In this document: one piece after another, positions 1-64,000 of the stretch
Numbering within the stretch: the first letter of the stretch is position 1
How the letters are laid out: every line of letters begins with the position of its first letter
Notes under the pieces: model-generated
What the model was told of the DNA's origin: nothing
The model's database searches: none
The model's input: only the letters and a program-made list of their open reading frames with translations
Origin: Pontimicrobium sp. SW4
GTDB lineage: Bacteria; Bacteroidota; Bacteroidia; Flavobacteriales; Flavobacteriaceae
Direction of reading: 5' to 3'
Assembly (NCBI RefSeq): GCF_039954625.1
Contig: NZ_CP157199.1
Location: 2,108,001-2,172,000, forward strand
DNA length: 64,000 bases
Translations under genes and position numbers: made by a program

Positions 1-2504
1 ATCGCACAAATTATTTTCAAACAGTACCAAAAGATGCACTTGAAAAAATGATTTGGGCTGAAGCAGATAAACTAGGTTACTTTATTAATACAGTTACTGA
101 ACCTGTATTAGCTAAAGAAAAACAAGTAGTAAAAAATGAAAAGCGACAAGGTGTAGACAATAATCCTTATGGACACACACAATACGTTATTGATAAAAAT
201 TTATATCCTGAAGGTCATCCATACAGTTGGCAAGTTATTGGTTCGTTAGAAGATCTTCAAAATGCGACGCTTCAAGATGTGAAAGATTTTTACAATCGAT
301 GGTATGTCCCTAATAATGTTACTTTAACAATTGCAGGTGATTTTGATACTGCTCAAGCAAAACAATGGGTTGAGAAGTATTTTAACGAAATAAAACGCGG
401 TGAAGATATTCCTAAAATGGCAAAACAACCTGTAGAGCTATCAAAAACTAAAAAACTATATTACGAAGATAACTTTGCTAGATTGCCACAGCTTACTTTA
501 ACTTGGCCTGCAGTACACCAATACCATGATGATTCTTACGCATTGAGTGTTTTGGCAAGTTATTTATCAGAAGGGAAATCAGCACCTTTTTATAAAACCC
601 TAGTTGAAGAACATCAGTTAACAAGTAACGTTCGAATGTCTCAATATAATTCTGAAATAGCTGGTCAATTCATTTTACGTGTAACTGCATATAATGGCAT
701 AAAATTAGATAATGTACAAAGCGCCATCAATGAAGCATTTGCAAAGTTTGAAACTGAAGGAATTCCTCAAAAAGATCTTGATAGAATTAAAGCTGGTCAA
801 GAAACTACCTTTTATAATGGCTTATCTAGTGTTTTAGGAAAAGGATTCCAATTGGCACAATATAAAATATTTGCTGAAGACCCATCATATATTAATGAAG
901 ATGTTAAAAAAATACTAGCAGTTACAGCAGATGATGTGATGCGTGTTTATAACGCCTATATTAAAAATCAAAACTATGTAGCGACAAGTTTTGTACCAAA
1001 AGGGCAAGTAGATTTAGCACTTGCAGGTTCTGATTTAGCTGAAGTTGTTGAAGAACAAATTGTAGATGGTGCTGAGGAAGAGTTCGATCCAAGCATTGTA
1101 GCAACTTATGAAAGAACACCCTCAAGCTTTGATAGATCTGTAGAACCAGCTTATGGCGAGAGCCCAGATGTAAAAGTTCCAGACGTATGGAAAGAATCTT
1201 TATCATCTGGTATGAAATTGTTTGGTATTGAAAATAATGAAGTACCCTTGGTTCAATTCAGAATGCAAATTAAAGGTGGTATGTTGTTAGAAGATATTAA
1301 TAAAATTGGTGTATCTAATTTATTGGCCGACATGCTTACTAAAGGAACAAAAAGCAAAACGCCAGAAGAATTAGAAAATGCTATTGAAAGCCTAGGTGCC
1401 TCCATTAACGCATTTGCATCTGATGAAGCTATTACAATTTCAGGTAATTCGCTTGCTAAAAATTATAAAGCGACAATGGTTTTGGTGGAAGAAATGTTAT
1501 TAGAACCTCGCTGGGATATTGATGAGTTTGCTTTGTTAAAACAAAGTACACTTAGCCAAATTCAACGCCAAAAAGGAGACCCAAATAGCATTGCTGCAAT
1601 CGAATATGCAAAATTAACGTATGGTGACAATCATATTTTATCTAAAAATAATATTGGTACCGAAGCATCAGTAAATACCATTACCATAGAAGACCTGCAA
1701 ACATATTACTCTAACAACATCTCTCCAACTATTACAAATTTTCAAATAGTAGGAGATATTTCTCAAAAAAATGTTGTTACATCTTTAAAAAATCTAAACA
1801 AAAAATGGGAAGCTAAAGAGGTAATTATTCCAGAGGTTACATCACCTGAAGCCCCAACAGTTTCTAAAGTATATTTTTACGATGTGCCAAATGCAAAACA
1901 ATCAATAATTAGATTTGGTTATCCCGCTCTTGCGGCAACCGATGCCGATTATTACCCTGCCAGTGTTTTAAATTATCGCCTTGGTGGTGGTGGATTTGCA
2001 TCACAATTAACACAAGAACTTAGAGAAAGCAAAGGATATACCTATGGTATTGGTTCTGGTTTTTCTGGTTCAAATATTAAAGGTGCTTTTACTATTAGTA
2101 GTGGAGTTCGATCTAATGTAACATTAGAATCAGCTAGTTTAGTTAAAGAGATTGTAGAAAATTACGGTAAAAATTATACCGAAAAAGATTTAGAGGTTAC
2201 CAAAGGATTTATGATTAAAAGTAATGCTAGAGCTTTTGAAACTTTAGGGTCTAAATTAGGTATGCTAAGTAATATTAGTAATTACAATCTCCCAGATGAT
2301 TATGCAAAACAACGAGAGGCTATTGTAAAAGCAATGACTGTTGAAGATATTAAGCAACTTGCTGATAAATATTTAGATGTAAATAAAATGAATTACATGG
2401 TTGTTGGTGATGCTAAAACCCAAATGGAAAAACTGGAAGCATTAGGTTTTGGAAAACCAATTCTTTTAAATGACGTTGAAGATAAAACTAATATTGAGCA
2501 GTAG
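1..2504 (+). CDS. M16 family zinc metallopeptidase, two-domain, 5' truncated
   Basis: The reading frame is already open at base 3, so the gene begins outside the window; an internal ATG at 48 is not the start. What remains is 833 residues. The sequence reads as the later part of a first peptidase M16 domain, its inactive-like partner, and a second M16 repeat. The second half carries the Arg/Tyr pair typical of M16 C-terminal halves in 'ELRESKGYTYG' (bases about 2018-2050). The HxxEH zinc motif would lie upstream and cannot be checked. Family members are exported proteases that degrade peptides in the periplasm or outer envelope. The gene is followed after 11 bases by a small lipoprotein gene in the same direction. 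Confidence 0.93.
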   Translation, partial: RTNYFQTVPKDALEKMIWAEADKLGYFINTVTEPVLAKEKQVVKNEKRQGVDNNPYGHTQYVIDKNLYPEGHPYSWQVIGSLEDLQNATLQDVKDFYNRWYVPNNVTLTIAGDFDTAQAKQWVEKYFNEIKRGEDIPKMAKQPVELSKTKKLYYEDNFARLPQLTLTWPAVHQYHDDSYALSVLASYLSEGKSAPFYKTLVEEHQLTSNVRMSQYNSEIAGQFILRVTAYNGIKLDNVQSAINEAFAKFETEGIPQKDLDRIKAGQETTFYNGLSSVLGKGFQLAQYKIFAEDPSYINEDVKKILAVTADDVMRVYNAYIKNQNYVATSFVPKGQVDLALAGSDLAEVVEEQIVDGAEEEFDPSIVATYERTPSSFDRSVEPAYGESPDVKVPDVWKESLSSGMKLFGIENNEVPLVQFRMQIKGGMLLEDINKIGVSNLLADMLTKGTKSKTPEELENAIESLGASINAFASDEAITISGNSLAKNYKATMVLVEEMLLEPRWDIDEFALLKQSTLSQIQRQKGDPNSIAAIEYAKLTYGDNHILSKNNIGTEASVNTITIEDLQTYYSNNISPTITNFQIVGDISQKNVVTSLKNLNKKWEAKEVIIPEVTSPEAPTVSKVYFYDVPNAKQSIIRFGYPALAATDADYYPASVLNYRLGGGGFASQLTQELRESKGYTYGIGSGFSGSNIKGAFTISSGVRSNVTLESASLVKEIVENYGKNYTEKDLEVTKGFMIKSNARAFETLGSKLGMLSNISNYNLPDDYAKQREAIVKAMTVEDIKQLADKYLDVNKMNYMVVGDAKTQMEKLEALGFGKPILLNDVEDKTNIEQ

Positions 2505-2515
2505 TTAGTTAATCT

Positions 2516-3043
2516 ATGAAAAAGCTACTATTATTAATTATTGGACTTATGGTAAATTCTTGCCTAAGTAAATATGATAGAGTAGAAAAAGATTTATATA
2601 ATTGTTTAATTATTTCCTTATCAGATGAGGAAAAAGAAAAAGTAAACCCAATTTTTTCAGACTTTGAGCAGCATTTAATAGATAAAGGAATTTTAGAATC
2701 ATCAAGTCCAGAAGGTTATTGGAATTTTTACAAAAAAATAGCTGATACAGGAACTTATGACTTCTCAAATGAATTCAATTTTTCAGAAAAAATTAGTTTT
2801 TTAAATAGAGAAAATCCTGAGGATAATAACATTTTTTTCGATTGCCATAATGAAGTTTTTCAAACTGAAAAGTATTTAAAATCCAAACTCTATAAATTCA
2901 ATCAAGAGTCACAATCCTTAAGAAGCCATAGAGTTACTCCTACAATGATTGCAATTACAACAACCAAGTACTTAACAGCAGAAGACTTTGAATTAGAATA
3001 TTACCGATTATCTACATTATTGTTTATTGAAAATTTAAAATAA
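2516..3043 (+). CDS. Hypothetical lipoprotein
   Basis: A 175-residue protein I do not recognise. Residues 1-16 are a lipoprotein signal peptide (MKKLLLLIIGLMVNSC) with the lipobox Cys at 16, so the protein is probably anchored in an envelope membrane. The rest is hydrophilic, rich in Glu, Asn and Ser, with no further membrane segment. It starts 11 bases after the M16 peptidase stop, so the two are probably co-transcribed, which might link it to that protease. That link is inference only. Confidence 0.7.
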   Translation: MKKLLLLIIGLMVNSCLSKYDRVEKDLYNCLIISLSDEEKEKVNPIFSDFEQHLIDKGILESSSPEGYWNFYKKIADTGTYDFSNEFNFSEKISFLNRENPEDNNIFFDCHNEVFQTEKYLKSKLYKFNQESQSLRSHRVTPTMIAITTTKYLTAEDFELEYYRLSTLLFIENLK

Positions 3044-3080
3044 GAAATACGTTACCAGCAAATATATAATAGTAATAACT

Positions 3081-3695
3081 GTGAAACTTTTTAATGATAC
3101 AATAGACGAAACAAAAAACTTACTACCAAAAGATGGTGTGGTTAATTATTATGGACAAATTATTCCAGAAGAATTGGCTAACACCATTTTTTTTAATCTT
3201 CTAGAGAATTTAGACTGGAAACATGACGAAGCTACAGTTTATGGTAAACACTATATAACCAAACGTAAAGTCGCTTGGTATGGAGACAAAATGTTTGAAT
3301 ACACCTATTCAGGAAAAACTAAAAAAGCCTTACCATTTACACCTGGGTTATCAAAATTAAAACAACTAATTGAATTAAAAACTGGGGAAACTTTTAACTC
3401 ATGCCTATGTAATCTATACCATAATGGAGAAGAAACAATGGGTTGGCATAGTGATGCCGAAAAAGATTTAAAAAAATATGGAGCTATAGCCTCATTAAGC
3501 TTTGGTGCAGAACGTAAATTTGCTTTTAAACATAAAGAAACTAAAGAAAAATGTGAGTTTTTATTAGAACATGGGAGTCTACTAGTGATGACAGGAAAAA
3601 CTCAAGAACATTGGCTACATCGATTACCTCCAACAAAAAAAATTAAAGACCCAAGAGTTAATTTAACTTTTAGAACCATTGTAGAAAATAATTAA
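3081..3695 (+). CDS. AlkB-like 2-oxoglutarate/Fe(II) dioxygenase
   Basis: 204 residues with the AlkB-type double-stranded beta-helix signature. The iron ligands appear as H-x-D in 'MGWHSDAE' and the distal His in 'EHWLHRLPP'; the 2-oxoglutarate-binding Arg is in 'PRVNLTFR'. 'ASLSFGAERKF' is the typical strand after the HxD. The family repairs alkylated nucleic acid bases by oxidative dealkylation. The start is a GTG at 3081; no in-frame ATG lies upstream in the short gap after the preceding gene. The length matches the small bacterial ALKBH2/3-like group. The exact substrate cannot be read from sequence. Confidence 0.9.
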   Translation: MKLFNDTIDETKNLLPKDGVVNYYGQIIPEELANTIFFNLLENLDWKHDEATVYGKHYITKRKVAWYGDKMFEYTYSGKTKKALPFTPGLSKLKQLIELKTGETFNSCLCNLYHNGEETMGWHSDAEKDLKKYGAIASLSFGAERKFAFKHKETKEKCEFLLEHGSLLVMTGKTQEHWLHRLPPTKKIKDPRVNLTFRTIVENN

Positions 3696-3729
3696 TGGTA
3701 TAACTTTACTCAACTTGAAAATGATAATT

Positions 3730-4284
3730 ATGAAAAAAATAATACTCGCAACAGTTTTAGTGTTTTTTGTTGGACACATTTCTGCACAAGACGAAGAGAT
3801 AATTATACCAGAAATAGGATTTGGGCTAAAAGCAGGCTTAAACTCTATGCATAATAAAACGGTCAATGAATCCAGTGATAATGTTCAAAAAAAATCTGGT
3901 GTCTATATTGGCGCTTTTGTAAACATTCCAACCTCAGATATTTTTAGTGTACAACCAGAAATTATTTATTCTTCAACTGAATTTCAAGGCAGAAACAACA
4001 TAAATTTATTACACCTTCCTGTATTATTAAATTTCGATTTAGGAAATGATTTTACAGGTTTTGTTGGTCCAGAAGGTCAAGTTTTATTAGATTTAGATGA
4101 GGCAGAAAACAGCGATTTATATAACTCGTTTATGTTTGGGTTTACGTTTGGAGCAAGGTATCAAATCACTCCAAATTTTTATATTGAAGGTAGACCATAT
4201 TTTGCCTTATCGAAGTTTCTTGAAGATGATTCTGGCTACAGAAAATTTAACACACTACAAATTGGGTTAGCTTTTAAATTTTAA
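3730..4284 (+). CDS. Outer-membrane beta-barrel protein (PorT-like)
   Basis: About 184 residues. I chose the ATG at 3730 because it gives a clean signal peptide (MKKIILATVLVFFVGHISAQ) ending in an AQ cleavage site; a TTG at 3715 and an ATG at 3721 are in frame upstream. The mature part opens with 'GFGLKAGLN' and alternates short aromatic/hydrophobic strands with turns, ending in 'LQIGLAFKF', a C-terminal Phe typical of outer-membrane barrels. This matches the PorT-like/OMP_b-brl_2 families common in Flavobacteriia. The function of this particular barrel is not known. Confidence 0.8.
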   Translation: MKKIILATVLVFFVGHISAQDEEIIIPEIGFGLKAGLNSMHNKTVNESSDNVQKKSGVYIGAFVNIPTSDIFSVQPEIIYSSTEFQGRNNINLLHLPVLLNFDLGNDFTGFVGPEGQVLLDLDEAENSDLYNSFMFGFTFGARYQITPNFYIEGRPYFALSKFLEDDSGYRKFNTLQIGLAFKF

Positions 4285-4329
4285 GGTGTTAATTTTTTGA
4301 ATGTATTAGGTTAAAAATTTAAAAATTAG

Positions 4330-4343
4330 TAACTTATAAGTTA
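4330..4343. promoter_or_regulatory. 14-bp perfect palindrome upstream of a surface-protein gene
   Basis: TAACTTATAAGTTA is a perfect palindrome in the 92-base gap between the beta-barrel gene and the carboxypeptidase-like-domain gene, 34 bases before the latter's ATG. Its place suits an operator for a dimeric regulator, but in AT-rich DNA a palindrome of this length can arise by chance. No regulator is assigned. Confidence 0.25.
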
Positions 4344-4376
4344 TTACTTCTCACAATAAATTTAAATAAAGTTATC

Positions 4377-5687
4377 ATGAAAAAAGGATACTTAAAACTA
4401 CGTAAAACAAGCCTCGCTTCATCACTAATACTTTTAGTTTTTTTGGTTTTTAATCAAAATTCTTATGCTTTAAATTTTCAAGACACCTCGCAGTCTTTCG
4501 ATGAGTATAAAGGTCGTATTATTGGCAACGACACTAAAGACCCTTTAGTTTTTGCTGATATTTCAGTTACGGACTCAAATATTAGCACTATAACAAATAA
4601 AGAAGGTGAATTTACTTTAAAAGTACCTAAGTCATTATCTGAAAAGAATGTTAAAATATCTTTCCTTGGATATGAAACTAAAGAAGTATCACTGCAAAGT
4701 CTTAAAGGCGATAATACTATTATTGCCTTAAATGTTATTACTACACAGCTATCACAAGTAAATATAAATGTGCCAAAAGATGCTCGTGCATTAGTAAAAG
4801 CTACCTTAGAAAATCGTGAAGAAAAATATGTAAACAACAAAACTCTCATGACTGCTTTTTATAGAGAGACTATAAAAAAACGCAACAAAAATGCTTCTTT
4901 GGCCGAAGCTGTTGTTAAAATTTATAAAGAGCCTTACTCAACTTCTAAAAGAGATGCTGTAGAGTTAGTAAAGTCAAGAAAAAACACAAATTATTCTAGA
5001 TTAGATACTTTAGCTGTAAAGCTACAAGGAGGTCCTTATAGTGCTTTGTATTCCGACATAGTTAAATACCAAGATTATATATTTGATGAAGAATTATTTG
5101 ATTACTACAATTTTAGTTTTGGTAATTCAACTCAAATAAATGACCGTCAAGTATATGTTGTGAATTTTGAGCAACAACCAAATATAGTAACACCATTATA
5201 TAGAGGCAAACTTTATATTGATGCTGAAACTTTTGCTTTAGTAAGTGCCAATTATAGCTTAAATGTTGAAAACAAAGATGAAGCAGTAAAGCTATTTCTT
5301 AGAAAAAAACCTAGATTGGTTAGAGTAGAAGCTGAAGAGGCTTCATATCGTGTTGATTATAAAACGACACCTGATGGGAAGTGGTATTATAGTTATAGCA
5401 ACGTACAATTGGCTTTTAGGGTAAAATGGCGAAAAAAACTATTTAGCAGTATTTATACTTTGAATATTGAAATGGCAGTGACCGATTGGACAAAAAACAT
5501 TACTACTGCTCTAAACAGAGATAATAAAATTAGGCCAACAATTATTTTAACTGATGAAGCTTCAGGATTTTCAGATCCAGAATTTTGGGGAGAATACAAT
5601 ATTATTGAACCTGAAAAATCAATTCAATCTGCAATTCTCAAGATTTCAAAGCAGCTTGAAAAAATTGACAAAAAGAAAGAGAGATAG
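4377..5687 (+). CDS. Carboxypeptidase-like regulatory domain surface protein
   Basis: 436 residues. An N-terminal signal peptide spans about residues 1-32 (charged start, then LLVFLVFNQNSYA). It is followed by a CarboxypepD_reg-like (CNA-B type) beta-sandwich at about residues 43-120, recognisable from 'YKGRIIGNDTKDPLVFADISV' and 'NKEGEFTLKVP'. The remainder, starting 'MTAFYRETIKKR', belongs to a flavobacterial family seen after this domain; its function is unknown. The protein is probably periplasmic or on the inner face of the outer membrane. It converges with rimO, with one base between the stops. Confidence 0.8.
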   Translation: MKKGYLKLRKTSLASSLILLVFLVFNQNSYALNFQDTSQSFDEYKGRIIGNDTKDPLVFADISVTDSNISTITNKEGEFTLKVPKSLSEKNVKISFLGYETKEVSLQSLKGDNTIIALNVITTQLSQVNINVPKDARALVKATLENREEKYVNNKTLMTAFYRETIKKRNKNASLAEAVVKIYKEPYSTSKRDAVELVKSRKNTNYSRLDTLAVKLQGGPYSALYSDIVKYQDYIFDEELFDYYNFSFGNSTQINDRQVYVVNFEQQPNIVTPLYRGKLYIDAETFALVSANYSLNVENKDEAVKLFLRKKPRLVRVEAEEASYRVDYKTTPDGKWYYSYSNVQLAFRVKWRKKLFSSIYTLNIEMAVTDWTKNITTALNRDNKIRPTIILTDEASGFSDPEFWGEYNIIEPEKSIQSAILKISKQLEKIDKKKER

Positions 5688-5688
5688 T

Positions 5689-6990
5689 TTAAACAACATC
5701 TGCATACAAGTCAAAATCGGCAGCATCAGTAATTTTTACCGTTGCAAACTCTCCTGTTTTTAGATATGTTTTTGAAGCATCAATAAGGACTTCATTATCT
5801 ACATCTGGTGAATCAAATTCTGTACGACCTACAAAGTAATCACCTTCTTTTCTGTCGATAACTACTTTAAATTCCTGTCCTATTTTTTCTTGATTTAATT
5901 CCCAAGAAATTTGAGACTGTATTTCCATGATTTCATTTGCTCTCTCTTGCTTCACCTCTTGTGGCACATCATCTTCTAGATTATAAGCGTGTGTATTTTC
6001 TTCATGTGAATAAGTAAAACAACCTAAGCGTTCAAAACGCATATCGATTACCCAATCTTTAAGCTTTTGGTAATCTTCTTCGGTTTCTCCAGGATACCCA
6101 ACAATAAGTGTGGTTCTAATCGTCATATTAGGAACTTTTGCTCTAAATTCCTTTAACAGCTTTGTCGTTTTTTCTTGAGTCGTTCCACGACGCATGCTTT
6201 TTAAAATACTATCGGAAATATGTTGTAATGGTATGTCTAAATAATTACAAATTTTAGGCTCTCTATTCATCACATCTAACACATCCATTGGGAAACCAGT
6301 TGGAAATGCATAATGCAAACGAATCCACTCGATACCATCAACTTTTACTAAAGCTTCAAGAAGTTCGGCTAAATTACGTTTCTTATATAAATCAAGTCCA
6401 TAATAGGTTAAATCTTGAGCAATAAGTATTAGTTCTTTAACACCCTTGGCTGCTAGTTTTTCAGCTTCAATTACAACCTCTTCAATAGGTGTAGATTTAT
6501 GTTTTCCTCGCATTAAAGGAATCGCACAAAAACTACAAGGTCTATCACAACCTTCAGCTATCTTTAAATAAGCGTAATTTTTTGGTGTAGTTGTTAAACG
6601 CTCACCTATAAGTTCGTGCTTATAGTCTGCACCGAGAGCTTTTAATAAACTAGGTAATTCGGTAGTTCCAAAATATTGATCGACATCAGGAATTTCTTTT
6701 TCCAAATCTGGCTTATAACGCTCGCTTAAACAACCTGTTACAAACACTTTATCTACATCGCCTTCCTCCTTTTTTTGAAGATATTCAAGGATGGTATTTA
6801 CACTTTCCTCCTTGGCATTATTAATAAAACCACAGGTGTTTATCACTACAATATTGCCTTCTTCTTCATGTACAACGTCTTTATTGTTTGCTTTAAGTTG
6901 TCCCATCAACACCTCACTGTCGTAAACATTTTTAGAGCATCCTAATGTTACAACGTTGATTTTATTCTTTTTAAGTGACTTTGTCCTCAT
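5689..6990 (-). CDS. rimO: Ribosomal protein S12 methylthiotransferase RimO
   Basis: 433 residues. It adds a methylthio group to a conserved Asp of ribosomal protein S12. Domains in order: an N-terminal UPF0004 domain with three cluster Cys (18, 53, 87), a radical SAM core with CxxxCxxC at 148-155, and a C-terminal TRAM domain from about 365. The opening 'VVTLGCSKNVYDSE' and 'HISDSILKSMRRGTT' are RimO-type rather than MiaB-type. Start ATG at 6990. A TATCTTTG promoter lies about 18 bases upstream (7008-7015), which implies a very short leader. Confidence 0.96.
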   Translation of the reverse strand: MRTKSLKKNKINVVTLGCSKNVYDSEVLMGQLKANNKDVVHEEEGNIVVINTCGFINNAKEESVNTILEYLQKKEEGDVDKVFVTGCLSERYKPDLEKEIPDVDQYFGTTELPSLLKALGADYKHELIGERLTTTPKNYAYLKIAEGCDRPCSFCAIPLMRGKHKSTPIEEVVIEAEKLAAKGVKELILIAQDLTYYGLDLYKKRNLAELLEALVKVDGIEWIRLHYAFPTGFPMDVLDVMNREPKICNYLDIPLQHISDSILKSMRRGTTQEKTTKLLKEFRAKVPNMTIRTTLIVGYPGETEEDYQKLKDWVIDMRFERLGCFTYSHEENTHAYNLEDDVPQEVKQERANEIMEIQSQISWELNQEKIGQEFKVVIDRKEGDYFVGRTEFDSPDVDNEVLIDASKTYLKTGEFATVKITDAADFDLYADVV

Positions 6991-7007
6991 GCCTTAATTT
7001 TGGTTTG

Positions 7008-7015
7008 CAAAGATA
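7008..7015 (-). promoter_or_regulatory. Predicted -7 box of rimO promoter
   Basis: On the minus strand the bases read TATCTTTG followed by CA, a perfect match to the Bacteroidota sigma-A consensus TAnnTTTG. It stands 18 bases before the rimO start codon. No clean TTTG -33 box is seen at the usual distance. Confidence 0.6.
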
Positions 7016-7068
7016 CAATCTAATTTAAACCTTTCATATATTTGAGAGTCTTATTAAAAACCCTACTT

Positions 7069-8154
7069 ATGAAAAATATGCAGTTTTATCTATTTATTAT
7101 TTGTTCTGTACTATTATTTAATTGCTCTTCAAGCAATGATTCTGATATAATTAATGAAGACTTAATAACGAATTCTGAAATTTATTTTCCATCGATTACA
7201 TCAAATGAATGGGAAACAACGCCTTTAGAAGAATTAGATTGGAATGAAGCTAATTTACAATCACTTCTTGATTTTTTAGAACAAAAAAACACTAAAAGTT
7301 TTATAATACTTCACGACGGCAAAATAGTAGTAGAAGAATATTTTAATGATCATAATTCAACTTTACCATGGTATTGGGCTAGTGCAGGAAAAACACTTAC
7401 CACTGCTATTGTTGGCATTGCTGAAGAGGAAGGTTTAATAAATATTGACAATAAAGTATCAGACTATATAGGAACTGGGTGGACAAGTGCTCCGCTAGAT
7501 AAAGAAAACCTTATTACTTGCAAAAACCTTCTATCTATGACTTCTGGCTTAGATGACAGTTTAGGTGATAGTACATCTCCTGAAGATTTACAATATATAG
7601 CTGATGCTGGAAGCCGTTGGGCATACCATAATGTATATGTAAAGCTGCAAGATGTGATCGCCCAAACTAGCAATCAAACTTGGACGAACTACTTTAATTC
7701 TAAACTAAAGAATAAAATTGGCATGTCTGGATTTTGGGTACAGAATAACGATTTTAATGTCTATTGGAGTAATGCAAAAAGTATGGCTCGTTTTGGACTT
7801 TTAATCTACGCTAAAGGGAAATGGGAAAATGAACAAATAATCCCTGAAGATTATTTGAATGACGCTATAAATACTTCTCAAAATATTAATGAAGCATATG
7901 GGTATTTATGGTGGCTTAATGGAAAATCAACATATCATTTACCACAAAGTCAATTAGAGTTTTCCGGTAAATTAATACCTAATGCTCCAAACGACATGTA
8001 TAGTGCTTTGGGGAAAAACGATCAGAAAATATACATCGTACCTAGCAAGAAATTAGTCATTATTAGAATGGGAAACTCCGCTGATAATGTAAATTTTGCG
8101 CTTTCTTCTTTTGACAATGACCTTTGGGAAAAGATAAGCACCTTAGTTAACTAG
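7069..8154 (+). CDS. Serine hydrolase (class C beta-lactamase family) lipoprotein
   Basis: About 361 residues from the ATG at 7069; the in-frame TTG at 7042 would put charged residues ahead of the signal and is less likely. The signal ends in a lipobox (LLFNCSSS). The penicillin-binding/beta-lactamase fold is shown by S-A-G-K at residues 105-108 (nucleophile and general base) and Y-H-N at 186-188. 'GLLIYAKGKWENEQIIPEDY' and 'GYLWW' are typical of the beta-lactamase-related esterase group. It is more likely an esterase or DD-peptidase-like envelope enzyme than a resistance enzyme. It overlaps the convergent amidase gene by four bases. Confidence 0.88.
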   Translation: MKNMQFYLFIICSVLLFNCSSSNDSDIINEDLITNSEIYFPSITSNEWETTPLEELDWNEANLQSLLDFLEQKNTKSFIILHDGKIVVEEYFNDHNSTLPWYWASAGKTLTTAIVGIAEEEGLINIDNKVSDYIGTGWTSAPLDKENLITCKNLLSMTSGLDDSLGDSTSPEDLQYIADAGSRWAYHNVYVKLQDVIAQTSNQTWTNYFNSKLKNKIGMSGFWVQNNDFNVYWSNAKSMARFGLLIYAKGKWENEQIIPEDYLNDAINTSQNINEAYGYLWWLNGKSTYHLPQSQLEFSGKLIPNAPNDMYSALGKNDQKIYIVPSKKLVIIRMGNSADNVNFALSSFDNDLWEKISTLVN

Positions 8155-9779
8155 TTATAATTTACTGGAGGTACTCGCTTCTTCGATGCTTGTTCGTACA
8201 CATAAGCCCATTCCAATAACGTTTTTTCACTCAAAGGTTTAGAAATAAACGTTAACCCTCTAGGGCGCCCACTTTCTTGATAACCCATTGGAACCGTTAA
8301 CGCTGGATATTCAGCTGTGGCTGCCCAACCTGCGTGAAAATTATTGATTGATAAAAATCCGTCAATATTTTGCTTCTCAATAGGTGTATCAAAATACAAT
8401 CTACTCTTTGTCTTTAAATCGGTTTTAATTGAATCTAGATATTGCAAACTTCCTGAGTCGTCTACAATACCCTTAAAGAGTCTTTGTCCGTAAGGTGCGC
8501 GATCTAAGGAATCTAAATTATTAAAATCTATCACATCCTGAACAGATGTAACTTCTACAACCTTTGCAGCATGATTAGCTAGATACTCTGGCAAATCCTT
8601 TTTCATATCTAGATTTAACAAGCTAATAAATCCTGAACGTTGTACATCAATTTCATCAACTTCAACAACTTCAGCACCATTGTCACGTAACACTTTAATT
8701 GCATTCACATATAAAGAATCTTCCATAAGTCTCTTAAAAGCACCAAATCGTTTTCCCTTAATACTACTTTCAGTAAGTGATTCAGAATAACTCAAAACCT
8801 GACTTTTAATTGCTTTTGAATCTAAATCGTCAAAACCACTCATAGCATCCAAAAGTATAGCATTATCAATCACATTTTTAGTCATTGGTCCTGGTGTATC
8901 TAAAGTTGACGAAATAGGCACAATTCCACTTCTACTCAACAAACCAATAGTAGGTTTTAACCCAACTATAGAATTAGAACTGGAAGGTGACAAAATAGAA
9001 CCTGACGTTTCACTGCCAACAGCACCAACACTGAAATTAGCAGCGACAGACACGCCACTTCCTGAACTTGATCCTCCAGTATCCATAGTTCGCCTTCCAT
9101 AAGGATTTAATGTTTGTCCACCAATGGCACTATACCCACTTGGACAATCGCCACAGAAAAAATAAGCCCATTCACTTAAATTGGCTTTTCCTAAAATAAG
9201 TGCGCCATTACTTTTTAAGCGTTCGGTAATAAAAGCGTCTTGCGCATTATTATCTTGTAATGCTACTGCACCAGCAGTTGTTCTCATTCCTGAAGTATTA
9301 ATATTATCCTTTAACAAAATTGGCATTCCAAAAATTGGATGTGGTGGTGCTACAAATCTAGTATTATCCGCTTTTTTAGCTTCTTCAATCACGTTTGGAT
9401 TTAATGATATAACAGAATTTAACGACAACTCATTTTCTCTGTCAAACTTTCTAATACGATACAAATAAAACTTAGTAAGTGTTTCATAAGATAAATCACC
9501 ATTAGCAATATGCTTTTGAAGCGTTGGAATATCTTGCTCTATTATTAGAGATTTTAAATTATTATAAGTCTCTTCCGAAAAATCTTCTAAATCCTTATTG
9601 AAAGATTTCCATAACTCGTCTTTACTAATGTATCTAGAATCTAAAACTCGAAACTCTCTAAAATCGGTTGAGTCTCTAACAACTGGAGGAATTTCCCTCT
9701 CTGTTATTACAGTTGAAGATGTGTCATTTTTACAAGAAAATACAAGGGCAATTACAAGAAAAAATAAGATGTTACGCAT
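8151..9779 (-). CDS. Amidase-signature family lipoprotein
   Basis: 542 residues with a lipoprotein signal (Cys 16). The amidase-signature Ser-cisSer-Lys triad is visible: Lys157 in 'ILLKDNINT', the cis-Ser in the GGSSSG loop at 235-240, and nucleophile Ser261 in 'SETSGSILSP', where many relatives have DTGGSIR. The family hydrolyses amide bonds of many small substrates. GatA itself is cytosolic, so the signal peptide argues against a role in tRNA amidation. Substrate unknown. It converges with the serine hydrolase gene (stops overlap by four bases). Confidence 0.9.
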   Translation of the reverse strand: MRNILFFLVIALVFSCKNDTSSTVITEREIPPVVRDSTDFREFRVLDSRYISKDELWKSFNKDLEDFSEETYNNLKSLIIEQDIPTLQKHIANGDLSYETLTKFYLYRIRKFDRENELSLNSVISLNPNVIEEAKKADNTRFVAPPHPIFGMPILLKDNINTSGMRTTAGAVALQDNNAQDAFITERLKSNGALILGKANLSEWAYFFCGDCPSGYSAIGGQTLNPYGRRTMDTGGSSSGSGVSVAANFSVGAVGSETSGSILSPSSSNSIVGLKPTIGLLSRSGIVPISSTLDTPGPMTKNVIDNAILLDAMSGFDDLDSKAIKSQVLSYSESLTESSIKGKRFGAFKRLMEDSLYVNAIKVLRDNGAEVVEVDEIDVQRSGFISLLNLDMKKDLPEYLANHAAKVVEVTSVQDVIDFNNLDSLDRAPYGQRLFKGIVDDSGSLQYLDSIKTDLKTKSRLYFDTPIEKQNIDGFLSINNFHAGWAATAEYPALTVPMGYQESGRPRGLTFISKPLSEKTLLEWAYVYEQASKKRVPPVNYN

Positions 9780-9842
9780 GGTTAGTGTTTTCCACTAAAA
9801 TAGTAAAAATTTAAATGAAATTGTGTAAGTAATAATAGTTGC

Positions 9843-9860
9843 TTCCTGCCTATTCAGGAA
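9843..9860 (-). terminator. Possible weak terminator hairpin
   Basis: Inverted repeat TTCCTG / CAGGAA with a six-base loop, 12 bases past the stop of the leftward SRPBCC gene. The tail is only partly T-rich, so this is a weak candidate. Confidence 0.35.
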
Positions 9861-9871
9861 TAATGAAAAGT

Positions 9872-10300
9872 TTAATCCCTATTATCAAAAGGAATAATCT
9901 CTCCCTTTTCAAGATAGTTTTTTAAGCCGTTAAGTAGTAAAGCCCAACAAAACGATGAATGTTTAAAGTGATGGTTCTCCTTTGGCCAATTTATATGACT
10001 AAACTTTAGCAACGTACCATTCTTTGTTTCTTCCAAATCAAAACCAAATGTAGTAGGATTCCAATCGTCATCAGATTTTGTCATTTTTAAATGAAAGGAT
10101 TTGTTTGGTTCTACTTTAGATACTTTGCAATACCAATCATATTCATCGGTAAAATTTAAGTTGTATTCAGTATGTAATTCTGGCTTACCAGAACTTTTTA
10201 AGGTCCACCAATTATCTAAATGTTGCGGCAAAGATACCGCATCAAAGACTTCTTTTGGAGAAGCATTTATTGTTAGATTATGATAGATGTTATAACTCAT
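9872..10300 (-). CDS. SRPBCC / AHSA1-like domain protein
   Basis: 142 residues with the START/Bet v1-like fold of the SRPBCC superfamily. The start 'LTINASPKEVFDAVSLPQHLDNWW' is the usual first strand and helix, and 'GTLLKFSHINWP' and 'LLNGLKNYLEKGE' mark the closing strands and long C-terminal helix. Such proteins bind hydrophobic ligands or act like Aha1; the ligand is unknown. No signal peptide, so cytoplasmic. It lies between ftsY and the amidase, in the same direction as both, 38 bases after ftsY. Confidence 0.85.
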   Translation of the reverse strand: MSYNIYHNLTINASPKEVFDAVSLPQHLDNWWTLKSSGKPELHTEYNLNFTDEYDWYCKVSKVEPNKSFHLKMTKSDDDWNPTTFGFDLEETKNGTLLKFSHINWPKENHHFKHSSFCWALLLNGLKNYLEKGEIIPFDNRD

Positions 10301-10338
10301 CTCAAAGTGGATTACTGCCTTATCAGTAGGAAAATATA

Positions 10339-11292
10339 TTATTTAAAAAAGGAATCTACAAACTCGTATTTATTAAACACTTGTAAATCTTCAATACCTT
10401 CACCAACGCCTATATATTTTACAGGAATTTGAAACTCGTCACTAATACCAATAACTACACCTCCTTTGGCTGTACCATCCAATTTAGTGACTGCCAACGA
10501 TGTTACTTCAGTTGCTGCAGTAAATTGCTTTGCTTGTTCGAAAGCGTTCTGACCAGTTGAACCATCAAGAACCAATAATACATCATGAGGCGCGTCGTCA
10601 ACCACTTTTTGCATCACTCGTTTTACCTTGGTTAGCTCATTCATTAAGTTAACTTTATTATGTAAGCGTCCAGCTGTATCAATAATAACCACATCGGCTT
10701 TTTGCGACACTCCAGATTCTAATGCGTCAAACGCCACAGACGCAGGATCACTTCCCATAGATTGTTTTACAATAGGAATATCCACACGATCTGCCCAAAC
10801 TTGTAATTGGTCTATCGCTGCAGCTCTAAAGGTATCTGCTGCTCCTAAAACAACATTCAGTCCTTGTTTTTTAAATTGATATGCCAATTTACCAATGGTT
10901 GTAGTTTTTCCGACGCCATTAACACCAACAACCATAATTACATATGGTTTTTGAGTATCTGGAATTGTAAACTCGGTGGCTTCACCAGAATTTGTTTCGG
11001 ATAATAAACCTGCAATTTCTTCTCTTAAAATTTGATTTAATTCTGATGTTCCTAGATATTTATCTTTTGCAACTCTAGCCTCAATGCGATCAATAACTTT
11101 TAAGGTTGTATTAACACCAACATCACTCGTTACTAAAACTTCTTCTAAATTATCGAGAACATCGTCATCAACTTTAGATTTTCCAGCGACTGCTTTATTT
11201 AATTTATTTAAAAATGATGTTTTAGATTTCTCTAAACCCTTATCTAGTGTTTCTTTCTTTTCTGAAGAAAATATTTTTTTAAAAAAACTCAT
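10339..11292 (-). CDS. ftsY: Signal recognition particle receptor FtsY
   Basis: 317 residues. This GTPase docks the SRP-ribosome complex at the membrane for co-translational insertion. Present are a short basic N-terminus with an NG-domain helical bundle (to about 105), the P-loop 'GVNGVGKTT' at 123-131, 'DTFRAAA', 'DTAGR' and 'TKLDGTAKGG' near the C-terminus. The acidic A-domain of E. coli FtsY is absent, as is usual in Bacteroidota. It follows the rpmB-rpmG-DUF4295 block, from which it is separated by a terminator hairpin. Confidence 0.97.
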   Translation of the reverse strand: MSFFKKIFSSEKKETLDKGLEKSKTSFLNKLNKAVAGKSKVDDDVLDNLEEVLVTSDVGVNTTLKVIDRIEARVAKDKYLGTSELNQILREEIAGLLSETNSGEATEFTIPDTQKPYVIMVVGVNGVGKTTTIGKLAYQFKKQGLNVVLGAADTFRAAAIDQLQVWADRVDIPIVKQSMGSDPASVAFDALESGVSQKADVVIIDTAGRLHNKVNLMNELTKVKRVMQKVVDDAPHDVLLVLDGSTGQNAFEQAKQFTAATEVTSLAVTKLDGTAKGGVVIGISDEFQIPVKYIGVGEGIEDLQVFNKYEFVDSFFK

Positions 11293-11410
11293 CTACTCTA
11301 CTTATTTTTTAGTGCTTTAATGAACACTCAACTATCTTCATGTTAGCAAAATCCTTGCCTTTTAAGAAAGTCTGAAGAAATGTCATAAAAACTCATGTAA
11401 ATATAAAATA

Positions 11411-11439
11411 AAAGCTGCTCTCTAAAAGAAAGCAGCTTT
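11411..11439 (-). terminator. Rho-independent terminator after rpmB-rpmG-DUF4295
   Basis: A nine-base perfect stem, AAAGCTGCT / AGCAGCTTT, with an 11-base loop. On the minus strand it is followed by TATTTTATAT. It sits 28 bases past the DUF4295 stop and before ftsY, so it probably ends or attenuates the ribosomal-protein transcript. Confidence 0.75.
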
Positions 11440-11466
11440 AAATATCTTGATAATAAAAAATAGAAC

Positions 11467-11619
11467 TTATTTTTTATTCAAAAAGTCGTTTACCTGTTCT
11501 GGTGCCATAATTGATTCAACAAACATATAGGCTCCAGATTTTGGAGACTTTACCATTTTAATAGCTTTTGTTAATCTTTTAGATCCAGTTTGTAATGATG
11601 CTACTGATTTCTTTGCCAT
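11467..11619 (-). CDS. DUF4295 family small basic protein
   Basis: A 50-residue protein read directly from the minus strand: start ATG at 11617-11619, stop TAA at 11467-11469. It begins MAKKSVASLQTGSKR and ends QVNDFLNKK. It is very basic and matches the DUF4295 family, which in Bacteroidota is regularly encoded beside rpmG and rpmB. Gene order and charge suggest a ribosome-associated role, but none has been shown to my knowledge. No separate promoter is seen, so it is probably the last gene of the rpmB transcript. Confidence 0.88.
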   Translation of the reverse strand: MAKKSVASLQTGSKRLTKAIKMVKSPKSGAYMFVESIMAPEQVNDFLNKK

Positions 11620-11667
11620 GATTCAAATGTGTTACATTTGAAATTTTACTTACGTAAAATCTCTAAA

Positions 11668-11850
11668 TTATTTAATTTCTTTATGAACTGTCATACGCTT
11701 TAAGATTGGATTAAATTTCTTAATCTCCATTCTATCAGGCGTGTTCTTTTTATTTTTTGTTGTAATATATCTAGAAGTTCCAGGTTGTCCAGATTCTTTA
11801 TGCTCTGTACACTCTAATATTACTTGAATTCTATTTCCTTTTTTTGCCAT
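11668..11850 (-). CDS. rpmG: 50S ribosomal protein L33
   Basis: 60 residues, '[18 protein letters not shown]...'. It is a large-subunit protein near the tRNA exit site. Only one Cys (residue 14) is present, so the paired CxxC zinc ribbon of C+ L33 proteins is missing; this is a zinc-independent C- form. It lies 27 bases downstream of rpmB and is probably in the same transcript. Confidence 0.96.
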
Positions 11851-11877
11851 TGTACTACTATTTAAACTATGAGGCTA

Positions 11878-12114
11878 TTATTTTAAAAATCCTTTAGATT
11901 TAGCGTCTTTAATTGCAGCAGAAATACCAACTCTATTGATAGTTTTTAATGCAGCAGCAGAAACTTTTAAAGTTACCCACTTATCTTCTTCAGGAATGTA
12001 AAAACGTTTTTTAAGTAAGTTAGCATTAAACTTACGTTTAGTTTTATTCATTGCATGCGAAACGTTGTTCCCAACCATCGCTTTTTTTCCAGTAAGTTCA
12101 CAAACTCTTGACAT
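11878..12114 (-). CDS. rpmB: 50S ribosomal protein L28
   Basis: 78 residues. '[21 protein letters not shown]' is the diagnostic L28 N-terminus, and a basic middle and '[13 protein letters not shown]' end complete it. It is first in the rpmB-rpmG-DUF4295 block and has a canonical promoter upstream (12156-12186). The Cys pairs of zinc-binding L28 forms are absent, which matches the zinc-free L33 next to it. Confidence 0.97.
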
Positions 12115-12155
12115 GATATCTAACTTTAAAAAATTGTTTATTTTAAAACGAGGTG

Positions 12156-12186
12156 CAAATTTACGAATTCTTTAGTGTTTGACAAA
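12156..12186 (-). promoter_or_regulatory. Promoter of the rpmB operon
   Basis: On the minus strand a TTTG (12183-12186) is followed after 19 bases by TAAATTTG (12156-12163). Both boxes match the Bacteroidota sigma-A consensus (TTTG, about 19 bases, TAnnTTTG) exactly. The start codon of rpmB is 42 bases downstream. Confidence 0.8.
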
Positions 12187-12196
12187 CTTTATTTTA

Positions 12197-13444
12197 TCAA
12201 TTTTTAAAAATTTCTTTCTGAATCATTTCAAAAGCTTTATTTACAGCTTTATTAATCACTTTTGTACGATGGTTTCCTAGATTAAATATTTCTGAAAAAA
12301 CCCTATTAGGCGTAGCTATAGCAATGCATACAGTACCAACTTCAACATTTTCATCTCCCCTTGTTGGTCCTGCGTTTCCAGTGGTAGCAATCGCATAGTC
12401 TGTTTTAAACAATTTTTGCACACTTTTAGCCATAGCTTCAGCTACTTGAGTACTCACTACTGAATATTCTTTGATAACAGATTCATCAATATTCAATACT
12501 TCTATTTTTGCTTCGGTTGCATAACTCACTACACCACCTTTAAAATATACTGATGCTCCCGAATTTACTGTTATCCTTTCTGCAATCTTTCCTCCTGTAC
12601 AACTTTCTGCTGTTGCCAATGTTTTACCAAGATTTGTGAGTCTTTTCCCAATTAAAACTTCAAGTGCGCCATTTTCTTCAAAACCAGCAAACTCTTTTTC
12701 TATTTGAGGGAGTAATAACTCTATTTGCTTATTCATTTCAGCAATGACAAGTTCCTCACTAGTCCCTTTTGCAGATAAACGTAATCTTACCATGCCTAGA
12801 TTAGGAAGGTAGGCAAGTTTTACAAAATCTGGAAGATTATCTTCCCAATCTTCAATTCTTTCGGCTAACTTGCTTTCGCCTACTCCATAGACCAATAGTG
12901 TTTTGTGCAGTATAAAAGGCAGCACAAATTCTTTTTGAAGTCGTGGCAATACCTCATGATTCATTAAAGCCTTCATTTCAAAAGGCACACCTGGAAGCGA
13001 TATAAATACTTTGTTTTCCTTTTCTAACCACATTCCTGGAGCACTTCCAAAATGGTTCATTAAAACGGTTGCTTTTGAAGGGACTAAAGCTTGATCGATA
13101 TTAACTTGCGATAATGACTGCTTGATATATTTTTTCCAAAGCTCTTTAATGTTTTGTAAAACAGCATCACTTTGTACTAAAGTATCATTAAAATATTCGG
13201 CAAGAGTATTTTTAGTAATATCATCTTTTGTAGGCCCTAATCCTCCTGTAATGATAATGATATCAGCGTTTTCTTCGGCTTCTTTTAAAGATTTTAAAAT
13301 ATGCTCTTTATCATCTTGAACAGACGTAATTTGATATACAGACACTCCAATTTTGTTCAGCTCTTTAGAAATAAATGCTGAATTGGTATCAACTACTTGA
13401 CCAATGAGAATCTCATCACCAATAGTAATTATTTCTGCTTGCAT
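12197..13444 (-). CDS. cinA: CinA family competence/damage protein, nicotinamide-nucleotide amidase
   Basis: 415 residues. The N-terminal MoCF-like domain shows 'EIITIGDEILIGQVVDTNSAFIS' and 'ITGGLGPTKDD'; the C-terminal CinA domain shows 'LATAESCTGGKIAERIT' and 'ATTGNAGPTRGDE', where GNAGP stands for the usual GxAGP loop. CinA proteins convert NMN to nicotinic acid mononucleotide and hydrolyse ADP-ribose in pyridine nucleotide recycling. The start codon overlaps the stop of the upstream Hpt gene by one base, so translation is probably coupled. Confidence 0.95.
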   Translation of the reverse strand: MQAEIITIGDEILIGQVVDTNSAFISKELNKIGVSVYQITSVQDDKEHILKSLKEAEENADIIIITGGLGPTKDDITKNTLAEYFNDTLVQSDAVLQNIKELWKKYIKQSLSQVNIDQALVPSKATVLMNHFGSAPGMWLEKENKVFISLPGVPFEMKALMNHEVLPRLQKEFVLPFILHKTLLVYGVGESKLAERIEDWEDNLPDFVKLAYLPNLGMVRLRLSAKGTSEELVIAEMNKQIELLLPQIEKEFAGFEENGALEVLIGKRLTNLGKTLATAESCTGGKIAERITVNSGASVYFKGGVVSYATEAKIEVLNIDESVIKEYSVVSTQVAEAMAKSVQKLFKTDYAIATTGNAGPTRGDENVEVGTVCIAIATPNRVFSEIFNLGNHRTKVINKAVNKAFEMIQKEIFKN

Positions 13445-13785
13445 TATAAATTGAAGTCTGACCTAATCTCTTCTACTGCTCTTTCAACTGCGTTAAGTAC
13501 AATCTCTAATTTCTCAGAAACATCCTTATCTCGCTGCTCCAATTTACCCCAATCCTGTACTTCTATAAGGTCATCTAGAACACCAAGTTCAAATAAGTCT
13601 ATAGTAGGTTTCATTTTGTGGGCAGATTTGTAGGCAGCCAAATAGTCTTTACTTACAACAGCTGTTTGCAAAAGACGTGCGTCTTCTGGCACTTCTTCTA
13701 AAAATGTCATAGCCAAAGTTTTAATAAATTCAGCATCATTATCAGCCAATTCTCTTACTCTATCGAGTTTGTAATATTGTTCCAT
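13444..13785 (-). CDS. Stand-alone Hpt (histidine phosphotransfer) protein
   Basis: 113 residues forming one Hpt four-helix domain. The phospho-acceptor His56 is in 'SAHKMKPTIDLF'. Such proteins relay phosphate from hybrid kinases to response regulators. No kinase or regulator gene is adjacent; the nearest hybrid kinase in the window is at 33005-35206, without any direct sign of partnership. The gene abuts the FAH-family gene upstream (0 bases between) and overlaps cinA by one base, so it sits inside a tight operon. Confidence 0.88.
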   Translation of the reverse strand: MEQYYKLDRVRELADNDAEFIKTLAMTFLEEVPEDARLLQTAVVSKDYLAAYKSAHKMKPTIDLFELGVLDDLIEVQDWGKLEQRDKDVSEKLEIVLNAVERAVEEIRSDFNL

Positions 13786-14397
13786 TTATTTAACTGTTAT
13801 TGAAAACATTTCTTCGTTTTCTATAAATCCTTTTAGTTTATCGTTAGCAACTACCTTGCCAACTCCTGCTGGCGTGCCTGTAAAGATAATATCTCCAATC
13901 TTTAAAGTAAAATATTTTGACACATATTCGATTAACTCATCTATCTTCCAAAGCATTAGGTTGGTATTTCCATCTTGAACTATGGCATCATTTTTATATA
14001 AACTAAACCTTATATTATTAACATCATTAAACCCAGATTTTGGCAGCCACTTCCCTATTACTGCTGCACCATCAAAGGCTTTTGCCTTTTCCCATGGCAA
14101 GCCTTTAGCTTTTAGTTGACTTTGTAAGTCTCTTGCTGTAAAGTCTATACCTAAACCAATGTCGTCATAATATTTATGAGCAAATTTTCTGTCTATGTAC
14201 TTCCCTACTTTATTTATTTTAACTAGTATTTCAACTTCGTGATGTACATCGTTTGAAAAATCAGGAATAAAAAAGGGTTGCTTTTTTAAAAGGATAGACG
14301 TATCTGGTTTTAAAAACACCACTGGGTCTTTAGGCTTTTCGTTTTCTAATTCCTCTATATGTTTGGTGTAATTTCTACCTATGCAAATGAGTTTCAT
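13786..14397 (-). CDS. Fumarylacetoacetate hydrolase (FAH) family protein
   Basis: 203 residues matching the C-terminal catalytic fold of the FAH family. Metal-binding acids lie in 'VHHEVEILVKI' and in 'GIDFTARDLQ'; 'TGTPAGVGKV' is the usual closing loop. Family members hydrolyse or decarboxylate acylpyruvates and related diketo acids; small stand-alone proteins of this size are often acylpyruvase or oxaloacetate decarboxylase. It is the first gene of the FAH-Hpt-cinA run. Confidence 0.9.
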   Translation of the reverse strand: MKLICIGRNYTKHIEELENEKPKDPVVFLKPDTSILLKKQPFFIPDFSNDVHHEVEILVKINKVGKYIDRKFAHKYYDDIGLGIDFTARDLQSQLKAKGLPWEKAKAFDGAAVIGKWLPKSGFNDVNNIRFSLYKNDAIVQDGNTNLMLWKIDELIEYVSKYFTLKIGDIIFTGTPAGVGKVVANDKLKGFIENEEMFSITVK

Positions 14398-14497
14398 ATT
14401 TTTTATAAGATATTAGTATATAAATCGCTCTGCTTTTAGATGCTAGACTTTTTTGTTAACATTTTTAATCTATATTCTCGTTTCTATTTTCTATTGT

Positions 14498-15274
14498 CTA
14501 GAATAGTTTATTATTAAAGCTACGCAACTTAATTGCTGTCAATACTTTTTTTGTGTATAGCGGAAAATCGGCATTTAACAACCATCCAAAATACCCTGGC
14601 TCTTCATTCAATACATCAACCACAAGTTTCCCTTTATGTTTTCCAAAAGAAAAGCATTCTTCTCCTTTTTTGTTATAATTGATAAAACCTGCAAAATCAG
14701 CAAACTTTTTCCTAGAGCTAAACTCTGCTAAAAACTTAGTATCGTTTTCTAGCGTATCGTATTTATCTAATTGAGATTTAAGCACTTCATAAGTCGCTTT
14801 GGTATCTGCTTCGGCACTGTGCGCATCGTCTAAGCTCTCATTGCAATAAAACTTATACGCAGCACTTAAAGTACGTTGTTCCATTTTATGAAAAATGGTT
14901 TGCACATCAATAGCCACACGATTTTTCATATCGAAATCGACCTCTGCTCTTAACATTTCTTCGGCTAATAACGGAATATCAAAACGGTTAGAATTAAAGC
15001 CTCCTAAATCAGAATCTTTAATCATGTTATGTACATCCTTGGCAATTTCTTTAAAAGTTGGTTCGTTGGCTACTTTCTCATTAGTAATACCGTGAATTGC
15101 AATCACCTCGTTAGGAATAACCATTTCTGGATTTACTAACCACGTTTTACTTTCTTCTGTTCCGTTTGGATATACTTTTAGAATTGAAATTTCAACAACA
15201 CGATCTTTAGAAATATTTACACCTGTTGTTTCAAGATCGAAAAAACAAATAGGCTTTGTTAAGTTTAACTGCAT
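14498..15274 (-). CDS. DnaQ-like 3'-5' exonuclease with DUF3820-like C-terminal part
   Basis: 258 residues. The DEDDh exonuclease acids are visible: Asp13 and Glu15 in 'FFDLETTG', Asp99 in 'NSNRFD', and His152/Asp157 in 'AHSAEAD'. After residue about 205 comes 'FGKHKGKLVVDVLNEEPGYFGWLL', a small domain often fused to or found beside such nucleases. It may act as the epsilon proofreading subunit or as an independent exonuclease. A consensus promoter (15297-15304) lies just upstream. Confidence 0.92.
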   Translation of the reverse strand: MQLNLTKPICFFDLETTGVNISKDRVVEISILKVYPNGTEESKTWLVNPEMVIPNEVIAIHGITNEKVANEPTFKEIAKDVHNMIKDSDLGGFNSNRFDIPLLAEEMLRAEVDFDMKNRVAIDVQTIFHKMEQRTLSAAYKFYCNESLDDAHSAEADTKATYEVLKSQLDKYDTLENDTKFLAEFSSRKKFADFAGFINYNKKGEECFSFGKHKGKLVVDVLNEEPGYFGWLLNADFPLYTKKVLTAIKLRSFNNKLF

Positions 15275-15296
15275 TAATCAACTATTTTTCTAAATA

Positions 15297-15304
15297 CAAA
15301 GGTA
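15297..15304 (-). promoter_or_regulatory. Predicted -7 box of the dnaQ-like gene
   Basis: The minus strand reads TACCTTTG, an exact TAnnTTTG match, 23 bases before the start codon. A -33 box is not obvious. Confidence 0.6.
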
Positions 15305-15463
15305 AATAGAATAAACAAAAAAGAGGGTTGGTATTTTAAAAACCTTGCTTGACTTTACAAGAAAAAACAACTACCTTCGTTTACTTTCGCTAAATTAGTT
15401 TCAGTATTAAAACGATTTTGCACACACTAAAAGTTGTCGTACATTACAAATAAACATTAGCAT

Positions 15464-16060
15464 TTGGAATTCATATTTAAAATATTACGAGAAAATCCTG
15501 AGATAGGCGCTCTCTTTATTGCTACTACTTTTACTGCAATAGGTTTTATTTTCAAAACATGGATAGACGCTATTTTAGAAGGTAAGAGATTTAAAAAAGA
15601 AATTAAAAAAATCTATTGGACTGAACGAATTAATGCTGCCAAAAAAGCGTCAGAATATTATTATGACCATCAGGAGTTACTTAGTTTGATGATCCATAAA
15701 ATTGATGTCGTTTTGCGCCAAGACGGACCTGGGACTCTATATGAAACTATCCAAAAGACAATAGAAGTAATATCTCAGAGAACAGTTAATCCGATCTCAT
15801 TTGAACACCACCATATTCATATGTTTTATGATTTTGACACTGAAGTGTTAGATCAACTGAACACTGAATCTTTTAATATCATTCAAGAGTTAGAAAAAAT
15901 TGAAATCTTAGAATCAGATTCGACAGAAAGCATCAATGACAAATTAAATGAGGGGCGGAATTTATTGACGAATTTAAAATCTAATCACCAAAAGCAAAAA
16001 AAGATTTATAAATCATATTTAAATATGATAAACGAAGATCTTTCAGAATTCATAAAATAA
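15464..16060 (+). CDS. Hypothetical membrane-anchored helical protein
   Basis: 198 residues, not recognised. One hydrophobic segment at about residues 16-34 (ALFIATTFTAIGFIFKTW) is followed by a charged, mostly helical body with coiled-coil character ('LEKIEILES', 'NLKSNHQKQKKIYKSYLN'). The only usable start is a TTG at 15464: an in-frame TAG at 15458 closes the frame upstream, and the next in-frame ATG is far inside. It stands alone between divergent and convergent neighbours and ends at a strong bidirectional terminator. Expression is not proven, but a 198-codon frame in DNA this AT-rich is unlikely by chance. Confidence 0.65.
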   Translation: MEFIFKILRENPEIGALFIATTFTAIGFIFKTWIDAILEGKRFKKEIKKIYWTERINAAKKASEYYYDHQELLSLMIHKIDVVLRQDGPGTLYETIQKTIEVISQRTVNPISFEHHHIHMFYDFDTEVLDQLNTESFNIIQELEKIEILESDSTESINDKLNEGRNLLTNLKSNHQKQKKIYKSYLNMINEDLSEFIK

Positions 16061-16161
16061 TGTACCATAACAATGGCTATAATTCATTGTGGTTTTGTAC
16101 CTCATAAAATAAAAGTATTAATCAATGACTGAGACCGTTAAACTAAAACATAAAAAATAAT

Positions 16162-16186
16162 AAAGCACAGTTAAAAACTGTGCTTT
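16162..16186. terminator. Bidirectional rho-independent terminator
   Basis: A perfect 10-base stem AAAGCACAGT / ACTGTGCTTT with a five-base loop. Being palindromic with A-rich and T-rich flanks, it can act in both directions, which fits its place between the convergent genes ending at 16060 and 16207. Confidence 0.85.
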
Positions 16187-16206
16187 TGCATTTATTTATA
16201 AGATTC

Positions 16207-17070
16207 CTAATTCACTTCAAGCTTATAACCAACACCATGAACATTTACTAATTTAATAGAATCGTCTTCCTTTAATTTCTTACGCAGTTTTGATATATAA
16301 GTATCTAAGCTTCTACCTACAATTACACCATTATCTTCCCAAACGCGTTTTTCTAATTCTTCTCGTTTTATAATTTGATTTGGGTTTGCAACAAAAATTT
16401 CTAGCAATTCGCATTCCTTTTTAGAAAGGCTAATTTCTATCGCTTGCTTTACTAATTTATTCTGCTCTGGGTAAAATTGAAAACTACCAATAGACGCAAC
16501 ATTTTCATTGCTTTTTAGTAACGCTGTAGTTTGCTTCTTTTTATTAAAAAACAAATCGGTTAGAAATATTAAAACAATGACTATTAGCGCATATAAAAAC
16601 ATTTGCTGACTAACAGAAGTGCTTCTGTTTAAAAATCGCACATTAATGGTATAACAGTTTTTTGGTAAAAATCTTCCAGCACAAGGAATAATATTCTTAT
16701 CCTTTTCATTTCTCATTTTATAACTATAAGCCACTTCTCCGTCGGAACATTGAATCACTTCTACTATATAAAACTCTGATAAAACTGCTTTTTTTAAACT
16801 TTTTTTTACAATTGAAACTAAACTGTCTGGATTGATTGAAAATTGATTTTGAAATGACAGTTTATACTTTGATTCGTCTAATTTAATCACTGGTAGTACT
16901 AAAGACGTTGAATCTTTTTCTGTAAGTAATAATTTGTGTCCAACCTCTCGTAATGCAATTTTTGCAGTTTCTGAAAAGGCTACATCTTGCTCATTAGAGC
17001 CTGAAAATATCCACGCAAAAAAAGCAATAATTGCTAACCCACTATATAAATAAATCTTTTTTCTACTCAT
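16207..17070 (-). CDS. Membrane-anchored winged-helix (OmpR-type) transcription regulator
   Basis: 287 residues from the ATG at 17070 (another at 17088 adds six residues). A first membrane segment lies at about residues 5-22, followed by a periplasmic region of about 125 residues with three Cys, a second membrane segment at about 154-173, and a cytoplasmic OmpR/PhoB-type winged helix at the C-terminus ('LSKKECELLEIFVANPNQIIKREEL', 'VGRSLDTYISKLRKKL', 'NVHGVGYKL'). No receiver domain is present. The layout is that of a one-component sensor that binds DNA from the membrane, like ToxR/CadC but with the DNA-binding domain at the other end. It is divergent from a TonB-C-domain gene, its likely target. 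Confidence 0.85.
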   Translation of the reverse strand: MSRKKIYLYSGLAIIAFFAWIFSGSNEQDVAFSETAKIALREVGHKLLLTEKDSTSLVLPVIKLDESKYKLSFQNQFSINPDSLVSIVKKSLKKAVLSEFYIVEVIQCSDGEVAYSYKMRNEKDKNIIPCAGRFLPKNCYTINVRFLNRSTSVSQQMFLYALIVIVLIFLTDLFFNKKKQTTALLKSNENVASIGSFQFYPEQNKLVKQAIEISLSKKECELLEIFVANPNQIIKREELEKRVWEDNGVIVGRSLDTYISKLRKKLKEDDSIKLVNVHGVGYKLEVN

Positions 17071-17216
17071 AACTTTTGTAAATAACATACAATTTCATGA
17101 CTTTTTACAACTGTTGACACTTCTTTTACATTCTTTTGACATTTTTAAGATAATCTAGCTCTAGTTTAGCATCATCAATTTACATGAAGTATATTATTAA
17201 TCATAAAACAAACAAA

Positions 17217-18029
17217 ATGAAAAAGAAAGTTTTAATTATTTCAGCAGCAGTTATTACAATAAGCATAACAGTATTTAGTGTTATGTCTTTTAATAATTTA
17301 AAAAGCAACGAAACAACACTAATAGAAAACAATCCAGTTGTCATGAATACGGAGGTCAATAATAACATGGCAAATAGAATCTTTACTGATTTTATCTACG
17401 ATGTAGGTCCAAGGTTTAATCCTATTAAAAAAACAGACTTAGATGCTATAAGATCATTTAATGACCTTATAGACTTGGAGCATGTACAACGAATTGTTGA
17501 CTACAAATCTATAAGTGTTATTAAAATTATTGATGATAAAGAATCTAATATTCGTGAAACCGGAAACAGTAACACATTAACTAACATACAATTAGAATTT
17601 ATACAGGCTTCAAATTATTCAACCAATCTAACGTTTTCGGCATATTTAACAGAGAAGAATCCAGAAACTGGAGCTATAGAAAATACGCATTGGAGTCCTT
17701 ACTTTACAGTTGTTCCTGAAAAACAAGCTGAATATTCAGAAGGTAAAGATGCACTTAAAAAATATCTTAAAGAAAATAGCAAAGCAGCTAGAGATAAAGC
17801 AAATATAAATCCTGAAAAACTACAAGCAGCCAAATTGCTTTTTACGGTAACTAAAAAAGGCACTATTGAAAATATTAGGTTAGATAGAACCTCAAACTAC
17901 CCTTTAGTTGATAAAACTATGATTGAGTTAATAAAAAATTCACCAGGAACATGGAAACCTGCTGAAAATTTTGAAGGTAAAAAAGTAGATCAAGAACTTG
18001 TGGTTTCCTTTGGATTAATGGGTTGTTAA
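17217..18029 (+). CDS. TonB C-terminal-domain (energy transducer-like) protein
   Basis: About 270 residues from the ATG at 17217 (an ATG at 17184 adds 11 residues). An N-terminal hydrophobic segment (about 5-24) could be a signal anchor. The C-terminal 75 residues read as a TonB_C domain: 'KLLFTVTKKGTIENIRLDRTSN', 'LVDKTMIELIKNSPGTWKPA' and 'VDQELVVSFGL'. The proline-rich spacer of classical TonB is missing, so it is not an ordinary TonB. It is divergent from the membrane winged-helix regulator, with a 146-base intergenic region, and followed after 37 bases by a small secreted protein gene. Confidence 0.78.
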   Translation: MKKKVLIISAAVITISITVFSVMSFNNLKSNETTLIENNPVVMNTEVNNNMANRIFTDFIYDVGPRFNPIKKTDLDAIRSFNDLIDLEHVQRIVDYKSISVIKIIDDKESNIRETGNSNTLTNIQLEFIQASNYSTNLTFSAYLTEKNPETGAIENTHWSPYFTVVPEKQAEYSEGKDALKKYLKENSKAARDKANINPEKLQAAKLLFTVTKKGTIENIRLDRTSNYPLVDKTMIELIKNSPGTWKPAENFEGKKVDQELVVSFGLMGC

Positions 18030-18066
18030 GCCTTAATATTAAGTACAAATTATTAGACTAAAACTT

Positions 18067-18651
18067 ATGAAGAAACATATAGTTACAATTTTGCTGCTAT
18101 TTTTTTGCATGCTATCATATAGTCAAGAAGAGGAAAGTCTTGAAATATTTACAACAGATAGCACCTGGGTAAAAGAAATTATAAAATTCCCAATTAATTT
18201 TGCTCAAGACATCAACTATGAAGGTTTTGAAGATTTAAGATTTCCTCAAGGATGGTCAAATCAAAAGAGTCCAAACTTTTGGTCTTATGTTTGGGCTTGG
18301 AGTATTAATAGTACAGAAAAGCCATCTGAAAGTGACTTAGAAAAAAATGTGCAACTCTATTTTGACGGTTTATTAGGTCTTGATTTTTACAAAATTAATG
18401 ACGTTAAAACACCCAAAACAAACGCCGTTTTTATCAAAAAAGGAAGCACACAATATATAGGCAAAGTTAAGACTATTGATACACGCTACACCAAACTACC
18501 AATGACCTTAAATGTACTTGTTGAATACCACTACTGTGAGACTCAAAAGAAAACGATTATGGTTTTTAGATATTCGCCAAAACCATTTGATAATGCTGTT
18601 TGGGAAACGCTAAATGAAGTTAAACTACGAGCTGATGCTTGTGAGCTTTAA
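18067..18651 (+). CDS. Hypothetical secreted protein
   Basis: 194 residues with a signal peptide (MKKHIVTILLLFFCMLSYSQ). The mature part is rich in aromatic residues, with 'GWSNQKSPNFWSYVWAW' at about 65-81, and has no motif I can name. It lies 37 bases after the TonB-C-domain gene, so the two are probably co-expressed and may work together in the periplasm. It is followed by the repeat-rich gene-free region. Confidence 0.7.
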   Translation: MKKHIVTILLLFFCMLSYSQEEESLEIFTTDSTWVKEIIKFPINFAQDINYEGFEDLRFPQGWSNQKSPNFWSYVWAWSINSTEKPSESDLEKNVQLYFDGLLGLDFYKINDVKTPKTNAVFIKKGSTQYIGKVKTIDTRYTKLPMTLNVLVEYHYCETQKKTIMVFRYSPKPFDNAVWETLNEVKLRADACEL

Positions 18652-18670
18652 TGCTAATTGATAAACACCA

Positions 18671-18707
18671 TATTTGACTTTGTAAGAAAAATTGTCGAAC
18701 TTCGTTT
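18671..18707 (+). repeat. 37-bp dispersed repeat, copy 1
   Basis: Aligned without gaps to 23422-23458, it agrees at 33 of 37 positions; the last 21 bases (ending AATTGTCGAACTTCGTTT) are identical. This copy runs into the left terminal inverted repeat of the structured element and overlaps it by seven bases. Confidence 0.85.
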
Positions 18708-18988
18708 AACGTCGGATATGAGTCATTAAAACGACGCATATCCGTAAAAATAATGGTATGTAATTGCCTGCGGCACGTAGAATCGCGTTTTGCAAACGCT
18801 TCCTTTCTACTAATTACATACCATCGTCCACTGTTAATTGCACCTCGCCAAATTAATTGTATATTTATTCGAGTCTACGAGAACTCCTCACGAAACTACA
18901 CACATCAGCGTGTATAGCGAATGAGGCGCATTTATGGCTCTCCGTGAGGCGCGCCTCACTACGCCATACACAGTGGACGTTAAACGAA
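18701..18988. repeat. 288-bp element of nested inverted repeats
   Basis: Terminal inverted repeats are perfect over 13 bases: TTCGTTTAACGTC (18701-18713) and GACGTTAAACGAA (18976-18988). Inside are a CGGATATG/CATATCCG hairpin (18713-18744); a long hairpin at 18753-18824 with a 13-bp outer stem, a GTAGAA/TTCTAC middle stem, a GCGTTT/AAACGC tip and an 11-base one-sided bulge; a CGTCCACTG/CAGTGGACG pair (18825-18833, 18971-18979); a GTGTAT/ATACAC pair (18910, 18966); and a 16-base palindrome at 18944-18959. There is no gene inside. It could be a MITE-like element, a large attC-like recombination site (GTTTAAC and GTTAAAC match RYYYAAC/GTTRRRY), or a structured RNA. Confidence 0.75.
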
Positions 18989-18998
18989 ACTCAAAAAA

Positions 18999-19232
18999 TC
19001 ACTCTCTATCTCGCAGCTTCTTCAACATCTCTAAATACATGTTTTCAACCTTAGTTCGTGCCCAAGGTGTACGACGTAAAAATTTTAAACTCGATTTTAC
19101 GGAAGGGTCGTGAGTAAAACAACGTATGTTTATATTATAGCCTAAATATTCCCAACCATAGCGATCTACCAAATCATTAATGATTTGTTCGAGTTTTATA
19201 CCATGCAAAGGGTTATTAGGTTGAGATGACAT
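18999..19232 (-). CDS. VF530 family (DUF2132) DNA-binding-like protein
   Basis: 77 residues matching the VF530/DUF2132 family: '[21 protein letters not shown]', '[24 protein letters not shown]'. The family is small, basic and widespread; a structure from Vibrio fischeri suggested DNA binding, but the role is unknown. Its start overlaps the stop of the upstream DUF6500-like gene by one base (TAATG), so translation is probably coupled. It ends immediately next to the repeat-rich region. Confidence 0.88.
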
Positions 19233-19441
19233 TATTGTGCAAGCGATTTTATTTTTACAGCTTTTTCAAAATGGTCTAACTGATGCGTTTGTATCCACCA
19301 TGTAGCGGCTTCCATCAATAGCTTTGGATTATCATTTTTATTTGCAAAAAACGCATAGAAGGACACACCTACATTGTCCCCTTTTTGAGCTATTTTCTTA
19401 TTACAAACGTCAATAATTTTGTTTCGTAATTCGGCAGTCAT
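19232..19441 (-). CDS. Small conserved protein, DUF6500-like
   Basis: 69 residues: '[19 protein letters not shown]', '[23 protein letters not shown]', '[13 protein letters not shown]'. The pattern resembles the DUF6500 family; that assignment is from memory and only moderately sure. Function unknown, no signal peptide. It lies two bases after rhlE and overlaps the VF530-like gene by one base, so the three probably form one transcript. Confidence 0.7.
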
Positions 19442-19443
19442 AA

Positions 19444-20736
19444 TTAACGTCTATTTTTATTTCTATTACGTTTAGGTTGTCTTCCAGATTGGTTTCCTCC
19501 TTTGCTAGCGTCGTTCCTTGTACTACTAGACCTCCTAGAATTCGAACCTCTAGAATTACGCGAATTTTGCTGTTTCTTTTTTGGTGGCGCACTTGGCGCA
19601 TTTGGGTCAGGTTCAAAACCTTCTACTATTTCTACTGGAATTTTTAAACCAACTAGTTTTTCAATATCGTGCAAATAACCTCGTTCTTCACCACAAACTA
19701 ACGATACAGCTTCTCCACTTGCTCCTGCTCTACCTGTTCGTCCTATTCTATGTACATAATCTTCCGAAATATTAGGCAATTCAAAATTCACTACATGAGG
19801 CAATAAGGGAATATCCAATCCTCTAGCTGCAATATCAGTTGCCACTAACACTCTAACAGAGTTACTTTTAAATCCAGCTAAGGCTTTTGTACGAGCTCCT
19901 TGACTCTTATTGCCATGAATAGCAGCTGCCGAAATTCCTGTACTCACCATTTTTTTGCACAATTTATTGGCACCATGTTTTGTTCTTGTAAACACTAAAA
20001 CTTGTTTCCAATTACCATCAGAAATTAATTTAATAATTAAATCGGTTTTTTTTGCCTTTGCTACACGATATACTTTTTGTTCAATGGCATCAATCGTAGA
20101 ATTCTCAGGAGTTGCTTCCACCAAAACTGGATGATGTAAAAACTCCCCTGCCAGCTTCTTTATTTCTTTAGAGAATGTTGCCGAAAACAATAGATTCTGT
20201 CTTCTTGATGGTATCAAACTAATAATCTTTTTAATATCTCTTAAAAAGCCCATATCGAGCATTCTATCAGCTTCATCCAATACCAAAATTTCAATTTTAG
20301 CGAGCGATAATAAACCTTGACTCTGTAAATCTATAAGACGCCCTGGAGTTGCTATAAGAATATCCACACCATTTCTAATAGTAGCTACTTGTGGTCGTTG
20401 ATTAACACCTCCAAAAATAACTGCCGAACGAATATCTAAAAACTCACTATACGCTTTTACATTGTTATGTACTTGCGCTGCCAATTCTCGTGTTGGTGTT
20501 AATACCAAAGCGCGAATAGGTCGTTTGCGCATTTGCTGTCCTTGAGATAGTTTTTGAAGCATTGGCAATGTAAAACCTGCTGTTTTACCTGTTCCTGTTT
20601 GAGCTGATGCTAAAACATCTTTTCCCTCTAAAATTAAAGGAATTGCTTTTTGCTGTATTGGTGATGGTGTTATATAGCCTTGTTTATCGATGGCTTTTAA
20701 TAAGCCATTAGATAAGCCTAGAGAATTAAATGACAT
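19444..20736 (-). CDS. rhlE: DEAD-box RNA helicase, RhlE type
   Basis: 430 residues. Present are the Q motif '[14 protein letters not shown]' (20-33), the P-loop 'AQTGTGKT' (45-52), 'PTRELAAQ', DEAD at 154-157, 'SAT', '[14 protein letters not shown]' and '[10 protein letters not shown]'. The tail after about residue 375 is low-complexity, rich in Asn, Arg, Ser and Gly, as in RhlE proteins. These helicases remodel RNA in ribosome assembly and decay. A TAACTTTG promoter lies 57 bases upstream (20793-20800). Confidence 0.95.
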
Positions 20737-20792
20737 ATAAATTATTGTACAAATGACATTCTTATTTATAGCGTCATTTTTCTATTAAGCTG

Positions 20793-20800
20793 CAAAGTTA
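20793..20800 (-). promoter_or_regulatory. Predicted -7 box of rhlE
   Basis: The minus strand reads TAACTTTG followed by CA, an exact TAnnTTTG match, 57 bases before the start codon. This leaves a leader of about 50 bases, longer than for rimO, and cold-responsive helicases often have long leaders; no structure is claimed here. Confidence 0.55.
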
Positions 20801-20956
20801 AGCCTAATTTATGCTACGTCCTTGACTTTGATTGATTTTGTGATAAAATTTGTTAAAATCTATTTCCTATTTAATATATATGACCTAGTTTTATCACTTC
20901 TTATTATATTAAATATTTAAGCCTAGAAAAAAGTATCTATTTTGAGATTATAGTAG

Positions 20957-22114
20957 ATGACCACTATTTTAAACTTTAACGTTTTTAATATTTTCATGAT
21001 TAGTGCTACAGTATTGGGGCTACTATTCAGTAGTGTTTTGTTATGCTCAAAAAGGTTTAAAAACAAACCTAGCAAGTACTTAAACTATACCATACTATTG
21101 ATATCAATAAACAATCTTTACTATTGGTTTATTAGCACAAATTTATGGGTTGCATTAGGTTGGAAGTGTTATAAATCACTATTTATTTCTTGGGATTTAT
21201 TAATACTTCCAATGTACATGTACTTTGTTGCTTCATACTTTGGCAAGAGCCTAAAAAATGCCAAATATTATAAATACCCCTTTTTTATCACAGTTATCGT
21301 TCATGTTTTTATTGTAGTTGGCGATTTTACGAATGAGAGTTTCTTTAAAGATTATGGCAAAGTAATTTATATATACGATCTACTCACAAATTACTTCTCT
21401 CTCCTATTTGCTGTTTTTGTGGTTTATAAAATTTTTAAACTAATTTTTGATTATGAAAAAGAGATAAAGAATAATAGTAAAAATACTATCACTGCAAAGA
21501 CCAAATGGCTTAAACAACTGTTAATAGCTTCCCTTGCGTTTAGCTTATTATCTATGATTATTTTAATATATAAAACAGCAAACACCAAGAGCTCAATCTA
21601 TATCGATTCACCAATAAATGATGATTTTATGTGGGCTATTCTTTCCATATTTGTTTATTGGCTATGCTACGCAGGAATTTATCATGTAGGAATATTTAAT
21701 CAAAGACAAGATCTAAGAGTTAAACTTGTTTCTGAAAAAATAACACTAAATTTCAAGCCCTATAATGGAAGTATTGATAAATTTAATGACATAGATAGCG
21801 CTATTAAAAAAGAAAGATTATATACAAATCCATCTATTAGTTTACAAACCATAGCGCTACGTTTTAATATTAGTGAAGGGTATGTATCTCAACTTGTAAA
21901 TAAGCACACCAATACCAATTTTTCAACTTACATTAACAGTTTAAGAATTGTTGAAGCGCAACGTATTTTAACTAATGTTAATTATAAAAATTACACAATA
22001 GTTGCCATTGCTTTGGAGTCTGGTTTCAACTCAAAATCTGCCTTTTATTCTGCATTTAAAAAATCAGCTGGTATCTCACCTTTAGAGTATAAAAAACAAC
22101 ATAATATATCCTGA
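20957..22114 (+). CDS. Membrane-bound AraC-family transcription regulator
   Basis: 385 residues. The first 240 or so hold six to seven hydrophobic segments (starting 'IFMISATVLGLLFSSVLL'), and the last 110 form an AraC/XylS double helix-turn-helix ('IALRFNISEGYVSQLVNKHTN', 'IVAIALESGFNSKSAFYSAFKK'). Membrane-tethered AraC proteins are common in Bacteroidota and are thought to sense envelope signals. The next gene in the same direction, 92 bases on, codes for a T9SS cargo protein and is a possible target. Confidence 0.88.
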   Translation: MTTILNFNVFNIFMISATVLGLLFSSVLLCSKRFKNKPSKYLNYTILLISINNLYYWFISTNLWVALGWKCYKSLFISWDLLILPMYMYFVASYFGKSLKNAKYYKYPFFITVIVHVFIVVGDFTNESFFKDYGKVIYIYDLLTNYFSLLFAVFVVYKIFKLIFDYEKEIKNNSKNTITAKTKWLKQLLIASLAFSLLSMIILIYKTANTKSSIYIDSPINDDFMWAILSIFVYWLCYAGIYHVGIFNQRQDLRVKLVSEKITLNFKPYNGSIDKFNDIDSAIKKERLYTNPSISLQTIALRFNISEGYVSQLVNKHTNTNFSTYINSLRIVEAQRILTNVNYKNYTIVAIALESGFNSKSAFYSAFKKSAGISPLEYKKQHNIS

Positions 22115-22206
22115 TTTATTAAGTAGTTAAAGAATCAGGACATCGCATTTTTTCATTTTTATACTTTCGATTTTAATAATAAATCTACTATAAAACCTAT
22201 ATAATC

Positions 22207-23355
22207 ATGAGAAAACAGTATCTATTTATTACAGTATTTTTTGTATGCTTTAATTTAACATACTCACAAGTTGAAATTTTCTATCCAAGTGTAAATCAAT
22301 TAGATATTGTAATAGATAATGATTATTTATATTTTTTGGATTCTAATTACAAAATAAAACGAGCAGATATTTCCAGTCCATTATTTGTTGCTCCTCCTTC
22401 CACTTTAATTTTTGATGCGGACGAACCTGGTTTTGATGGTGGCGAATCGGTAACATCTTTAGGGGTTACAGATGATAACTTATATTTTTCGGTAGGGTGG
22501 TTTTTAACCAATAGTAGAGTTTATAAAATTGATTTAACTGATTTAGACTTAGACCCTGTTTTGGCTTATACAGACTATGGTCACTGGATATTAGATATAG
22601 ATTTTTCGGGTGCATGGCTATATCTAACTAGACTAGGCTATTTTGGAGGGTATCCAGATCTAAGCAGGCTAAATACCTTAGCTACTTTTCCCACTACTCT
22701 TTCAGTTTTTGAAGAAAGAGAAACTACTGCGTTAACCATATCTGGTGGCACTATGTATTTTTCAGAATCAATATATACAGGACCTATTACAGACGGAGAA
22801 ATATTTTTTAAAAACTTGTTTTTAGGAACACCAGAAGTGTCGAAATTCACAGGTGTTGGTGTTATTAACGATTTACTACTGTTTGAAGGCCTACTATACT
22901 TTACTGATGATGAAGGATTAAAACGTATAAATCCAATAGAGGCTGTACCAACTTCGGAGCTTTTAGTTTCTGATTCAGATTATGAAAGTCTAGGCAAAAT
23001 ACAAGTAAAATCTTATGACACTGGCGAAAAGTATTTATTTATCACAAGTTATAATGATGGTGGAAGAATATTAAGAGTAGACTTAAATCATCCTTTACTT
23101 TCACTTAAAAAAGAAACTACAATGAGTAACAAGGTTTTTCCAAATCCAACATTAAAAAACGTAACCATTAACTCAAATCATAATATTGAAAAAATTTCTG
23201 TGTATGATATGTTAGGAAAACTTATAGTAGAAATGTCCCTTTCAAATCAAGTTACCAAATATAATCTTGATGTTTCTAATCTTAATTCTGGAATTTATAA
23301 TTTACAAATTAAAACATCTTTAGGAATAGAAACTAAAAAAATGGTAAAGCTATAA
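22207..23355 (+). CDS. T9SS-exported beta-propeller-like protein
   Basis: 382 residues with a signal peptide (to about residue 21, ending 'LTYSQ'). The middle has repeated short blocks of the kind 'DNLYFSVGW', 'GTMYFSES', 'GLLYFTDDEGL', which suggests beta-propeller blades. The last 75 residues are a type A type IX secretion sorting domain ('VFPNPTLKNVTI', 'ISVYDMLGKLI', 'LNSGIYNLQIKT', ending 'KKMVKL'). It is therefore probably carried across the outer membrane and released or anchored at the surface. Ligand unknown. Confidence 0.88.
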   Translation: MRKQYLFITVFFVCFNLTYSQVEIFYPSVNQLDIVIDNDYLYFLDSNYKIKRADISSPLFVAPPSTLIFDADEPGFDGGESVTSLGVTDDNLYFSVGWFLTNSRVYKIDLTDLDLDPVLAYTDYGHWILDIDFSGAWLYLTRLGYFGGYPDLSRLNTLATFPTTLSVFEERETTALTISGGTMYFSESIYTGPITDGEIFFKNLFLGTPEVSKFTGVGVINDLLLFEGLLYFTDDEGLKRINPIEAVPTSELLVSDSDYESLGKIQVKSYDTGEKYLFITSYNDGGRILRVDLNHPLLSLKKETTMSNKVFPNPTLKNVTINSNHNIEKISVYDMLGKLIVEMSLSNQVTKYNLDVSNLNSGIYNLQIKTSLGIETKKMVKL

Positions 23356-23421
23356 TATTATAGATCAACCACATTAAATTATTTCATGAATAGAAAATAG
23401 AAGCTTTTAAAACAAAGTTCT

Positions 23422-23458
23422 TATTTGACATTGAATAAAAAATTGTCGAACTTCGTTT
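23422..23458 (+). repeat. 37-bp dispersed repeat, copy 2
   Basis: Agrees with 18671-18707 at 33 of 37 positions with no gaps. It ends at TTCGTTT, 28 bases before the ATG of the M28 peptidase gene, and is not followed by the structured element that adjoins copy 1. Confidence 0.85.
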
Positions 23459-23486
23459 CATTACAATACTTATTAAAACACTATTC

Positions 23487-25103
23487 ATGAAGAATTTCTT
23501 AAAAATCTTAGTAATTATACTATTCATTAGTTGTGAAAACGACAAAAAAGACGCCACAAACTTAGTTGAAGTTGAACAAACAACTATCAGTAACCATATT
23601 AAACGTTTAGCATCTGATGAATTTCTAGGAAGAAAACCATTTACAGAGGGCGAAGTAAAAACCATAAACTATTTAAAAGATGAGTTTGAAAAATTAGGGC
23701 TTTTACCAGGAAATGGCGATAGTTTTTTTCAAAATGTGCCTATGGTAGAAATTACTGGAACACCTTCAGAAAACATGGTGATTTCTGGAGACAATGGAAA
23801 TTTTAATTTAGAATCCTTAAAAGATTTTGTAGCTACAACTAACAAGGTAGTAACTGATGTTGGTCTTGAAAACTCCGAACTTGTTTTTGCAGGTTATGGT
23901 GTAGTAGCACCAGAATATGATTGGAATGATTATGAAGGTATAGATTGGAAAGGAAAAACAGCAGTCGTTTTAATAAACGATCCAGGTTTTAAATCGGGAG
24001 ACTCAACATTATTTAAAGGAAACGAAATGACCTATTATGGTCGTTGGACTTACAAATACGAAGAAGCAGCAAAGCAAGGTGCAGATGGACTTATTATTAT
24101 ACATGATACTGAACCAGCGTCTTATGGTTGGAATGTTGTAGAATCTGGTTGGAGTGGTGCTCGATTAATTATAGAAAGTGATTTACCTCAGCTAAATGTT
24201 GAATCTTGGATAAGTGGTGAAAGTGCCAATAAAATGTTTGGAATTTCATCTATGAAAGGGCAAGATTATAAAACTTTAGCTAGAAATAAAGACTTCAAGC
24301 CTGTTCCATTAGGATTAAACGTTTCAGTAAGTATTAGTAATAGTATTAAAAAAGATGTGTCTAAGAATGTAGTTGCCATGATTCCTGGTACAGACAGAAA
24401 AGACGAAGTTATTATTTATTCAGGACATTGGGACCATTTTGGTGTTGGTAAAGCTATAGAAGGTGATTCCATCTACAATGGTGCTGTAGATAATGCTTCT
24501 GGAACCGCAGGATTATTAGCTATTGCTGAAGCATTTAAGAAAGATAATCCAACAAAACGCTCTATTGCTTTTATTGCTGTAACTGCTGAAGAACAAGGGT
24601 TGTTAGGCTCTGCTTTTTATGCTGAAAATCCTATTTTCGATCCTAAAAAAACAGTGGCGAATATTAATATCGATGCACTTGATAGTCCTGGAAAAATGAA
24701 AGATTTAACCATTACAGGTTATGGTCAATCTGAAATGGATGAATATGCCAAAGAAGCAGCCACTAAACAAGGCAGATACATTATTCCAGATCCTGAAGCT
24801 GAAAAAGGCTACTTCTTTAGATCTGACCATTTTAATTTTGCAAAAATTGGCATACCCGCATTGTACGCAAGTGGTGCCTACGAAGGGTTTGATAAAAGTA
24901 TTGAAGAAATAAAAGCGTATAACGATTTTTATCGTATTAATAAATATCATCAGCCTTCAGATGAATACGATCCTGAAATCACAGAATTAAGTGGTATACA
25001 ATTAGATTTACAATTATTTTTTAATGTAGGATTACAATTAGCTAATGAAGATTATTTTCCAAAGTGGTATGATGGAAGCGAGTTTAAAGCGGCAAGAGAA
25101 TAA
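23487..25103 (+). CDS. M28 family metallopeptidase with PA domain, lipoprotein
   Basis: 538 residues. Signal with lipobox Cys16 (ILFISCEND). A protease-associated domain is inserted at about residues 130-260. The two-zinc site is complete: His314 ('SGHWDHFG'), Asp335 ('GAVDNASG'), catalytic Glu368 and Glu369 ('TAEEQGLLGS'), Asp396 ('NIDALD') and His448 ('SDHFNF'). It is an aminopeptidase of the M28 type acting in the periplasm or at the outer membrane. The leader contains copy 2 of the 37-bp repeat. Confidence 0.94.
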   Translation: MKNFLKILVIILFISCENDKKDATNLVEVEQTTISNHIKRLASDEFLGRKPFTEGEVKTINYLKDEFEKLGLLPGNGDSFFQNVPMVEITGTPSENMVISGDNGNFNLESLKDFVATTNKVVTDVGLENSELVFAGYGVVAPEYDWNDYEGIDWKGKTAVVLINDPGFKSGDSTLFKGNEMTYYGRWTYKYEEAAKQGADGLIIIHDTEPASYGWNVVESGWSGARLIIESDLPQLNVESWISGESANKMFGISSMKGQDYKTLARNKDFKPVPLGLNVSVSISNSIKKDVSKNVVAMIPGTDRKDEVIIYSGHWDHFGVGKAIEGDSIYNGAVDNASGTAGLLAIAEAFKKDNPTKRSIAFIAVTAEEQGLLGSAFYAENPIFDPKKTVANINIDALDSPGKMKDLTITGYGQSEMDEYAKEAATKQGRYIIPDPEAEKGYFFRSDHFNFAKIGIPALYASGAYEGFDKSIEEIKAYNDFYRINKYHQPSDEYDPEITELSGIQLDLQLFFNVGLQLANEDYFPKWYDGSEFKAARE

Positions 25104-25146
25104 AACAATTCTTTAGAAAATAAAAATAGAGTTCTTTTATTAAAAT

Positions 25147-25539
25147 CTAGTCAATAGATTTGTCTAATTTTTCTTGCTCAAAAATTAGCCACTTTAAAGC
25201 TTCTTCCCTATCGGAAAAAATTTTAAGATTCCAAGCTTCTTTTCTTGGCAATTTGTCTAGTATTTCTGTTGTCATACTAGTTAGTCTGCTATATGCTACA
25301 ACTGCCATAGCAGCTATTTCGCTAATAGTAGCTAATTTTTTTTGTGCATTAAAATCGTACGTATAAGAATACTTCTTATTAATAAGTAGAGAAAACGGTG
25401 CTTCTAAATTAGACCTTAGAATATCATGATAATGGTCAATCATAACTACATCCATAACAATCCCTTCATTGATAATTACTTCAGCAATATTTTTTCGTAA
25501 AATTATTATTTTACCATATGGAAACTCTAATATTTTCAT
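25147..25539 (-). CDS. Small STAS/SpoIIAA-like protein
   Basis: About 130 residues from the ATG at 25539; an ATG at 25575 adds 12 residues and is less likely because homology-like sequence begins at 'MKILEFPYGKI'. The alternating strands and helices ('SLLINKKYSYTYDF', 'ISEIAAMAVVAYS', 'SDREEALKWLI') look like the STAS/SEC14-like proteins of about 125 residues found in many flavobacteria. Their role is unclear. I rate the family assignment as moderate. Divergent from the YitT-family gene. Confidence 0.65.
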   Translation of the reverse strand: MKILEFPYGKIIILRKNIAEVIINEGIVMDVVMIDHYHDILRSNLEAPFSLLINKKYSYTYDFNAQKKLATISEIAAMAVVAYSRLTSMTTEILDKLPRKEAWNLKIFSDREEALKWLIFEQEKLDKSID

Positions 25540-25746
25540 ACCTTTTTTAAATAAAAGATATCCCTCTCTACACATAAATATCTAAAAAAATAGCTCCAAA
25601 CACAACTAAAAAAACTCAAAATTTTAAAAAGAATAGCTATATAAATTAATATCAAGTTGTTAATACAACCATATTTGCTGTTTATTAAAATTTTCAAGTA
25701 CATTACCTTTTTAATACTTACTTTTATAAATAGACATAGAAAAAGC

Positions 25747-26667
25747 ATGAACAAGAAAACAACTTATACCTATATCTCAGAATATTTTCAAATAGCATTA
25801 GGGATTTTTCTAGCTAGCATTGGTCTAAAGGCTTTTTTATTACCAAACGACTTTTTGGATGGAGGAGTTACTGGAACTGCAATTTTATTAAACTCACAAT
25901 TTAAGAGTTTTAACGTCTCAATACTTCTAGTGCTTATTAATATTCCATTTTTAATATTGGCATATTTCACCTTATCTAAGCGCATATTAATAAAATCAGT
26001 CTTTAGTATTATTGGACTAGCATTAGTAATACATTTTGTAGAATTTAATACTATAACTGAAGATAAATTATTGATTTCCATTTTTGGTGGTTTATTTGTT
26101 GGTGCTGGTATTGGGCTTACTGTAAAAAACGGTGCTGTATTAGATGGATCGGAAATTTTAGGTGTGTTTTTAAATGATCGTTTTGGATTTAGTATTGGTC
26201 AAATTATTTTATACTTCAACATTATATTGTTTAGTATTACTGCTTTTGTCCTTTCAGTTGAAATTGCCATGTACTCAATTCTTACTTACATTGTCACTGC
26301 AAAAGTAATTGATATGCTTATAGAAGGGTTTGAAGATTTTATTGGAGTTATGATTGTCTCTAAGCATCATAAAGAAATTAAATCGGCTATTATTAATGAA
26401 CTTGGTGCGGGAATGACTATTTATAAAGGTGAAAAAGGATATGGTAGTAGTGGGGAAATGTTAGAGTTTGATATTATCCATACAGTTATAAACAGAATAG
26501 ATATTAGAAAAATGCACCGTGTTATAGATAAAGTAGACCCACATGCATTTTCAATAGAATTCGATATTAACCATATTAAAGGTGGTGTTTTGCGTCGCTA
26601 TTTAGCAAAAAACAAAGGAAAACAACTTCCAAAAGAAATTTTAGAATATAATAAGCATAAGTATTGA
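25747..26667 (+). CDS. YitT family (DUF161/DUF2179) membrane protein
   Basis: About 306 residues from the ATG at 25747; the in-frame TTG at 25657 would add 30 residues and is not needed. Five to six membrane segments are followed by a C-terminal DUF2179 domain (from about 220: 'GMTIYKGEKGYGSSGEMLEF', 'DPHAFSIEF'). The 'GGVTGTAILLN' loop in the first repeat is typical of the family. Its transport or sensing role is not established. A one-mismatch promoter box TACTTTTA lies at 25719-25726. Confidence 0.9.
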   Translation: MNKKTTYTYISEYFQIALGIFLASIGLKAFLLPNDFLDGGVTGTAILLNSQFKSFNVSILLVLINIPFLILAYFTLSKRILIKSVFSIIGLALVIHFVEFNTITEDKLLISIFGGLFVGAGIGLTVKNGAVLDGSEILGVFLNDRFGFSIGQIILYFNIILFSITAFVLSVEIAMYSILTYIVTAKVIDMLIEGFEDFIGVMIVSKHHKEIKSAIINELGAGMTIYKGEKGYGSSGEMLEFDIIHTVINRIDIRKMHRVIDKVDPHAFSIEFDINHIKGGVLRRYLAKNKGKQLPKEILEYNKHKY

Positions 26668-26676
26668 TTAGTTAGA

Positions 26677-27393
26677 CTAAAAAAACACTTTGTATTGTAA
26701 AACTCTAAAATCGAACGTGTTAAACTTTGGGTTTTTAGCTTTTAGTTCTTTGTATAAAGGTAATCTACTTATTGAGATATTTGCTGCACCAGAGCCAGAG
26801 GTTAGGGATACTGTTTTAATAGTGCGTTTGTCTTTTTGAAATGAGTGAAACGATTGAGAAATTTCTTTTTTTTGAGATTCCTCATATTCATTTGGAATAA
26901 TAAATTGGTGGATTCTAGGCACTTCATTTGAAATCAACTCCAACTTTAAATTGTAATCTTTAAGATGTTTTCTAAAAAAATATTCAGGTCCATTTTTACT
27001 GTTTCCTCCAGTAAATAATAGTGTTTCAACATTTGGATAATCTTTAAGATAGGATATCACGTCACGTAATTTAATATTTTGCATTCCTAAATCGGAAGCA
27101 TCAATTTTTTCTCGCTCTGCACTTTCAACAATGTCGCAAACACCTATTTTATGCTTTATTAGAAATTGCTTTCTTTGGTCAATAGCTTCTTGAGAACTAT
27201 CATATCTCAAATTTAAATCATGAATTTTATCAATAAAAAGCCATAATGAGTTATAGTAACTCCCATAACAAAAATTGACATCTTTTTCTAAGAGTTCTCC
27301 GGTAGAAAAACGAGGTGGTGGTAGCGTACCAACAATAAGCTTTGTAGTGTCTTTTTGAATGAATGGAGGGTATGGATGTTTGTGAAAAAACAT
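26677..27393 (-). CDS. Uracil-DNA glycosylase superfamily protein
   Basis: 238 residues. 'LIVGTLPPPRF' followed by 'NFCYGSYYNSLWLF' looks like the first active-site loop and the following helix of mismatch-specific UDG-like proteins; 'LLFTGGNSKNGPEYF' would be the central strand. The leucine-loop motif of canonical Ung is not seen. It probably removes or senses damaged bases, but activity on a given base cannot be predicted. It abuts the TPR protein gene upstream with no gap (stop and start adjoin at 27393/27394). Confidence 0.72.
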   Translation of the reverse strand: MFFHKHPYPPFIQKDTTKLIVGTLPPPRFSTGELLEKDVNFCYGSYYNSLWLFIDKIHDLNLRYDSSQEAIDQRKQFLIKHKIGVCDIVESAEREKIDASDLGMQNIKLRDVISYLKDYPNVETLLFTGGNSKNGPEYFFRKHLKDYNLKLELISNEVPRIHQFIIPNEYEESQKKEISQSFHSFQKDKRTIKTVSLTSGSGAANISISRLPLYKELKAKNPKFNTFDFRVLQYKVFF

Positions 27394-28116
27394 CTAAACA
27401 GTTTTTAATAAATTTTCAACTTCAATAATAGTAAATCTATACTTATTTCTATTTGGGCGAGTCATATTTTTAGATTCAGCATAAATTTCATTTAACAATT
27501 CTTGAGCATCTTCTTTTTTATCTATCTCTATTAAAAACTTTGCTAATGCTACTCTTTCATTATAATTTGAGTAGCGTTGATCTAATACTCTTAATTGGGT
27601 CTCTGCTTCTTCTATTTCTCCTAACTCTTTTAAAGATAATCCATAATAAAATTGAGTACTGGACTTTTTAAACTCTATATGATCTCTAATATTTTTAGAA
27701 TATGTAACAACCTCTTTATAGTTATTTAGTTTGTAAAAGCATTCAATTAATTGTTTTGCTACGTATAAATCAATCTTAAAATTATCTTCTTGAGCTTTTA
27801 AATAGTTTACCTTGGCATTAATAAAGTCGCCTATTTCTAAATAAGCGTCTGCCAAATTAACTCTGTTTTGAAATGTTTCTGAAAACTCTAATATCCTTTC
27901 TAAATCCTTAACTTTTTTAGTAGGATTAATAATTGTAGCTATTTCGCTTGTTATTTTCTCGGTATCACGCCTACTATAAACCTGAGTAATAATATAAATA
28001 AGACAACCAAGTACTGGAAGAAAAATGATTACAAAATACCAATAATAGTCGTTTCTGTTTTTGTATAAATGATAAATACAAAATACCTGAAGCGCTATAG
28101 TTAAATAAAAATACAT
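27394..28116 (-). CDS. Membrane-anchored TPR protein
   Basis: 240 residues. Two hydrophobic segments in the first 50 residues ('FYLTIALQVFCIYHLY', 'WYFVIIFLPVLGCLIYII') resemble the PLDc_N membrane hairpin. The rest, from about residue 75, is built of TPR-like helix pairs ('LADAYLEIGDFINAKVNYLKAQE', 'FYYGLSLKELGEIEEAETQL'). It would present a TPR scaffold to the cytoplasm. It directly precedes the UDG-like gene, and the pair is probably one transcript. Confidence 0.8.
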   Translation of the reverse strand: MYFYLTIALQVFCIYHLYKNRNDYYWYFVIIFLPVLGCLIYIITQVYSRRDTEKITSEIATIINPTKKVKDLERILEFSETFQNRVNLADAYLEIGDFINAKVNYLKAQEDNFKIDLYVAKQLIECFYKLNNYKEVVTYSKNIRDHIEFKKSSTQFYYGLSLKELGEIEEAETQLRVLDQRYSNYNERVALAKFLIEIDKKEDAQELLNEIYAESKNMTRPNRNKYRFTIIEVENLLKTV

Positions 28117-28200
28117 AGAGAATATTTTGTTTAGTATTGGTTATAAAAATTAAACATAAAATTTTTGTATATTAATGTGAATATATAAAGTCCAAAGATA

Positions 28201-28362
28201 ATGGGAAAAGGTGATAAAAAGTCTAAACGTGGAAAAATAGCAATAGGCAGTTATGGTGTAAGACGTAAACGAAAAAAAACTACTTCTAAACCAAAAGCTG
28301 TAGCGAAACCTAAACCTGCTGCAAAAAAACCTGTTGCTAAAAAAACAAAGGAGAAAAAATAA
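28201..28362 (+). CDS. 30S ribosomal protein THX
   Basis: A 53-residue protein: ATG at 28201, TAA at 28360-28362. The first 19 residues, MGKGDKKSKRGKIAIGSYG, are the diagnostic bTHX sequence. The rest is an alternating Lys/Ala/Pro/Thr tail (KPKAVAKPKPAAKK). bTHX binds at the head of the small subunit. Here the basic tail is long compared with the Thermus protein. It is convergent with yaaA and stands alone as a single-gene unit. Confidence 0.93.
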   Translation: MGKGDKKSKRGKIAIGSYGVRRKRKKTTSKPKAVAKPKPAAKKPVAKKTKEKK

Positions 28363-28381
28363 ATTAAGGTCTTCGTTACTT

Positions 28382-29140
28382 TTATCGTATAAAAACTAAT
28401 TCTGTTTTTGTGGACATAGCTTCACTAAAACCGTACCCCTCATAATTAAAGCCTTTAATATCTTCTATAGTTTTAGCATCAGTATCAATAATATAGCGCG
28501 TCATATAACCTCTTGCAAGCTTTGCAAAGGTCATAATCATTTTATACTCGCCATTTTTAAAATCTTTAAAATTGGCTGTTATAACAGGAACTTTTAAGGC
28601 TTTCGTATCTATTGCTTTAAAGTACTCATTACTCGCAAGATTAAGAAAAAGCTCGCTATCTTCAAGTTCTTCATTTAACTTTTTGGTTATTTTTTGTTTC
28701 CAAAATTCATACAGATTCTTGTTCTTTCCAACTAGAAATTTAGTTCCCATTTCTAAACGATAAGGCTGTATTAAATCTAAAGGTTTCAAAATACCATATA
28801 GTCCCGAAATAATCCTAACAGTATCTTGAACTTTATCTAATTTCTCCTGCGGAATTGTATACGCATCTAATCCACGATATACATCGCCTGAAAACGCATA
28901 AATAGCTTGTCTTGCATTATCTTGAATAAATGGCAACTGCCACTCTTGGTTACGCTCATAGTTTAACTGCCCTAAATTATCAGAAATATTCATAAGCTTA
29001 GATAAACTTCTGGCAGATTTCTTTTTAAGCAGTTTATTTAAACGTTCAGCTTCTTTTAAAAAACAAGATTCTGAAACTTTATTTGTTGGTAATTCACTTT
29101 CAAAATTCAAAGATTTTGCTGGAGAAAGGACTAATTTCAT
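28382..29140 (-). CDS. yaaA: Peroxide stress protein YaaA
   Basis: 252 residues of the YaaA/DUF328 family: 'MKLVLSPAKSLNF' at the start, 'ARQAIYAFSGDVYRGLDA' and 'RIISGLYGILKPLDLIQPYRLEMGT' in the middle, 'NLASNEYFKAID' later. In E. coli YaaA lowers free iron during peroxide stress and binds DNA through a helix-hairpin-helix. Length matches the family. A consensus promoter (29160-29167) is just upstream. Confidence 0.95.
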   Translation of the reverse strand: MKLVLSPAKSLNFESELPTNKVSESCFLKEAERLNKLLKKKSARSLSKLMNISDNLGQLNYERNQEWQLPFIQDNARQAIYAFSGDVYRGLDAYTIPQEKLDKVQDTVRIISGLYGILKPLDLIQPYRLEMGTKFLVGKNKNLYEFWKQKITKKLNEELEDSELFLNLASNEYFKAIDTKALKVPVITANFKDFKNGEYKMIMTFAKLARGYMTRYIIDTDAKTIEDIKGFNYEGYGFSEAMSTKTELVFIR

Positions 29141-29159
29141 TTTGATACTTTTTGTTTCT

Positions 29160-29167
29160 CAAATTTA
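29160..29167 (-). promoter_or_regulatory. Predicted -7 box of yaaA
   Basis: The minus strand reads TAAATTTG, an exact TAnnTTTG match, 20 bases before the start codon. Confidence 0.6.
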
Positions 29168-29218
29168 AGAGTAACATCAATAAAATGAAACTAATTTTGC
29201 AAGTAATTATAAATAGGC

Positions 29219-30274
29219 TTATAAATTATCTTGATGCTTCGCATACGCTTGCCACTTCTCGATGCATTGCTGCATATCTTCTGGTAACTCTGTAGTAAAA
29301 CTCATCCATTCACCAGTTTCTGGATGCTTAAAACCCAGTGTTTTTGCATGAAGTGCTTGTCTAGGAAGAATTTTAAAGCAATTATCCACAAACTGCTTAT
29401 ATTTTGTAAATGTTGTGCCTTTTAATATTCTTTCACCACCATATCGCTCGTCGTTAAACAACGTATGACCAATATGTTTCATGTGCACTCTAATTTGATG
29501 TGTACGTCCTGTTTCTAGTTTGCAAGATACTAACGTGACATATCCCAAACGTTCAATTACTTTATAATGTGTAACAGCTGGTTTTCCTTTTTCTTCTTCT
29601 TCATCAAAAAAGACTGTATTTTGTAATCTGTTTTTTGGATGACGACCAATATTTCCTTCAATAGTTCCTTCGTCTTCTTCAACATTTCCCCAAACTAAAG
29701 CTATATATTCTCTTTCACTTGTTTTTTCTGCAAATTGATTTGACAAATGACTCATAGCTTTCTCCGTTTTTGCAACGACCAAAAGCCCACTTGTATCTTT
29801 ATCAATTCTATGGACCAACCCTGGTCTATCACTAGAGTTATTTGGTAAATTATCAAAATGAAATGTAAGCGCATTAATTAAGGTTCCTGAATAATTACCA
29901 TGTCCTGGATGCACAACCATTCCAGCAGGTTTGTTTACAACTAGAAGATGCTCATCTTCATAAACGATATCAATAGGAATATCTTCAGGAACTAATAGAT
30001 TTTCATAAGGTGGATGTTCAAATAAGACCTTGATTTCGTCATAAGGCTTAACCTTATAATTTGATTTAACTGAAACCCCATTTACTTGAATACTGCCATC
30101 TTTAGCTGCAGCTTGCACCTTATTTCTTGTAGCGTTTTCGATAAAATTCATTAAGTATTTATCAATACGTAATGGTTGCTGACCTTTATCTACAGTAAAA
30201 GAATGATGCTCGTAAAGTTCTGGGGTTTCTTCAGGAAAGTTATTAGCTTCCATCGAGGTATTATTGTTTTCCAT
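29219..30274 (-). CDS. rluD: RluD-type 23S rRNA pseudouridine synthase
   Basis: 351 residues. An N-terminal S4 RNA-binding domain ('LRIDKYLMNFIENATRNKVQAAAKDG') is followed by the pseudouridine synthase core with the catalytic Asp in 'LVHRIDKDTSGLLVVAKT' and closing motifs 'LETGRTHQIRVHM' and 'RQALHAKTLGF'. It modifies helix 69 or a related site of 23S rRNA. Its start overlaps the upstream PASTA gene by 14 bases, so the two are translated as a unit. A symbol of the RluD group is given; RluC/RluD cannot be separated with certainty. Confidence 0.93.
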   Translation of the reverse strand: MENNNTSMEANNFPEETPELYEHHSFTVDKGQQPLRIDKYLMNFIENATRNKVQAAAKDGSIQVNGVSVKSNYKVKPYDEIKVLFEHPPYENLLVPEDIPIDIVYEDEHLLVVNKPAGMVVHPGHGNYSGTLINALTFHFDNLPNNSSDRPGLVHRIDKDTSGLLVVAKTEKAMSHLSNQFAEKTSEREYIALVWGNVEEDEGTIEGNIGRHPKNRLQNTVFFDEEEEKGKPAVTHYKVIERLGYVTLVSCKLETGRTHQIRVHMKHIGHTLFNDERYGGERILKGTTFTKYKQFVDNCFKILPRQALHAKTLGFKHPETGEWMSFTTELPEDMQQCIEKWQAYAKHQDNL

Positions 30275-30812
30275 TTCCTAAAACCAAGTCTATTTTTGTC
30301 GTTTTTTCGAGCATAGTTCCTGGGTTGATTTTTTCGCCTTTATACCTTATCTCAATAACTTGGTCTAAACCAATATCGTTTACACGAGTTATATTTCCAA
30401 CTTCAAAACCTAAAGCTTCTAATGTAGGTTTTGCTTGTCTAAACGTACGTCTAATAATATTTGGAATACCTACTTTTTTATATCCTGATGGATTTAGCGT
30501 CAAGTATATTTTTCGGTTTTCTTTTACCAAAGTACCAGCAGCAGGTTGTTGATCAATCACTGAATATTTAGGATAATTAGGATTATAATTGGCAGAATCT
30601 TGCACAACCATCGATAAATCGTGGTCATCAATTTCAATTTGAACCACATTTAAAGTTTTACCTTTTAATTCTGGTACTTCAACAAAATCTCCATGATTAG
30701 TTGAAAATTTTAAATACCTAAGCGTAAAAAAACCAATAATTATAAGTACTACAATTGCTAATCCTAATTGCTTAAAAAACTCTTTACTGGTTACAAATTT
30801 TAGAATACTCAT
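30261..30812 (-). CDS. PASTA domain membrane protein
   Basis: About 183 residues from the ATG at 30812 (an ATG at 30833 adds seven). One membrane segment (about 12-32, 'LGLAIVVLIIIGFFTLRYL') precedes two to three PASTA repeats ('VEVPELKGKTLNVVQIEIDDHDL', 'DQQPAAGTLVKENRKIYLTL', 'GIPNIIRRTFRQAKPTLEALGFEVG'). There is no kinase or transpeptidase domain. PASTA domains elsewhere bind peptidoglycan fragments; here only an anchor and sensors remain. It overlaps rluD and is divergent from ddl. Confidence 0.9.
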   Translation of the reverse strand: MSILKFVTSKEFFKQLGLAIVVLIIIGFFTLRYLKFSTNHGDFVEVPELKGKTLNVVQIEIDDHDLSMVVQDSANYNPNYPKYSVIDQQPAAGTLVKENRKIYLTLNPSGYKKVGIPNIIRRTFRQAKPTLEALGFEVGNITRVNDIGLDQVIEIRYKGEKINPGTMLEKTTKIDLVLGNGKQ

Positions 30813-30988
30813 ACTGCTAAAAATATTTAACAAAACTACACAATTTTATAGTTTTATAATTAATTGGCAAACTTTAGTTTTAAGATATACGTATATTAAA
30901 ACAAAAAGGTTTTGCGTTACATGAATAAATGATATTTTTACAAAACGGTCAAAACGATTGTTTATTGAATCTATAATACTTTAAATTA

Positions 30989-31963
30989 ATGCGACAGAAT
31001 ATTGCGATTATCATGGGAGGTTATTCAAGCGAATATGAAATCTCATTAAAAAGCGGAAATGTTGTTTACGAATCCCTTGATAGTAGAAAATACAATCCTT
31101 ATCGCATTCATATATTTAAAACTAAATGGGTTTATGTTGATGATAATGATAATGAATTTCCGATTGATAAAAATGACTTTTCAGTATCAATAAATAACAA
31201 GAAAATAACTTTTGATTGTGTATTCAATGCTATTCATGGTTCTCCTGGAGAAGATGGTTTTATGCAAGCATATTTTGAATTGTTGAATGTCCCACAGACA
31301 AGTTGCAATATGTATCAAGCAAGCTTAACCTTTAATAAACGGGATTGTTTGAGTGTTTTAAAACCTTACGGGATTAAAACAGCTGAATCTTATTATATTA
31401 ATTTAGGAGACAAGATTGACGAAGATGCTATCGTCAAAAAAGTAGGATTACCGTGTTTTGTAAAAGCTAACAAAGCAGGAAGTAGTTTCGGAATTACAAA
31501 AGTGTATAAAAAGGAGGATTTACAAAATGCTATTGACTTTGCTTATGCTGAAGATGATGAAATTATCATTGAATCATACCTAGATGGTGTCGAAGTATCA
31601 GTTGGTGTCATAAAATACAAAGGAGCAATTAAAGTATTACCCATCACCGAGATAGTGAGTGATAATGATTTCTTTGATTATAAAGCAAAATATTTAGGTG
31701 AATCACAAGAAATTACGCCAGCAAGAATTAGTGATGATATGACTAATAAAGTACAAATCGTTGCAAAAAAAGTTTATGAAATACTAAAAATGGATGGCTT
31801 TACACGAAGTGAATACATTTTTAAAGATGGCGAACCCCATTTATTAGAAGTAAATACGGTTCCTGGATTAACTAAAGAAAGTATCTTACCACAGCAAGCA
31901 GTTGCTGCTGGAATTTCTTTGGAAGATTTATTTGGCAATGCTATTGAAGAAGCTATGAAATAA
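30989..31963 (+). CDS. ddl: D-alanine--D-alanine ligase
   Basis: 324 residues. It makes D-Ala-D-Ala for peptidoglycan in the cytoplasm. ATP-grasp features: 'IIMGGYSSEYEISLKSG' at the N-terminus, 'NAIHGSPGEDGFMQAYFEL', 'CFVKANKAGSSFGITKV', and the metal/ATP site 'LLEVNTVPGLTKESILPQQ'. Length fits the shorter Bacteroidota enzymes. coaD follows 17 bases on. It is divergent from the PASTA-rluD pair, a link that puts a peptidoglycan-binding sensor beside a peptidoglycan precursor gene. Confidence 0.97.
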   Translation: MRQNIAIIMGGYSSEYEISLKSGNVVYESLDSRKYNPYRIHIFKTKWVYVDDNDNEFPIDKNDFSVSINNKKITFDCVFNAIHGSPGEDGFMQAYFELLNVPQTSCNMYQASLTFNKRDCLSVLKPYGIKTAESYYINLGDKIDEDAIVKKVGLPCFVKANKAGSSFGITKVYKKEDLQNAIDFAYAEDDEIIIESYLDGVEVSVGVIKYKGAIKVLPITEIVSDNDFFDYKAKYLGESQEITPARISDDMTNKVQIVAKKVYEILKMDGFTRSEYIFKDGEPHLLEVNTVPGLTKESILPQQAVAAGISLEDLFGNAIEEAMK

Positions 31964-31980
31964 AAATGTAAATTTAAATC

Positions 31981-32436
31981 ATGAAACGAGCCATTTTTCC
32001 AGGGTCTTTTGATCCAATAACTTTAGGGCATTACGATATTATTAAACGCGGTGTAACGCTGTTTGATGAAATTATCGTAGCCATTGGTGTAAATTCTGAT
32101 AAAAAATATATGTTCTCTTTAGAAGAACGCCAAAAATTTATTGAGGACACGTTTGTTGACGAACCAAAAGTAAAAGTGGTTACCTATAAAGGTTTAACAG
32201 TAGATTTTTGTAAAGAAATAGATGTGGAATTTATTTTAAGAGGTTTACGAAATCCTGCCGATTTTGAGTTTGAAAAAGCTATTGCTCATACCAATAGAGA
32301 TTTAGCACCTATTGAGACTGTATTTTTATTAACCTCTGCTAAAACATCTTATATCGCATCATCGATTGTAAGAGATGTGATTAGAAATAATGGAGATTAC
32401 ACCAAGCTAGTTCCTAAAAGTGTTCGTGTAAAATAG
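31981..32436 (+). CDS. coaD: Phosphopantetheine adenylyltransferase
   Basis: 151 residues. It transfers AMP from ATP to 4'-phosphopantetheine in coenzyme A synthesis. The nucleotidyltransferase signature 'FPGSFDPITLGHYDII' gives the TxGH motif at 15-18; 'LRGLRNPADFEFE' and the C-terminal 'SSIVRDVIRNNGD' (ISSTxVR-like) complete it. It lies 17 bases after ddl and is probably co-transcribed. Confidence 0.96.
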   Translation: MKRAIFPGSFDPITLGHYDIIKRGVTLFDEIIVAIGVNSDKKYMFSLEERQKFIEDTFVDEPKVKVVTYKGLTVDFCKEIDVEFILRGLRNPADFEFEKAIAHTNRDLAPIETVFLLTSAKTSYIASSIVRDVIRNNGDYTKLVPKSVRVK

Positions 32437-32498
32437 ACTTGTTGTAACAAAAACTCATTTTCCTCTACATATATAGTACACACAACCATCATTTAATC

Positions 32499-32948
32499 AT
32501 GTTTGAAAAGCTTAAATATCTGCTTATTGAACTAAAACTTATTCAGCCATCAGAAAATGACATTTACAAATGGCAACATACAAACCAAGTTTTAAAAATA
32601 GAGTATGCTTTAAAACATGGCAACTATAAAATTCGTGAGTTTGCAGCAAATGCTCTTGGTGAAATAGGTAGTCACGAATCTGTACCTTACCTTCTACATG
32701 CTATTAATGATGAAATTCAAAACGTTTCTATTGCTGCTTTAAATGCCTTAGACAGAATTGAATGTGAAGATGAATTAGGCAAAACTGTTATAAAAAAGCG
32801 ATTTAATTGGCTTCAAAAACTTAAAGAAAAAGAAGAAAAACGTAGAAAAGCTAATAGCATTAAAAAATACAATATTTATAGATGGGAACGCGCTAGCAAA
32901 AAATCTTTTGATCGTGTTAAAGAGCAATTAAAAAAGCCTATGAGGTAG
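32499..32948 (+). CDS. HEAT-repeat protein
   Basis: 149 residues. Two HEAT/PBS-lyase-like repeats are clear: 'NYKIREFAANALGEIGSHESVPYLLHAI' and 'IQNVSIAALNALDRIECEDEL'. The last third is highly basic and helical ('KLKEKEEKRRKANSIKK'). No signal peptide. It is likely an adaptor or binding protein in the cytoplasm; the partner is unknown. It follows coaD by 62 bases. Confidence 0.78.
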   Translation: MFEKLKYLLIELKLIQPSENDIYKWQHTNQVLKIEYALKHGNYKIREFAANALGEIGSHESVPYLLHAINDEIQNVSIAALNALDRIECEDELGKTVIKKRFNWLQKLKEKEEKRRKANSIKKYNIYRWERASKKSFDRVKEQLKKPMR

Positions 32949-33004
32949 TTCTTAGCTGTAAAAGATATATTCAACTATCCTTTTTGCAAATCTTTTGCTA
33001 AAAG

Positions 33005-35206
33005 TTACGAAACTAGTCTAATTTTCGAGTTTCCATTCCTTTTTCTTAAAACAATACTTTCAGCTATTATTTTTATAAAACTCTCTTCATAAAAAGGTTT
33101 AGAGATATAGCTATCCATATCGCAACCATAAATTTTACTCACAATTTCCTCTCTTGAAGCTGCTGTGAGTGCAACTATAGTTACTTTTTTATCAAATTTC
33201 CTTATTCTCTCCGTCGCCTGATAACCATCCATTTCTGGCATATGTAAATCCATTAAAATGCAATCATATTTTTTATTTCTAGTAGCTTCTACTGCTTCTT
33301 TTCCACTAGAAACCACATCACATTTTAGCTTAAATTGATTTAATATTTTACTTGTTACTAATTGATTAATCTTATTATCATCTACTATAAGGAATTTGCA
33401 ACTTTTTAAACTTTTTAATTGTTTTTTAAACTCTAAATTTACACTTGAATCCTCTATTTTTTTAGAAAAATCAAGTTTAAAATAAAACTTAGTTCCTTTA
33501 TTTATCTCGCTTTCAATAAATACATCGCTGTCCATAAGATTAAGCATTTTCTTAACGATATATAACCCTAAGCCTGAACCTTTATATGATTTGTCTCTTT
33601 TAGTCTCTTCTTGATAATATTCATCAAAAATATGCTTTTGGTTTTCTTTAGAAATTCCAACACCGTTATCGGAGATACCAAAATATAGTTCTACTTTATT
33701 ATGATAATTTGATATTAGCTTAACCTCTATTTTAATCTTACCATTAGATGTGAATTTAATTGCGTTTGCAATCAAATTAATAAGTATTTGAGACAGTTTT
33801 AAAGAATCTCCAACTATTACTTTAGGGATATTTTCGTCACACTTAAACTTAATTTTGTTATTACTATCCCTTATGGCATAAGATAAAGAATCGGTTATAT
33901 TAGTTATTAATTCTTTTAAATTAAACTCTATTTGTTGTGTATTAAGTTTTGTAGATTCAATTTTATTAAGCTCCAATACATTATTAATTAATGTTAAAAG
34001 ATGATTTCCTGAAAAATTTAGAGATTCTAAATATTCTTTATGATCTGGGTTTTTGTTTTCTTTAAGTAATAAATGGGATAGTTTTATAACCGCATAAAGT
34101 GGTGTACGTAATTCGTGACTAATCTCAGAATAAAAAACAGATTTTACTTTAGACAATTCCTCGGCTTTATCTCTTTGTTTTTTATATTGTTTCGTTCTAT
34201 TTACTAATAAATATGATATGATTAGTAATAAAATAATTAAAGCTATTAATATTATATTGGATTGCCTTGCGTTTTTAATAACCTCTTCTTGAAGTTCCTT
34301 TTCTCTTTCTATCAATGTTATTTTTTCTGTATTTTCTTTTACTTCATATTCTGTTTGCAGTTTTTTTACATAATCAAATTGCTCAAGTTTTTTTATAGAA
34401 TCTGCAATTGTCATTTGCTCTAATAATTGCTCATTGGCTTCTTTGTATTTTTTTTGGTCTATGTAGGCTTTAGACTTATGTTCATGTGCCAACTCTACAG
34501 GAGCTAAATACTCATTGGCTTTACCGTACTCTATACATTTATCATAATAAAAATGTGCTTTTTCGAAATCTTTTAGCTTCCAATATGTATACCCTAATGC
34601 CTCATAAATATCAGCCATTAATCTCTTATTTGTAGAGTTTACAGAAAGTTCAATTGACTTAAATAGATAATCTAGGGCTTTTTGATAATCTTGAGGTGAG
34701 TAAAAGCTAAAATTATACCCTAAATTATACATTATGTTGTAGGCAATCCTATTTTTTAGACCACCTAATTCTGGTTTTTTTTCTAGAATGTCTAAAACTT
34801 TATAAAAAGACTGTGTTGATTTATCATACTCTTCTAAGTCTCTCAAATGCACACCTATATTATTATATACAACTAATAACTGGTCATCTAAACCATGTTC
34901 AATATGAAAATCTTCTGCTTTCTTATAATAGTCTAACGCTTTATCTTTATCAGTTTCAAAGCTACTATGTATTACTCCTAGTGTAATTAATGCTCTACCT
35001 TCTAATTTAGGATAATTGCCAGATTTAGCAAGTTTTAGGATTTTGTTAGTTAGAAGTATTGCTTCGCTTAATTTGTTTTGTTGAGAAAGATCAAAAGCAT
35101 GATCCAATTCTTTTCTAGCAGCTTCTTCTGAGAAAGAAATAGTGTCTTGTGCAAACACATATGTACCTGTAAATAGGGCAATTAATATGTAAGAAAATAT
35201 CTTCAT
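33005..35206 (-). CDS. Hybrid histidine kinase with periplasmic TPR sensor
   Basis: About 733 residues from the ATG at 35206 (another at 35212). Order: signal peptide (to about 20), TPR repeats (about 35-270), coiled coil, one membrane segment (about 317-336), HisKA with phospho-His364 in 'SEISHELRTPL', HATPase with 'LINLIANAIKF', 'FGISDNGVGIS' and 'GSGLGLYIVKKML', then a receiver domain with 'FLIVDDNKIN', phospho-Asp in 'CILMDLHMPEMDG' and 'YISKPF'. There is no DNA-binding output domain, so the signal must pass to another protein. No partner regulator is adjacent. A near-consensus promoter lies upstream. Confidence 0.94.
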   Translation of the reverse strand: MKIFSYILIALFTGTYVFAQDTISFSEEAARKELDHAFDLSQQNKLSEAILLTNKILKLAKSGNYPKLEGRALITLGVIHSSFETDKDKALDYYKKAEDFHIEHGLDDQLLVVYNNIGVHLRDLEEYDKSTQSFYKVLDILEKKPELGGLKNRIAYNIMYNLGYNFSFYSPQDYQKALDYLFKSIELSVNSTNKRLMADIYEALGYTYWKLKDFEKAHFYYDKCIEYGKANEYLAPVELAHEHKSKAYIDQKKYKEANEQLLEQMTIADSIKKLEQFDYVKKLQTEYEVKENTEKITLIEREKELQEEVIKNARQSNIILIALIILLLIISYLLVNRTKQYKKQRDKAEELSKVKSVFYSEISHELRTPLYAVIKLSHLLLKENKNPDHKEYLESLNFSGNHLLTLINNVLELNKIESTKLNTQQIEFNLKELITNITDSLSYAIRDSNNKIKFKCDENIPKVIVGDSLKLSQILINLIANAIKFTSNGKIKIEVKLISNYHNKVELYFGISDNGVGISKENQKHIFDEYYQEETKRDKSYKGSGLGLYIVKKMLNLMDSDVFIESEINKGTKFYFKLDFSKKIEDSSVNLEFKKQLKSLKSCKFLIVDDNKINQLVTSKILNQFKLKCDVVSSGKEAVEATRNKKYDCILMDLHMPEMDGYQATERIRKFDKKVTIVALTAASREEIVSKIYGCDMDSYISKPFYEESFIKIIAESIVLRKRNGNSKIRLVS

Positions 35207-35224
35207 AATCATAAGTAGGTATAT

Positions 35225-35255
35225 GAAAGATACTTAAAAAATGTTAAATACCAAA
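35225..35255 (-). promoter_or_regulatory. Promoter of the hybrid kinase gene
   Basis: On the minus strand TTTG (35252-35255), a 19-base spacer and TATCTTTC (35225-35232), one base off TAnnTTTG. Spacing is the same as in the rpmB promoter. The kinase start is about 19 bases downstream. Confidence 0.6.
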
Positions 35256-35282
35256 AAACATGAGACCTTTTTACTACAAATG

Positions 35283-36896
35283 CTATAAATTATACTCTCC
35301 TAATCCTTTTGTAAACGCTTCAGGGTTTTCTGCTAAATGATAACGAGGGTCATCAATAGCTTCTACTATAATGTCTCTAAACATTGGGCTAGATTTATAA
35401 AGTAACACCTTGCAATCTTCACTAAGATGTTTCAACTTAACAGACTTTCCTTCGGCTTTATATTTGTTTACCAAGCTAAAAATTGCTTCAATAGCTGAGT
35501 GATCGCTAACTCTTGCTTCTACAAAATCAATTTCTACATGATCCGGATCATTTTTAATATCAAACTTTTCATTAAATGCTGAAATGCTTCCGAAAAATAG
35601 TAGTCCCCAAATTTCATAAATTTTAGTACCATCTTCACGCATACGCTTTCTGGCTCGAATGCGTTTTGCATTTTCCCAAGCAAACACCAAAGCACTAACA
35701 ATAACACCTGCAATTACAGCTATTGCTAAATCGAAAAGCACTGTTAATCCTGACACCAAGATCAGTACAAATACATCTGTTCTAGGTATTTTGTTCATAA
35801 TCCTGAAACTTGACCATGCAAACGTTCCAATAACTACCATAAACATCACACCAACCAAAGCTGCTATTGGCACCTGCTCAATAAGACCTGATGCAAATAA
35901 AATAAAGGCCAATAGAGCTAATGCAGCAACAATACCTGAAAGACGACCTCGTCCTCCACCTTTTATATTGATAATAGATTGACCAATCATAGCACATCCT
36001 CCCATTCCTCCAAAGAATCCAGTCACAATATTGGCGCCTCCTTGAGCTAAACATTCTCTGTTAGAGTTTCCACGAGTTTCAGTTAAATCGTCAATTAAAT
36101 TAAGGGTCATTAAAGATTCTATCAATCCAATTGCAGCAAGAATCAACGCATAAGGACCAATAAACTTAATGGTTTCCCAAGAAAAAGGTACTTTGCTAAA
36201 AATATCAGTTTGAAATTGTGGTAAACCTCCTTTTAAACCTTCTCCTCCTCCATCACGAATAAAACTTCCAACAGTCGCTACGTCTAAGTTTCCAAAAATC
36301 ACAATACCAGAAACTACCAAAATAGCAATTAAAGCTTCAGGAAGTTTTTTGGTAAGTTTAGGTAAGCTAAACATGATTCCCATGGTTAAAGCTACCAAGC
36401 CTAGCATAATCCACAATTGTCCACCAGTAAACCAATTACCACTACCATCTTTAAACATTCCTAATTGTGATAGGAAGATTACAATCGCTAAACCATTTAC
36501 AAATCCCATCATTACTGGGTGTGGAATTAGTCGTACAAACTTTCCGAGTTTAAAAACACCTGCTAACATTTGTATAAAGCCCATTAAAATGACTGTAGCA
36601 AATAGGTAATATAATCCTAATTGTTCGCCTTCAGCTCCCATGGCATTTCCCTTAGCAACTAAAGCTACCATAACGACTGCTAAAGCACCTGTCGCTCCGC
36701 TAATCATTCCTGGTCTTCCTCCAAAAACAGAAGTGATTAAACCAATCATAAATGCTGCATATAAACCAACCAATGGATCTACTCCAGCCACAAATGCAAA
36801 AGCTACAGCTTCTGGCACTAAAGCTAAAGCTACAGTTAATCCGCTTAAAATATCATTTTTAGCATTTGCTGCTCTTCTTCTGATAAACTCAGTCAT
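35283..36896 (-). CDS. SulP family inorganic anion transporter
   Basis: 537 residues. About 10-12 membrane segments with the SulP pattern ('ILSGLTVALALVPEAVAFAFVAGVDPLVGLYAAF', conserved 'GRPGMISGATGALAVV', 'GFFGGMGGCAMIGQSIIN') and a C-terminal STAS domain (from about 425: 'DHVEIDFVEARVSDHSAIEAI'). The family carries sulfate, bicarbonate or other anions. The cysteine synthase gene lies directly upstream in the same direction (36-base gap), which favours sulfate, although many flavobacterial SulP proteins are thought to carry bicarbonate. Confidence 0.92.
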   Translation of the reverse strand: MTEFIRRRAANAKNDILSGLTVALALVPEAVAFAFVAGVDPLVGLYAAFMIGLITSVFGGRPGMISGATGALAVVMVALVAKGNAMGAEGEQLGLYYLFATVILMGFIQMLAGVFKLGKFVRLIPHPVMMGFVNGLAIVIFLSQLGMFKDGSGNWFTGGQLWIMLGLVALTMGIMFSLPKLTKKLPEALIAILVVSGIVIFGNLDVATVGSFIRDGGGEGLKGGLPQFQTDIFSKVPFSWETIKFIGPYALILAAIGLIESLMTLNLIDDLTETRGNSNRECLAQGGANIVTGFFGGMGGCAMIGQSIINIKGGGRGRLSGIVAALALLAFILFASGLIEQVPIAALVGVMFMVVIGTFAWSSFRIMNKIPRTDVFVLILVSGLTVLFDLAIAVIAGVIVSALVFAWENAKRIRARKRMREDGTKIYEIWGLLFFGSISAFNEKFDIKNDPDHVEIDFVEARVSDHSAIEAIFSLVNKYKAEGKSVKLKHLSEDCKVLLYKSSPMFRDIIVEAIDDPRYHLAENPEAFTKGLGEYNL

Positions 36897-36918
36897 AATG
36901 GTTGCTTTTAAGAAGCGG

Positions 36919-36926
36919 CAAAAATA
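36919..36926 (-). promoter_or_regulatory. Predicted -7 box of the SulP gene
   Basis: The minus strand reads TATTTTTG, an exact TAnnTTTG match, in the 36-base gap between the cysteine synthase stop and the SulP start. SulP can therefore be transcribed on its own as well as by read-through. Confidence 0.55.
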
Positions 36927-36932
36927 CAGCTA

Positions 36933-37913
36933 TTATTCAATATAACCCATCTCACGCATCCAATCGTCGTTAAACATTTTACCTACATAACGACTACCAT
37001 GGTCATGGAATAACACCACCACTACATCATCTTTTGTAAAATGTTCTTTAAGTTGTAGTAGTCCTTTAATGGCTGCACCAGCAGAATTCCCTAAAAACAT
37101 ACCTTCCTTTTTGGCTAGTAATTGGGTGTATACAGCTGCATCTTTATCGGTTACTTTAGTAAACCCATCTATAATACTGAAATCTACATTTTCTGGTAAA
37201 ATATCTTCGCCAATACCTTCGGTTACATAAGGATAAATCTCCTTCTCATCAAACTCTCCTGTTTCGTGGTATTTTTTAAACACACTACCGTAGGTATCTA
37301 TTCCCCAAACTTTAATATTTGGATTTTGTTCTTTTAAATATTTTCCAACACCAGATACTGTTCCTCCTGTTCCTACACCTACCACAAAGTGCGTTACTTT
37401 ACCATTAGTTTGCTTCCAAATTTCTGGTCCAGTACTTTCGTAATGTGCTTTGGCATTACTTGGATTATCATATTGATTAACATACCATGAGTTTGGTGTT
37501 TCTTTACCCAAACGTTTAGAAACTGAGTAATATGAGCGAGGGTCGGTTGGTTCCACATCTGTTGGACACACAACCACCTCAGCACCTACAGCACGAAGAA
37601 TGTCCATTTTTTCTTTAGATTGTTTATCTGAAATTACAAAAACACACTTATAACCTTTTACAATAGCCGCTAATGCTAAACCCATTCCTGTATTTCCAGA
37701 TGTTCCTTCAATAATAGTTCCTCCAGGTTTTAAGCGTCCATCAGCTTCGGCGTCTTCAATCATTTTTAATGCCATTCTATCCTTTACAGAGTTACCTGGG
37801 TTAAAAGTTTCGTACTTAGCAAGTACTAAACAAGGCAAGTCTTCAACCAACTTATTTATTTTCACCAAAGGTGTGTTTCCAATGGTTTCCAGTATATTTT
37901 TAGCGTATTTCAT
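36933..37913 (-). CDS. Cysteine synthase / cystathionine beta-synthase-like enzyme
   Basis: 326 residues of PLP fold type II. The cofactor Lys44 lies in 'NPGNSVKDRMA', the substrate loop TSGNT at 71-75, and the phosphate-binding glycine loop 'GVGTGGTVSG' near 180. It makes cysteine from an activated serine and sulfide, or cystathionine from homocysteine; the CBS domains of the latter are absent. The CysK and CysM groups cannot be separated safely, so no symbol is given. A hairpin sits right before the start codon (37920-37933) and a promoter box at 37964-37971. SulP follows. Confidence 0.92.
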   Translation of the reverse strand: MKYAKNILETIGNTPLVKINKLVEDLPCLVLAKYETFNPGNSVKDRMALKMIEDAEADGRLKPGGTIIEGTSGNTGMGLALAAIVKGYKCVFVISDKQSKEKMDILRAVGAEVVVCPTDVEPTDPRSYYSVSKRLGKETPNSWYVNQYDNPSNAKAHYESTGPEIWKQTNGKVTHFVVGVGTGGTVSGVGKYLKEQNPNIKVWGIDTYGSVFKKYHETGEFDEKEIYPYVTEGIGEDILPENVDFSIIDGFTKVTDKDAAVYTQLLAKKEGMFLGNSAGAAIKGLLQLKEHFTKDDVVVVLFHDHGSRYVGKMFNDDWMREMGYIE

Positions 37914-37919
37914 TTCATG

Positions 37920-37933
37920 CTCACGAAAGTGAG
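37920..37933 (-). promoter_or_regulatory. Leader hairpin next to the cysteine synthase start codon
   Basis: CTCAC / GTGAG form a perfect five-base stem with a four-base loop, six bases before the ATG at 37913. It occupies the region a ribosome would cover. An out-of-frame ATG-AAA-TGA mini-frame overlaps the junction. Confidence 0.4.
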
Positions 37934-37963
37934 TATCTTTTATTTATTAATAAAAATCTTGTG

Positions 37964-37971
37964 CAAAAATA
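37964..37971 (-). promoter_or_regulatory. Predicted -7 box of the cysteine synthase gene
   Basis: The minus strand reads TATTTTTG followed by CA, an exact TAnnTTTG match, 51 bases before the start codon. The leader would contain the hairpin at 37920-37933. Confidence 0.55.
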
Positions 37972-37989
37972 GTAAATCTTATGGCTATT

Positions 37990-39225
37990 TTACTCAAAAC
38001 TCATAGCTTTGACTGGAGATATTTTTGTGATAACATAAGATGGCACTAGCAGCATTATTAAACACAAAATAAACGTCCCAATATTAAGTGCAATAATATA
38101 TGTTCCGCTTATATAAACTGGCGCTTCAGTTACATAGTATACACTTGGGTCTAGTGGAAAAAGTTTAAAGTACTTTTGAGCAAACAACAACCCCAAACCA
38201 ATAAGATTTCCCCAAAATAATCCCAACATTATTAAATAAGATGCATTATACAAAAACAATTTTCTAATACTCCAATTACTACTGCCTAGTGCTTTTAAAA
38301 CACCTATCATTTGTGTTCTCTCCAAGATTAAGACTAACAATGCCGTAATCATGTTAATACCAGCAACAATAATCATAATACCAATAATGGCATATATGTT
38401 TTTATCGAAAATGTTTATCCATTCAAATACTATAGGGTATTTCTCTTCTACTGTTTTAGATGTATAAAAGGAAGAAATGTTTTGGTAGATTTCTTCTTCC
38501 TTTTGCACTATTTGAGAATAATCGTCTATAAAAACTTCAAAGTGTCCAATTTGGTCATCTTCCCATTTGTTAAAAAACTGAATATGTCTAATATCCCCTA
38601 ATAAATACGTTTCATCAAGTTCTTGAAAACCTGAATTATAAATCCCAGAAACTTTAAATGTTCTAATAAAAGGTAACTTATCAACCGATTCTTTACCAAA
38701 TAACATTTGAAAAGTATCACCAACTTTAAACTGTAATCTGTTAGCTAAATACTGCGATATTAACACCTCATTACTAACATTATCTTCATATATCGGTAAT
38801 TCGCCTTCTATTAAAAACTCTTGAAAATAATGCCAATCATAATCCAATCCAACTCCTTTTAATACTGCTCCACCAAAATTGGTTTCAGTCCTAATCAAAC
38901 CCCATTTCGTGGCAATGCCCTGAATATGAGTAATCCCATCTATGTTGGAGAAGTTTGGATAGAAATCTTGATTGATGGACAGTGGTACTTCCGACTCATC
39001 AGAAGCATTAGAATTAAACGTTGTAATAGTAATATGCCCATTAAAAGCGACTGCCTTATCACGAATTTTTTGTTGCAAACCAATACCTGTTGCAATAGCA
39101 ATCATCATCACTACCATGCCAATGGCAATAGCAGTAATTCCAATTTTTATTATTGGTGCCGATACACTACTTTTATACGACTTGCTACCAATAATGCGTT
39201 TAGCAATAAAATACTCGAATTTCAA
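37990..39225 (-). CDS. LolC/E-like (FtsX family) ABC transporter permease
   Basis: 411 residues. One N-terminal membrane segment (about 24-48, 'IIKIGITAIAIGMVVMMIAIATGIG'), a large periplasmic MacB-type domain, then three membrane segments (starting about 275, 315 and 370) with the FtsX signature 'MITALLVLILERTQMIGVLKALG'. The family moves lipoproteins or other envelope lipids; no ATPase gene is adjacent. The start is a TTG at 39225; no in-frame ATG exists before a stop codon upstream. The start lies only nine bases from the start of the divergent NamZ gene. Confidence 0.88.
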   Translation of the reverse strand: MKFEYFIAKRIIGSKSYKSSVSAPIIKIGITAIAIGMVVMMIAIATGIGLQQKIRDKAVAFNGHITITTFNSNASDESEVPLSINQDFYPNFSNIDGITHIQGIATKWGLIRTETNFGGAVLKGVGLDYDWHYFQEFLIEGELPIYEDNVSNEVLISQYLANRLQFKVGDTFQMLFGKESVDKLPFIRTFKVSGIYNSGFQELDETYLLGDIRHIQFFNKWEDDQIGHFEVFIDDYSQIVQKEEEIYQNISSFYTSKTVEEKYPIVFEWINIFDKNIYAIIGIMIIVAGINMITALLVLILERTQMIGVLKALGSSNWSIRKLFLYNASYLIMLGLFWGNLIGLGLLFAQKYFKLFPLDPSVYYVTEAPVYISGTYIIALNIGTFILCLIMLLVPSYVITKISPVKAMSFE

Positions 39226-39234
39226 TTTGTGATA

Positions 39235-40467
39235 ATGATTTTAAACGTTTTCAAAAATACAGTTTTATTCTTTCTTTTGGCATTCATTTCATGTGGTTCT
39301 AAAACTAAAAATGAAATTATTAAAAAGAATGAGATTCTGAATCAAGTTCAGAATGACAAATCAATAATTGTTGGTGCCAATCAAACTGAAATCTATTTAC
39401 CACTTTTAAACGGAAAACGTGTTGGGATTGTTGCTAATCAAACTTCCGTTATTTTTAAAAGTGATAATACATATACACATTTAGTTGATTCGTTGGTTGA
39501 TTTAAACTTAGATGTAAAAAAAGTATTTTCTCCTGAACATGGGTTTAGAGGAAATGCTGATGCTGGTGAACATGTTGCTGATGGTGTAGATATTAAAACT
39601 GGTTTGCCAATTTTTTCACTTCATGGAACAAGCAAAAAACCAAGTAAAGAACAGCTAAAAGGCTTAGATATAATGATTTTTGATATTCAAGATGTTGGTG
39701 TTCGCTTTTACACTTACATTTCAACGTTGCACTATATCATGGAGGCTTGTGCCGAAAATAACATTCCGCTTATTATTTTAGATAGACCAAATCCTAATGG
39801 CCAATATGTTGATGGTCCAACCTTAAAAAAAGAGCATCAAAGTTTTTTAGGGATGCACCCAATTCCTTTGGTTCATGGTATGACTATTGGTGAATATGCT
39901 CAAATGATTAATGGTGAAAAATGGTTATCAAATGGAATTCAGTGTGATATAACTATCATTTCTTGTAAAAATTATACTCATGATATGTCCTATAGTCTTT
40001 CTATAAGACCTTCACCAAACCTTCCTAATGACCAATCCATAAAGCTGTATCCAAGTCTCGGCTTGTTTGAGGGCACCAATATAAATGCTGGACGAGGCAC
40101 CGAATTTCAATTTCAACGATATGGAGCTCCTTTTTTGAATCCTGAAACAATGACATTTACTTACACGCCTCAATCAAATTTCGGAGCTAAGTACCCAAAA
40201 TACAAAGACGAGTTGTGTTATGGTGAAGATTTGAGTAATGTAACTGTAACAAATGAAATGACTTTAAAGTGGATTATTAAAGCGTATGAAAATTCTACAG
40301 ACAAATCCCTTTTCTTTTTAACAGACGGATTTACAAAACATGCTGGAACTGCAACGCTTCAAAAACAAATTGAAGTTGGAATGACTGAAGCAGCCATTAA
40401 AGTGATTTGGCAAGAAGATCTAGACGCTTTTAAAAAAATACGAAACAAATACTTAATATATAACTAA
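39235..40467 (+). CDS. Exo-beta-N-acetylmuramidase NamZ-like (DUF1343) lipoprotein
   Basis: About 410 residues from the ATG at 39235, which begins a lipoprotein signal (VLFFLLAFISCGS, Cys about 20). The long open frame upstream from 38926 is a shadow of the permease gene. NamZ/DUF1343 features: 'GKRVGIVANQTSV', 'VFSPEHGFRGNADAGEHV', 'DIQDVGVRFYTYISTLHY', 'LDRPNPNGQYVDGP'. The family releases terminal MurNAc from peptidoglycan fragments. The linker after the lipobox contains the translation of a dispersed repeat ('EILNQVQND', 39333-39357). A serine hydrolase gene follows, as expected for peptidoglycan recycling. Confidence 0.92.
   Translation: MILNVFKNTVLFFLLAFISCGSKTKNEIIKKNEILNQVQNDKSIIVGANQTEIYLPLLNGKRVGIVANQTSVIFKSDNTYTHLVDSLVDLNLDVKKVFSPEHGFRGNADAGEHVADGVDIKTGLPIFSLHGTSKKPSKEQLKGLDIMIFDIQDVGVRFYTYISTLHYIMEACAENNIPLIILDRPNPNGQYVDGPTLKKEHQSFLGMHPIPLVHGMTIGEYAQMINGEKWLSNGIQCDITIISCKNYTHDMSYSLSIRPSPNLPNDQSIKLYPSLGLFEGTNINAGRGTEFQFQRYGAPFLNPETMTFTYTPQSNFGAKYPKYKDELCYGEDLSNVTVTNEMTLKWIIKAYENSTDKSLFFLTDGFTKHAGTATLQKQIEVGMTEAAIKVIWQEDLDAFKKIRNKYLIYN
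39333..39357. repeat. Dispersed palindromic repeat inside the NamZ gene
   Basis: GATTCTGAATCAAGTTCAGA followed by ATGAC; the core is a perfect TTCTGAA / TTCAGAA inverted repeat with a five-base loop (39335-39353). I know this sequence as a frequent intergenic repeat of flavobacteria. Here it is in frame and codes for ILNQVQND in the linker between lipid anchor and enzyme domain. Confidence 0.75.
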
Positions 40468-40554
40468 TGAAAGCCCATAATGGGCATTTGGCAGGTAATG
40501 GTTTTAACAATAACTAAATTGTTAAAATTTGAATAATTACAAAATCTTAAAAAA

Positions 40555-41628
40555 ATGAACAAACTAACTTTTCTATTTCTACTATTCACTGGTTTAGCAT
40601 TTAGTCAAACTTTTGATAAAGCATACGCCGAAAAAATTGAGAATGCTCAAGAGATTGCTAATCAATTTTTAAACGATGTGAAAATTCCTGGAATGTCTAT
40701 TTCGGTTTCAAAAAATGGTGAACTTATTTGGTCTGAAGGTTTTGGTTACTCAAACATAGAAACCAAACAAAAAGTGCTACCAAATAAAACTCAATTTAGA
40801 ATCGCTAGTATTTCGAAATCAATTACGTCAGCAGCTTTAGCAAAACTTGTGGATGATGGGAAGCTAGATTTTGATGAAAGTATTTATACCTACATTCCAG
40901 ATTTCCCGAAAAAGACATACGATTTTACGGTTCGTCAAGTTGGAGGGCACATTGCAGGTGTAAGACATTACAATGGCAACGAATTTATTTTAAACAAAAA
41001 GATGAGCATTGTCGAAGGGCTTGATATTTTTAAAGACTCTCCTTTGAAATTTAAACCAGGAAGTAGTTATAGCTATAGTACTTATGGTTGGAACTTACTA
41101 AGTGTTGTTATCCAGAATGCCTCAGGAGTTGAATTTAATAAATACATGACTGAAACCATTTTTGACCCTTTACAAATGAATAACACCGAATTAGGCCTAT
41201 CTGATGTAGATATGCCAAATCGCACACAATTTTACATTAAAACAAATTCTGGAGATATTAAACTTGGTGTTTCTGTAAGCAACGAGCATAAAGTTGCAGG
41301 TGGCGGATTTATTGCAACCTCTGAAGATTTAGTGAAATTTGGAAATGAAATTATTAATCCAACTATATTATCAAAAGCCTCAGTTAAAGAATTAGTAACG
41401 CCTTTATATACAGATGATGGCAAAAGCACAGAATATGGTATTGGCTTTGGGATTGTAAAAACAAAAAACAACACACCAAGATATAGTCATTCTGGTGGAG
41501 GCATGGGAGCAACCACTTTTTTAATGATGTATCCAGAAGAGAATATTGTTATTTCTATTGTTACAAATCTTTCGCAAGTACCAATTAGGCAACTTACGAC
41601 CAAGCTAGAAGATGTATTTATAGACTAA
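40555..41628 (+). CDS. Serine hydrolase (class C beta-lactamase family), secreted
   Basis: 357 residues with a signal peptide (ending 'GLAFSQ'). Motifs: S-I-S-K at 85-88 with the nucleophile Ser85, a Tyr motif in 'SYSYSTYGWN' near 170, and 'YSHSGGGMGATTF' near the C-terminus as the KTG-equivalent HSG. This group includes esterases and AmpH-like DD-peptidases as well as beta-lactamases. Its place 87 bases after the NamZ gene suggests action on peptidoglycan pieces. Confidence 0.9.
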   Translation: MNKLTFLFLLFTGLAFSQTFDKAYAEKIENAQEIANQFLNDVKIPGMSISVSKNGELIWSEGFGYSNIETKQKVLPNKTQFRIASISKSITSAALAKLVDDGKLDFDESIYTYIPDFPKKTYDFTVRQVGGHIAGVRHYNGNEFILNKKMSIVEGLDIFKDSPLKFKPGSSYSYSTYGWNLLSVVIQNASGVEFNKYMTETIFDPLQMNNTELGLSDVDMPNRTQFYIKTNSGDIKLGVSVSNEHKVAGGGFIATSEDLVKFGNEIINPTILSKASVKELVTPLYTDDGKSTEYGIGFGIVKTKNNTPRYSHSGGGMGATTFLMMYPEENIVISIVTNLSQVPIRQLTTKLEDVFID

Positions 41629-41629
41629 A

Positions 41630-42034
41630 TTACTTCTTATTATTAGAAGCAGTTATTTTTTCAACCTCAACTTTTGAGAATTCTTTTCGGTCTTGTAATA
41701 CTCTTACCACAAAAACAATTTTTAATGGTACCTGTTCTACAACAAAAATGTGCTTACCTTTACTTAAATGTGTTAAAGGCACTTTAGCCGAATTAGCATC
41801 AATCAATTCTTGAGTCTCTCGCTTATAATTGGTATTAATTGAATATACGTTTCTAATACGCTTATCTCCATTTAGGACTAAGGTATCTTTAGTTTTATTC
41901 AAATCGTGGAATAAGTCACTGGCAGTAATATTCACGTTTTTTTCGATTAACGCAAAATCCTTTTTTTGTGCTTTTGCACGATTACATAGAAGGCCAGAGC
42001 TTGCTATTATTAGCACTACGAGAGTTTTTTTCAT
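41630..42034 (-). CDS. Hypothetical secreted protein
   Basis: 134 residues with a signal peptide (about 1-22, 'VVLIIASSGLLCNRAKAQ'). The mature part is small and basic, with alternating strands ('DTLVLNGDKRIRNVYSIN', 'KGKHIFVVEQVPLKIVFVVRVLQD'). I do not recognise the family. It converges with the serine hydrolase gene, with one base between the stops, and stands alone in its direction for 170 bases. Confidence 0.65.
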   Translation of the reverse strand: MKKTLVVLIIASSGLLCNRAKAQKKDFALIEKNVNITASDLFHDLNKTKDTLVLNGDKRIRNVYSINTNYKRETQELIDANSAKVPLTHLSKGKHIFVVEQVPLKIVFVVRVLQDRKEFSKVEVEKITASNNKK

Positions 42035-42157
42035 AGAAAAACTGTTTTAATTTCAAAATAATACTTGAATTAAATAGCAATTATAGACCCTCGTCGGCTA
42101 ATCTAGGTAAGATCAATACACATTCAGAAAAAAAATCTATGAACGGTACAAAATATT

Positions 42158-42172
42158 AGAGGAACGTCCTCT
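42158..42172 (-). terminator. Possible weak terminator of the fatty acid hydroxylase gene
   Basis: AGAGGA / TCCTCT, a perfect six-base stem with a three-base loop, 37 bases past the stop of the leftward gene. The following bases on the minus strand are AATATTTTG, not a clean T run. Confidence 0.35.
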
Positions 42173-42208
42173 GATTGTTAATAAGTATGTTGAAAACTTA
42201 AGAAGCGC

Positions 42209-43048
42209 TTATTTTTCTTCTGGAAGAATTGTTGGTTTTTGATATTCTTGAAATGGCTGCTTTAATAACTCTATAAGGTTACCATTTTTGACTTCATCTG
42301 GAAATACATCTACACCATATATTATCTTTTCTCTATCCATTTTCATATAGGTTCCAAAGAGTCTGTCCCAAATAGAAAAAATATTGCCATAATTAGAATC
42401 GGTATATGGCAATACGTAATGATGATGAATTTTATGCATATCTGGAGACACCAAAATATAACTTATAAAATGATCTACCTTTTTAGGTAATTTAATATTT
42501 GCATGACTAAACTGAGTCGCCACTAAAGACATAGATTGATACAACATCACGATACCTATTGGCGTCCCTATAATGATAACACCAGCTAACGTAAAAGTAT
42601 AACGTATTAAACTTTCTAATGGGTGATGCCTATTGGCTGTTGTTGTATCCACCTTATGGTCGGTATGATGGACTAAATGTATCATCCATAATGGTTTTAC
42701 TTTATGCTCTACATAATGTGCTAGATAAGCACCAATGAAGTCCATTAACAACACACCAAGCAACACATACAATGCTAAAGACATTTCTGGTAGCCAATTA
42801 ATAATTCCGAAATCATTTACAATTACCCAATCGGATGCTTTTAATAACAAGAATGCTAAGGCAAAATTTATAATAATTGTTGTAAAAGTGAAAAAGACAT
42901 TAGGAACAGCGTGTTTCCATTTATGATATTTAAACCTAAATAAAGGTACAGCACCTTCTAGTAACCAAAAAAAGGTCAAGCCTCCTATAAGTATTAAACT
43001 TCTATGAAGTGAAGGAATGGTTTCAAAATAATTGATGATGGTTTCCAA
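42209..43048 (-). CDS. Sterol desaturase / fatty acid hydroxylase family protein
   Basis: 279 residues. Four or so membrane segments and the His clusters of the family: 'HYVEH', 'HLVHHTDH', 'NRHHPLE' and 'HKIHHHY'. These bind a di-iron centre. Bacterial members hydroxylate or desaturate lipids, including hydroxy fatty acids or carotenoid-like substrates; the substrate here is unknown. No partner gene adjoins it. Confidence 0.9.
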   Translation of the reverse strand: METIINYFETIPSLHRSLILIGGLTFFWLLEGAVPLFRFKYHKWKHAVPNVFFTFTTIIINFALAFLLLKASDWVIVNDFGIINWLPEMSLALYVLLGVLLMDFIGAYLAHYVEHKVKPLWMIHLVHHTDHKVDTTTANRHHPLESLIRYTFTLAGVIIIGTPIGIVMLYQSMSLVATQFSHANIKLPKKVDHFISYILVSPDMHKIHHHYVLPYTDSNYGNIFSIWDRLFGTYMKMDREKIIYGVDVFPDEVKNGNLIELLKQPFQEYQKPTILPEEK

Positions 43049-43168
43049 TAATAGTATTCTATTTGTTAGACAACTAATTTAGTGATTCTATGTTTAATTG
43101 AAAATCCACGAGGGTTTTCGTAAGTAAGATAGAACTAAATTAATTATACAATCTGCTGCGCGTTGGCT

Positions 43169-43579
43169 TTATTCCGTTTTGATTTCAACAAGAATTAGTT
43201 TGTCAGACTTTAATTCCACTATTCTATAAACAGTTCCTTTTCGATTAATTGGTTCAGTAGTAGTAATAATCCATTCTTCTTTATCTAGACTCCATTTTCC
43301 GATATAATTATGAGTCCATAACATAGAGTCATTTCCGCAAGGTGCTGAATATCTATTACGAAATTCTCCGTTTATAAGTATTTCGATTCTTAATCCGTAT
43401 TCATGTCCAGTTGTTACTTTTTTTTCAAAAACTAAATCGTGTTTTCCTCGATTATATTTTGGATACCATACGCCAATTAAATCATCCGAGTTAAAGTCAA
43501 TCAATGACTTTTCCTGCCCAAAACTTAATTGATAGCCAAACAGAATAGTCAAAATCAGTAAAAAAATTTTGTTTTTCAT
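43169..43579 (-). CDS. Hypothetical secreted lipocalin-like protein
   Basis: About 136 residues from the ATG at 43579, which starts a clean signal peptide (MKNKIFLLILTILFGYQLSFG); the in-frame start at 43633 lies inside the upstream gene and would bury the signal. The mature part is beta-rich: 'DDLIGVWYPKYNRGKHDLVFE', 'YIGKWSLDKEEWIITT', 'RIVELKSDKLILVE'. This pattern (GxW start, repeating strands) is lipocalin-like but weak. Function unknown. Confidence 0.65.
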   Translation of the reverse strand: MKNKIFLLILTILFGYQLSFGQEKSLIDFNSDDLIGVWYPKYNRGKHDLVFEKKVTTGHEYGLRIEILINGEFRNRYSAPCGNDSMLWTHNYIGKWSLDKEEWIITTTEPINRKGTVYRIVELKSDKLILVEIKTE

Positions 43580-43589
43580 AATGTTATTT

Positions 43590-43883
43590 TCAAATTCCAA
43601 ACTTCCCTTTTCCAGATTTCGATTCAACTTCACTCTGATATTTATATAGATACATTACTTCGGTTACATAAGAATACCAATTCCAGAATTTTAATGGATT
43701 TCTCTTAAATGTCCTATATAATTCATATTTATAGTATTCTGGATGAGTTTCCTTAAAGTGAGAAAATTGTCTTTCCATCATTCTTACATCTCTATCTTTA
43801 GCTGGCATTGTCGTAAATTCAAATTCGGCATTCTTAGTCGTTTCCTTTTCATCAAATAAATCAACTACCACTACTATCAACAA
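43590..43883 (-). CDS. Small conserved-looking protein overlapping the Trx-like gene
   Basis: Up to 97 residues. No ATG start is available: TTG at 43883 or 43880 and GTG at 43871 are the choices, all inside the last 23 bases of the upstream gene, so translation would be coupled to it. The sequence is protein-like ('MPAKDRDVRMMERQFSHFKETHP', 'KRNPLKFWNWYSYVTEVMYLYKY') and has no signal peptide. Its family is not known to me. The exact start is uncertain. Confidence 0.55.
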   Translation of the reverse strand: MLIVVVVDLFDEKETTKNAEFEFTTMPAKDRDVRMMERQFSHFKETHPEYYKYELYRTFKRNPLKFWNWYSYVTEVMYLYKYQSEVESKSGKGKFGI

Positions 43884-44760
43884 TCAATTCTGCTTTTTTT
43901 AAATCTACTGTTGAGAGCTTATCCTTAAATAAAGCCGCATCATCTTCTTTTTTTAGTAATTTAAAAGTCGTGTAGTTTAAGAAATTGTATAATGATAAGT
44001 TGGTTGAATCAATTTCAGCTACATCGATCTTTTTTAGTAGTCTACGTGCTTTACCTGGATTATTTAAAATTAACGCTTTTTCAATATCGAGAAAATCCAA
44101 TCGCTGTAAAAAGCCTAATTTATTATTTATTGTGCTTTCTTCTAAATATTCCTTAGCTTCATTAAAATAAATATCTACCAATCTAATTATTTCAGACCTA
44201 ACATTTTTTTGCACATATATTGAATAGTCTAAATATTTAGACCCCAAATTAAACGCTGTAGTGACATTTTGTTCTTTTGAATAGTTATTAAGCTCATGCT
44301 TCAAAAAAGAAGTATTTAAAGCATATTTTTTGATTAATAACGTTAGGTTTTCCATTTGAACATCTTCTGGCTCAACATTTAAAATATTTCCGTTAGCATC
44401 CATAATCTTAATGCTATCGTCTTTTAATTTATCTAAATACCATGTGCTTCTATTTTTTTTGGCTTTATTATAAAACTCATCGTAGTTAGATTCCAATAAA
44501 ATAACAGGAACGAAATGTTGCCAAATTAAACTGTTAACCTCATCGTTTTCATTTAAATCTACAACAATCGAAACACCTTTTTCTCCTTTCAAAGTTACAG
44601 GGTATGGATAATCTAAGGTATTTTGCCACATGACCAATAACATTTTATCTTGTACTAAAGCCAAACGTTTAGCAACATCAAAAGAGGTAAACCACTCTTG
44701 GGCATTACAAATAGTAATTGAGCTAAATGCTATTAAAAAAATAAGGATTGTTTTTTTCAT
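43861..44760 (-). CDS. Periplasmic thioredoxin-like protein lacking CxxC
   Basis: 299 residues with a signal peptide (MKKTILIFLIAFSSITICNA). The first 150 residues follow the thioredoxin-fold order seen in exported Trx-like proteins: 'AKRLALVQDKMLLVMWQNT' where the active site CxxC would be, 'VVDLNENDEVNSLIWQHFVPVIL', then 'SIKIMDANGNIL'. Both active-site Cys are missing, so it cannot be a disulfide oxidoreductase. The C-terminal half is helical. Its start overlaps the Cys-cluster gene by four bases. Confidence 0.68.
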   Translation of the reverse strand: MKKTILIFLIAFSSITICNAQEWFTSFDVAKRLALVQDKMLLVMWQNTLDYPYPVTLKGEKGVSIVVDLNENDEVNSLIWQHFVPVILLESNYDEFYNKAKKNRSTWYLDKLKDDSIKIMDANGNILNVEPEDVQMENLTLLIKKYALNTSFLKHELNNYSKEQNVTTAFNLGSKYLDYSIYVQKNVRSEIIRLVDIYFNEAKEYLEESTINNKLGFLQRLDFLDIEKALILNNPGKARRLLKKIDVAEIDSTNLSLYNFLNYTTFKLLKKEDDAALFKDKLSTVDLKKAELIVDSSGS

Positions 44761-45248
44761 TTAATGTTCTTTTTCATTTCTTCAACAATATTAAAAGCAG
44801 CTGGACAAATAGCCACATTTTTAAGGGTTAAGTTAGTAATTTGCTGAAACTTTTTTCTATTAGTATGCGGAAATTCTCTGCATGCTTTTGGACGCACTTC
44901 ATAAATTGTACAATAATTATCACTTCCTAAAAACGTACATGGTACATTTTGTAACACATAATCGTTGTCTTCATCTAGTCTCAAAAATTGTTCCGTAAAT
45001 TGCTGCGGTTTTAATTTAAAATGTTTTGAAATTCGCTCGATATCTTTACTAGTAAATAAAGGTCCTGTGGTTTTACAACAATTAGCACACTCTAGACAAT
45101 CTGTTTTTTTAAATTCCTTGTCGTGCAGGTCTTGCATGATATAGTCTAATTGTTTAGGCGATTTCTTTTTTAGCTTTGCAAAGAAGGTTTTATTCTCCTT
45201 ATGTTTATCTTTGGCGAGCTTTGGAAGATTATTAATAATGTCTTGCAT
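44757..45248 (-). CDS. YkgJ family Cys-cluster (Zn/Fe-binding) protein
   Basis: 163 residues. The cluster 'DCLECANCCKTTGPLF' (CxxCxxCC) plus 'VPCTFLGSDNYCTIYEVRPKACREFP' is typical of the YkgJ/zinc- or iron-chelating family. No signal peptide, so cytoplasmic. Role not established. Start and stop overlap (four bases) ties it to the Trx-like gene downstream. Confidence 0.9.
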   Translation of the reverse strand: MQDIINNLPKLAKDKHKENKTFFAKLKKKSPKQLDYIMQDLHDKEFKKTDCLECANCCKTTGPLFTSKDIERISKHFKLKPQQFTEQFLRLDEDNDYVLQNVPCTFLGSDNYCTIYEVRPKACREFPHTNRKKFQQITNLTLKNVAICPAAFNIVEEMKKNIK

Positions 45249-45330
45249 AGTGTAAAAATACTAAAGTTCTCGGTACATCCAGACCAAAAACGTATGGATA
45301 CTTGAACTGATATAAATAAAAAAATTATCG

Positions 45331-45398
45331 TTCTGAGCAAAGTGGAGCATCTAATCTTATGGTTAAATAAGATGTTTCGACTGCGCTCAACATGACAT
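45331..45398. repeat. Dispersed imperfect-palindrome repeat
   Basis: An inner perfect inverted repeat ATCTTAT / ATAAGAT (45354-45373) is flanked by imperfect arms TTCTGAGCAAAGTGGAGCAT and TTTCGACTGCGCTCAACATG. The right arm (45370-45398) agrees with 47946-47974 at 27 of 29 positions. I recognise the arms as a repeat widespread in Bacteroidota. Confidence 0.85.
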
Positions 45399-45413
45399 CG
45401 CTATTAATAATTA

Positions 45414-45447
45414 GATTGCCTCAACTTCTTAGAAGTCTCGCAATGAC
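45414..45447. repeat. Second dispersed repeat (GATTGC...GCAATGAC type)
   Basis: Outer ATTGC / GCAAT and a perfect inner ACTTCT / AGAAGT with a one-base loop (45424-45436). This is another known intergenic repeat form in the phylum. It lies just upstream of the methyltransferase promoter. Confidence 0.7.
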
Positions 45448-45460
45448 AAAAAGAGATTCC

Positions 45461-45468
45461 TACTTTTG
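45461..45468 (+). promoter_or_regulatory. Predicted -7 box of the methyltransferase gene
   Basis: TACTTTTG followed by CA, an exact TAnnTTTG match, 12 bases before the ATG at 45481. It covers the TTG at 45466 and so argues against that upstream start. Confidence 0.65.
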
Positions 45469-45480
45469 CAGGAAATAGAT

Positions 45481-46176
45481 ATGAAAGACGTATTTGGAAA
45501 AGCCATTTTAGATTATCAAAACGGAAGCTACACAGAAGACATTATTACTTCTACAAGTATTTCGGATGATGATCTGTTACCCATTCCCTATTTATTTAGA
45601 GATTTTTCTGAAATGCCAAACATTGAAAAAAAAGCTTTAAAACTGGCTAAAGGAAAAACTTTAGACGTTGGTTGTGGTGCAGGTTCGCATAGTTTGTATT
45701 TACAAAACATAGGCTGTAATGTAAAATCTATTGACATCTCAAAAGGCGCTATAGAAACTTGTAAATTGAGAGGCTTAAAAAATGCTCATGTATGTGATGT
45801 ATTAGATGAAACCGAAACCTTTGATACTATTTTAATGCTTATGAATGGCTCTGGGTTCTTTAAAAGTTTAGAACAAACTCCGCATATTTTAAATCATTTA
45901 AAAAGCCTGCTTAACAAAAATGGACAAATACTTATTGACTCTTCGGACATTAAATATATGTATGAAGACGATGATGGTGGTATTTGGATAGATGCCAATA
46001 GCGATTATTACGGCGAATTAGAATATCATATAACATACAAAGGTGAAACCGAAAGTTTCACCTGGATGTATTTAGATTTTGATAACCTTAAAACTGCTTG
46101 TGCTATTGTTGGCTTACAATGCGAACTAGTTCTTGAAGGCGAACATTATGATTTTTTAGCAAGAATTACTATTTAA
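45481..46176 (+). CDS. Class I SAM-dependent methyltransferase
   Basis: About 231 residues from the ATG at 45481. The SAM-binding motif I is 'TLDVGCGAGSHSLYL', the acidic end of strand 2 is 'VKSIDIS', and 'DTILMLMNGSGFFKS' and 'LLNKNGQILIDSSDI' follow as motifs of the Rossmann-like core. Small-molecule or protein substrate unknown. The start is fixed by a promoter box only 12 bases upstream. It converges with the outer-membrane barrel gene, with five bases between the stops. Confidence 0.9.
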   Translation: MKDVFGKAILDYQNGSYTEDIITSTSISDDDLLPIPYLFRDFSEMPNIEKKALKLAKGKTLDVGCGAGSHSLYLQNIGCNVKSIDISKGAIETCKLRGLKNAHVCDVLDETETFDTILMLMNGSGFFKSLEQTPHILNHLKSLLNKNGQILIDSSDIKYMYEDDDGGIWIDANSDYYGELEYHITYKGETESFTWMYLDFDNLKTACAIVGLQCELVLEGEHYDFLARITI

Positions 46177-46181
46177 CTTTT

Positions 46182-47930
46182 TTAGAAGTCAAACTTATAA
46201 GTCGTACCAGCTATAAACTGAATGCCTTGAACTGGATAGTTTAACCATCTTTTATAATCTTGATTAGCGATGTTATTTGCTTTACCATATACTGACCATT
46301 TATCGTTAATACGATAACCTAAGTGTGCATTGGCGTCGAAATAACTTTCTAGGGTGTGTGTTGTTAAACTTTCGCTTGGATCTAACGAACCTTCAATAGA
46401 ACTTTGGTCAAATCGCTCACCTATATAAAACAAATTAGCGCCTGCAAACCAATGCTCATCAAATTGAATATCCATAAAGAGCGAGCCTTCAAAATCAGGT
46501 AGATTCCATAGTTTTGCTTCGTTTTTGGTATTGTACGAGAAATATTCAGCTTTTATTCCTAATGTAAAATTTCTGTTTACATCCACATTTATTTCACCAA
46601 AAACACTTAATGTTGAGACATTATCATAAACCACATTATAAGAATTTCCTTTATTGTAATTATTATTAGCTGTTTGATTCATGTCTTTATTATTCTTAAA
46701 TAAAGCTTTATCATTTTCTGCATAATACTTACCTCTAATATTATAACTCATATTGTTAGACAACTTTCCTTTTAAACCCACATAAGCATCATATTGTTTG
46801 TCTGTTGGCAAAATATTTAGCGTTGGTGACACATATGGGTTTCCTTTAGCAAACTCATGATATGTGTTTTGAATTAAACCACCTTCAATACCTCCATAAG
46901 CAATTAATAACTCATTTACCAATCTGTAAGTTGCAGTAATATTAGGATAAATATATATTTTGTTTTTTCCAGCTTCGGTATCGTTTAAATAAAACACTGA
47001 CGCTCCAAGATTAAGTGTTAAGTCATCTTGTTTCATTTGATAACTAGAAGATACACCAACATTAAAATTACCATATTTTAATTTATCGGCTGTTTCATAC
47101 GATTGGTTAAAAGACCCATTTAAATAATCTAATTTTATAGTTGAATTTAAATCGCCATCGTTTAATGGAATGTCAAAATTTGTAGACATTGCAAAATGAT
47201 TTTCTCCTGAATCGTAATCGTCAGCAAAACGTCTAAAACGCATATTACCATTATTGAATAATCTGTCGTCAAAGTCTATCTTTCCACCAAATTCAAATGT
47301 AAAAAACTTATGTTGCGGTATCATAGGGTCTGCAAATGCTTGGTCGTATTGAGGCTGCGGTAAGCCATACCAATTAAATACTTGTTGCTGAAAGCCTGCA
47401 TCTACATTCCATGAATAATCCCTGAGTTTTCTTGCGTAGTTTGCATTGATTTGGGTGTTTGAAAATGCATCATCCAATAATACATCTTCAATCCCTCCTT
47501 GAGAAGAATGATGGCTCACATAACCTCCAACACTTTCAGTTCTATTAATAGCATGATTTAAATAGACTTCGCCTAAAAAACTAGTATAAGAGCCAACTCC
47601 AAACGATGCATAATTGTCATACAATTTTGCTTTCTCTCCTTTATCTACTTCGGCTGCTTTTCCTTTTGCTGGTGTAAAAGTAGACGCTACTGGAATTGAA
47701 AAAATATTATACTTAATTACTTTTTTGGTCATTGTGGTTTCATCATCTAACGACGGAATTTCCTTTACCTTAAAAGCATCCGAAATTTTTGGCGTATAAG
47801 GTTTTACCACATTCACAACCTCGGTGTTAATAGTATCCTTGGTTTTTCTATTTTCTTGTGCAAATGTTGTAGCAGTTATTAAAACTGCTATTAAAAACGA
47901 TAAGCTATTTTTGAATTTATACATATTCAT
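46182..47930 (-). CDS. TonB-dependent receptor-like outer-membrane barrel without plug
   Basis: About 582 residues from the ATG at 47930 (or 47924). The longer frame to 47999 is rejected because its extra residues are the translation of a dispersed repeat. A signal peptide ('NSLSFLIAVLITATTFAQ') is followed by a conserved linker ('VNVVKPYTPKISDAFKVKEIPSL') and then strands of a large beta barrel to the C-terminal Phe ('FIAGTTYKFDF'). No TonB plug domain is seen. It lies just after a 1008-residue TPR gene, an arrangement I believe recurs in flavobacteria; the two may form an envelope complex. Confidence 0.82.
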   Translation of the reverse strand: MNMYKFKNSLSFLIAVLITATTFAQENRKTKDTINTEVVNVVKPYTPKISDAFKVKEIPSLDDETTMTKKVIKYNIFSIPVASTFTPAKGKAAEVDKGEKAKLYDNYASFGVGSYTSFLGEVYLNHAINRTESVGGYVSHHSSQGGIEDVLLDDAFSNTQINANYARKLRDYSWNVDAGFQQQVFNWYGLPQPQYDQAFADPMIPQHKFFTFEFGGKIDFDDRLFNNGNMRFRRFADDYDSGENHFAMSTNFDIPLNDGDLNSTIKLDYLNGSFNQSYETADKLKYGNFNVGVSSSYQMKQDDLTLNLGASVFYLNDTEAGKNKIYIYPNITATYRLVNELLIAYGGIEGGLIQNTYHEFAKGNPYVSPTLNILPTDKQYDAYVGLKGKLSNNMSYNIRGKYYAENDKALFKNNKDMNQTANNNYNKGNSYNVVYDNVSTLSVFGEINVDVNRNFTLGIKAEYFSYNTKNEAKLWNLPDFEGSLFMDIQFDEHWFAGANLFYIGERFDQSSIEGSLDPSESLTTHTLESYFDANAHLGYRINDKWSVYGKANNIANQDYKRWLNYPVQGIQFIAGTTYKFDF

Positions 47931-47945
47931 TGATTGTTTTTGTCT

Positions 47946-47974
47946 AGATGCTTCGACTGCGCTCAGCATGACAT
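47946..47974. repeat. Dispersed repeat between the TPR and barrel genes
   Basis: Agrees with 45370-45398 at 27 of 29 positions. It fills the 58-base gap between the TPR gene stop (47989) and the likely barrel-gene start (47930). Read leftward it would be VMLSAVEAS, a string known from many mis-extended gene starts. Confidence 0.85.
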
Positions 47975-47988
47975 TACGTTTTTTGATT

Positions 47989-50900
47989 TTAATTTCCATT
48001 ATCGGTTTCTACTGAAGCATTTGTTTTTGCTTGTTCCGATTTGATTCTGCGAAGTTCTGTTCTTGCTTCATCAACTACATCGTCAAACTCAGCAAAGTTT
48101 TCAGTAACACTCTCTAAAATATAAGTTGCTTGATAAGCATCACCTAAAGCATAAAAATTCTTTGCCATAATTACTAAGCCTTTTGCACCATATAATTTAT
48201 ACCCTGAATAATCTTTAGCTAATTTTTGAACTACTGTATTTGATGATTTATATTGTCCTTCTTCATTTTTAAAGTAGGCATTATAGTATAACGCTTCGGC
48301 TGCCAGCTCACCAGATGCGATTCTTTCAACTTGAGCGTACGCCGATTTTGCTTTGCTTTCGTCGCCTGTTTTTATTGCAGAACGTGCAATAATAACATGT
48401 GCATCACTTTTAACATTTTTATCGGTTCTAGAGCTTGCTAGTACTTTTTCGGCATAGGCTACAGCTTGATTGTAATCCTGTAACTGGTAATGTACTTTCA
48501 TTAAATTAGATTGCGCAAATACGACGTTTTGTGGGAAATCTGCTTCGTTTTCCAAACGCTCTAAAATCGGCATTGCTCTCGTAACATCTTTCTCATTCAA
48601 ATAGATTTCTCCTAATCTCGTTAAGGCTAGTTCTGTGAACTCACCACTTGATTTATTAACCACATATTCGTAATGAGGTGCTGCATTTGTTTGCAAATCA
48701 TCTTTATAATATAACTGTGCTAAATAGAAATGAGATTTTAAGGCATGTAAGCCATTTGGGAACTCGTTTAAATAACCGTTAAATAATCTAATTGCTCTAC
48801 TTGTGTCTCCCGCTAAATATTGCTTTTCGGCAGATTCGTAAGTTGTATTATCTAAATCGGCATCAGAAACATTCACATAATCCAAACCTTTTACCCAACG
48901 TGCGTATTCATCTACACGACCAAGATCTATATAAATTAATCTCGCAGTAGACACAGCTTGCATACCTTCAGGAGATCCTGGGTAATTATTGGCAACATTT
49001 TTAAACTTGGATAATGCATCTTCATTTTTGCCAGCATTATAATACACTAGCCCTTGTCTTAACAGCGATTTAGATGCATAAGGACTCGACCTGTATTCTT
49101 TATTTAGCTGATCGTATAGCTGCATTGCTCTATCTTCCTCACCTTTCTTAACATAGGAATTCCCTAGTTCGTAAAGTGCGTCATCACGTAGCGGCGACCT
49201 TTTATATGTAGTAATAAATTCTTCTAATTCCTTAATTTTTGTGCTTCCTTGACCTATATAACCATAGCTTATTGCTTTTTGAAAGAAGGCATAATCTGGT
49301 TCAATCTGGTTCATTTTAATTGCTCTTTCGTAAGCATTTATCGCTTTGTTGTAATCACTGGATACGAAATGACCATCACCCAAACGTAAAAAAGCATCGT
49401 TGATTCTTAACTTATCTTCAGAAGTATTTGAAATGTACTTTTGAAAATGCTCTGTTGCTTTTGCATAGCTTTTTTGCTTGAAATAGGTATAACCTAAGTT
49501 ATAATCGATGTTTTTAATTTCTGGAGTTCCTGATGATTGGTTACTACCTTGAAATTGCTTAAAACCGACTAAAGCATCGTCATAATTGGTGAGGTTGTAA
49601 TCAGTTTCGGCTTTCCAAAAAATAGCTCTAGCTAAAAATTTCTCGTCTCTTGGCTCAGCAATAGACTTATCAAAATACGATTCGGCTTCTAAATATTGAC
49701 TTTCATTATATAACTCGACACCTCTATAAAATGCTACTTTTTGGTAAGCTACTTTGTTCTGGAAACTTTTTCTTCCTTCTAAAAGATTTAAAGCTTCTTT
49801 GTAATTTTTTGATGTAATGTAAGAATCAATCAATAAAGTTTCAATTTCTTCTTTATAACCTGTATCTGGATATTTATCTAAATAACCAGCTAACACTTGT
49901 GGCACCGATTGATATGGATTTCCAATTTCGTAACTAATCTTTGCATAATTTAACCATGCATCTTCTTGAATTTTTAAATCATAATCCATTTCCGACGCAT
50001 TTCGAAAGGCATTTAAAGCCTCTTGTTTCTTATCTACATTAATATAGCTTTCTCCTAAATGGTAATAGGCGTTTTGTGCTACAGAATTGTTTCCATCAAT
50101 AATCTTATTGAATTCTGAAATCGCATTTTCGAAGTCGTTCTGCTTATAGTAAGCATATCCTAATAAATAATAATCGGTATTATTCCAACGTTTACGCTTT
50201 CCTTGATAAGCTTTTAAATAAGGAATAGCTTCGGCATATTTTTCTAAGTTAAAATAGCTTTCACCAATTATTTTAGATAATTCTGAAACCTCTGTATCAT
50301 CACTTGTTGGTAGTTTTTCTTTTGCTAATTCTATTGCCTTTTCAAAGTTGCCTAGTTTAAAGTTTAAATCGGCTTGATAATATGATAATCCTTCTTGATA
50401 CTTTTCATTGTCACTTACTTGTTCAAAATACTCTGAAGCCTTGTCGTAATCGTCACCTTCATACGCCATATAACCAATATAGTACTTTGCTTGAGAACCA
50501 TACTTTTCTGAGTTTTCTACTCTTGATAAATATTTTTTGGCACCTTGTGCATTATTGGTCGCATAAAAAGAATAGCCATAATTAAAATAGAACTTCTCGC
50601 GCTCACTTCTAGCTAAGGCTTCTTCATCCACTTTATCATACCACTTTCTTGCGTAAGCAAATTTTGAGTTTTCAAAATAGTAATCGGCCACATCAATATA
50701 TGCTGTGTTACGTTTGGTACTCGTAGGATAATCGTTTACAAAATTCTGAATTAAATCGTCGGCATTTTGTTGATTTAATCGCACTGCACAATTAGCAATA
50801 TAGTAGGCACAATCGGACTTAACAACTTCATCCGTTGCTGTGTCCTCAATTTTATCGAACATAGATTGTGCTGCTAAATATTGCTTGCTATTGTAAAGTG

Positions 50901-51015
50901 ATAATGCTTTTTGAAAGTCTACTAAGTCGCTTGTATAAGCTGCTGTTTGTTGTGCAAAAACACCAAGATTAATTGTCAGTGTCAATACAATTGCTAATAA
51001 TCTTAATTTAGTCAT
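47989..51015 (-). CDS. Large periplasmic TPR-repeat protein
   Basis: 1008 residues. A signal peptide (ending 'LGVFAQQ') precedes some twenty TPR units running through nearly the whole length (for example 'YYIGYMAYEGDDYDKASEYFEQV', 'ALYELGNSYVKKGEEDRAMQLY'). It ends in a Glu/Lys/Arg-rich helix and an acidic tail. It resembles the periplasmic TPR scaffolds encoded before TonB-receptor-like barrels in flavobacteria, and by YbgF-like logic it may bridge envelope complexes. A promoter box lies about 74 bases upstream (51089-51096). Confidence 0.88.
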   Translation of the reverse strand: MTKLRLLAIVLTLTINLGVFAQQTAAYTSDLVDFQKALSLYNSKQYLAAQSMFDKIEDTATDEVVKSDCAYYIANCAVRLNQQNADDLIQNFVNDYPTSTKRNTAYIDVADYYFENSKFAYARKWYDKVDEEALARSEREKFYFNYGYSFYATNNAQGAKKYLSRVENSEKYGSQAKYYIGYMAYEGDDYDKASEYFEQVSDNEKYQEGLSYYQADLNFKLGNFEKAIELAKEKLPTSDDTEVSELSKIIGESYFNLEKYAEAIPYLKAYQGKRKRWNNTDYYLLGYAYYKQNDFENAISEFNKIIDGNNSVAQNAYYHLGESYINVDKKQEALNAFRNASEMDYDLKIQEDAWLNYAKISYEIGNPYQSVPQVLAGYLDKYPDTGYKEEIETLLIDSYITSKNYKEALNLLEGRKSFQNKVAYQKVAFYRGVELYNESQYLEAESYFDKSIAEPRDEKFLARAIFWKAETDYNLTNYDDALVGFKQFQGSNQSSGTPEIKNIDYNLGYTYFKQKSYAKATEHFQKYISNTSEDKLRINDAFLRLGDGHFVSSDYNKAINAYERAIKMNQIEPDYAFFQKAISYGYIGQGSTKIKELEEFITTYKRSPLRDDALYELGNSYVKKGEEDRAMQLYDQLNKEYRSSPYASKSLLRQGLVYYNAGKNEDALSKFKNVANNYPGSPEGMQAVSTARLIYIDLGRVDEYARWVKGLDYVNVSDADLDNTTYESAEKQYLAGDTSRAIRLFNGYLNEFPNGLHALKSHFYLAQLYYKDDLQTNAAPHYEYVVNKSSGEFTELALTRLGEIYLNEKDVTRAMPILERLENEADFPQNVVFAQSNLMKVHYQLQDYNQAVAYAEKVLASSRTDKNVKSDAHVIIARSAIKTGDESKAKSAYAQVERIASGELAAEALYYNAYFKNEEGQYKSSNTVVQKLAKDYSGYKLYGAKGLVIMAKNFYALGDAYQATYILESVTENFAEFDDVVDEARTELRRIKSEQAKTNASVETDNGN

Positions 51016-51088
51016 TAACTTCGTTTTTTGTTGAGAAATTATTAGTATAAACTAATGTGATACTTTTCTTAGTAATCAATATTGATAC

Positions 51089-51096
51089 CAAAAATA
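51089..51096 (-). promoter_or_regulatory. Predicted -7 box of the TPR-barrel operon
   Basis: The minus strand reads TATTTTTG, an exact TAnnTTTG match, 74 bases before the TPR gene start. It lies in the 240-base divergent region shared with ftsE, where I see no other clear element. Confidence 0.5.
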
Positions 51097-51255
51097 CTTT
51101 ATATCGTTTTTATAACGTTAGAAATTTATGATAATTATAAACCAAGTTATTAAATGTTAAAAAGTTGTCAATTAACTTGGTTTAAATACTGCGTATTTTT
51201 TGAGTAATTCCTTATTTAATAATACATTTACAGTACTTTAAAACTAAAATATTTT

Positions 51256-51939
51256 ATGCCTGAAACAGTTTTACAATTAAAAGATGCGTCCATTTATCAA
51301 GGTGATAGTTTAGTGCTCGCCGATGTGAATTTTGAAATGAACAAAGGCGATTTTGTCTATCTAATTGGTAAAACAGGCACAGGTAAAAGTAGTTTTATGA
51401 AAACGCTTTATGGTGACTTAGAACTCACAAAGGGTGAAGGCAATATCGTGGATTTTGATTTAGCAAAATTAAAAGAAGATGACATCCCTTTTTTACGAAG
51501 AAAACTTGGTGTTGTGTTTCAAGATTTTAAATTACTAAACGACAGAACTGTTAATGCAAATTTAGAGTTTGTGCTTCGAGCAACAGGATGGAAAGACAAA
51601 GAGGAAATCGCCGCTAAAATTGAAGATGTTCTAAATCGTGTTGGTATGAAAACCAAAGGATTTAAATATCCTTACGAGTTATCTGGTGGTGAACAGCAAC
51701 GTATTGCCATTGCAAGAGCCTTATTAAACGACCCTGAATTAATTCTAGCAGATGAGCCGACTGGAAACCTAGACCCACAAACTAGTATTGAGGTTATGGA
51801 AGTACTGCAAGAGCTCAACAAAAAAGGACACACTATTTTAATGGCAACACACGACTATGCCTTACTTTTAAAATACCCAAGTAAGACCCTAAAATGTGAT
51901 GATAATAAAGTGTTTGAAGTTGTACAACGTAAAGGATAA
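51256..51939 (+). CDS. ftsE: Cell division ATP-binding protein FtsE
   Basis: 227 residues of the ABC ATPase type. Walker A 'GKTGTGKS' at 38-45, Q-loop region 'LGVVFQDFKLL', signature 'LSGGEQQRIAIARALL', Walker B 'LILADEPTGNLDP' and the H-loop 'ATHD'. With FtsX it controls septal peptidoglycan hydrolases. FtsX is not in this window; the FtsX-fold permease at 37990 is of the LolC/E type and not adjacent. The glycan locus begins 19 bases downstream in the same direction. Confidence 0.93.
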   Translation: MPETVLQLKDASIYQGDSLVLADVNFEMNKGDFVYLIGKTGTGKSSFMKTLYGDLELTKGEGNIVDFDLAKLKEDDIPFLRRKLGVVFQDFKLLNDRTVNANLEFVLRATGWKDKEEIAAKIEDVLNRVGMKTKGFKYPYELSGGEQQRIAIARALLNDPELILADEPTGNLDPQTSIEVMEVLQELNKKGHTILMATHDYALLLKYPSKTLKCDDNKVFEVVQRKG

Positions 51940-51958
51940 TTACAACTAAAAAGAACTA

Positions 51959-52936
51959 ATGAGGCGATTAATTACTCTCGAAGATTTTATTGATTTATAT
52001 ACAAAAATCAAACTACGAGGATTGCCTTTTGTTCTATCAAAATTCAACCTAAATAATACAAAAAGAACTCGAAGTGCGTTTAATGAGCTGAATATTGATT
52101 CTGCTCATAGTTGGGTAATTTCCAAAATGCATGAGCGATGGAACCAACTCATTACTGGAAATCCCAAAATAGGATTTAGAGACTTTATAATTGATTTTTT
52201 CAAGGAAAAACAAGGCATAAAAATGTTATCCTTAGGAAGTGGAAATTGTTTCCATGAATTAGAATTTGCATCACATTCAAATTTTTCAGAAATAGTATGC
52301 ATGGACATTAGTGATGAGTTAATTAAAAACGCAAAAACTACCGCTAAAAAAAACAATTTGACCAATATTACATTTAAAGTACAGGACGTTTATAATTATG
52401 ATTTTCCTGAAAATTATTTTGATATAGTTTTTTTTCATGCATCACTTCACCATTTTAAAAACATCGAAGAGTTTCTTAAAACCAAAGTAAAACCTACTTT
52501 AAAAAGTAATGGGGTTTTAATAATGAATGAGTACGTTGGCACCAATAGACTTCAGTATCCGAAACATCAAATAAGCGCTATAAATGAATGTTTACAATTG
52601 CTACCTAGGAAATTTAAAAAGCGATTCAAATTAAACTTATACAAGAATAAATACTACGGCTCTGGAATTATTAGAATGATAATGGCAGATCCATCAGAAT
52701 GTGTGGATTCTGTAAAAATCATGCCAACCATTCACAATCTATTTACTCCAATTTATGAACGTGATTTTGGCGGGAACATTTTAATTCCTGCTTTAAAGGA
52801 TTTAGGACACCATTTTGTAACTCTTGATGACGAAAAAGAAAAAATATTAGAACAATTGTTTAAGTTTGAAGATGCTTATTTAAAACAATACAAAAGCGAT
52901 TATGTGTTTGGCATCTATAAAAATGAAGCTCAATAA
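51959..52936 (+). CDS. SAM-dependent methyltransferase of the glycan locus
   Basis: 325 residues. Motif I 'KMLSLGSGNCFHELEFA', acidic strand end 'VCMDISDELI', and 'YFDIVFFHASLHHFKNIEEFL' and 'LKSNGVLIMNEYVG' show a class I fold in the middle of the protein. The first 75 residues are extra and basic. It lies six bases before a GT2 gene and may methylate a sugar or lipid carrier of the surface glycan; this is inferred from context. Confidence 0.85.
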   Translation: MRRLITLEDFIDLYTKIKLRGLPFVLSKFNLNNTKRTRSAFNELNIDSAHSWVISKMHERWNQLITGNPKIGFRDFIIDFFKEKQGIKMLSLGSGNCFHELEFASHSNFSEIVCMDISDELIKNAKTTAKKNNLTNITFKVQDVYNYDFPENYFDIVFFHASLHHFKNIEEFLKTKVKPTLKSNGVLIMNEYVGTNRLQYPKHQISAINECLQLLPRKFKKRFKLNLYKNKYYGSGIIRMIMADPSECVDSVKIMPTIHNLFTPIYERDFGGNILIPALKDLGHHFVTLDDEKEKILEQLFKFEDAYLKQYKSDYVFGIYKNEAQ

Positions 52937-52942
52937 AACGAT

Positions 52943-53836
52943 ATGATATCTGTATTAATTCCTGTTTATAATTATAATATTGCTGAGTTAGTAAATGAGT
53001 TACATAAACAGCTAGTAGCTTCAAATATTGATTTTGAAATTATTTGTTTGGATGACAAATCCAATCAATACATTATAGATTTAAATTTAAGCATAGGCTC
53101 TTTATCAAATACCATTTATAAACTATCCGACAAGAATAATGGTATAGCAGTAAACAGGGAAATTTTGGTTAATACAGCAATTTATGACTGGATTATACTT
53201 ATTGATGCTGATGTGGAATTGATAGATGATAATTATATTTCAAATTATTTGCAAGCGATTAAGAATGGTCACGAAGTAGTTTTTGGAGGTATTTCATATA
53301 AAAGCACACAACCAGATACTAATAGTATTTTAAGGTGGAAATATGGTAAACAATGCGAAGAACTGGAAGCCAATAAACGCAATAGCCATCCATATAAAGT
53401 GACTTCAGCAGCCAACTTATGCATAAAAAAAGATGTGTATAAACAGTTTGGTTTAGGTGACATTGGAAACTCTTATGGTATGGACATCTTTTTTGGACCT
53501 CAACTAAAACTAAACAAAGTTCCTGTAATACATATAGATAATAGTGTTTATCACTTAGGTCTCGAAAGCAGTAGTAAGTATTTAGGCAAAGTAAAATTTG
53601 CTGTTTCTACATTGCTTAAGCTTCATTGTAACAATAAAGTTAAAGAACACGAAAATGATTTACTTAAAACATTTCTGTTAATGAAAAAAACTGGTCTCAA
53701 CTATATCTGTTCGGGACTTTACAAGGTTCTTAATTCTGGAATTAAGAAGCAATTATTGTCAAAAAAACCTAAAATTACATTGCTACAACTTTATAAGATA
53801 CTATATATGTGCTATTACGATTTGAACAAAAGATAA
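52943..53836 (+). CDS. Family 2 glycosyltransferase
   Basis: 297 residues with a GT-A fold: 'MISVLIPVYNYN' and 'EIICLDDKSN' at the N-terminus, the DxD-like 'LIDADVELID' near residue 92, and 'VTSAANLCIKKDVYKQFG' as acceptor region. It lacks membrane segments. It probably adds a sugar to the lipid-linked glycan in the cytoplasm. It ends two bases before the stop of the convergent GT4 gene. Confidence 0.88.
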   Translation: MISVLIPVYNYNIAELVNELHKQLVASNIDFEIICLDDKSNQYIIDLNLSIGSLSNTIYKLSDKNNGIAVNREILVNTAIYDWIILIDADVELIDDNYISNYLQAIKNGHEVVFGGISYKSTQPDTNSILRWKYGKQCEELEANKRNSHPYKVTSAANLCIKKDVYKQFGLGDIGNSYGMDIFFGPQLKLNKVPVIHIDNSVYHLGLESSSKYLGKVKFAVSTLLKLHCNNKVKEHENDLLKTFLLMKKTGLNYICSGLYKVLNSGIKKQLLSKKPKITLLQLYKILYMCYYDLNKR

Positions 53837-53838
53837 AT

Positions 53839-54933
53839 CTACTCGCCTATTGATTGAAATAGTTGATGCCACTGCTTCATAATCACATCTATATCAAATT
53901 TTTTCACACTCTTTTTTGCATTCTTACTTAGTTCTCTTATTAATATTTTATTATCAATTAACTGTTTTACTTTATTAGCATAAGCATCAATATCAAAGCT
54001 TTTAATCAAGTAACCATTAGCATCATTATCGATTAACATTTTTGGGCCAGAAGCACTTTCAAATGCAATGGCTGGCAAACCATAAGCCATAGCCTCAATA
54101 ATCACCAATCCAAAAGCTTCTGAGGATGATGCATTTAAGAGCATTGAAGCATTTGCATATTCTGCTGTAATATTTTTTGTTGGTGGATGAAGTTCTACCT
54201 GAGTACCAATCTCTAGCTTTTTAACCAATGTTTTTAGTGTCTTTTCATTATCACTTTCACCAAAAATTTTAAGGGTCCAATCAGGATTATCTTTAACTAC
54301 CTTTTGCCATATTTTTAATAGTAAGTCAAATTGTTTTTCTACCGAATGTCTTCCAACAGCTAAGACTATTTTATTGTCAAATTTAGGATCTTCTAGAGGT
54401 GGCTTAAACCAAATTGGGTTGTAAATTAACTTAACATTGTTGCTTTTCCAATCTTTTCTATCATCATCATTCGAAACAGCAAAAACTTGATATTTTTTAA
54501 TACTTTGGTCAATTACAAAATTGGAAGTTTTTTTCTTAAGGTATTCTACAAATGTTTTTGTTTTGATTTGTCTGCTACCATGTCTTTCATAAACTAACGA
54601 CGCATTAGATTTAATCAAAAGAGGAAGCAGAGTTCCTTTAAAACCATTGTCACAATTAATAATAATATCTGGTTTCACATCATTAATTATACTTTGCAGC
54701 ATTTGTTTATATTTCCTTAAATGCCAAAATCCAAAATCTTTAATATCAATTTTATGAAACTTAATGTTGTTATTAAACTCATAAAAAAAAGTATTGGATT
54801 TATTGTTGGTTGTAATTACATAAATATTATAACCATAGTTTTCAATTAAATAATTGAGCTTCACCGAAAGCAACCTTGAAACACCTCCAGAGCCTTGTAA
54901 ATTCGTTGTTATATATAATAATTTTGGTAGCAA
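53839..54933 (-). CDS. Family 4 glycosyltransferase
   Basis: 364 residues with a GT-B fold. N-terminal 'LLYITTNLQGSGGVSRLLSVKL', C-terminal donor-binding 'VLAVGRHSVEKQFDLLLKIW' and the EX7E-type 'SSSEAFGLVIIEAMAYGLPAIAF'. A retaining sugar transferase of the glycan locus. It follows the next GT4 gene with one base between, so the two form one transcript. Confidence 0.9.
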   Translation of the reverse strand: MLPKLLYITTNLQGSGGVSRLLSVKLNYLIENYGYNIYVITTNNKSNTFFYEFNNNIKFHKIDIKDFGFWHLRKYKQMLQSIINDVKPDIIINCDNGFKGTLLPLLIKSNASLVYERHGSRQIKTKTFVEYLKKKTSNFVIDQSIKKYQVFAVSNDDDRKDWKSNNVKLIYNPIWFKPPLEDPKFDNKIVLAVGRHSVEKQFDLLLKIWQKVVKDNPDWTLKIFGESDNEKTLKTLVKKLEIGTQVELHPPTKNITAEYANASMLLNASSSEAFGLVIIEAMAYGLPAIAFESASGPKMLIDNDANGYLIKSFDIDAYANKVKQLIDNKILIRELSKNAKKSVKKFDIDVIMKQWHQLFQSIGE

Positions 54934-54934
54934 A

Positions 54935-56026
54935 CTAATTTTTATAATTCATTAATTCTAACCATTGTTTTCCAATTGTTTCAACCGAAAATTTCTGAGC
55001 TGTTTTAAAAGTATTCACCTTACAGGTTTCATATAATTTACTATCATACATCATTGTATTGATTCCTTCGGTTAAAGCTTTAATATTTTGATGTTCTATT
55101 AAAAGCCCATTTTCACCATGACTAATCACTTCTTCTGGACCAGTTGGACAATTAAATGACACGACTGGAGTTTTACACGCCAATGATTCTAACAAAACCA
55201 TAGGTAAACCTTCTAATTCACTAGATAATACAAAGAATTTAGCATTCTTAATATACTTGAAAGGATTATTTTTAAATCCTAAAAAATGCACTAAACTTTC
55301 AACATCAAAAGATTTTGCAATAGACTCTAAATATTCCTTCAATTTTCCTTCCCCTAATATTACTAAAGCAATTCCTTGCTTAGGCAATTTAGATTTTGCG
55401 AATGCTTCAATAAGTTTATCAAACTGTTTTACATTAGTATCGTACTGGCCTACTCCAACTATATATTCAAAATCCAATTCGATTGTATCTTGACTTTTAG
55501 CTACAATATCATCAATATCTATAGAATTATATATTGTCGATACATTATCTAAATGATGCTTATCTTCAATTAATCGTTGCATAGTTTTTGTAATAGCAAC
55601 ATTTTGAAATGCATTACCATACATTAATCTAGTTAATGGTGAAAAATTTGGTATATAGCTATCAATTTTTGAACTATGCACCGTAAATATCGTTTTGGTA
55701 TTATAGACCCATTTAGAAATTATTAGTTCTTGAATTGGTTTAATTCTGAATCTAAAGTCAATAATAAAATCAAAATCATGCTTATTTAAATAGTTCTTTA
55801 AAGCAGCTAATCTTTTAATCTTGTTAAAAATGCCATTATGCTTGTTTTTTAACTTTCCTAAATTAAAAACCTCGCCAGAGTGAGGGTACTTTATGTCATC
55901 AAGTACAATTATGTTATGAACTTCAACATTGTTAGCATGAAAAAAGTTAGATAAATTTGCCATTACTCGTTCAGCACCTCCTCTATTTAATCGATATCCT
56001 ACTAAAGCAATTTTTGGTCGACTCAT
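54935..56026 (-). CDS. Family 4 glycosyltransferase
   Basis: 363 residues with a GT-B fold. 'ALVGYRLNRGGAERVMANLS' at the N-terminus is typical of GT4, and 'SSELEGLPMVLLESLACKTPVVSF' is the EX7E donor motif; 'SHGENGLLIE' follows. It is the first gene of a two-gene leftward unit with the GT4 at 53839. A TATTTTTG promoter box lies about 20 bases upstream (56047-56054). Confidence 0.92.
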   Translation of the reverse strand: MSRPKIALVGYRLNRGGAERVMANLSNFFHANNVEVHNIIVLDDIKYPHSGEVFNLGKLKNKHNGIFNKIKRLAALKNYLNKHDFDFIIDFRFRIKPIQELIISKWVYNTKTIFTVHSSKIDSYIPNFSPLTRLMYGNAFQNVAITKTMQRLIEDKHHLDNVSTIYNSIDIDDIVAKSQDTIELDFEYIVGVGQYDTNVKQFDKLIEAFAKSKLPKQGIALVILGEGKLKEYLESIAKSFDVESLVHFLGFKNNPFKYIKNAKFFVLSSELEGLPMVLLESLACKTPVVSFNCPTGPEEVISHGENGLLIEHQNIKALTEGINTMMYDSKLYETCKVNTFKTAQKFSVETIGKQWLELMNYKN

Positions 56027-56046
56027 TATTAAAACAACGTTTCTTC

Positions 56047-56054
56047 AAAAATAA
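56047..56054 (-). promoter_or_regulatory. Predicted -7 box of the GT4 pair
   Basis: The minus strand reads TATTTTTG, an exact TAnnTTTG match, 21 bases before the start codon at 56026. Confidence 0.55.
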
Positions 56055-56119
56055 ATGATTAATTCATTTATTCTATTTTTCTTTATTCTAAATTTATACA
56101 ATAAAAATAGTTTTCTTGA

Positions 56120-57067
56120 ATGATTTTGCTTTCTGTACATCTTATAACTTATAATAACGAGCATCATATAGAAGAGACTCTTCAATCCATTTTGAAACAA
56201 AACGTTGATTTTGATTATGAAATTGTTGTTGGTGATGATTGTTCAACAGATGGCACTTTAAATATTATTGAGACTTATGCTGCAAAACATCCAAACTTGT
56301 TCAATATTAAAAAGAATAATGAGCAATTAGGAATTCTAAAAAACTTTAAAACAACTTTAGATAGATGTAGTGGGACTTTTGTGTTTGATATTGCTGGCGA
56401 TGACATGCTTAAAACTACTGATGCCTTACAAAAAATGGTAAATGTATTTAAGGGCAATCATAATTTAGGTTTTGTTGATACTGGGTTTGATAGTTATTAC
56501 GAAGACACAAAAACCATTAGCGTTTTTAATAATGAATCAATTATTTGTAGTACGAAAGAGGCATACAAAGAAGCTGTCCTACTAGGTAATATTGCTCCTA
56601 TTGGTCACTGTTATAGAAAAGATGCATTGCTCAAATATGTAGATTTTGATACCTATAAAAATATGGACATAACCATTGAAGATTATCCCATTTTGGTTGA
56701 TATGGTTATGAATACTGAATTTGAAAGAATAAATGAACCGTTGTGTATTTATAGATCACATGATGCTTCTTTCTCACATCAAAAGGATATAAATACGCTT
56801 GTTTTTCAAAAACTTCAAATGAAAAAGCTGTTTGATTATTTTGCAAAAAAATATGCGTTCCCTAATGAAATAAGAAAAAGTTATTTAAGCAGTCACAATA
56901 AAGCTCTATTATTTTATGCTGGTTATTTTAGTAATAAGAAACTAGGAAAAGAGTTCTATAAAGCCATCAAATCAAAATCCTTAAAAGATAGGATTCATTA
57001 TTTGGCGAGTCAATTTCCTTTGCTCAGAAAATTAATTTCTTTAAGAAAAAGAATTAAATTTAACTAG
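56120..57067 (+). CDS. Family 2 glycosyltransferase
   Basis: 315 residues: 'LSVHLITYNNEHHIEETLQSIL', 'IVVGDDCSTDGTLNI' and 'FVFDIAGDDM' show the GT-A nucleotide-sugar site. The last 40 residues are basic and helical. It is a single rightward gene between two leftward units, and its stop overlaps the stop of the convergent fdtA gene by eight bases. Confidence 0.9.
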   Translation: MILLSVHLITYNNEHHIEETLQSILKQNVDFDYEIVVGDDCSTDGTLNIIETYAAKHPNLFNIKKNNEQLGILKNFKTTLDRCSGTFVFDIAGDDMLKTTDALQKMVNVFKGNHNLGFVDTGFDSYYEDTKTISVFNNESIICSTKEAYKEAVLLGNIAPIGHCYRKDALLKYVDFDTYKNMDITIEDYPILVDMVMNTEFERINEPLCIYRSHDASFSHQKDINTLVFQKLQMKKLFDYFAKKYAFPNEIRKSYLSSHNKALLFYAGYFSNKKLGKEFYKAIKSKSLKDRIHYLASQFPLLRKLISLRKRIKFN

Positions 57068-57458
57068 ATAGAAACTCATCTAAATCTCTAATATAGTCGT
57101 TTTTATCATAAATTTCCGAAGCAACAACTAAACAAATAGCACCTGAAGAAAACTCTTCAATTTCTCTCCAAACCATATTAGGAATCAATAAACCTTTATT
57201 CGGTTTGTTTAAAGTAATTGTTTCTTCTTTTCCGTTTTTATCCTTTAAAACCACATCAAAACTTCCACTAATAGCGATTAATAATTGTTGCAATTGTTTA
57301 TGCGCATGGCCTCCTCTATAAGAACCACTTGGGACATCGTATAAATAATAGACACGTTTTATATCAAATGGAATAACATCGTTTTCAATAACTGACAGGT
57401 TACCTCTAACATCTGTTATTTTTGGAATGTCTATTATTTTAATATTGCTTAAACTCAA
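57060..57458 (-). CDS. FdtA/WxcM-type sugar 3,4-ketoisomerase
   Basis: 132 residues forming one cupin domain. 'DIPKITDVRGNLSVIENDVIPFDIKRVYYLYDVP' and 'RGGHAHKQLQQLLIAISGSFDVVL' are typical of FdtA/QdtA proteins, which isomerise dTDP-4-keto-6-deoxyglucose to the 3-keto form. FdtB at 60230 would then add the amino group. FdtA and QdtA differ in the C4 product and cannot be told apart here. It is the last gene of a leftward run, one base after the flippase gene. Confidence 0.9.
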   Translation of the reverse strand: MSLSNIKIIDIPKITDVRGNLSVIENDVIPFDIKRVYYLYDVPSGSYRGGHAHKQLQQLLIAISGSFDVVLKDKNGKEETITLNKPNKGLLIPNMVWREIEEFSSGAICLVVASEIYDKNDYIRDLDEFLSS

Positions 57459-57459
57459 A

Positions 57460-58938
57460 CTATTTATTTTTTGTTATTCGTTGTTTTAATTCCTTTATTA
57501 AATCTGTTTTTTTATCTAACCTATTAATGCTAAAAATAATTGATGCAACAATAAAAACAAATAGTATTCCGTATTTTAAATATAAACTGTCGAAATATGT
57601 TGCATAAAAAGCACCTAAGCAAAGTACCATACAAATAAGAAAAACTTGATAAAATTCATTTTCAAATTTAAATTTATATTTACTATTTGTTATGATTTTT
57701 ATTCCGATTAAATATATTATATAATACACCAAATAACTCATACCAACACCTGTAAGTCCTCCATAAATATATCCAAAAGCACTTATTAACAGTAGTAACA
57801 CATTAAAACCTACTTCAGTTTTTATATAAAGTTTAGAATCTCCTTTAGCAACAAGAATAAACCCCATAGACCATGATACTGCTTTGAATAAAGTGGCTAA
57901 TATTCCAAAAGTAAGAATACCAATAATTGGTATAAATTCTTTAGTAAACAGAATACTAATAATAGTAGGAATAAATGCGAGAAAGATTACTATTATAGGG
58001 GTTAGCAACAAAACAGCTATATAAGCTTGCTGATTTACCACTTTTAGCATTTCAACTTGTTCATTAACAACAGAAGATAATCTTGGAAAATAATCCTTAC
58101 TCATAGCGGTAAAAATCACACCTACATATGCATTAATTACTATAAAGGCTGCATTATAAAAACCAACCTCATCAACACCTCCTTTATTGGTTATAAAAAT
58201 TTGAATAGCAAAAATGGTTAAAATGGTTGCTAGACTCCCTAAGCTTAACACAAAGCCTAACTTAATCATAGACTTACCCTCGCTTAAAGTTTCTTTTAAA
58301 GAAAGTTTTGACTGATTAACAAATTCCTTTTTTGCATAAAGCCATGAAAAGAAATAAGTAAATACGGAAATTAAAATAATAGCTGGCACAATTCCTTCGA
58401 TACCGTAGTAATAATACAAAGGAATAATCACGATTAAACTAAAAAAGCTTCCCCATAAAGAGGCTTTAGCTAATCTTTTCAACTTCCTTAATCCTTGCAA
58501 AATAGCTAGGTTTCCAACTGTTAATTGATTAAACAATACAGCAAAAGATAACAGCATAAACGAAGTGGTATGCGACGAATCTCCAAAAGTCAACTTACTT
58601 AACCATGATGAAAAAACAAAAGTAATAACAGCACCTAATAACCCTGTAATCCAACATAATCGTCTTAAAACATCAATTATTTTTATTGCTCTACTCTTAT
58701 TTTTTTCATTTAAAGCAGAGATTTCTTTAACTGCACTTACATCTAAGCCTAGCTTAGAGAGTCCTACTATAACATTTAAAGTTGAATTAAGCAGTCCTAG
58801 TATACCAATTCCAGCAGGACCAATTAGTATGGCTGCTAATTTTGATTTCACAATAGATATTAAAACGTTCAATACCTGAACGCCACTAAATAAAGATGTG
58901 GTTTTTAAAATATCACGATATGAATTTTTATTCGTCAT
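57460..58938 (-). CDS. Oligosaccharide flippase (Wzx-like), first of two
   Basis: 492 residues with about 14 membrane segments in the polysaccharide-biosynthesis (MATE/MOP) fold. The start 'DILKTTSLFSGVQVLNVLISIVKSKLAAILIGPAGIGILGL' is typical of O-antigen translocases. It would move the lipid-linked repeat unit across the inner membrane. Its start overlaps the second flippase gene by 11 bases. Confidence 0.92.
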   Translation of the reverse strand: MTNKNSYRDILKTTSLFSGVQVLNVLISIVKSKLAAILIGPAGIGILGLLNSTLNVIVGLSKLGLDVSAVKEISALNEKNKSRAIKIIDVLRRLCWITGLLGAVITFVFSSWLSKLTFGDSSHTTSFMLLSFAVLFNQLTVGNLAILQGLRKLKRLAKASLWGSFFSLIVIIPLYYYYGIEGIVPAIILISVFTYFFSWLYAKKEFVNQSKLSLKETLSEGKSMIKLGFVLSLGSLATILTIFAIQIFITNKGGVDEVGFYNAAFIVINAYVGVIFTAMSKDYFPRLSSVVNEQVEMLKVVNQQAYIAVLLLTPIIVIFLAFIPTIISILFTKEFIPIIGILTFGILATLFKAVSWSMGFILVAKGDSKLYIKTEVGFNVLLLLISAFGYIYGGLTGVGMSYLVYYIIYLIGIKIITNSKYKFKFENEFYQVFLICMVLCLGAFYATYFDSLYLKYGILFVFIVASIIFSINRLDKKTDLIKELKQRITKNK

Positions 58939-60229
58939 ACTCAGGGATTACACCAAATAGAGAACTGCTAAAAATTATTAATATAATTACAAAATACATA
59001 ACATAGCTAACAAAATGTGCGATGTTTGCGCCAACCACTCCATATATATCTACAAAGTACAAGCTTGTAAAATAAGTTATAAAGACTAAAAACAATTCTG
59101 TTATTATAAAGTGCCAAAACATTTTCTTAGCTATAAAATTATACGCTATTAAAACTGATAGAATCTTTATAAAATCTCCCAATAATTGCCATCCAAACAA
59201 TTCTTTAACAGGCGTAAAATCATCTGATAAAAACAATACAATTACAAATGGTTTAAGCAAATAAATAACAAAAAGGCCTAACCCAAAGACTGGAGCAATA
59301 TTCTTATAAAAACTAAACACCTCTATTCTAAATTCCTTTTTATCCGTTATTTCGGCAAATCTTGGGAGAAAATAAAGTGTCATTAGAGAATTTACGAACA
59401 TTAAATAATATGTTGAAATTCTGTTCATTGCCTCCCAATAGCCAGCACTATTCATTCCTTGGGTAGTTATTATATAATTTCTAATAGCAATAGTAACCAA
59501 AGGTAATGCAATACCAGACACTAAAGCCATTAATGCAAATGGTCCAAATTTCTTAATCTTTTTAAAGTTTATATTTTCGACCTTAATTTGACTTATTAAA
59601 CTTCTTCTGTTTAATATTCCAACTAGTGTAATTAAAAATATTAACGATGGTGAAATAACTACTGAAATTAGTGCACCATCAATATTATTTTTCCAAATCA
59701 ACAACAAAGTCACTCCTAATCCCATGATTTGCCCTATAATATTGATTACTAACAAAATTTTATACTTCGAGAATCCATTCATTATAGAAAAGCAAAACAT
59801 ATTCAAAGAATAAAAAGGAATAGCAAGTGCCATTATTTTTATGATATAGATAAAATCATAATTTTCAGAAAATAAAAAAAAGTTAACTCTTTCAGCATTA
59901 TAATAACACATTAAACTCACTAAAAAGGTTGCAAAAAATCCTAAGTAATAAGCTGTAGAAATGGTTTTTCCTAGCTTAACAGCATCATCTTTAAACTTAC
60001 CTATATATTTTACAACACCATTGTAAAGTCCAACGGTTGCAAATGTTTGAATAGAAGTAAAAAAGCTTCTTAAGTTACCAATTAAAGCCATCCCTTCGGC
60101 TCCTATAAAAATGGCAATAAACTTTGTAGTTAAAAATCCGGAAATAATTTTAGTTAAAACTGTTGCAGAATGTAACCAAGCAATTTTAACTAAAACTTTG
60201 CTATTAATATATTTAATTAACTTTTTCAA
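58928..60229 (-). CDS. Oligosaccharide flippase (Wzx-like), second of two
   Basis: 433 residues with about 12 membrane segments. 'LHSATVLTKIISGFLTTKFIAIFIGAEGMALIGNL' shows the same fold as the preceding flippase. The two share only general similarity, so this is not a recent duplication. It sits directly between fdtB (no gap) and the other flippase. Confidence 0.9.
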   Translation of the reverse strand: MKKLIKYINSKVLVKIAWLHSATVLTKIISGFLTTKFIAIFIGAEGMALIGNLRSFFTSIQTFATVGLYNGVVKYIGKFKDDAVKLGKTISTAYYLGFFATFLVSLMCYYNAERVNFFLFSENYDFIYIIKIMALAIPFYSLNMFCFSIMNGFSKYKILLVINIIGQIMGLGVTLLLIWKNNIDGALISVVISPSLIFLITLVGILNRRSLISQIKVENINFKKIKKFGPFALMALVSGIALPLVTIAIRNYIITTQGMNSAGYWEAMNRISTYYLMFVNSLMTLYFLPRFAEITDKKEFRIEVFSFYKNIAPVFGLGLFVIYLLKPFVIVLFLSDDFTPVKELFGWQLLGDFIKILSVLIAYNFIAKKMFWHFIITELFLVFITYFTSLYFVDIYGVVGANIAHFVSYVMYFVIILIIFSSSLFGVIPEYDE

Positions 60230-61330
60230 TTAGTAGGTATTTAAAAGTTCTATTACTTTTTGTATATCTTGGTTTGTCATTGTTGGGTACAATGGCAAAC
60301 TTACAACTGTTTTATGAATTTTTTCGGTAATTGGAAGATTTAAGTACGAAAATTCTTCTAAAGCTTTTTGTTTGTGAGGTGGAATTGGGTAATGTATTAT
60401 TGTTTCTACTACATTTTTGTTTAAGTAGTCTATAAAATCATCCCTAGTTTCTACTCTAATTACAAATTGATGAAAAACATGATTACCGCGCCCAGAAAAA
60501 CTAGGTAAGGTAATTTTCCTAGATGTTATACCTTTCACATATTGCTTTGCTATTTCAATTCTACGACTATTATCTGAATCCAGTAAAGGCAATTTAATAT
60601 TCAAGAACATAGCTTGAATTTCATCTAACCTAGAATTAATGCCTTTAACCTCGTTTACATATTTTGAAATAGTTCCGTAATTAGCCAACATACGAATCAT
60701 TTTAGCTAAATCTTGATTATTAGTAGTAACGCAACCTCCATCACCTAATGCTCCTAGATTTTTACTCGGATAAAAACTAAATCCTGCAGCATCACCAATG
60801 TTTCCGGCTTTTTTGCCTAACTCATTTTTTGCACCATGAGCTTGAGCAGCATCCTCTATAAGTAATAAGTTATGTTTTCTAGATATTTTTTTTATTGGTT
60901 CTACATCTATAAGTTGTCCATACAAATGCACTACAAGAACAGCTCTAGTTTTCCAGGTAGTAGCATTCTCAATTTTACTAGAAGAAAGGTTAAATGTTTC
61001 TAAATCAGGTTCTACTAAAACTGGTTCTAACCCCGCTTGAAGAATTGCTAATATTGATGCTATATATGTGTTAGCAGGAACAATTACTTCGTCTCCTTTT
61101 TGCAGTAAACCAAGTTCAATATACGCCTTAAAAATTAATGTTAATGCGTCTAAACCATTTGCTGTTCCAATACAAAATTTTGTACCACAGAAATCAGCAA
61201 AATTGGTTTCAAAATTGTCTACTTCCTTACCTAAAATATACCTGCCTGAAGTTAAAAACTTAATATAAGCTTCTTTAAATTCTTTATCAAATCGTGCATT
61301 AACACTTTGTAAATCCATAAAGCGTATCAT
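60230..61330 (-). CDS. FdtB/QdtB-type sugar aminotransferase (DegT family)
   Basis: 366 residues of the DegT/DnrJ/EryC1 PLP family. The cofactor Lys lies in '[17 protein letters not shown]' near 189, after '[12 protein letters not shown]'. With the FdtA protein in the same run, it probably forms dTDP-3-amino-3,6-dideoxyhexose. No FdtC acetyltransferase is present beside it. It overlaps the upstream FemAB-like gene by four bases and abuts the second flippase gene. Confidence 0.92.
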
Positions 61331-62328
61331 ACAAAAGCTGAATTAAGTTCTACATAATTCTTTGTATCAATCTTATAAAATTCATGCACTATAGTTCGTG
61401 CGCCAAAAGATTCTTTCCAAGATAGCAAGCCTTTATTTATTTGCTGACCTTGATTGACATTAGAAATGCCAAAATCGAAATATTTTTTGTTTTTAAATAT
61501 ATCATTAATAAGATGTTGAAAAAGAAAATCTAAGCTCCCTAATTTTTGTTTGTCATCATTAGCTGAAATATACTGTACATGAGCTACATGTTTTGTGTCA
61601 AAAACAGTTACTCCAGCAACTATACTATCTTCATGATAAACATTGAACTGTCTAATGTTATTTGGAAATTTAGATTTAAGATGTGTGATTTCTAAAAGTG
61701 AGTGTACTGGATTTGTATTATGTGTCTTTTTCAAGTTTGGAATTAAAATAGTATTCCAAAAATCTTCAAAATTATTTACTTCTTTGACTTTTAAACCATG
61801 TGAAATGGCTTTTTTCAATCCTCTCTTTCTGTTTGTTGATTGCACATGCAATTTATATTTTGCGTCAATAACCGAGGTTAGATCTCTCCTAGTTAATTCT
61901 GCTTTACTTTTAAAAAGCAAATAATTCATTTCATCACTTGGCAAGGTGTGATAAATTTTTGGGAGTAATTTTATATAAAGCTGGTTAATACCTTTCTCAT
62001 TTAGAAACATTAGTAGTTCCTTATATGCTAACAGCACATCTTTAAAAGCAATTTCATCGCTAAGAATAAGTCCACCATAAGTTAATCCTTGATGCGAATA
62101 GACATTATTATCATCCTTATTGGCTGGAAAAACTGCAATGAGTATATCATCTTTAAAAATTAACAATGAAAAATCAAGAAATCTATCATTATGATACTCA
62201 ATAAAATCCCTATAAAACAAAAATGTAGCGTTTTTTGATTTTGCTACAAAATCATCCCAAAGAGATTTGTAATTATCACTGTATTTTTCTATTGAAAAAA
62301 TAGTTGTAACTCTTAAATTATTGATAAT
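61327..62328 (-). CDS. FemAB-like GNAT-fold transferase with non-standard start
   Basis: Up to 333 residues. The family shows in '[15 protein letters not shown]', '[24 protein letters not shown]' and '[13 protein letters not shown]', as in FemAB-like/GNAT proteins near amino-sugar genes. The first standard start is the TTG at 62220, but the frame stays open to 62337 and codes '[26 protein letters not shown]', which looks like the conserved N-terminus. The likely initiator is then an ATT at 62328, nine bases after the upstream stop. It may acylate the amino sugar in place of FdtC, or add amino acids to glycan precursors; both are inference. Confidence 0.78.
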
Positions 62329-62337
62329 GTGAAAATA

Positions 62338-62568
62338 CTAATTTTTCCTCACAAACAAATAGTAGAAGTTTATGCAAATTATTGCAGAATTTGTAATTAT
62401 AATAGGCCAAGAAATATCAAGCATAAAGCCATAAAACACAAATAATGCACAACCGATGGAATTAATAATACGAAGTTTTTTTACATCTCTCATCATAAAT
62501 GAAATTAGTAATGCAAACATAGCCGCATAACCAACCCATTCGGTCAAAGTAATTCCAAATATCTCCAT
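62338..62568 (-). CDS. YgjV family small inner-membrane protein
   Basis: 76 residues with three hydrophobic helices ('WVGYAAMFALLISFMM', 'IINSIGCALFVFYGFML', 'IIITNSAIICINFYYLFV'), matching the YgjV (Imp-YgjV) pattern in short form. Function unknown. Its stop codon is in the same frame as, and directly before, the FemAB-like reading frame. Its start overlaps the TypA stop by one base. Confidence 0.8.
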   Translation of the reverse strand: MEIFGITLTEWVGYAAMFALLISFMMRDVKKLRIINSIGCALFVFYGFMLDISWPIIITNSAIICINFYYLFVRKN

Positions 62569-64000
62569 TAGATGCTTTTAGATCGCTTTCTATCAACTTC
62601 CTTCAGTAAAACTTTACGTAAACGTAAGTGATTAGGTGTAACCTCTACATATTCGTCTTTTTGAATATATTCTAATGCTTCTTCTAATGAAAATTTAATC
62701 GCAGGAACAATTTTAGCTTTATCATCTGCTCCAGAAGAACGAACATTACTTAACTTTTTTGTCTTTGTAACATTAACAGTCATGTCATCACCACGAGAGC
62801 TTTCACCAATAACCTGACCTTCGTAAATATCTTCACCTGGATCAACAAAAAACCTCCCTCTATCTTGTAATTTATCAATAGAATAAGGAATAGCTTGTCC
62901 TTTTTCCATCGATACTAAAGATCCATTTTGACGCTCAGGAATACCTCCTTTTATAGGTTGATACTCTTTAAAACGATGTGCCATAATAGCCTCACCAGCT
63001 GTAGCAGTTAATAATTGATTACGCAAACCAATAATACCTCTTGAAGGCACTATAAACTCGCATACCATACGCTCTCCTTTAGCTTCCATACTCAGCATTT
63101 CTCCTTTTCGCATAGTCACCATTTCAATTGCTTTACCAGAAACTGCTTCAGGTAAATCAATGGTCATTTCTTCAACAGGTTCACATTTTACACCATCAAT
63201 TTCTTTAATAATTACTTGTGGTTGACCAATTTGAAGTTCATAACCTTCACGACGCATTGTTTCAATTAATACAGATAAATGCAATACACCACGACCAAAA
63301 ACTAGAAATTTATCAGCACTATCCGTTGCATTAACACGTAGTGCTAAATTCTTTTCAAGTTCCTTATCTAAACGCTCTTTTATATGTCGAGATGTTACAA
63401 ATTTACCATCTTTACCAAAAAATGGTGAATCGTTAATTGTAAATAACATGCTCATAGTTGGCTCATCAATGGCAATCGTTTTTAACCCTTCAGGGTTTTC
63501 TATATCTGCAATAGTATCACCAATTTCAAATCCTTCAAGACCAACTATTGCACAAATATCACCAGCTTGTACCTCATCAACTTTTTTACGCCCTAAACCT
63601 TCAAAAATGTGAAGCTCTTTTATTTTCGATTTTACAATACTTCCATCTCTTTTAACCAAAGAAATATTCTGACCAACTTTTAACTCTCCACGTGTTAAAC
63701 GCCCAATAGCAATTCGTCCTGTAAATGACGAATAATCTAAGGATGTAATTAACATTTGCGTAGTTCCTTCTTCAATTTTTGGAGCAGGAATATGTTCAAT
63801 AACCATATCAAGTAATGGTTCAATGTTTTCTGTTTCATTTTTCCAATCGTCACTCATCCAGTTATTTTTGGCTGAACCATAAACTGTAGGGAAGTCTAAC
63901 TGCCACTCCTCTGCTCCAAGTTCAAACATTAAATCAAAGACTTTTTCATGAACTTCATCAGGCGTACAGTTTTCTTTGTCAACCTTATTTATAACCACAC
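62568..64000 (-). CDS. typA: GTP-binding protein TypA/BipA, N-terminus beyond window
   Basis: The last 477 or so codons of a translational GTPase; the frame runs off the right edge. The first residues hold the G4 motif 'NKVD'. Then come domain II ('YSSFTGRIAIGRLTRGEL'), domains III and V ('VFGRGVLHLSVLIETMRREGYEL', 'VPSRGIIGLRNQLLTATAGEA') and the TypA-specific C-terminal domain ('LSNVRSSGADDKAKIVPAIKFSLEEALEYI'). It binds ribosomes and helps assembly and stress growth. The length from G4 onward matches the family. Confidence 0.97.
   Translation of the reverse strand, partial: VVINKVDKENCTPDEVHEKVFDLMFELGAEEWQLDFPTVYGSAKNNWMSDDWKNETENIEPLLDMVIEHIPAPKIEEGTTQMLITSLDYSSFTGRIAIGRLTRGELKVGQNISLVKRDGSIVKSKIKELHIFEGLGRKKVDEVQAGDICAIVGLEGFEIGDTIADIENPEGLKTIAIDEPTMSMLFTINDSPFFGKDGKFVTSRHIKERLDKELEKNLALRVNATDSADKFLVFGRGVLHLSVLIETMRREGYELQIGQPQVIIKEIDGVKCEPVEEMTIDLPEAVSGKAIEMVTMRKGEMLSMEAKGERMVCEFIVPSRGIIGLRNQLLTATAGEAIMAHRFKEYQPIKGGIPERQNGSLVSMEKGQAIPYSIDKLQDRGRFFVDPGEDIYEGQVIGESSRGDDMTVNVTKTKKLSNVRSSGADDKAKIVPAIKFSLEEALEYIQKDEYVEVTPNHLRLRKVLLKEVDRKRSKSI

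Follow-up and report, generated by a model that had tools for sequence, protein, structure and literature searches.

The usual picture of an integron is a single platform whose one landing site adjoins the intI gene (PMC8618304), and IntI recombinases are characterised by an IntI-specific additional domain (PMC9668308), as stated in the available parts of both sources. For Bacteroidetes, few integrons have been recorded: the accessible part of PMC9024848 reports that an earlier IntegronFinder survey found only In0, to which IntegronFinder 2.0 adds one complete integron, from Salinibacter ruber. Cassettes can also enter genomic sites away from the integron: IntI-driven insertion at such attG sites has been published (Loot 2024, via the available parts of PMC12901181 and PMC12444791). 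In the literature covered, which left bioRxiv and most subscription journals outside its scope, no account from Flavobacteriaceae of dispersed promoter acceptors or of integron-like arrays of cassettes was recognised, which is weak evidence of novelty.

Here we characterized a locus in a 64,000-nucleotide stretch of the flavobacterium Pontimicrobium sp. SW4 (NZ_CP157199.1, 2,108,001 to 2,172,000), called the window below. The comparisons point to an integron-like system with dispersed, promoter-carrying acceptors, in which the window very probably holds one landing site occupied by a gene-free cassette.

An earlier note, made from the letters of the window, had described a nested inverted repeat of 288 bp. 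All of its elements were found again: TTCGTTTAACGTC (18701-18713) and GACGTTAAACGAA (18976-18988) are exact reverse complements, the 72-base hairpin is present with outer arms that are perfect over 13 bp, CGTCCACTG (18825-18833) pairs with CAGTGGACG (18971-18979), and the 16-bp palindrome GTGAGGCGCGCCTCAC lies where it was placed. Likewise, GTTTAAC (18704-18710) and GTTAAAC (18979-18985) match the R'' and R' consensus. A repeat search of the region recovered the three main repeat pairs. The predicted DNA fold had an energy of -58.9 kcal/mol compared to -31.2 ± 3.35 for 200 shuffled sequences (z -8.27), and the RNA fold -100.5 compared to -62.88 ± 4.38 (z -8.59). The structure is thus real, and it is composite: an outer acceptor is split by an inner cassette of 227 bp. 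The 13-bp terminal repeat, exact as it is, does not represent one ancestral arm, because the right-hand GACG (18976-18979) is the end of the inserted cassette and only the outer nine bases (18980-18988) belong to the landing site, as its right half. The coordinates of all parts are collected in the table.

Features of the occupied acceptor and its surroundings (window coordinates)
Feature	Position	Strand	Basis or use
Upstream neighbour gene, 194 aa	18067..18651	+	anchor for finding the orthologous position in sister genomes
Acceptor left half, promoter-like: TTTG 18673-18676, 20-nt spacer, GAACTTCG 18697-18704	18673..18704	+	conservation across the alignment of 32 acceptors
Outer stem of the acceptor, left arm (TTCGTTTAAC), with R''-like box GTTTAAC 18704-18710 inside	18701..18710	+	inverted-repeat pairing
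Acceptor inner hairpin CGGATATG 18713-18720 / CATATCCG 18737-18744, with tail to junction 18752^18753	18711..18752	+	folds, alignment
ORF-less cassette, 227 bp	18753..18979	+	nine own-genome copies; presence/absence in sister genome; no target-site duplication
Cassette module 1, hairpin (ATGGTATGTAATT ... AATTACATACCAT)	18753..18824	+	six compensatory and no broken pairs against G005
Cassette module 2 (CGTCCACTG ... CAGTGGACG)	18825..18979	+	attC-like site at 3' end; outer stem covaries
attC-like site of the ORF-less cassette (GTGTATAG ... CCATACAC ... G^TT)	18892..18989	+	R2 match, E 0.007
Acceptor right half (TTAAACGAA), which together with G18979 makes up the R'-like box GTTAAAC	18980..18988	+	directly after empty acceptors; after the attC end in occupied ones

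The earlier note had compared the whole structure to an integron attC site. The kind of system was right, with R-box-like ends that act as recombination half-sites, many copies, arrays and a recombinase, but the 288 bp are not one attC. A single oversized site of the 57-141 bp class was rejected, the structure being acceptor plus insertion; a sibling copy (L080) has an empty orthologue (L117). A structured RNA, another reading offered there, found no support in Rfam: no family reached the gathering threshold in the window, and within 18601-19100 the sub-threshold matches were mir-4847 and snoTBR7. The two main stems nevertheless covary between two genomes. A tRNA/tmRNA search of the window and a phage search at distant sensitivity gave no match.

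A search with the 288-bp sequence in the own genome (G000, 3.44 Mb, 2 contigs) found 25 places, and matches occurred in 9 of 60 genomes, the own one included. The inner part was present at nine of the 25 places, five times without the left outer part directly adjacent, while the 16 short matches comprised the left outer part (15) or the attC end (one, L010). From reading the flanks, the constant unit spans 227 bp, ATGGTATG...CAGTGGACG, i.e. 18753-18979 in the window. The nine copies are identical save for T or A at unit base 179; three of them (L006, L007, L009) lie within 16 kb on one strand. In G005, of the same genus, there are five full copies of a relative that is 78-81% identical, and these differ from one another by 0-2 bases. 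When the own fold was compared with a G005 copy, a comparison of only two independent sequences, 58 of 80 pairs were unchanged, 2 changed on one side, 9 changed in a compensatory manner and 11 were broken. All broken pairs lie inside module 2 (nine in 18834-18878, one at 18923/18957 and one at 18931/18948), the outer stem of which carries two compensatory changes and no broken pair. Both further copies and covarying stems, on which the earlier note had made its reading depend, were therefore found.

The unit ends in an attC-like site, which in the window lies at G000:C1:2126892-2126989. We built a covariance model, R2, from 19 aligned attC-like sites, among which the unit's own 3' end was not included. 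In the own-genome search R2 matched the 3' ends of eight of the nine unit copies at E 4e-4 to 0.03, and the 3' end of the ninth (L006) was matched in a smaller search. The unit occurs in arrays of cassettes as well as in acceptors. In arrays it stands between gene cassettes, at the G^TT point (once G^AT) of attC-like sites.

The landing site in the window consists of 18673-18752 plus 18980-18988 and belongs to a family of about 90 bp. The alignment of 32 left parts reads TTTGACTTT...(TA/GA)ACTTCG, then TTTAACG, the hairpin and the junction; TAACTTCG replaces GAACTTCG in many copies. The acceptor model R1 matches the window at 18672-18747 with 94.6 bits. The front of the acceptor is similar to the flavobacterial sigma-A promoter box, given as TAnnTTTG in the accessible part of PMC9723704, from which we infer that it may act as a promoter. 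A further stretch of the window, 23423-23490, is similar to the front half of the acceptor (TTTGAC...GAACTTCG) and gives a weak model match; it lies just upstream of a gene that starts at 23487.

In the own genome R1 gave 40 matches at E ≤ 0.1. The 33 kept for analysis lie on contig C1 at E ≤ 0.00144; of the others, two were on the small contig C2, four had E > 0.01 and one was a palindrome match on the opposite strand. Contig C2 (6,997 bp) carries an acceptor copy whose flanks are nearly those of the chromosomal L013 and may be a duplicate contig or a plasmid. R1 matches were found in 14 of 60 genomes (own included), with 7 to 36 each in G000-G005, G011, G022, G024 and G034 and 1-2 in the other four. 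No mobility signature of the acceptor family itself was seen. Acceptors of like orientation cluster on the chromosome (6 circular runs among 33, permutation p 0.0002), which is possibly related to replication direction; the GC skew at the loci is too noisy for a leading/lagging call, and dnaA at 1.98 Mb does not mark a strand switch.

The cassette junction is one exact point, [A/G]^TTAAACGAA, without duplication. An empty acceptor continues directly with TTAAACGAA after the junction, and an occupied one with the start of a cassette, for example TTGGCAACA; in many of the latter TTAAACGAA comes after the attC-like end. We examined 71 acceptors, namely the 33 kept from G000, 20 of 31 matches of G001 and 18 of 23 matches of G002. 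A simple script called 22 of them empty (6/33, 7/20 and 9/18, respectively), where the call for L107 (G000) is weak and L101, L144 and L153, empty by eye, were left uncalled. The two halves also match each other in sequence: six of seven G000 acceptors with the left arm TTCGCTTATC have the right half ATAAGCG (at most one mismatch) at a distance of 0.3-1.3 kb; for the seventh, L108, the script found no matching right half.

Acceptors and attC-like sites are linked in position. Within 3.5 kb downstream, 16 of the 33 acceptors have an attC-like match on their own strand and 0/33 one on the opposite strand; 1/33 has a same-strand match upstream. In 2000 random shifts the mean was 0.55 and the maximum 5. 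For five of the 16 (L001-L004, L088/L005) the match belongs to the 227-bp unit, before which a gene stands at L088/L005.

We then compared orthologous acceptors among G000, G001 and G002, all of the same genus, in 17 groups that were defined by the left flank and aligned in full. Ten groups had both flanks aligned and different content. L080/L117 is an exact presence/absence of the 227 bp; L085/L125/L146 hold about 2.3 kb, nothing and 1,078 bp, L110 is empty where L118 has about 1.07 kb, and contents differ in L091/L147, L096/L127, L081/L151 and L102/L152. They differ also in L094/L145, where the left alignment is short, and in L108/L153, which has a left-side indel of about 175 bp. The tenth, L124/L134, is the orthologue of the window site, empty in G002 and filled in G001 with a gene cassette of about 1.13 kb. 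In an eleventh group (L109/L119) both sides align, with a degenerate acceptor in G000. In two groups both species have an empty site (L084/L120; L097/L122 with the left flank partly aligned), and four share the left flank only (L088, L105, L107, L079).

The window copy, L001, has only the left flank in common with L124 and L134, its right flank being rearranged. The right flank of L124/L134, with a gene that we take to be odhB, is found in G000 beside L083. The right-hand gene of the window copy (region 18980-19440, in which the 77-aa ORF at 18999-19232 is presumably VF530) adjoins a different acceptor, L116, in G002 (G002:C5:434764-437666). Right-side genes are thus exchanged between the acceptors of different species, such that rearrangement breakpoints coincide with acceptors.

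Cassettes also occur in tandem. The array L052 (G000:C1:3366001-3386000) consists of mostly same-strand genes that are parted by inverted repeats of about 140 bp of the form TGCCAACAACGTGTATA...CATACACAAACACG^TTGGCA, and G005 (L056) has the same array repeats. The own genome has two arrays; beside the second, near 885-895 kb, no match to the family of the recombinase described below was found. The 19-site alignment and R2 confirm an imperfect inverted repeat of the attC type at cassette 3' ends. Concerning the R boxes RYYYAAC/GTTRRRY, the acceptor pair GTTTAAC/GTTAAAC fits, while most array sites fit the AAC/GTT core only. At E ≤ 0.1 R2 matched the own genome 46 times, and attC-like matches were found in 43 of 60 genomes, among them 35 of 37 of the own family. 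Since matches to the acceptor are far rarer (in 14 genomes of the 60, with only 1-2 in four of them), acceptors are not obligatory. A weak attC-like match in the window itself (43029-43169, minus strand, E 0.013 genome-wide) lies away from any acceptor and is perhaps a decayed cassette end.

The cargo includes TIR-domain, acetyltransferase, transporter and regulator genes. Among ten chosen acceptor ORFs nine match Pfam (including TIR, nucleotidyltransferase, ABC transporter, DinB, SnoaL and HTH), and among ten chosen array ORFs eight do, three of these below the cut-off, with domains including TIR/SEFIR, GNAT, AraC, SnoaL and the beta-lactamase family.

Whether a cassette is a unit in the integron sense can be read from its start. 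We scored the first 14 bases of each cassette against the R'' box of its own attC and compared the mean with shuffles. The 23 gene cassettes of the arrays L052, L056 and L053, from which seven ORF-less unit rows were excluded, scored 10.7 of 14 compared to 6.8 when shuffled (maximum 8.1 in 5000), with three cassettes at 7. With the ORF-less rows all 30 cassettes had a mean of 9.3 compared to 6.0, and a control of R'' against the start of the next cassette gave 6.2 (n = 27). For 20 acceptor cassettes, i.e. the gene-cassette loci that R2 matched clearly, a few of which may hold more than one cassette, the score was 9.25 compared to 5.5 (maximum 7.25); L085 was left out because it holds several cassettes. 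Four of these 20 (L100, L099, L134, L116) scored 3-6, at least partly because the simple R'' finder missed the box. At five recombinase loci of other organisms, among them Algibacter onchidii, Winogradskyella ursingii and Seonamhaeicola aphaedonensis, 24 cassettes scored 10.6 compared to 6.7 (maximum 8.1). The first 14 or so bases are thus complementary to the cassette's own R'', which makes the gene cassette a unit in the integron sense. The seven ORF-less rows scored 7 in three cases and otherwise 4, 3, 2 and 2. The start of this unit pairs with module 1 and not with its own attC, which suggests that the ORF-less unit is probably itself composite.

At the start of array L052 a tyrosine recombinase of 393 aa is encoded (L052:18540-19721, minus strand). 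According to the earlier note, such a gene nearby would support the attC reading; this one stands at the end of an array that holds copies of the inner part. Pfam assigns Phage_integrase and a SAM-like N-terminal domain. The NCBIfam scores are 195 bits for XerA_Arch (cut-off 220) and 194 for the integron integrase TIGR02249 (cut-off 265), and in none of the 60 genomes did a protein exceed the TIGR02249 cut-off. Among the matches listed for this profile, the 25 at E ≤ 1e-30 end at profile positions 176-197 of 315. Aligned to IntI4 (2a3v), the protein has 20 residues (280-300) where IntI4 has 63 (183-246); the IntI-specific insertion is absent from all 14 aligned family members, this protein included. 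A structure model (mean pLDDT 81, pTM 0.53) matches Xer/IntI folds. There is also an extra N-terminal alpha/beta domain (residues 1-80; about 95 residues) with no Pfam match, which is kept in relatives including other Bacteroidota.

In this form the recombinase is not maintained throughout the genus: identity is 71% with that of G003 but 37-39% with those of G001 and G002, and the G005 match, which is shorter, has 38%; in the draft G004 (86% complete) no long form was found, yet it has 29 acceptor matches. Of 80 related recombinase loci, 11 have attC-like matches at E ≤ 0.001 and 69 have none, many of the latter being short contigs. After splitting the loci by hand, attC-like matches were found at 10 of 34 with the extra N-terminal region in the match versus 1 of 46 without it. 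The matches lie downstream on the recombinase strand in 38 of 40 cases; the other two lie upstream on the opposite strand, in L185. Among the matches listed, and judged by eye, the best recombinase lies within about 15 kb of an attC-like match in G000, G001, G002, G005, G011, G014, G017, G019, G029 and G034. Among the same matches it lies about 60 kb from an attC-like site in G006, and on another contig in several attC-bearing genomes, e.g. G003, G007, G022 and G031. At the recombinase gene itself there is no acceptor: the first cassette follows close after the stop codon with no acceptor between (L009). The recombinase is tied to the cassette system by position only.

Together these data suggest the following way of working. 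The recombinase would recombine folded, single-stranded attC-like sites with acceptors. An acceptor promoter would express the inserted gene, such that each acceptor would work like a separate attI with Pc. The ORF-less cassette would spread as a minimal passenger of the system. The recombination evidence at hand is the occupancy differences between species.

A known-type integron on its own might produce this picture, if cassettes of a chromosomal integron leaked to attG-type sites and the acceptors were good sites of this kind that happen to be repeated promoters. The published IntI-driven insertion mentioned at the outset lends this reading a precedent. A G/A^TT junction would fit attG-type sites. 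We consider it unlikely, given that none of the 60 genomes passes the TIGR02249 cut-off, that the local recombinase has no IntI-specific domain and that the acceptors form a conserved family of about 90 bp, in which a promoter-like part is combined with a hairpin and with a right half that matches the left arm, instead of scattered minimal sites. Less likely still is that the acceptor is a regulatory RNA or a promoter repeat, with a hairpin that serves the RNA and only incidental cassette insertion. The promoter-like front, the conserved hairpin and the many empty acceptors (22/71 by script) would agree with this, but the pairing of the outer stem persists even where its halves lie a kilobase or more apart, and attC-like sites are enriched downstream on the same strand.

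IS1111-attC elements and group IIC introns target attC, and the 227-bp core could in principle be the end of such a hairpin-targeting transposon or a MITE, which the earlier note had named as a main alternative, unrelated to cassette recombination. It is multicopy and ORF-less, with strong hairpins and near-identical copies. It shares its junctions with gene cassettes, however, shows no target-site duplication, stands between gene cassettes in arrays and has a 3' end that is recognised, albeit weakly, by an attC model made from other sites (eight of nine copies, the ninth separately). We regard this explanation as highly improbable.

The integron-like system with dispersed acceptors resembles integrons in its tandem cassettes of one orientation, the attC-like imperfect inverted repeats at their 3' ends, the G^TT junction, the complementarity of the cassette start to its own R'', the ORF-less cassettes and the recombinase gene at an array end. 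It differs in the recombinase, which lacks the IntI-specific domain and carries an extra N-terminal one, in R boxes mostly of the GCCAAC/GTTGGC or CACAAC/GTTGTG kind, and in that no attI was found at the recombinase while dozens of promoter-like acceptors lie elsewhere in the chromosome. With attG insertion it shares cassettes at genomic sites away from the integron, but here these sites are one conserved repeat family and hold different cassettes in sister species. The catalytic part of the recombinase has its best sequence and fold matches in Xer-type enzymes (archaeal XerA, 5hxy; 4a8e), from which it is set apart by the N-terminal domain and by the position of its gene at cassette arrays. 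The second own-genome array is like a CALIN in having no recombinase-family match beside it, except that the same genome has the recombinase elsewhere, plus single-site acceptors. The functional likeness to integrons is well supported; the recombinase keeps the system out of the integron family in the strict sense.

We lean, with some reserve, towards the view of a distributed integron: in place of a single attI and Pc, dozens of promoter-plus-hairpin acceptors, each taking and expressing one or a few cassettes, would be served by a non-IntI recombinase family that is widespread in the family and other Bacteroidota, and the ORF-less cassette would have multiplied as a parasite. If this is true, attC-like sites are present in 35 of 37 genomes of the family without a protein above the IntI cut-off, and the system would be an independent test case for what the special domain of IntI is needed for. 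Cassettes would be captured and expressed over the chromosome, forming a large unnoticed pool of mobile accessory genes.
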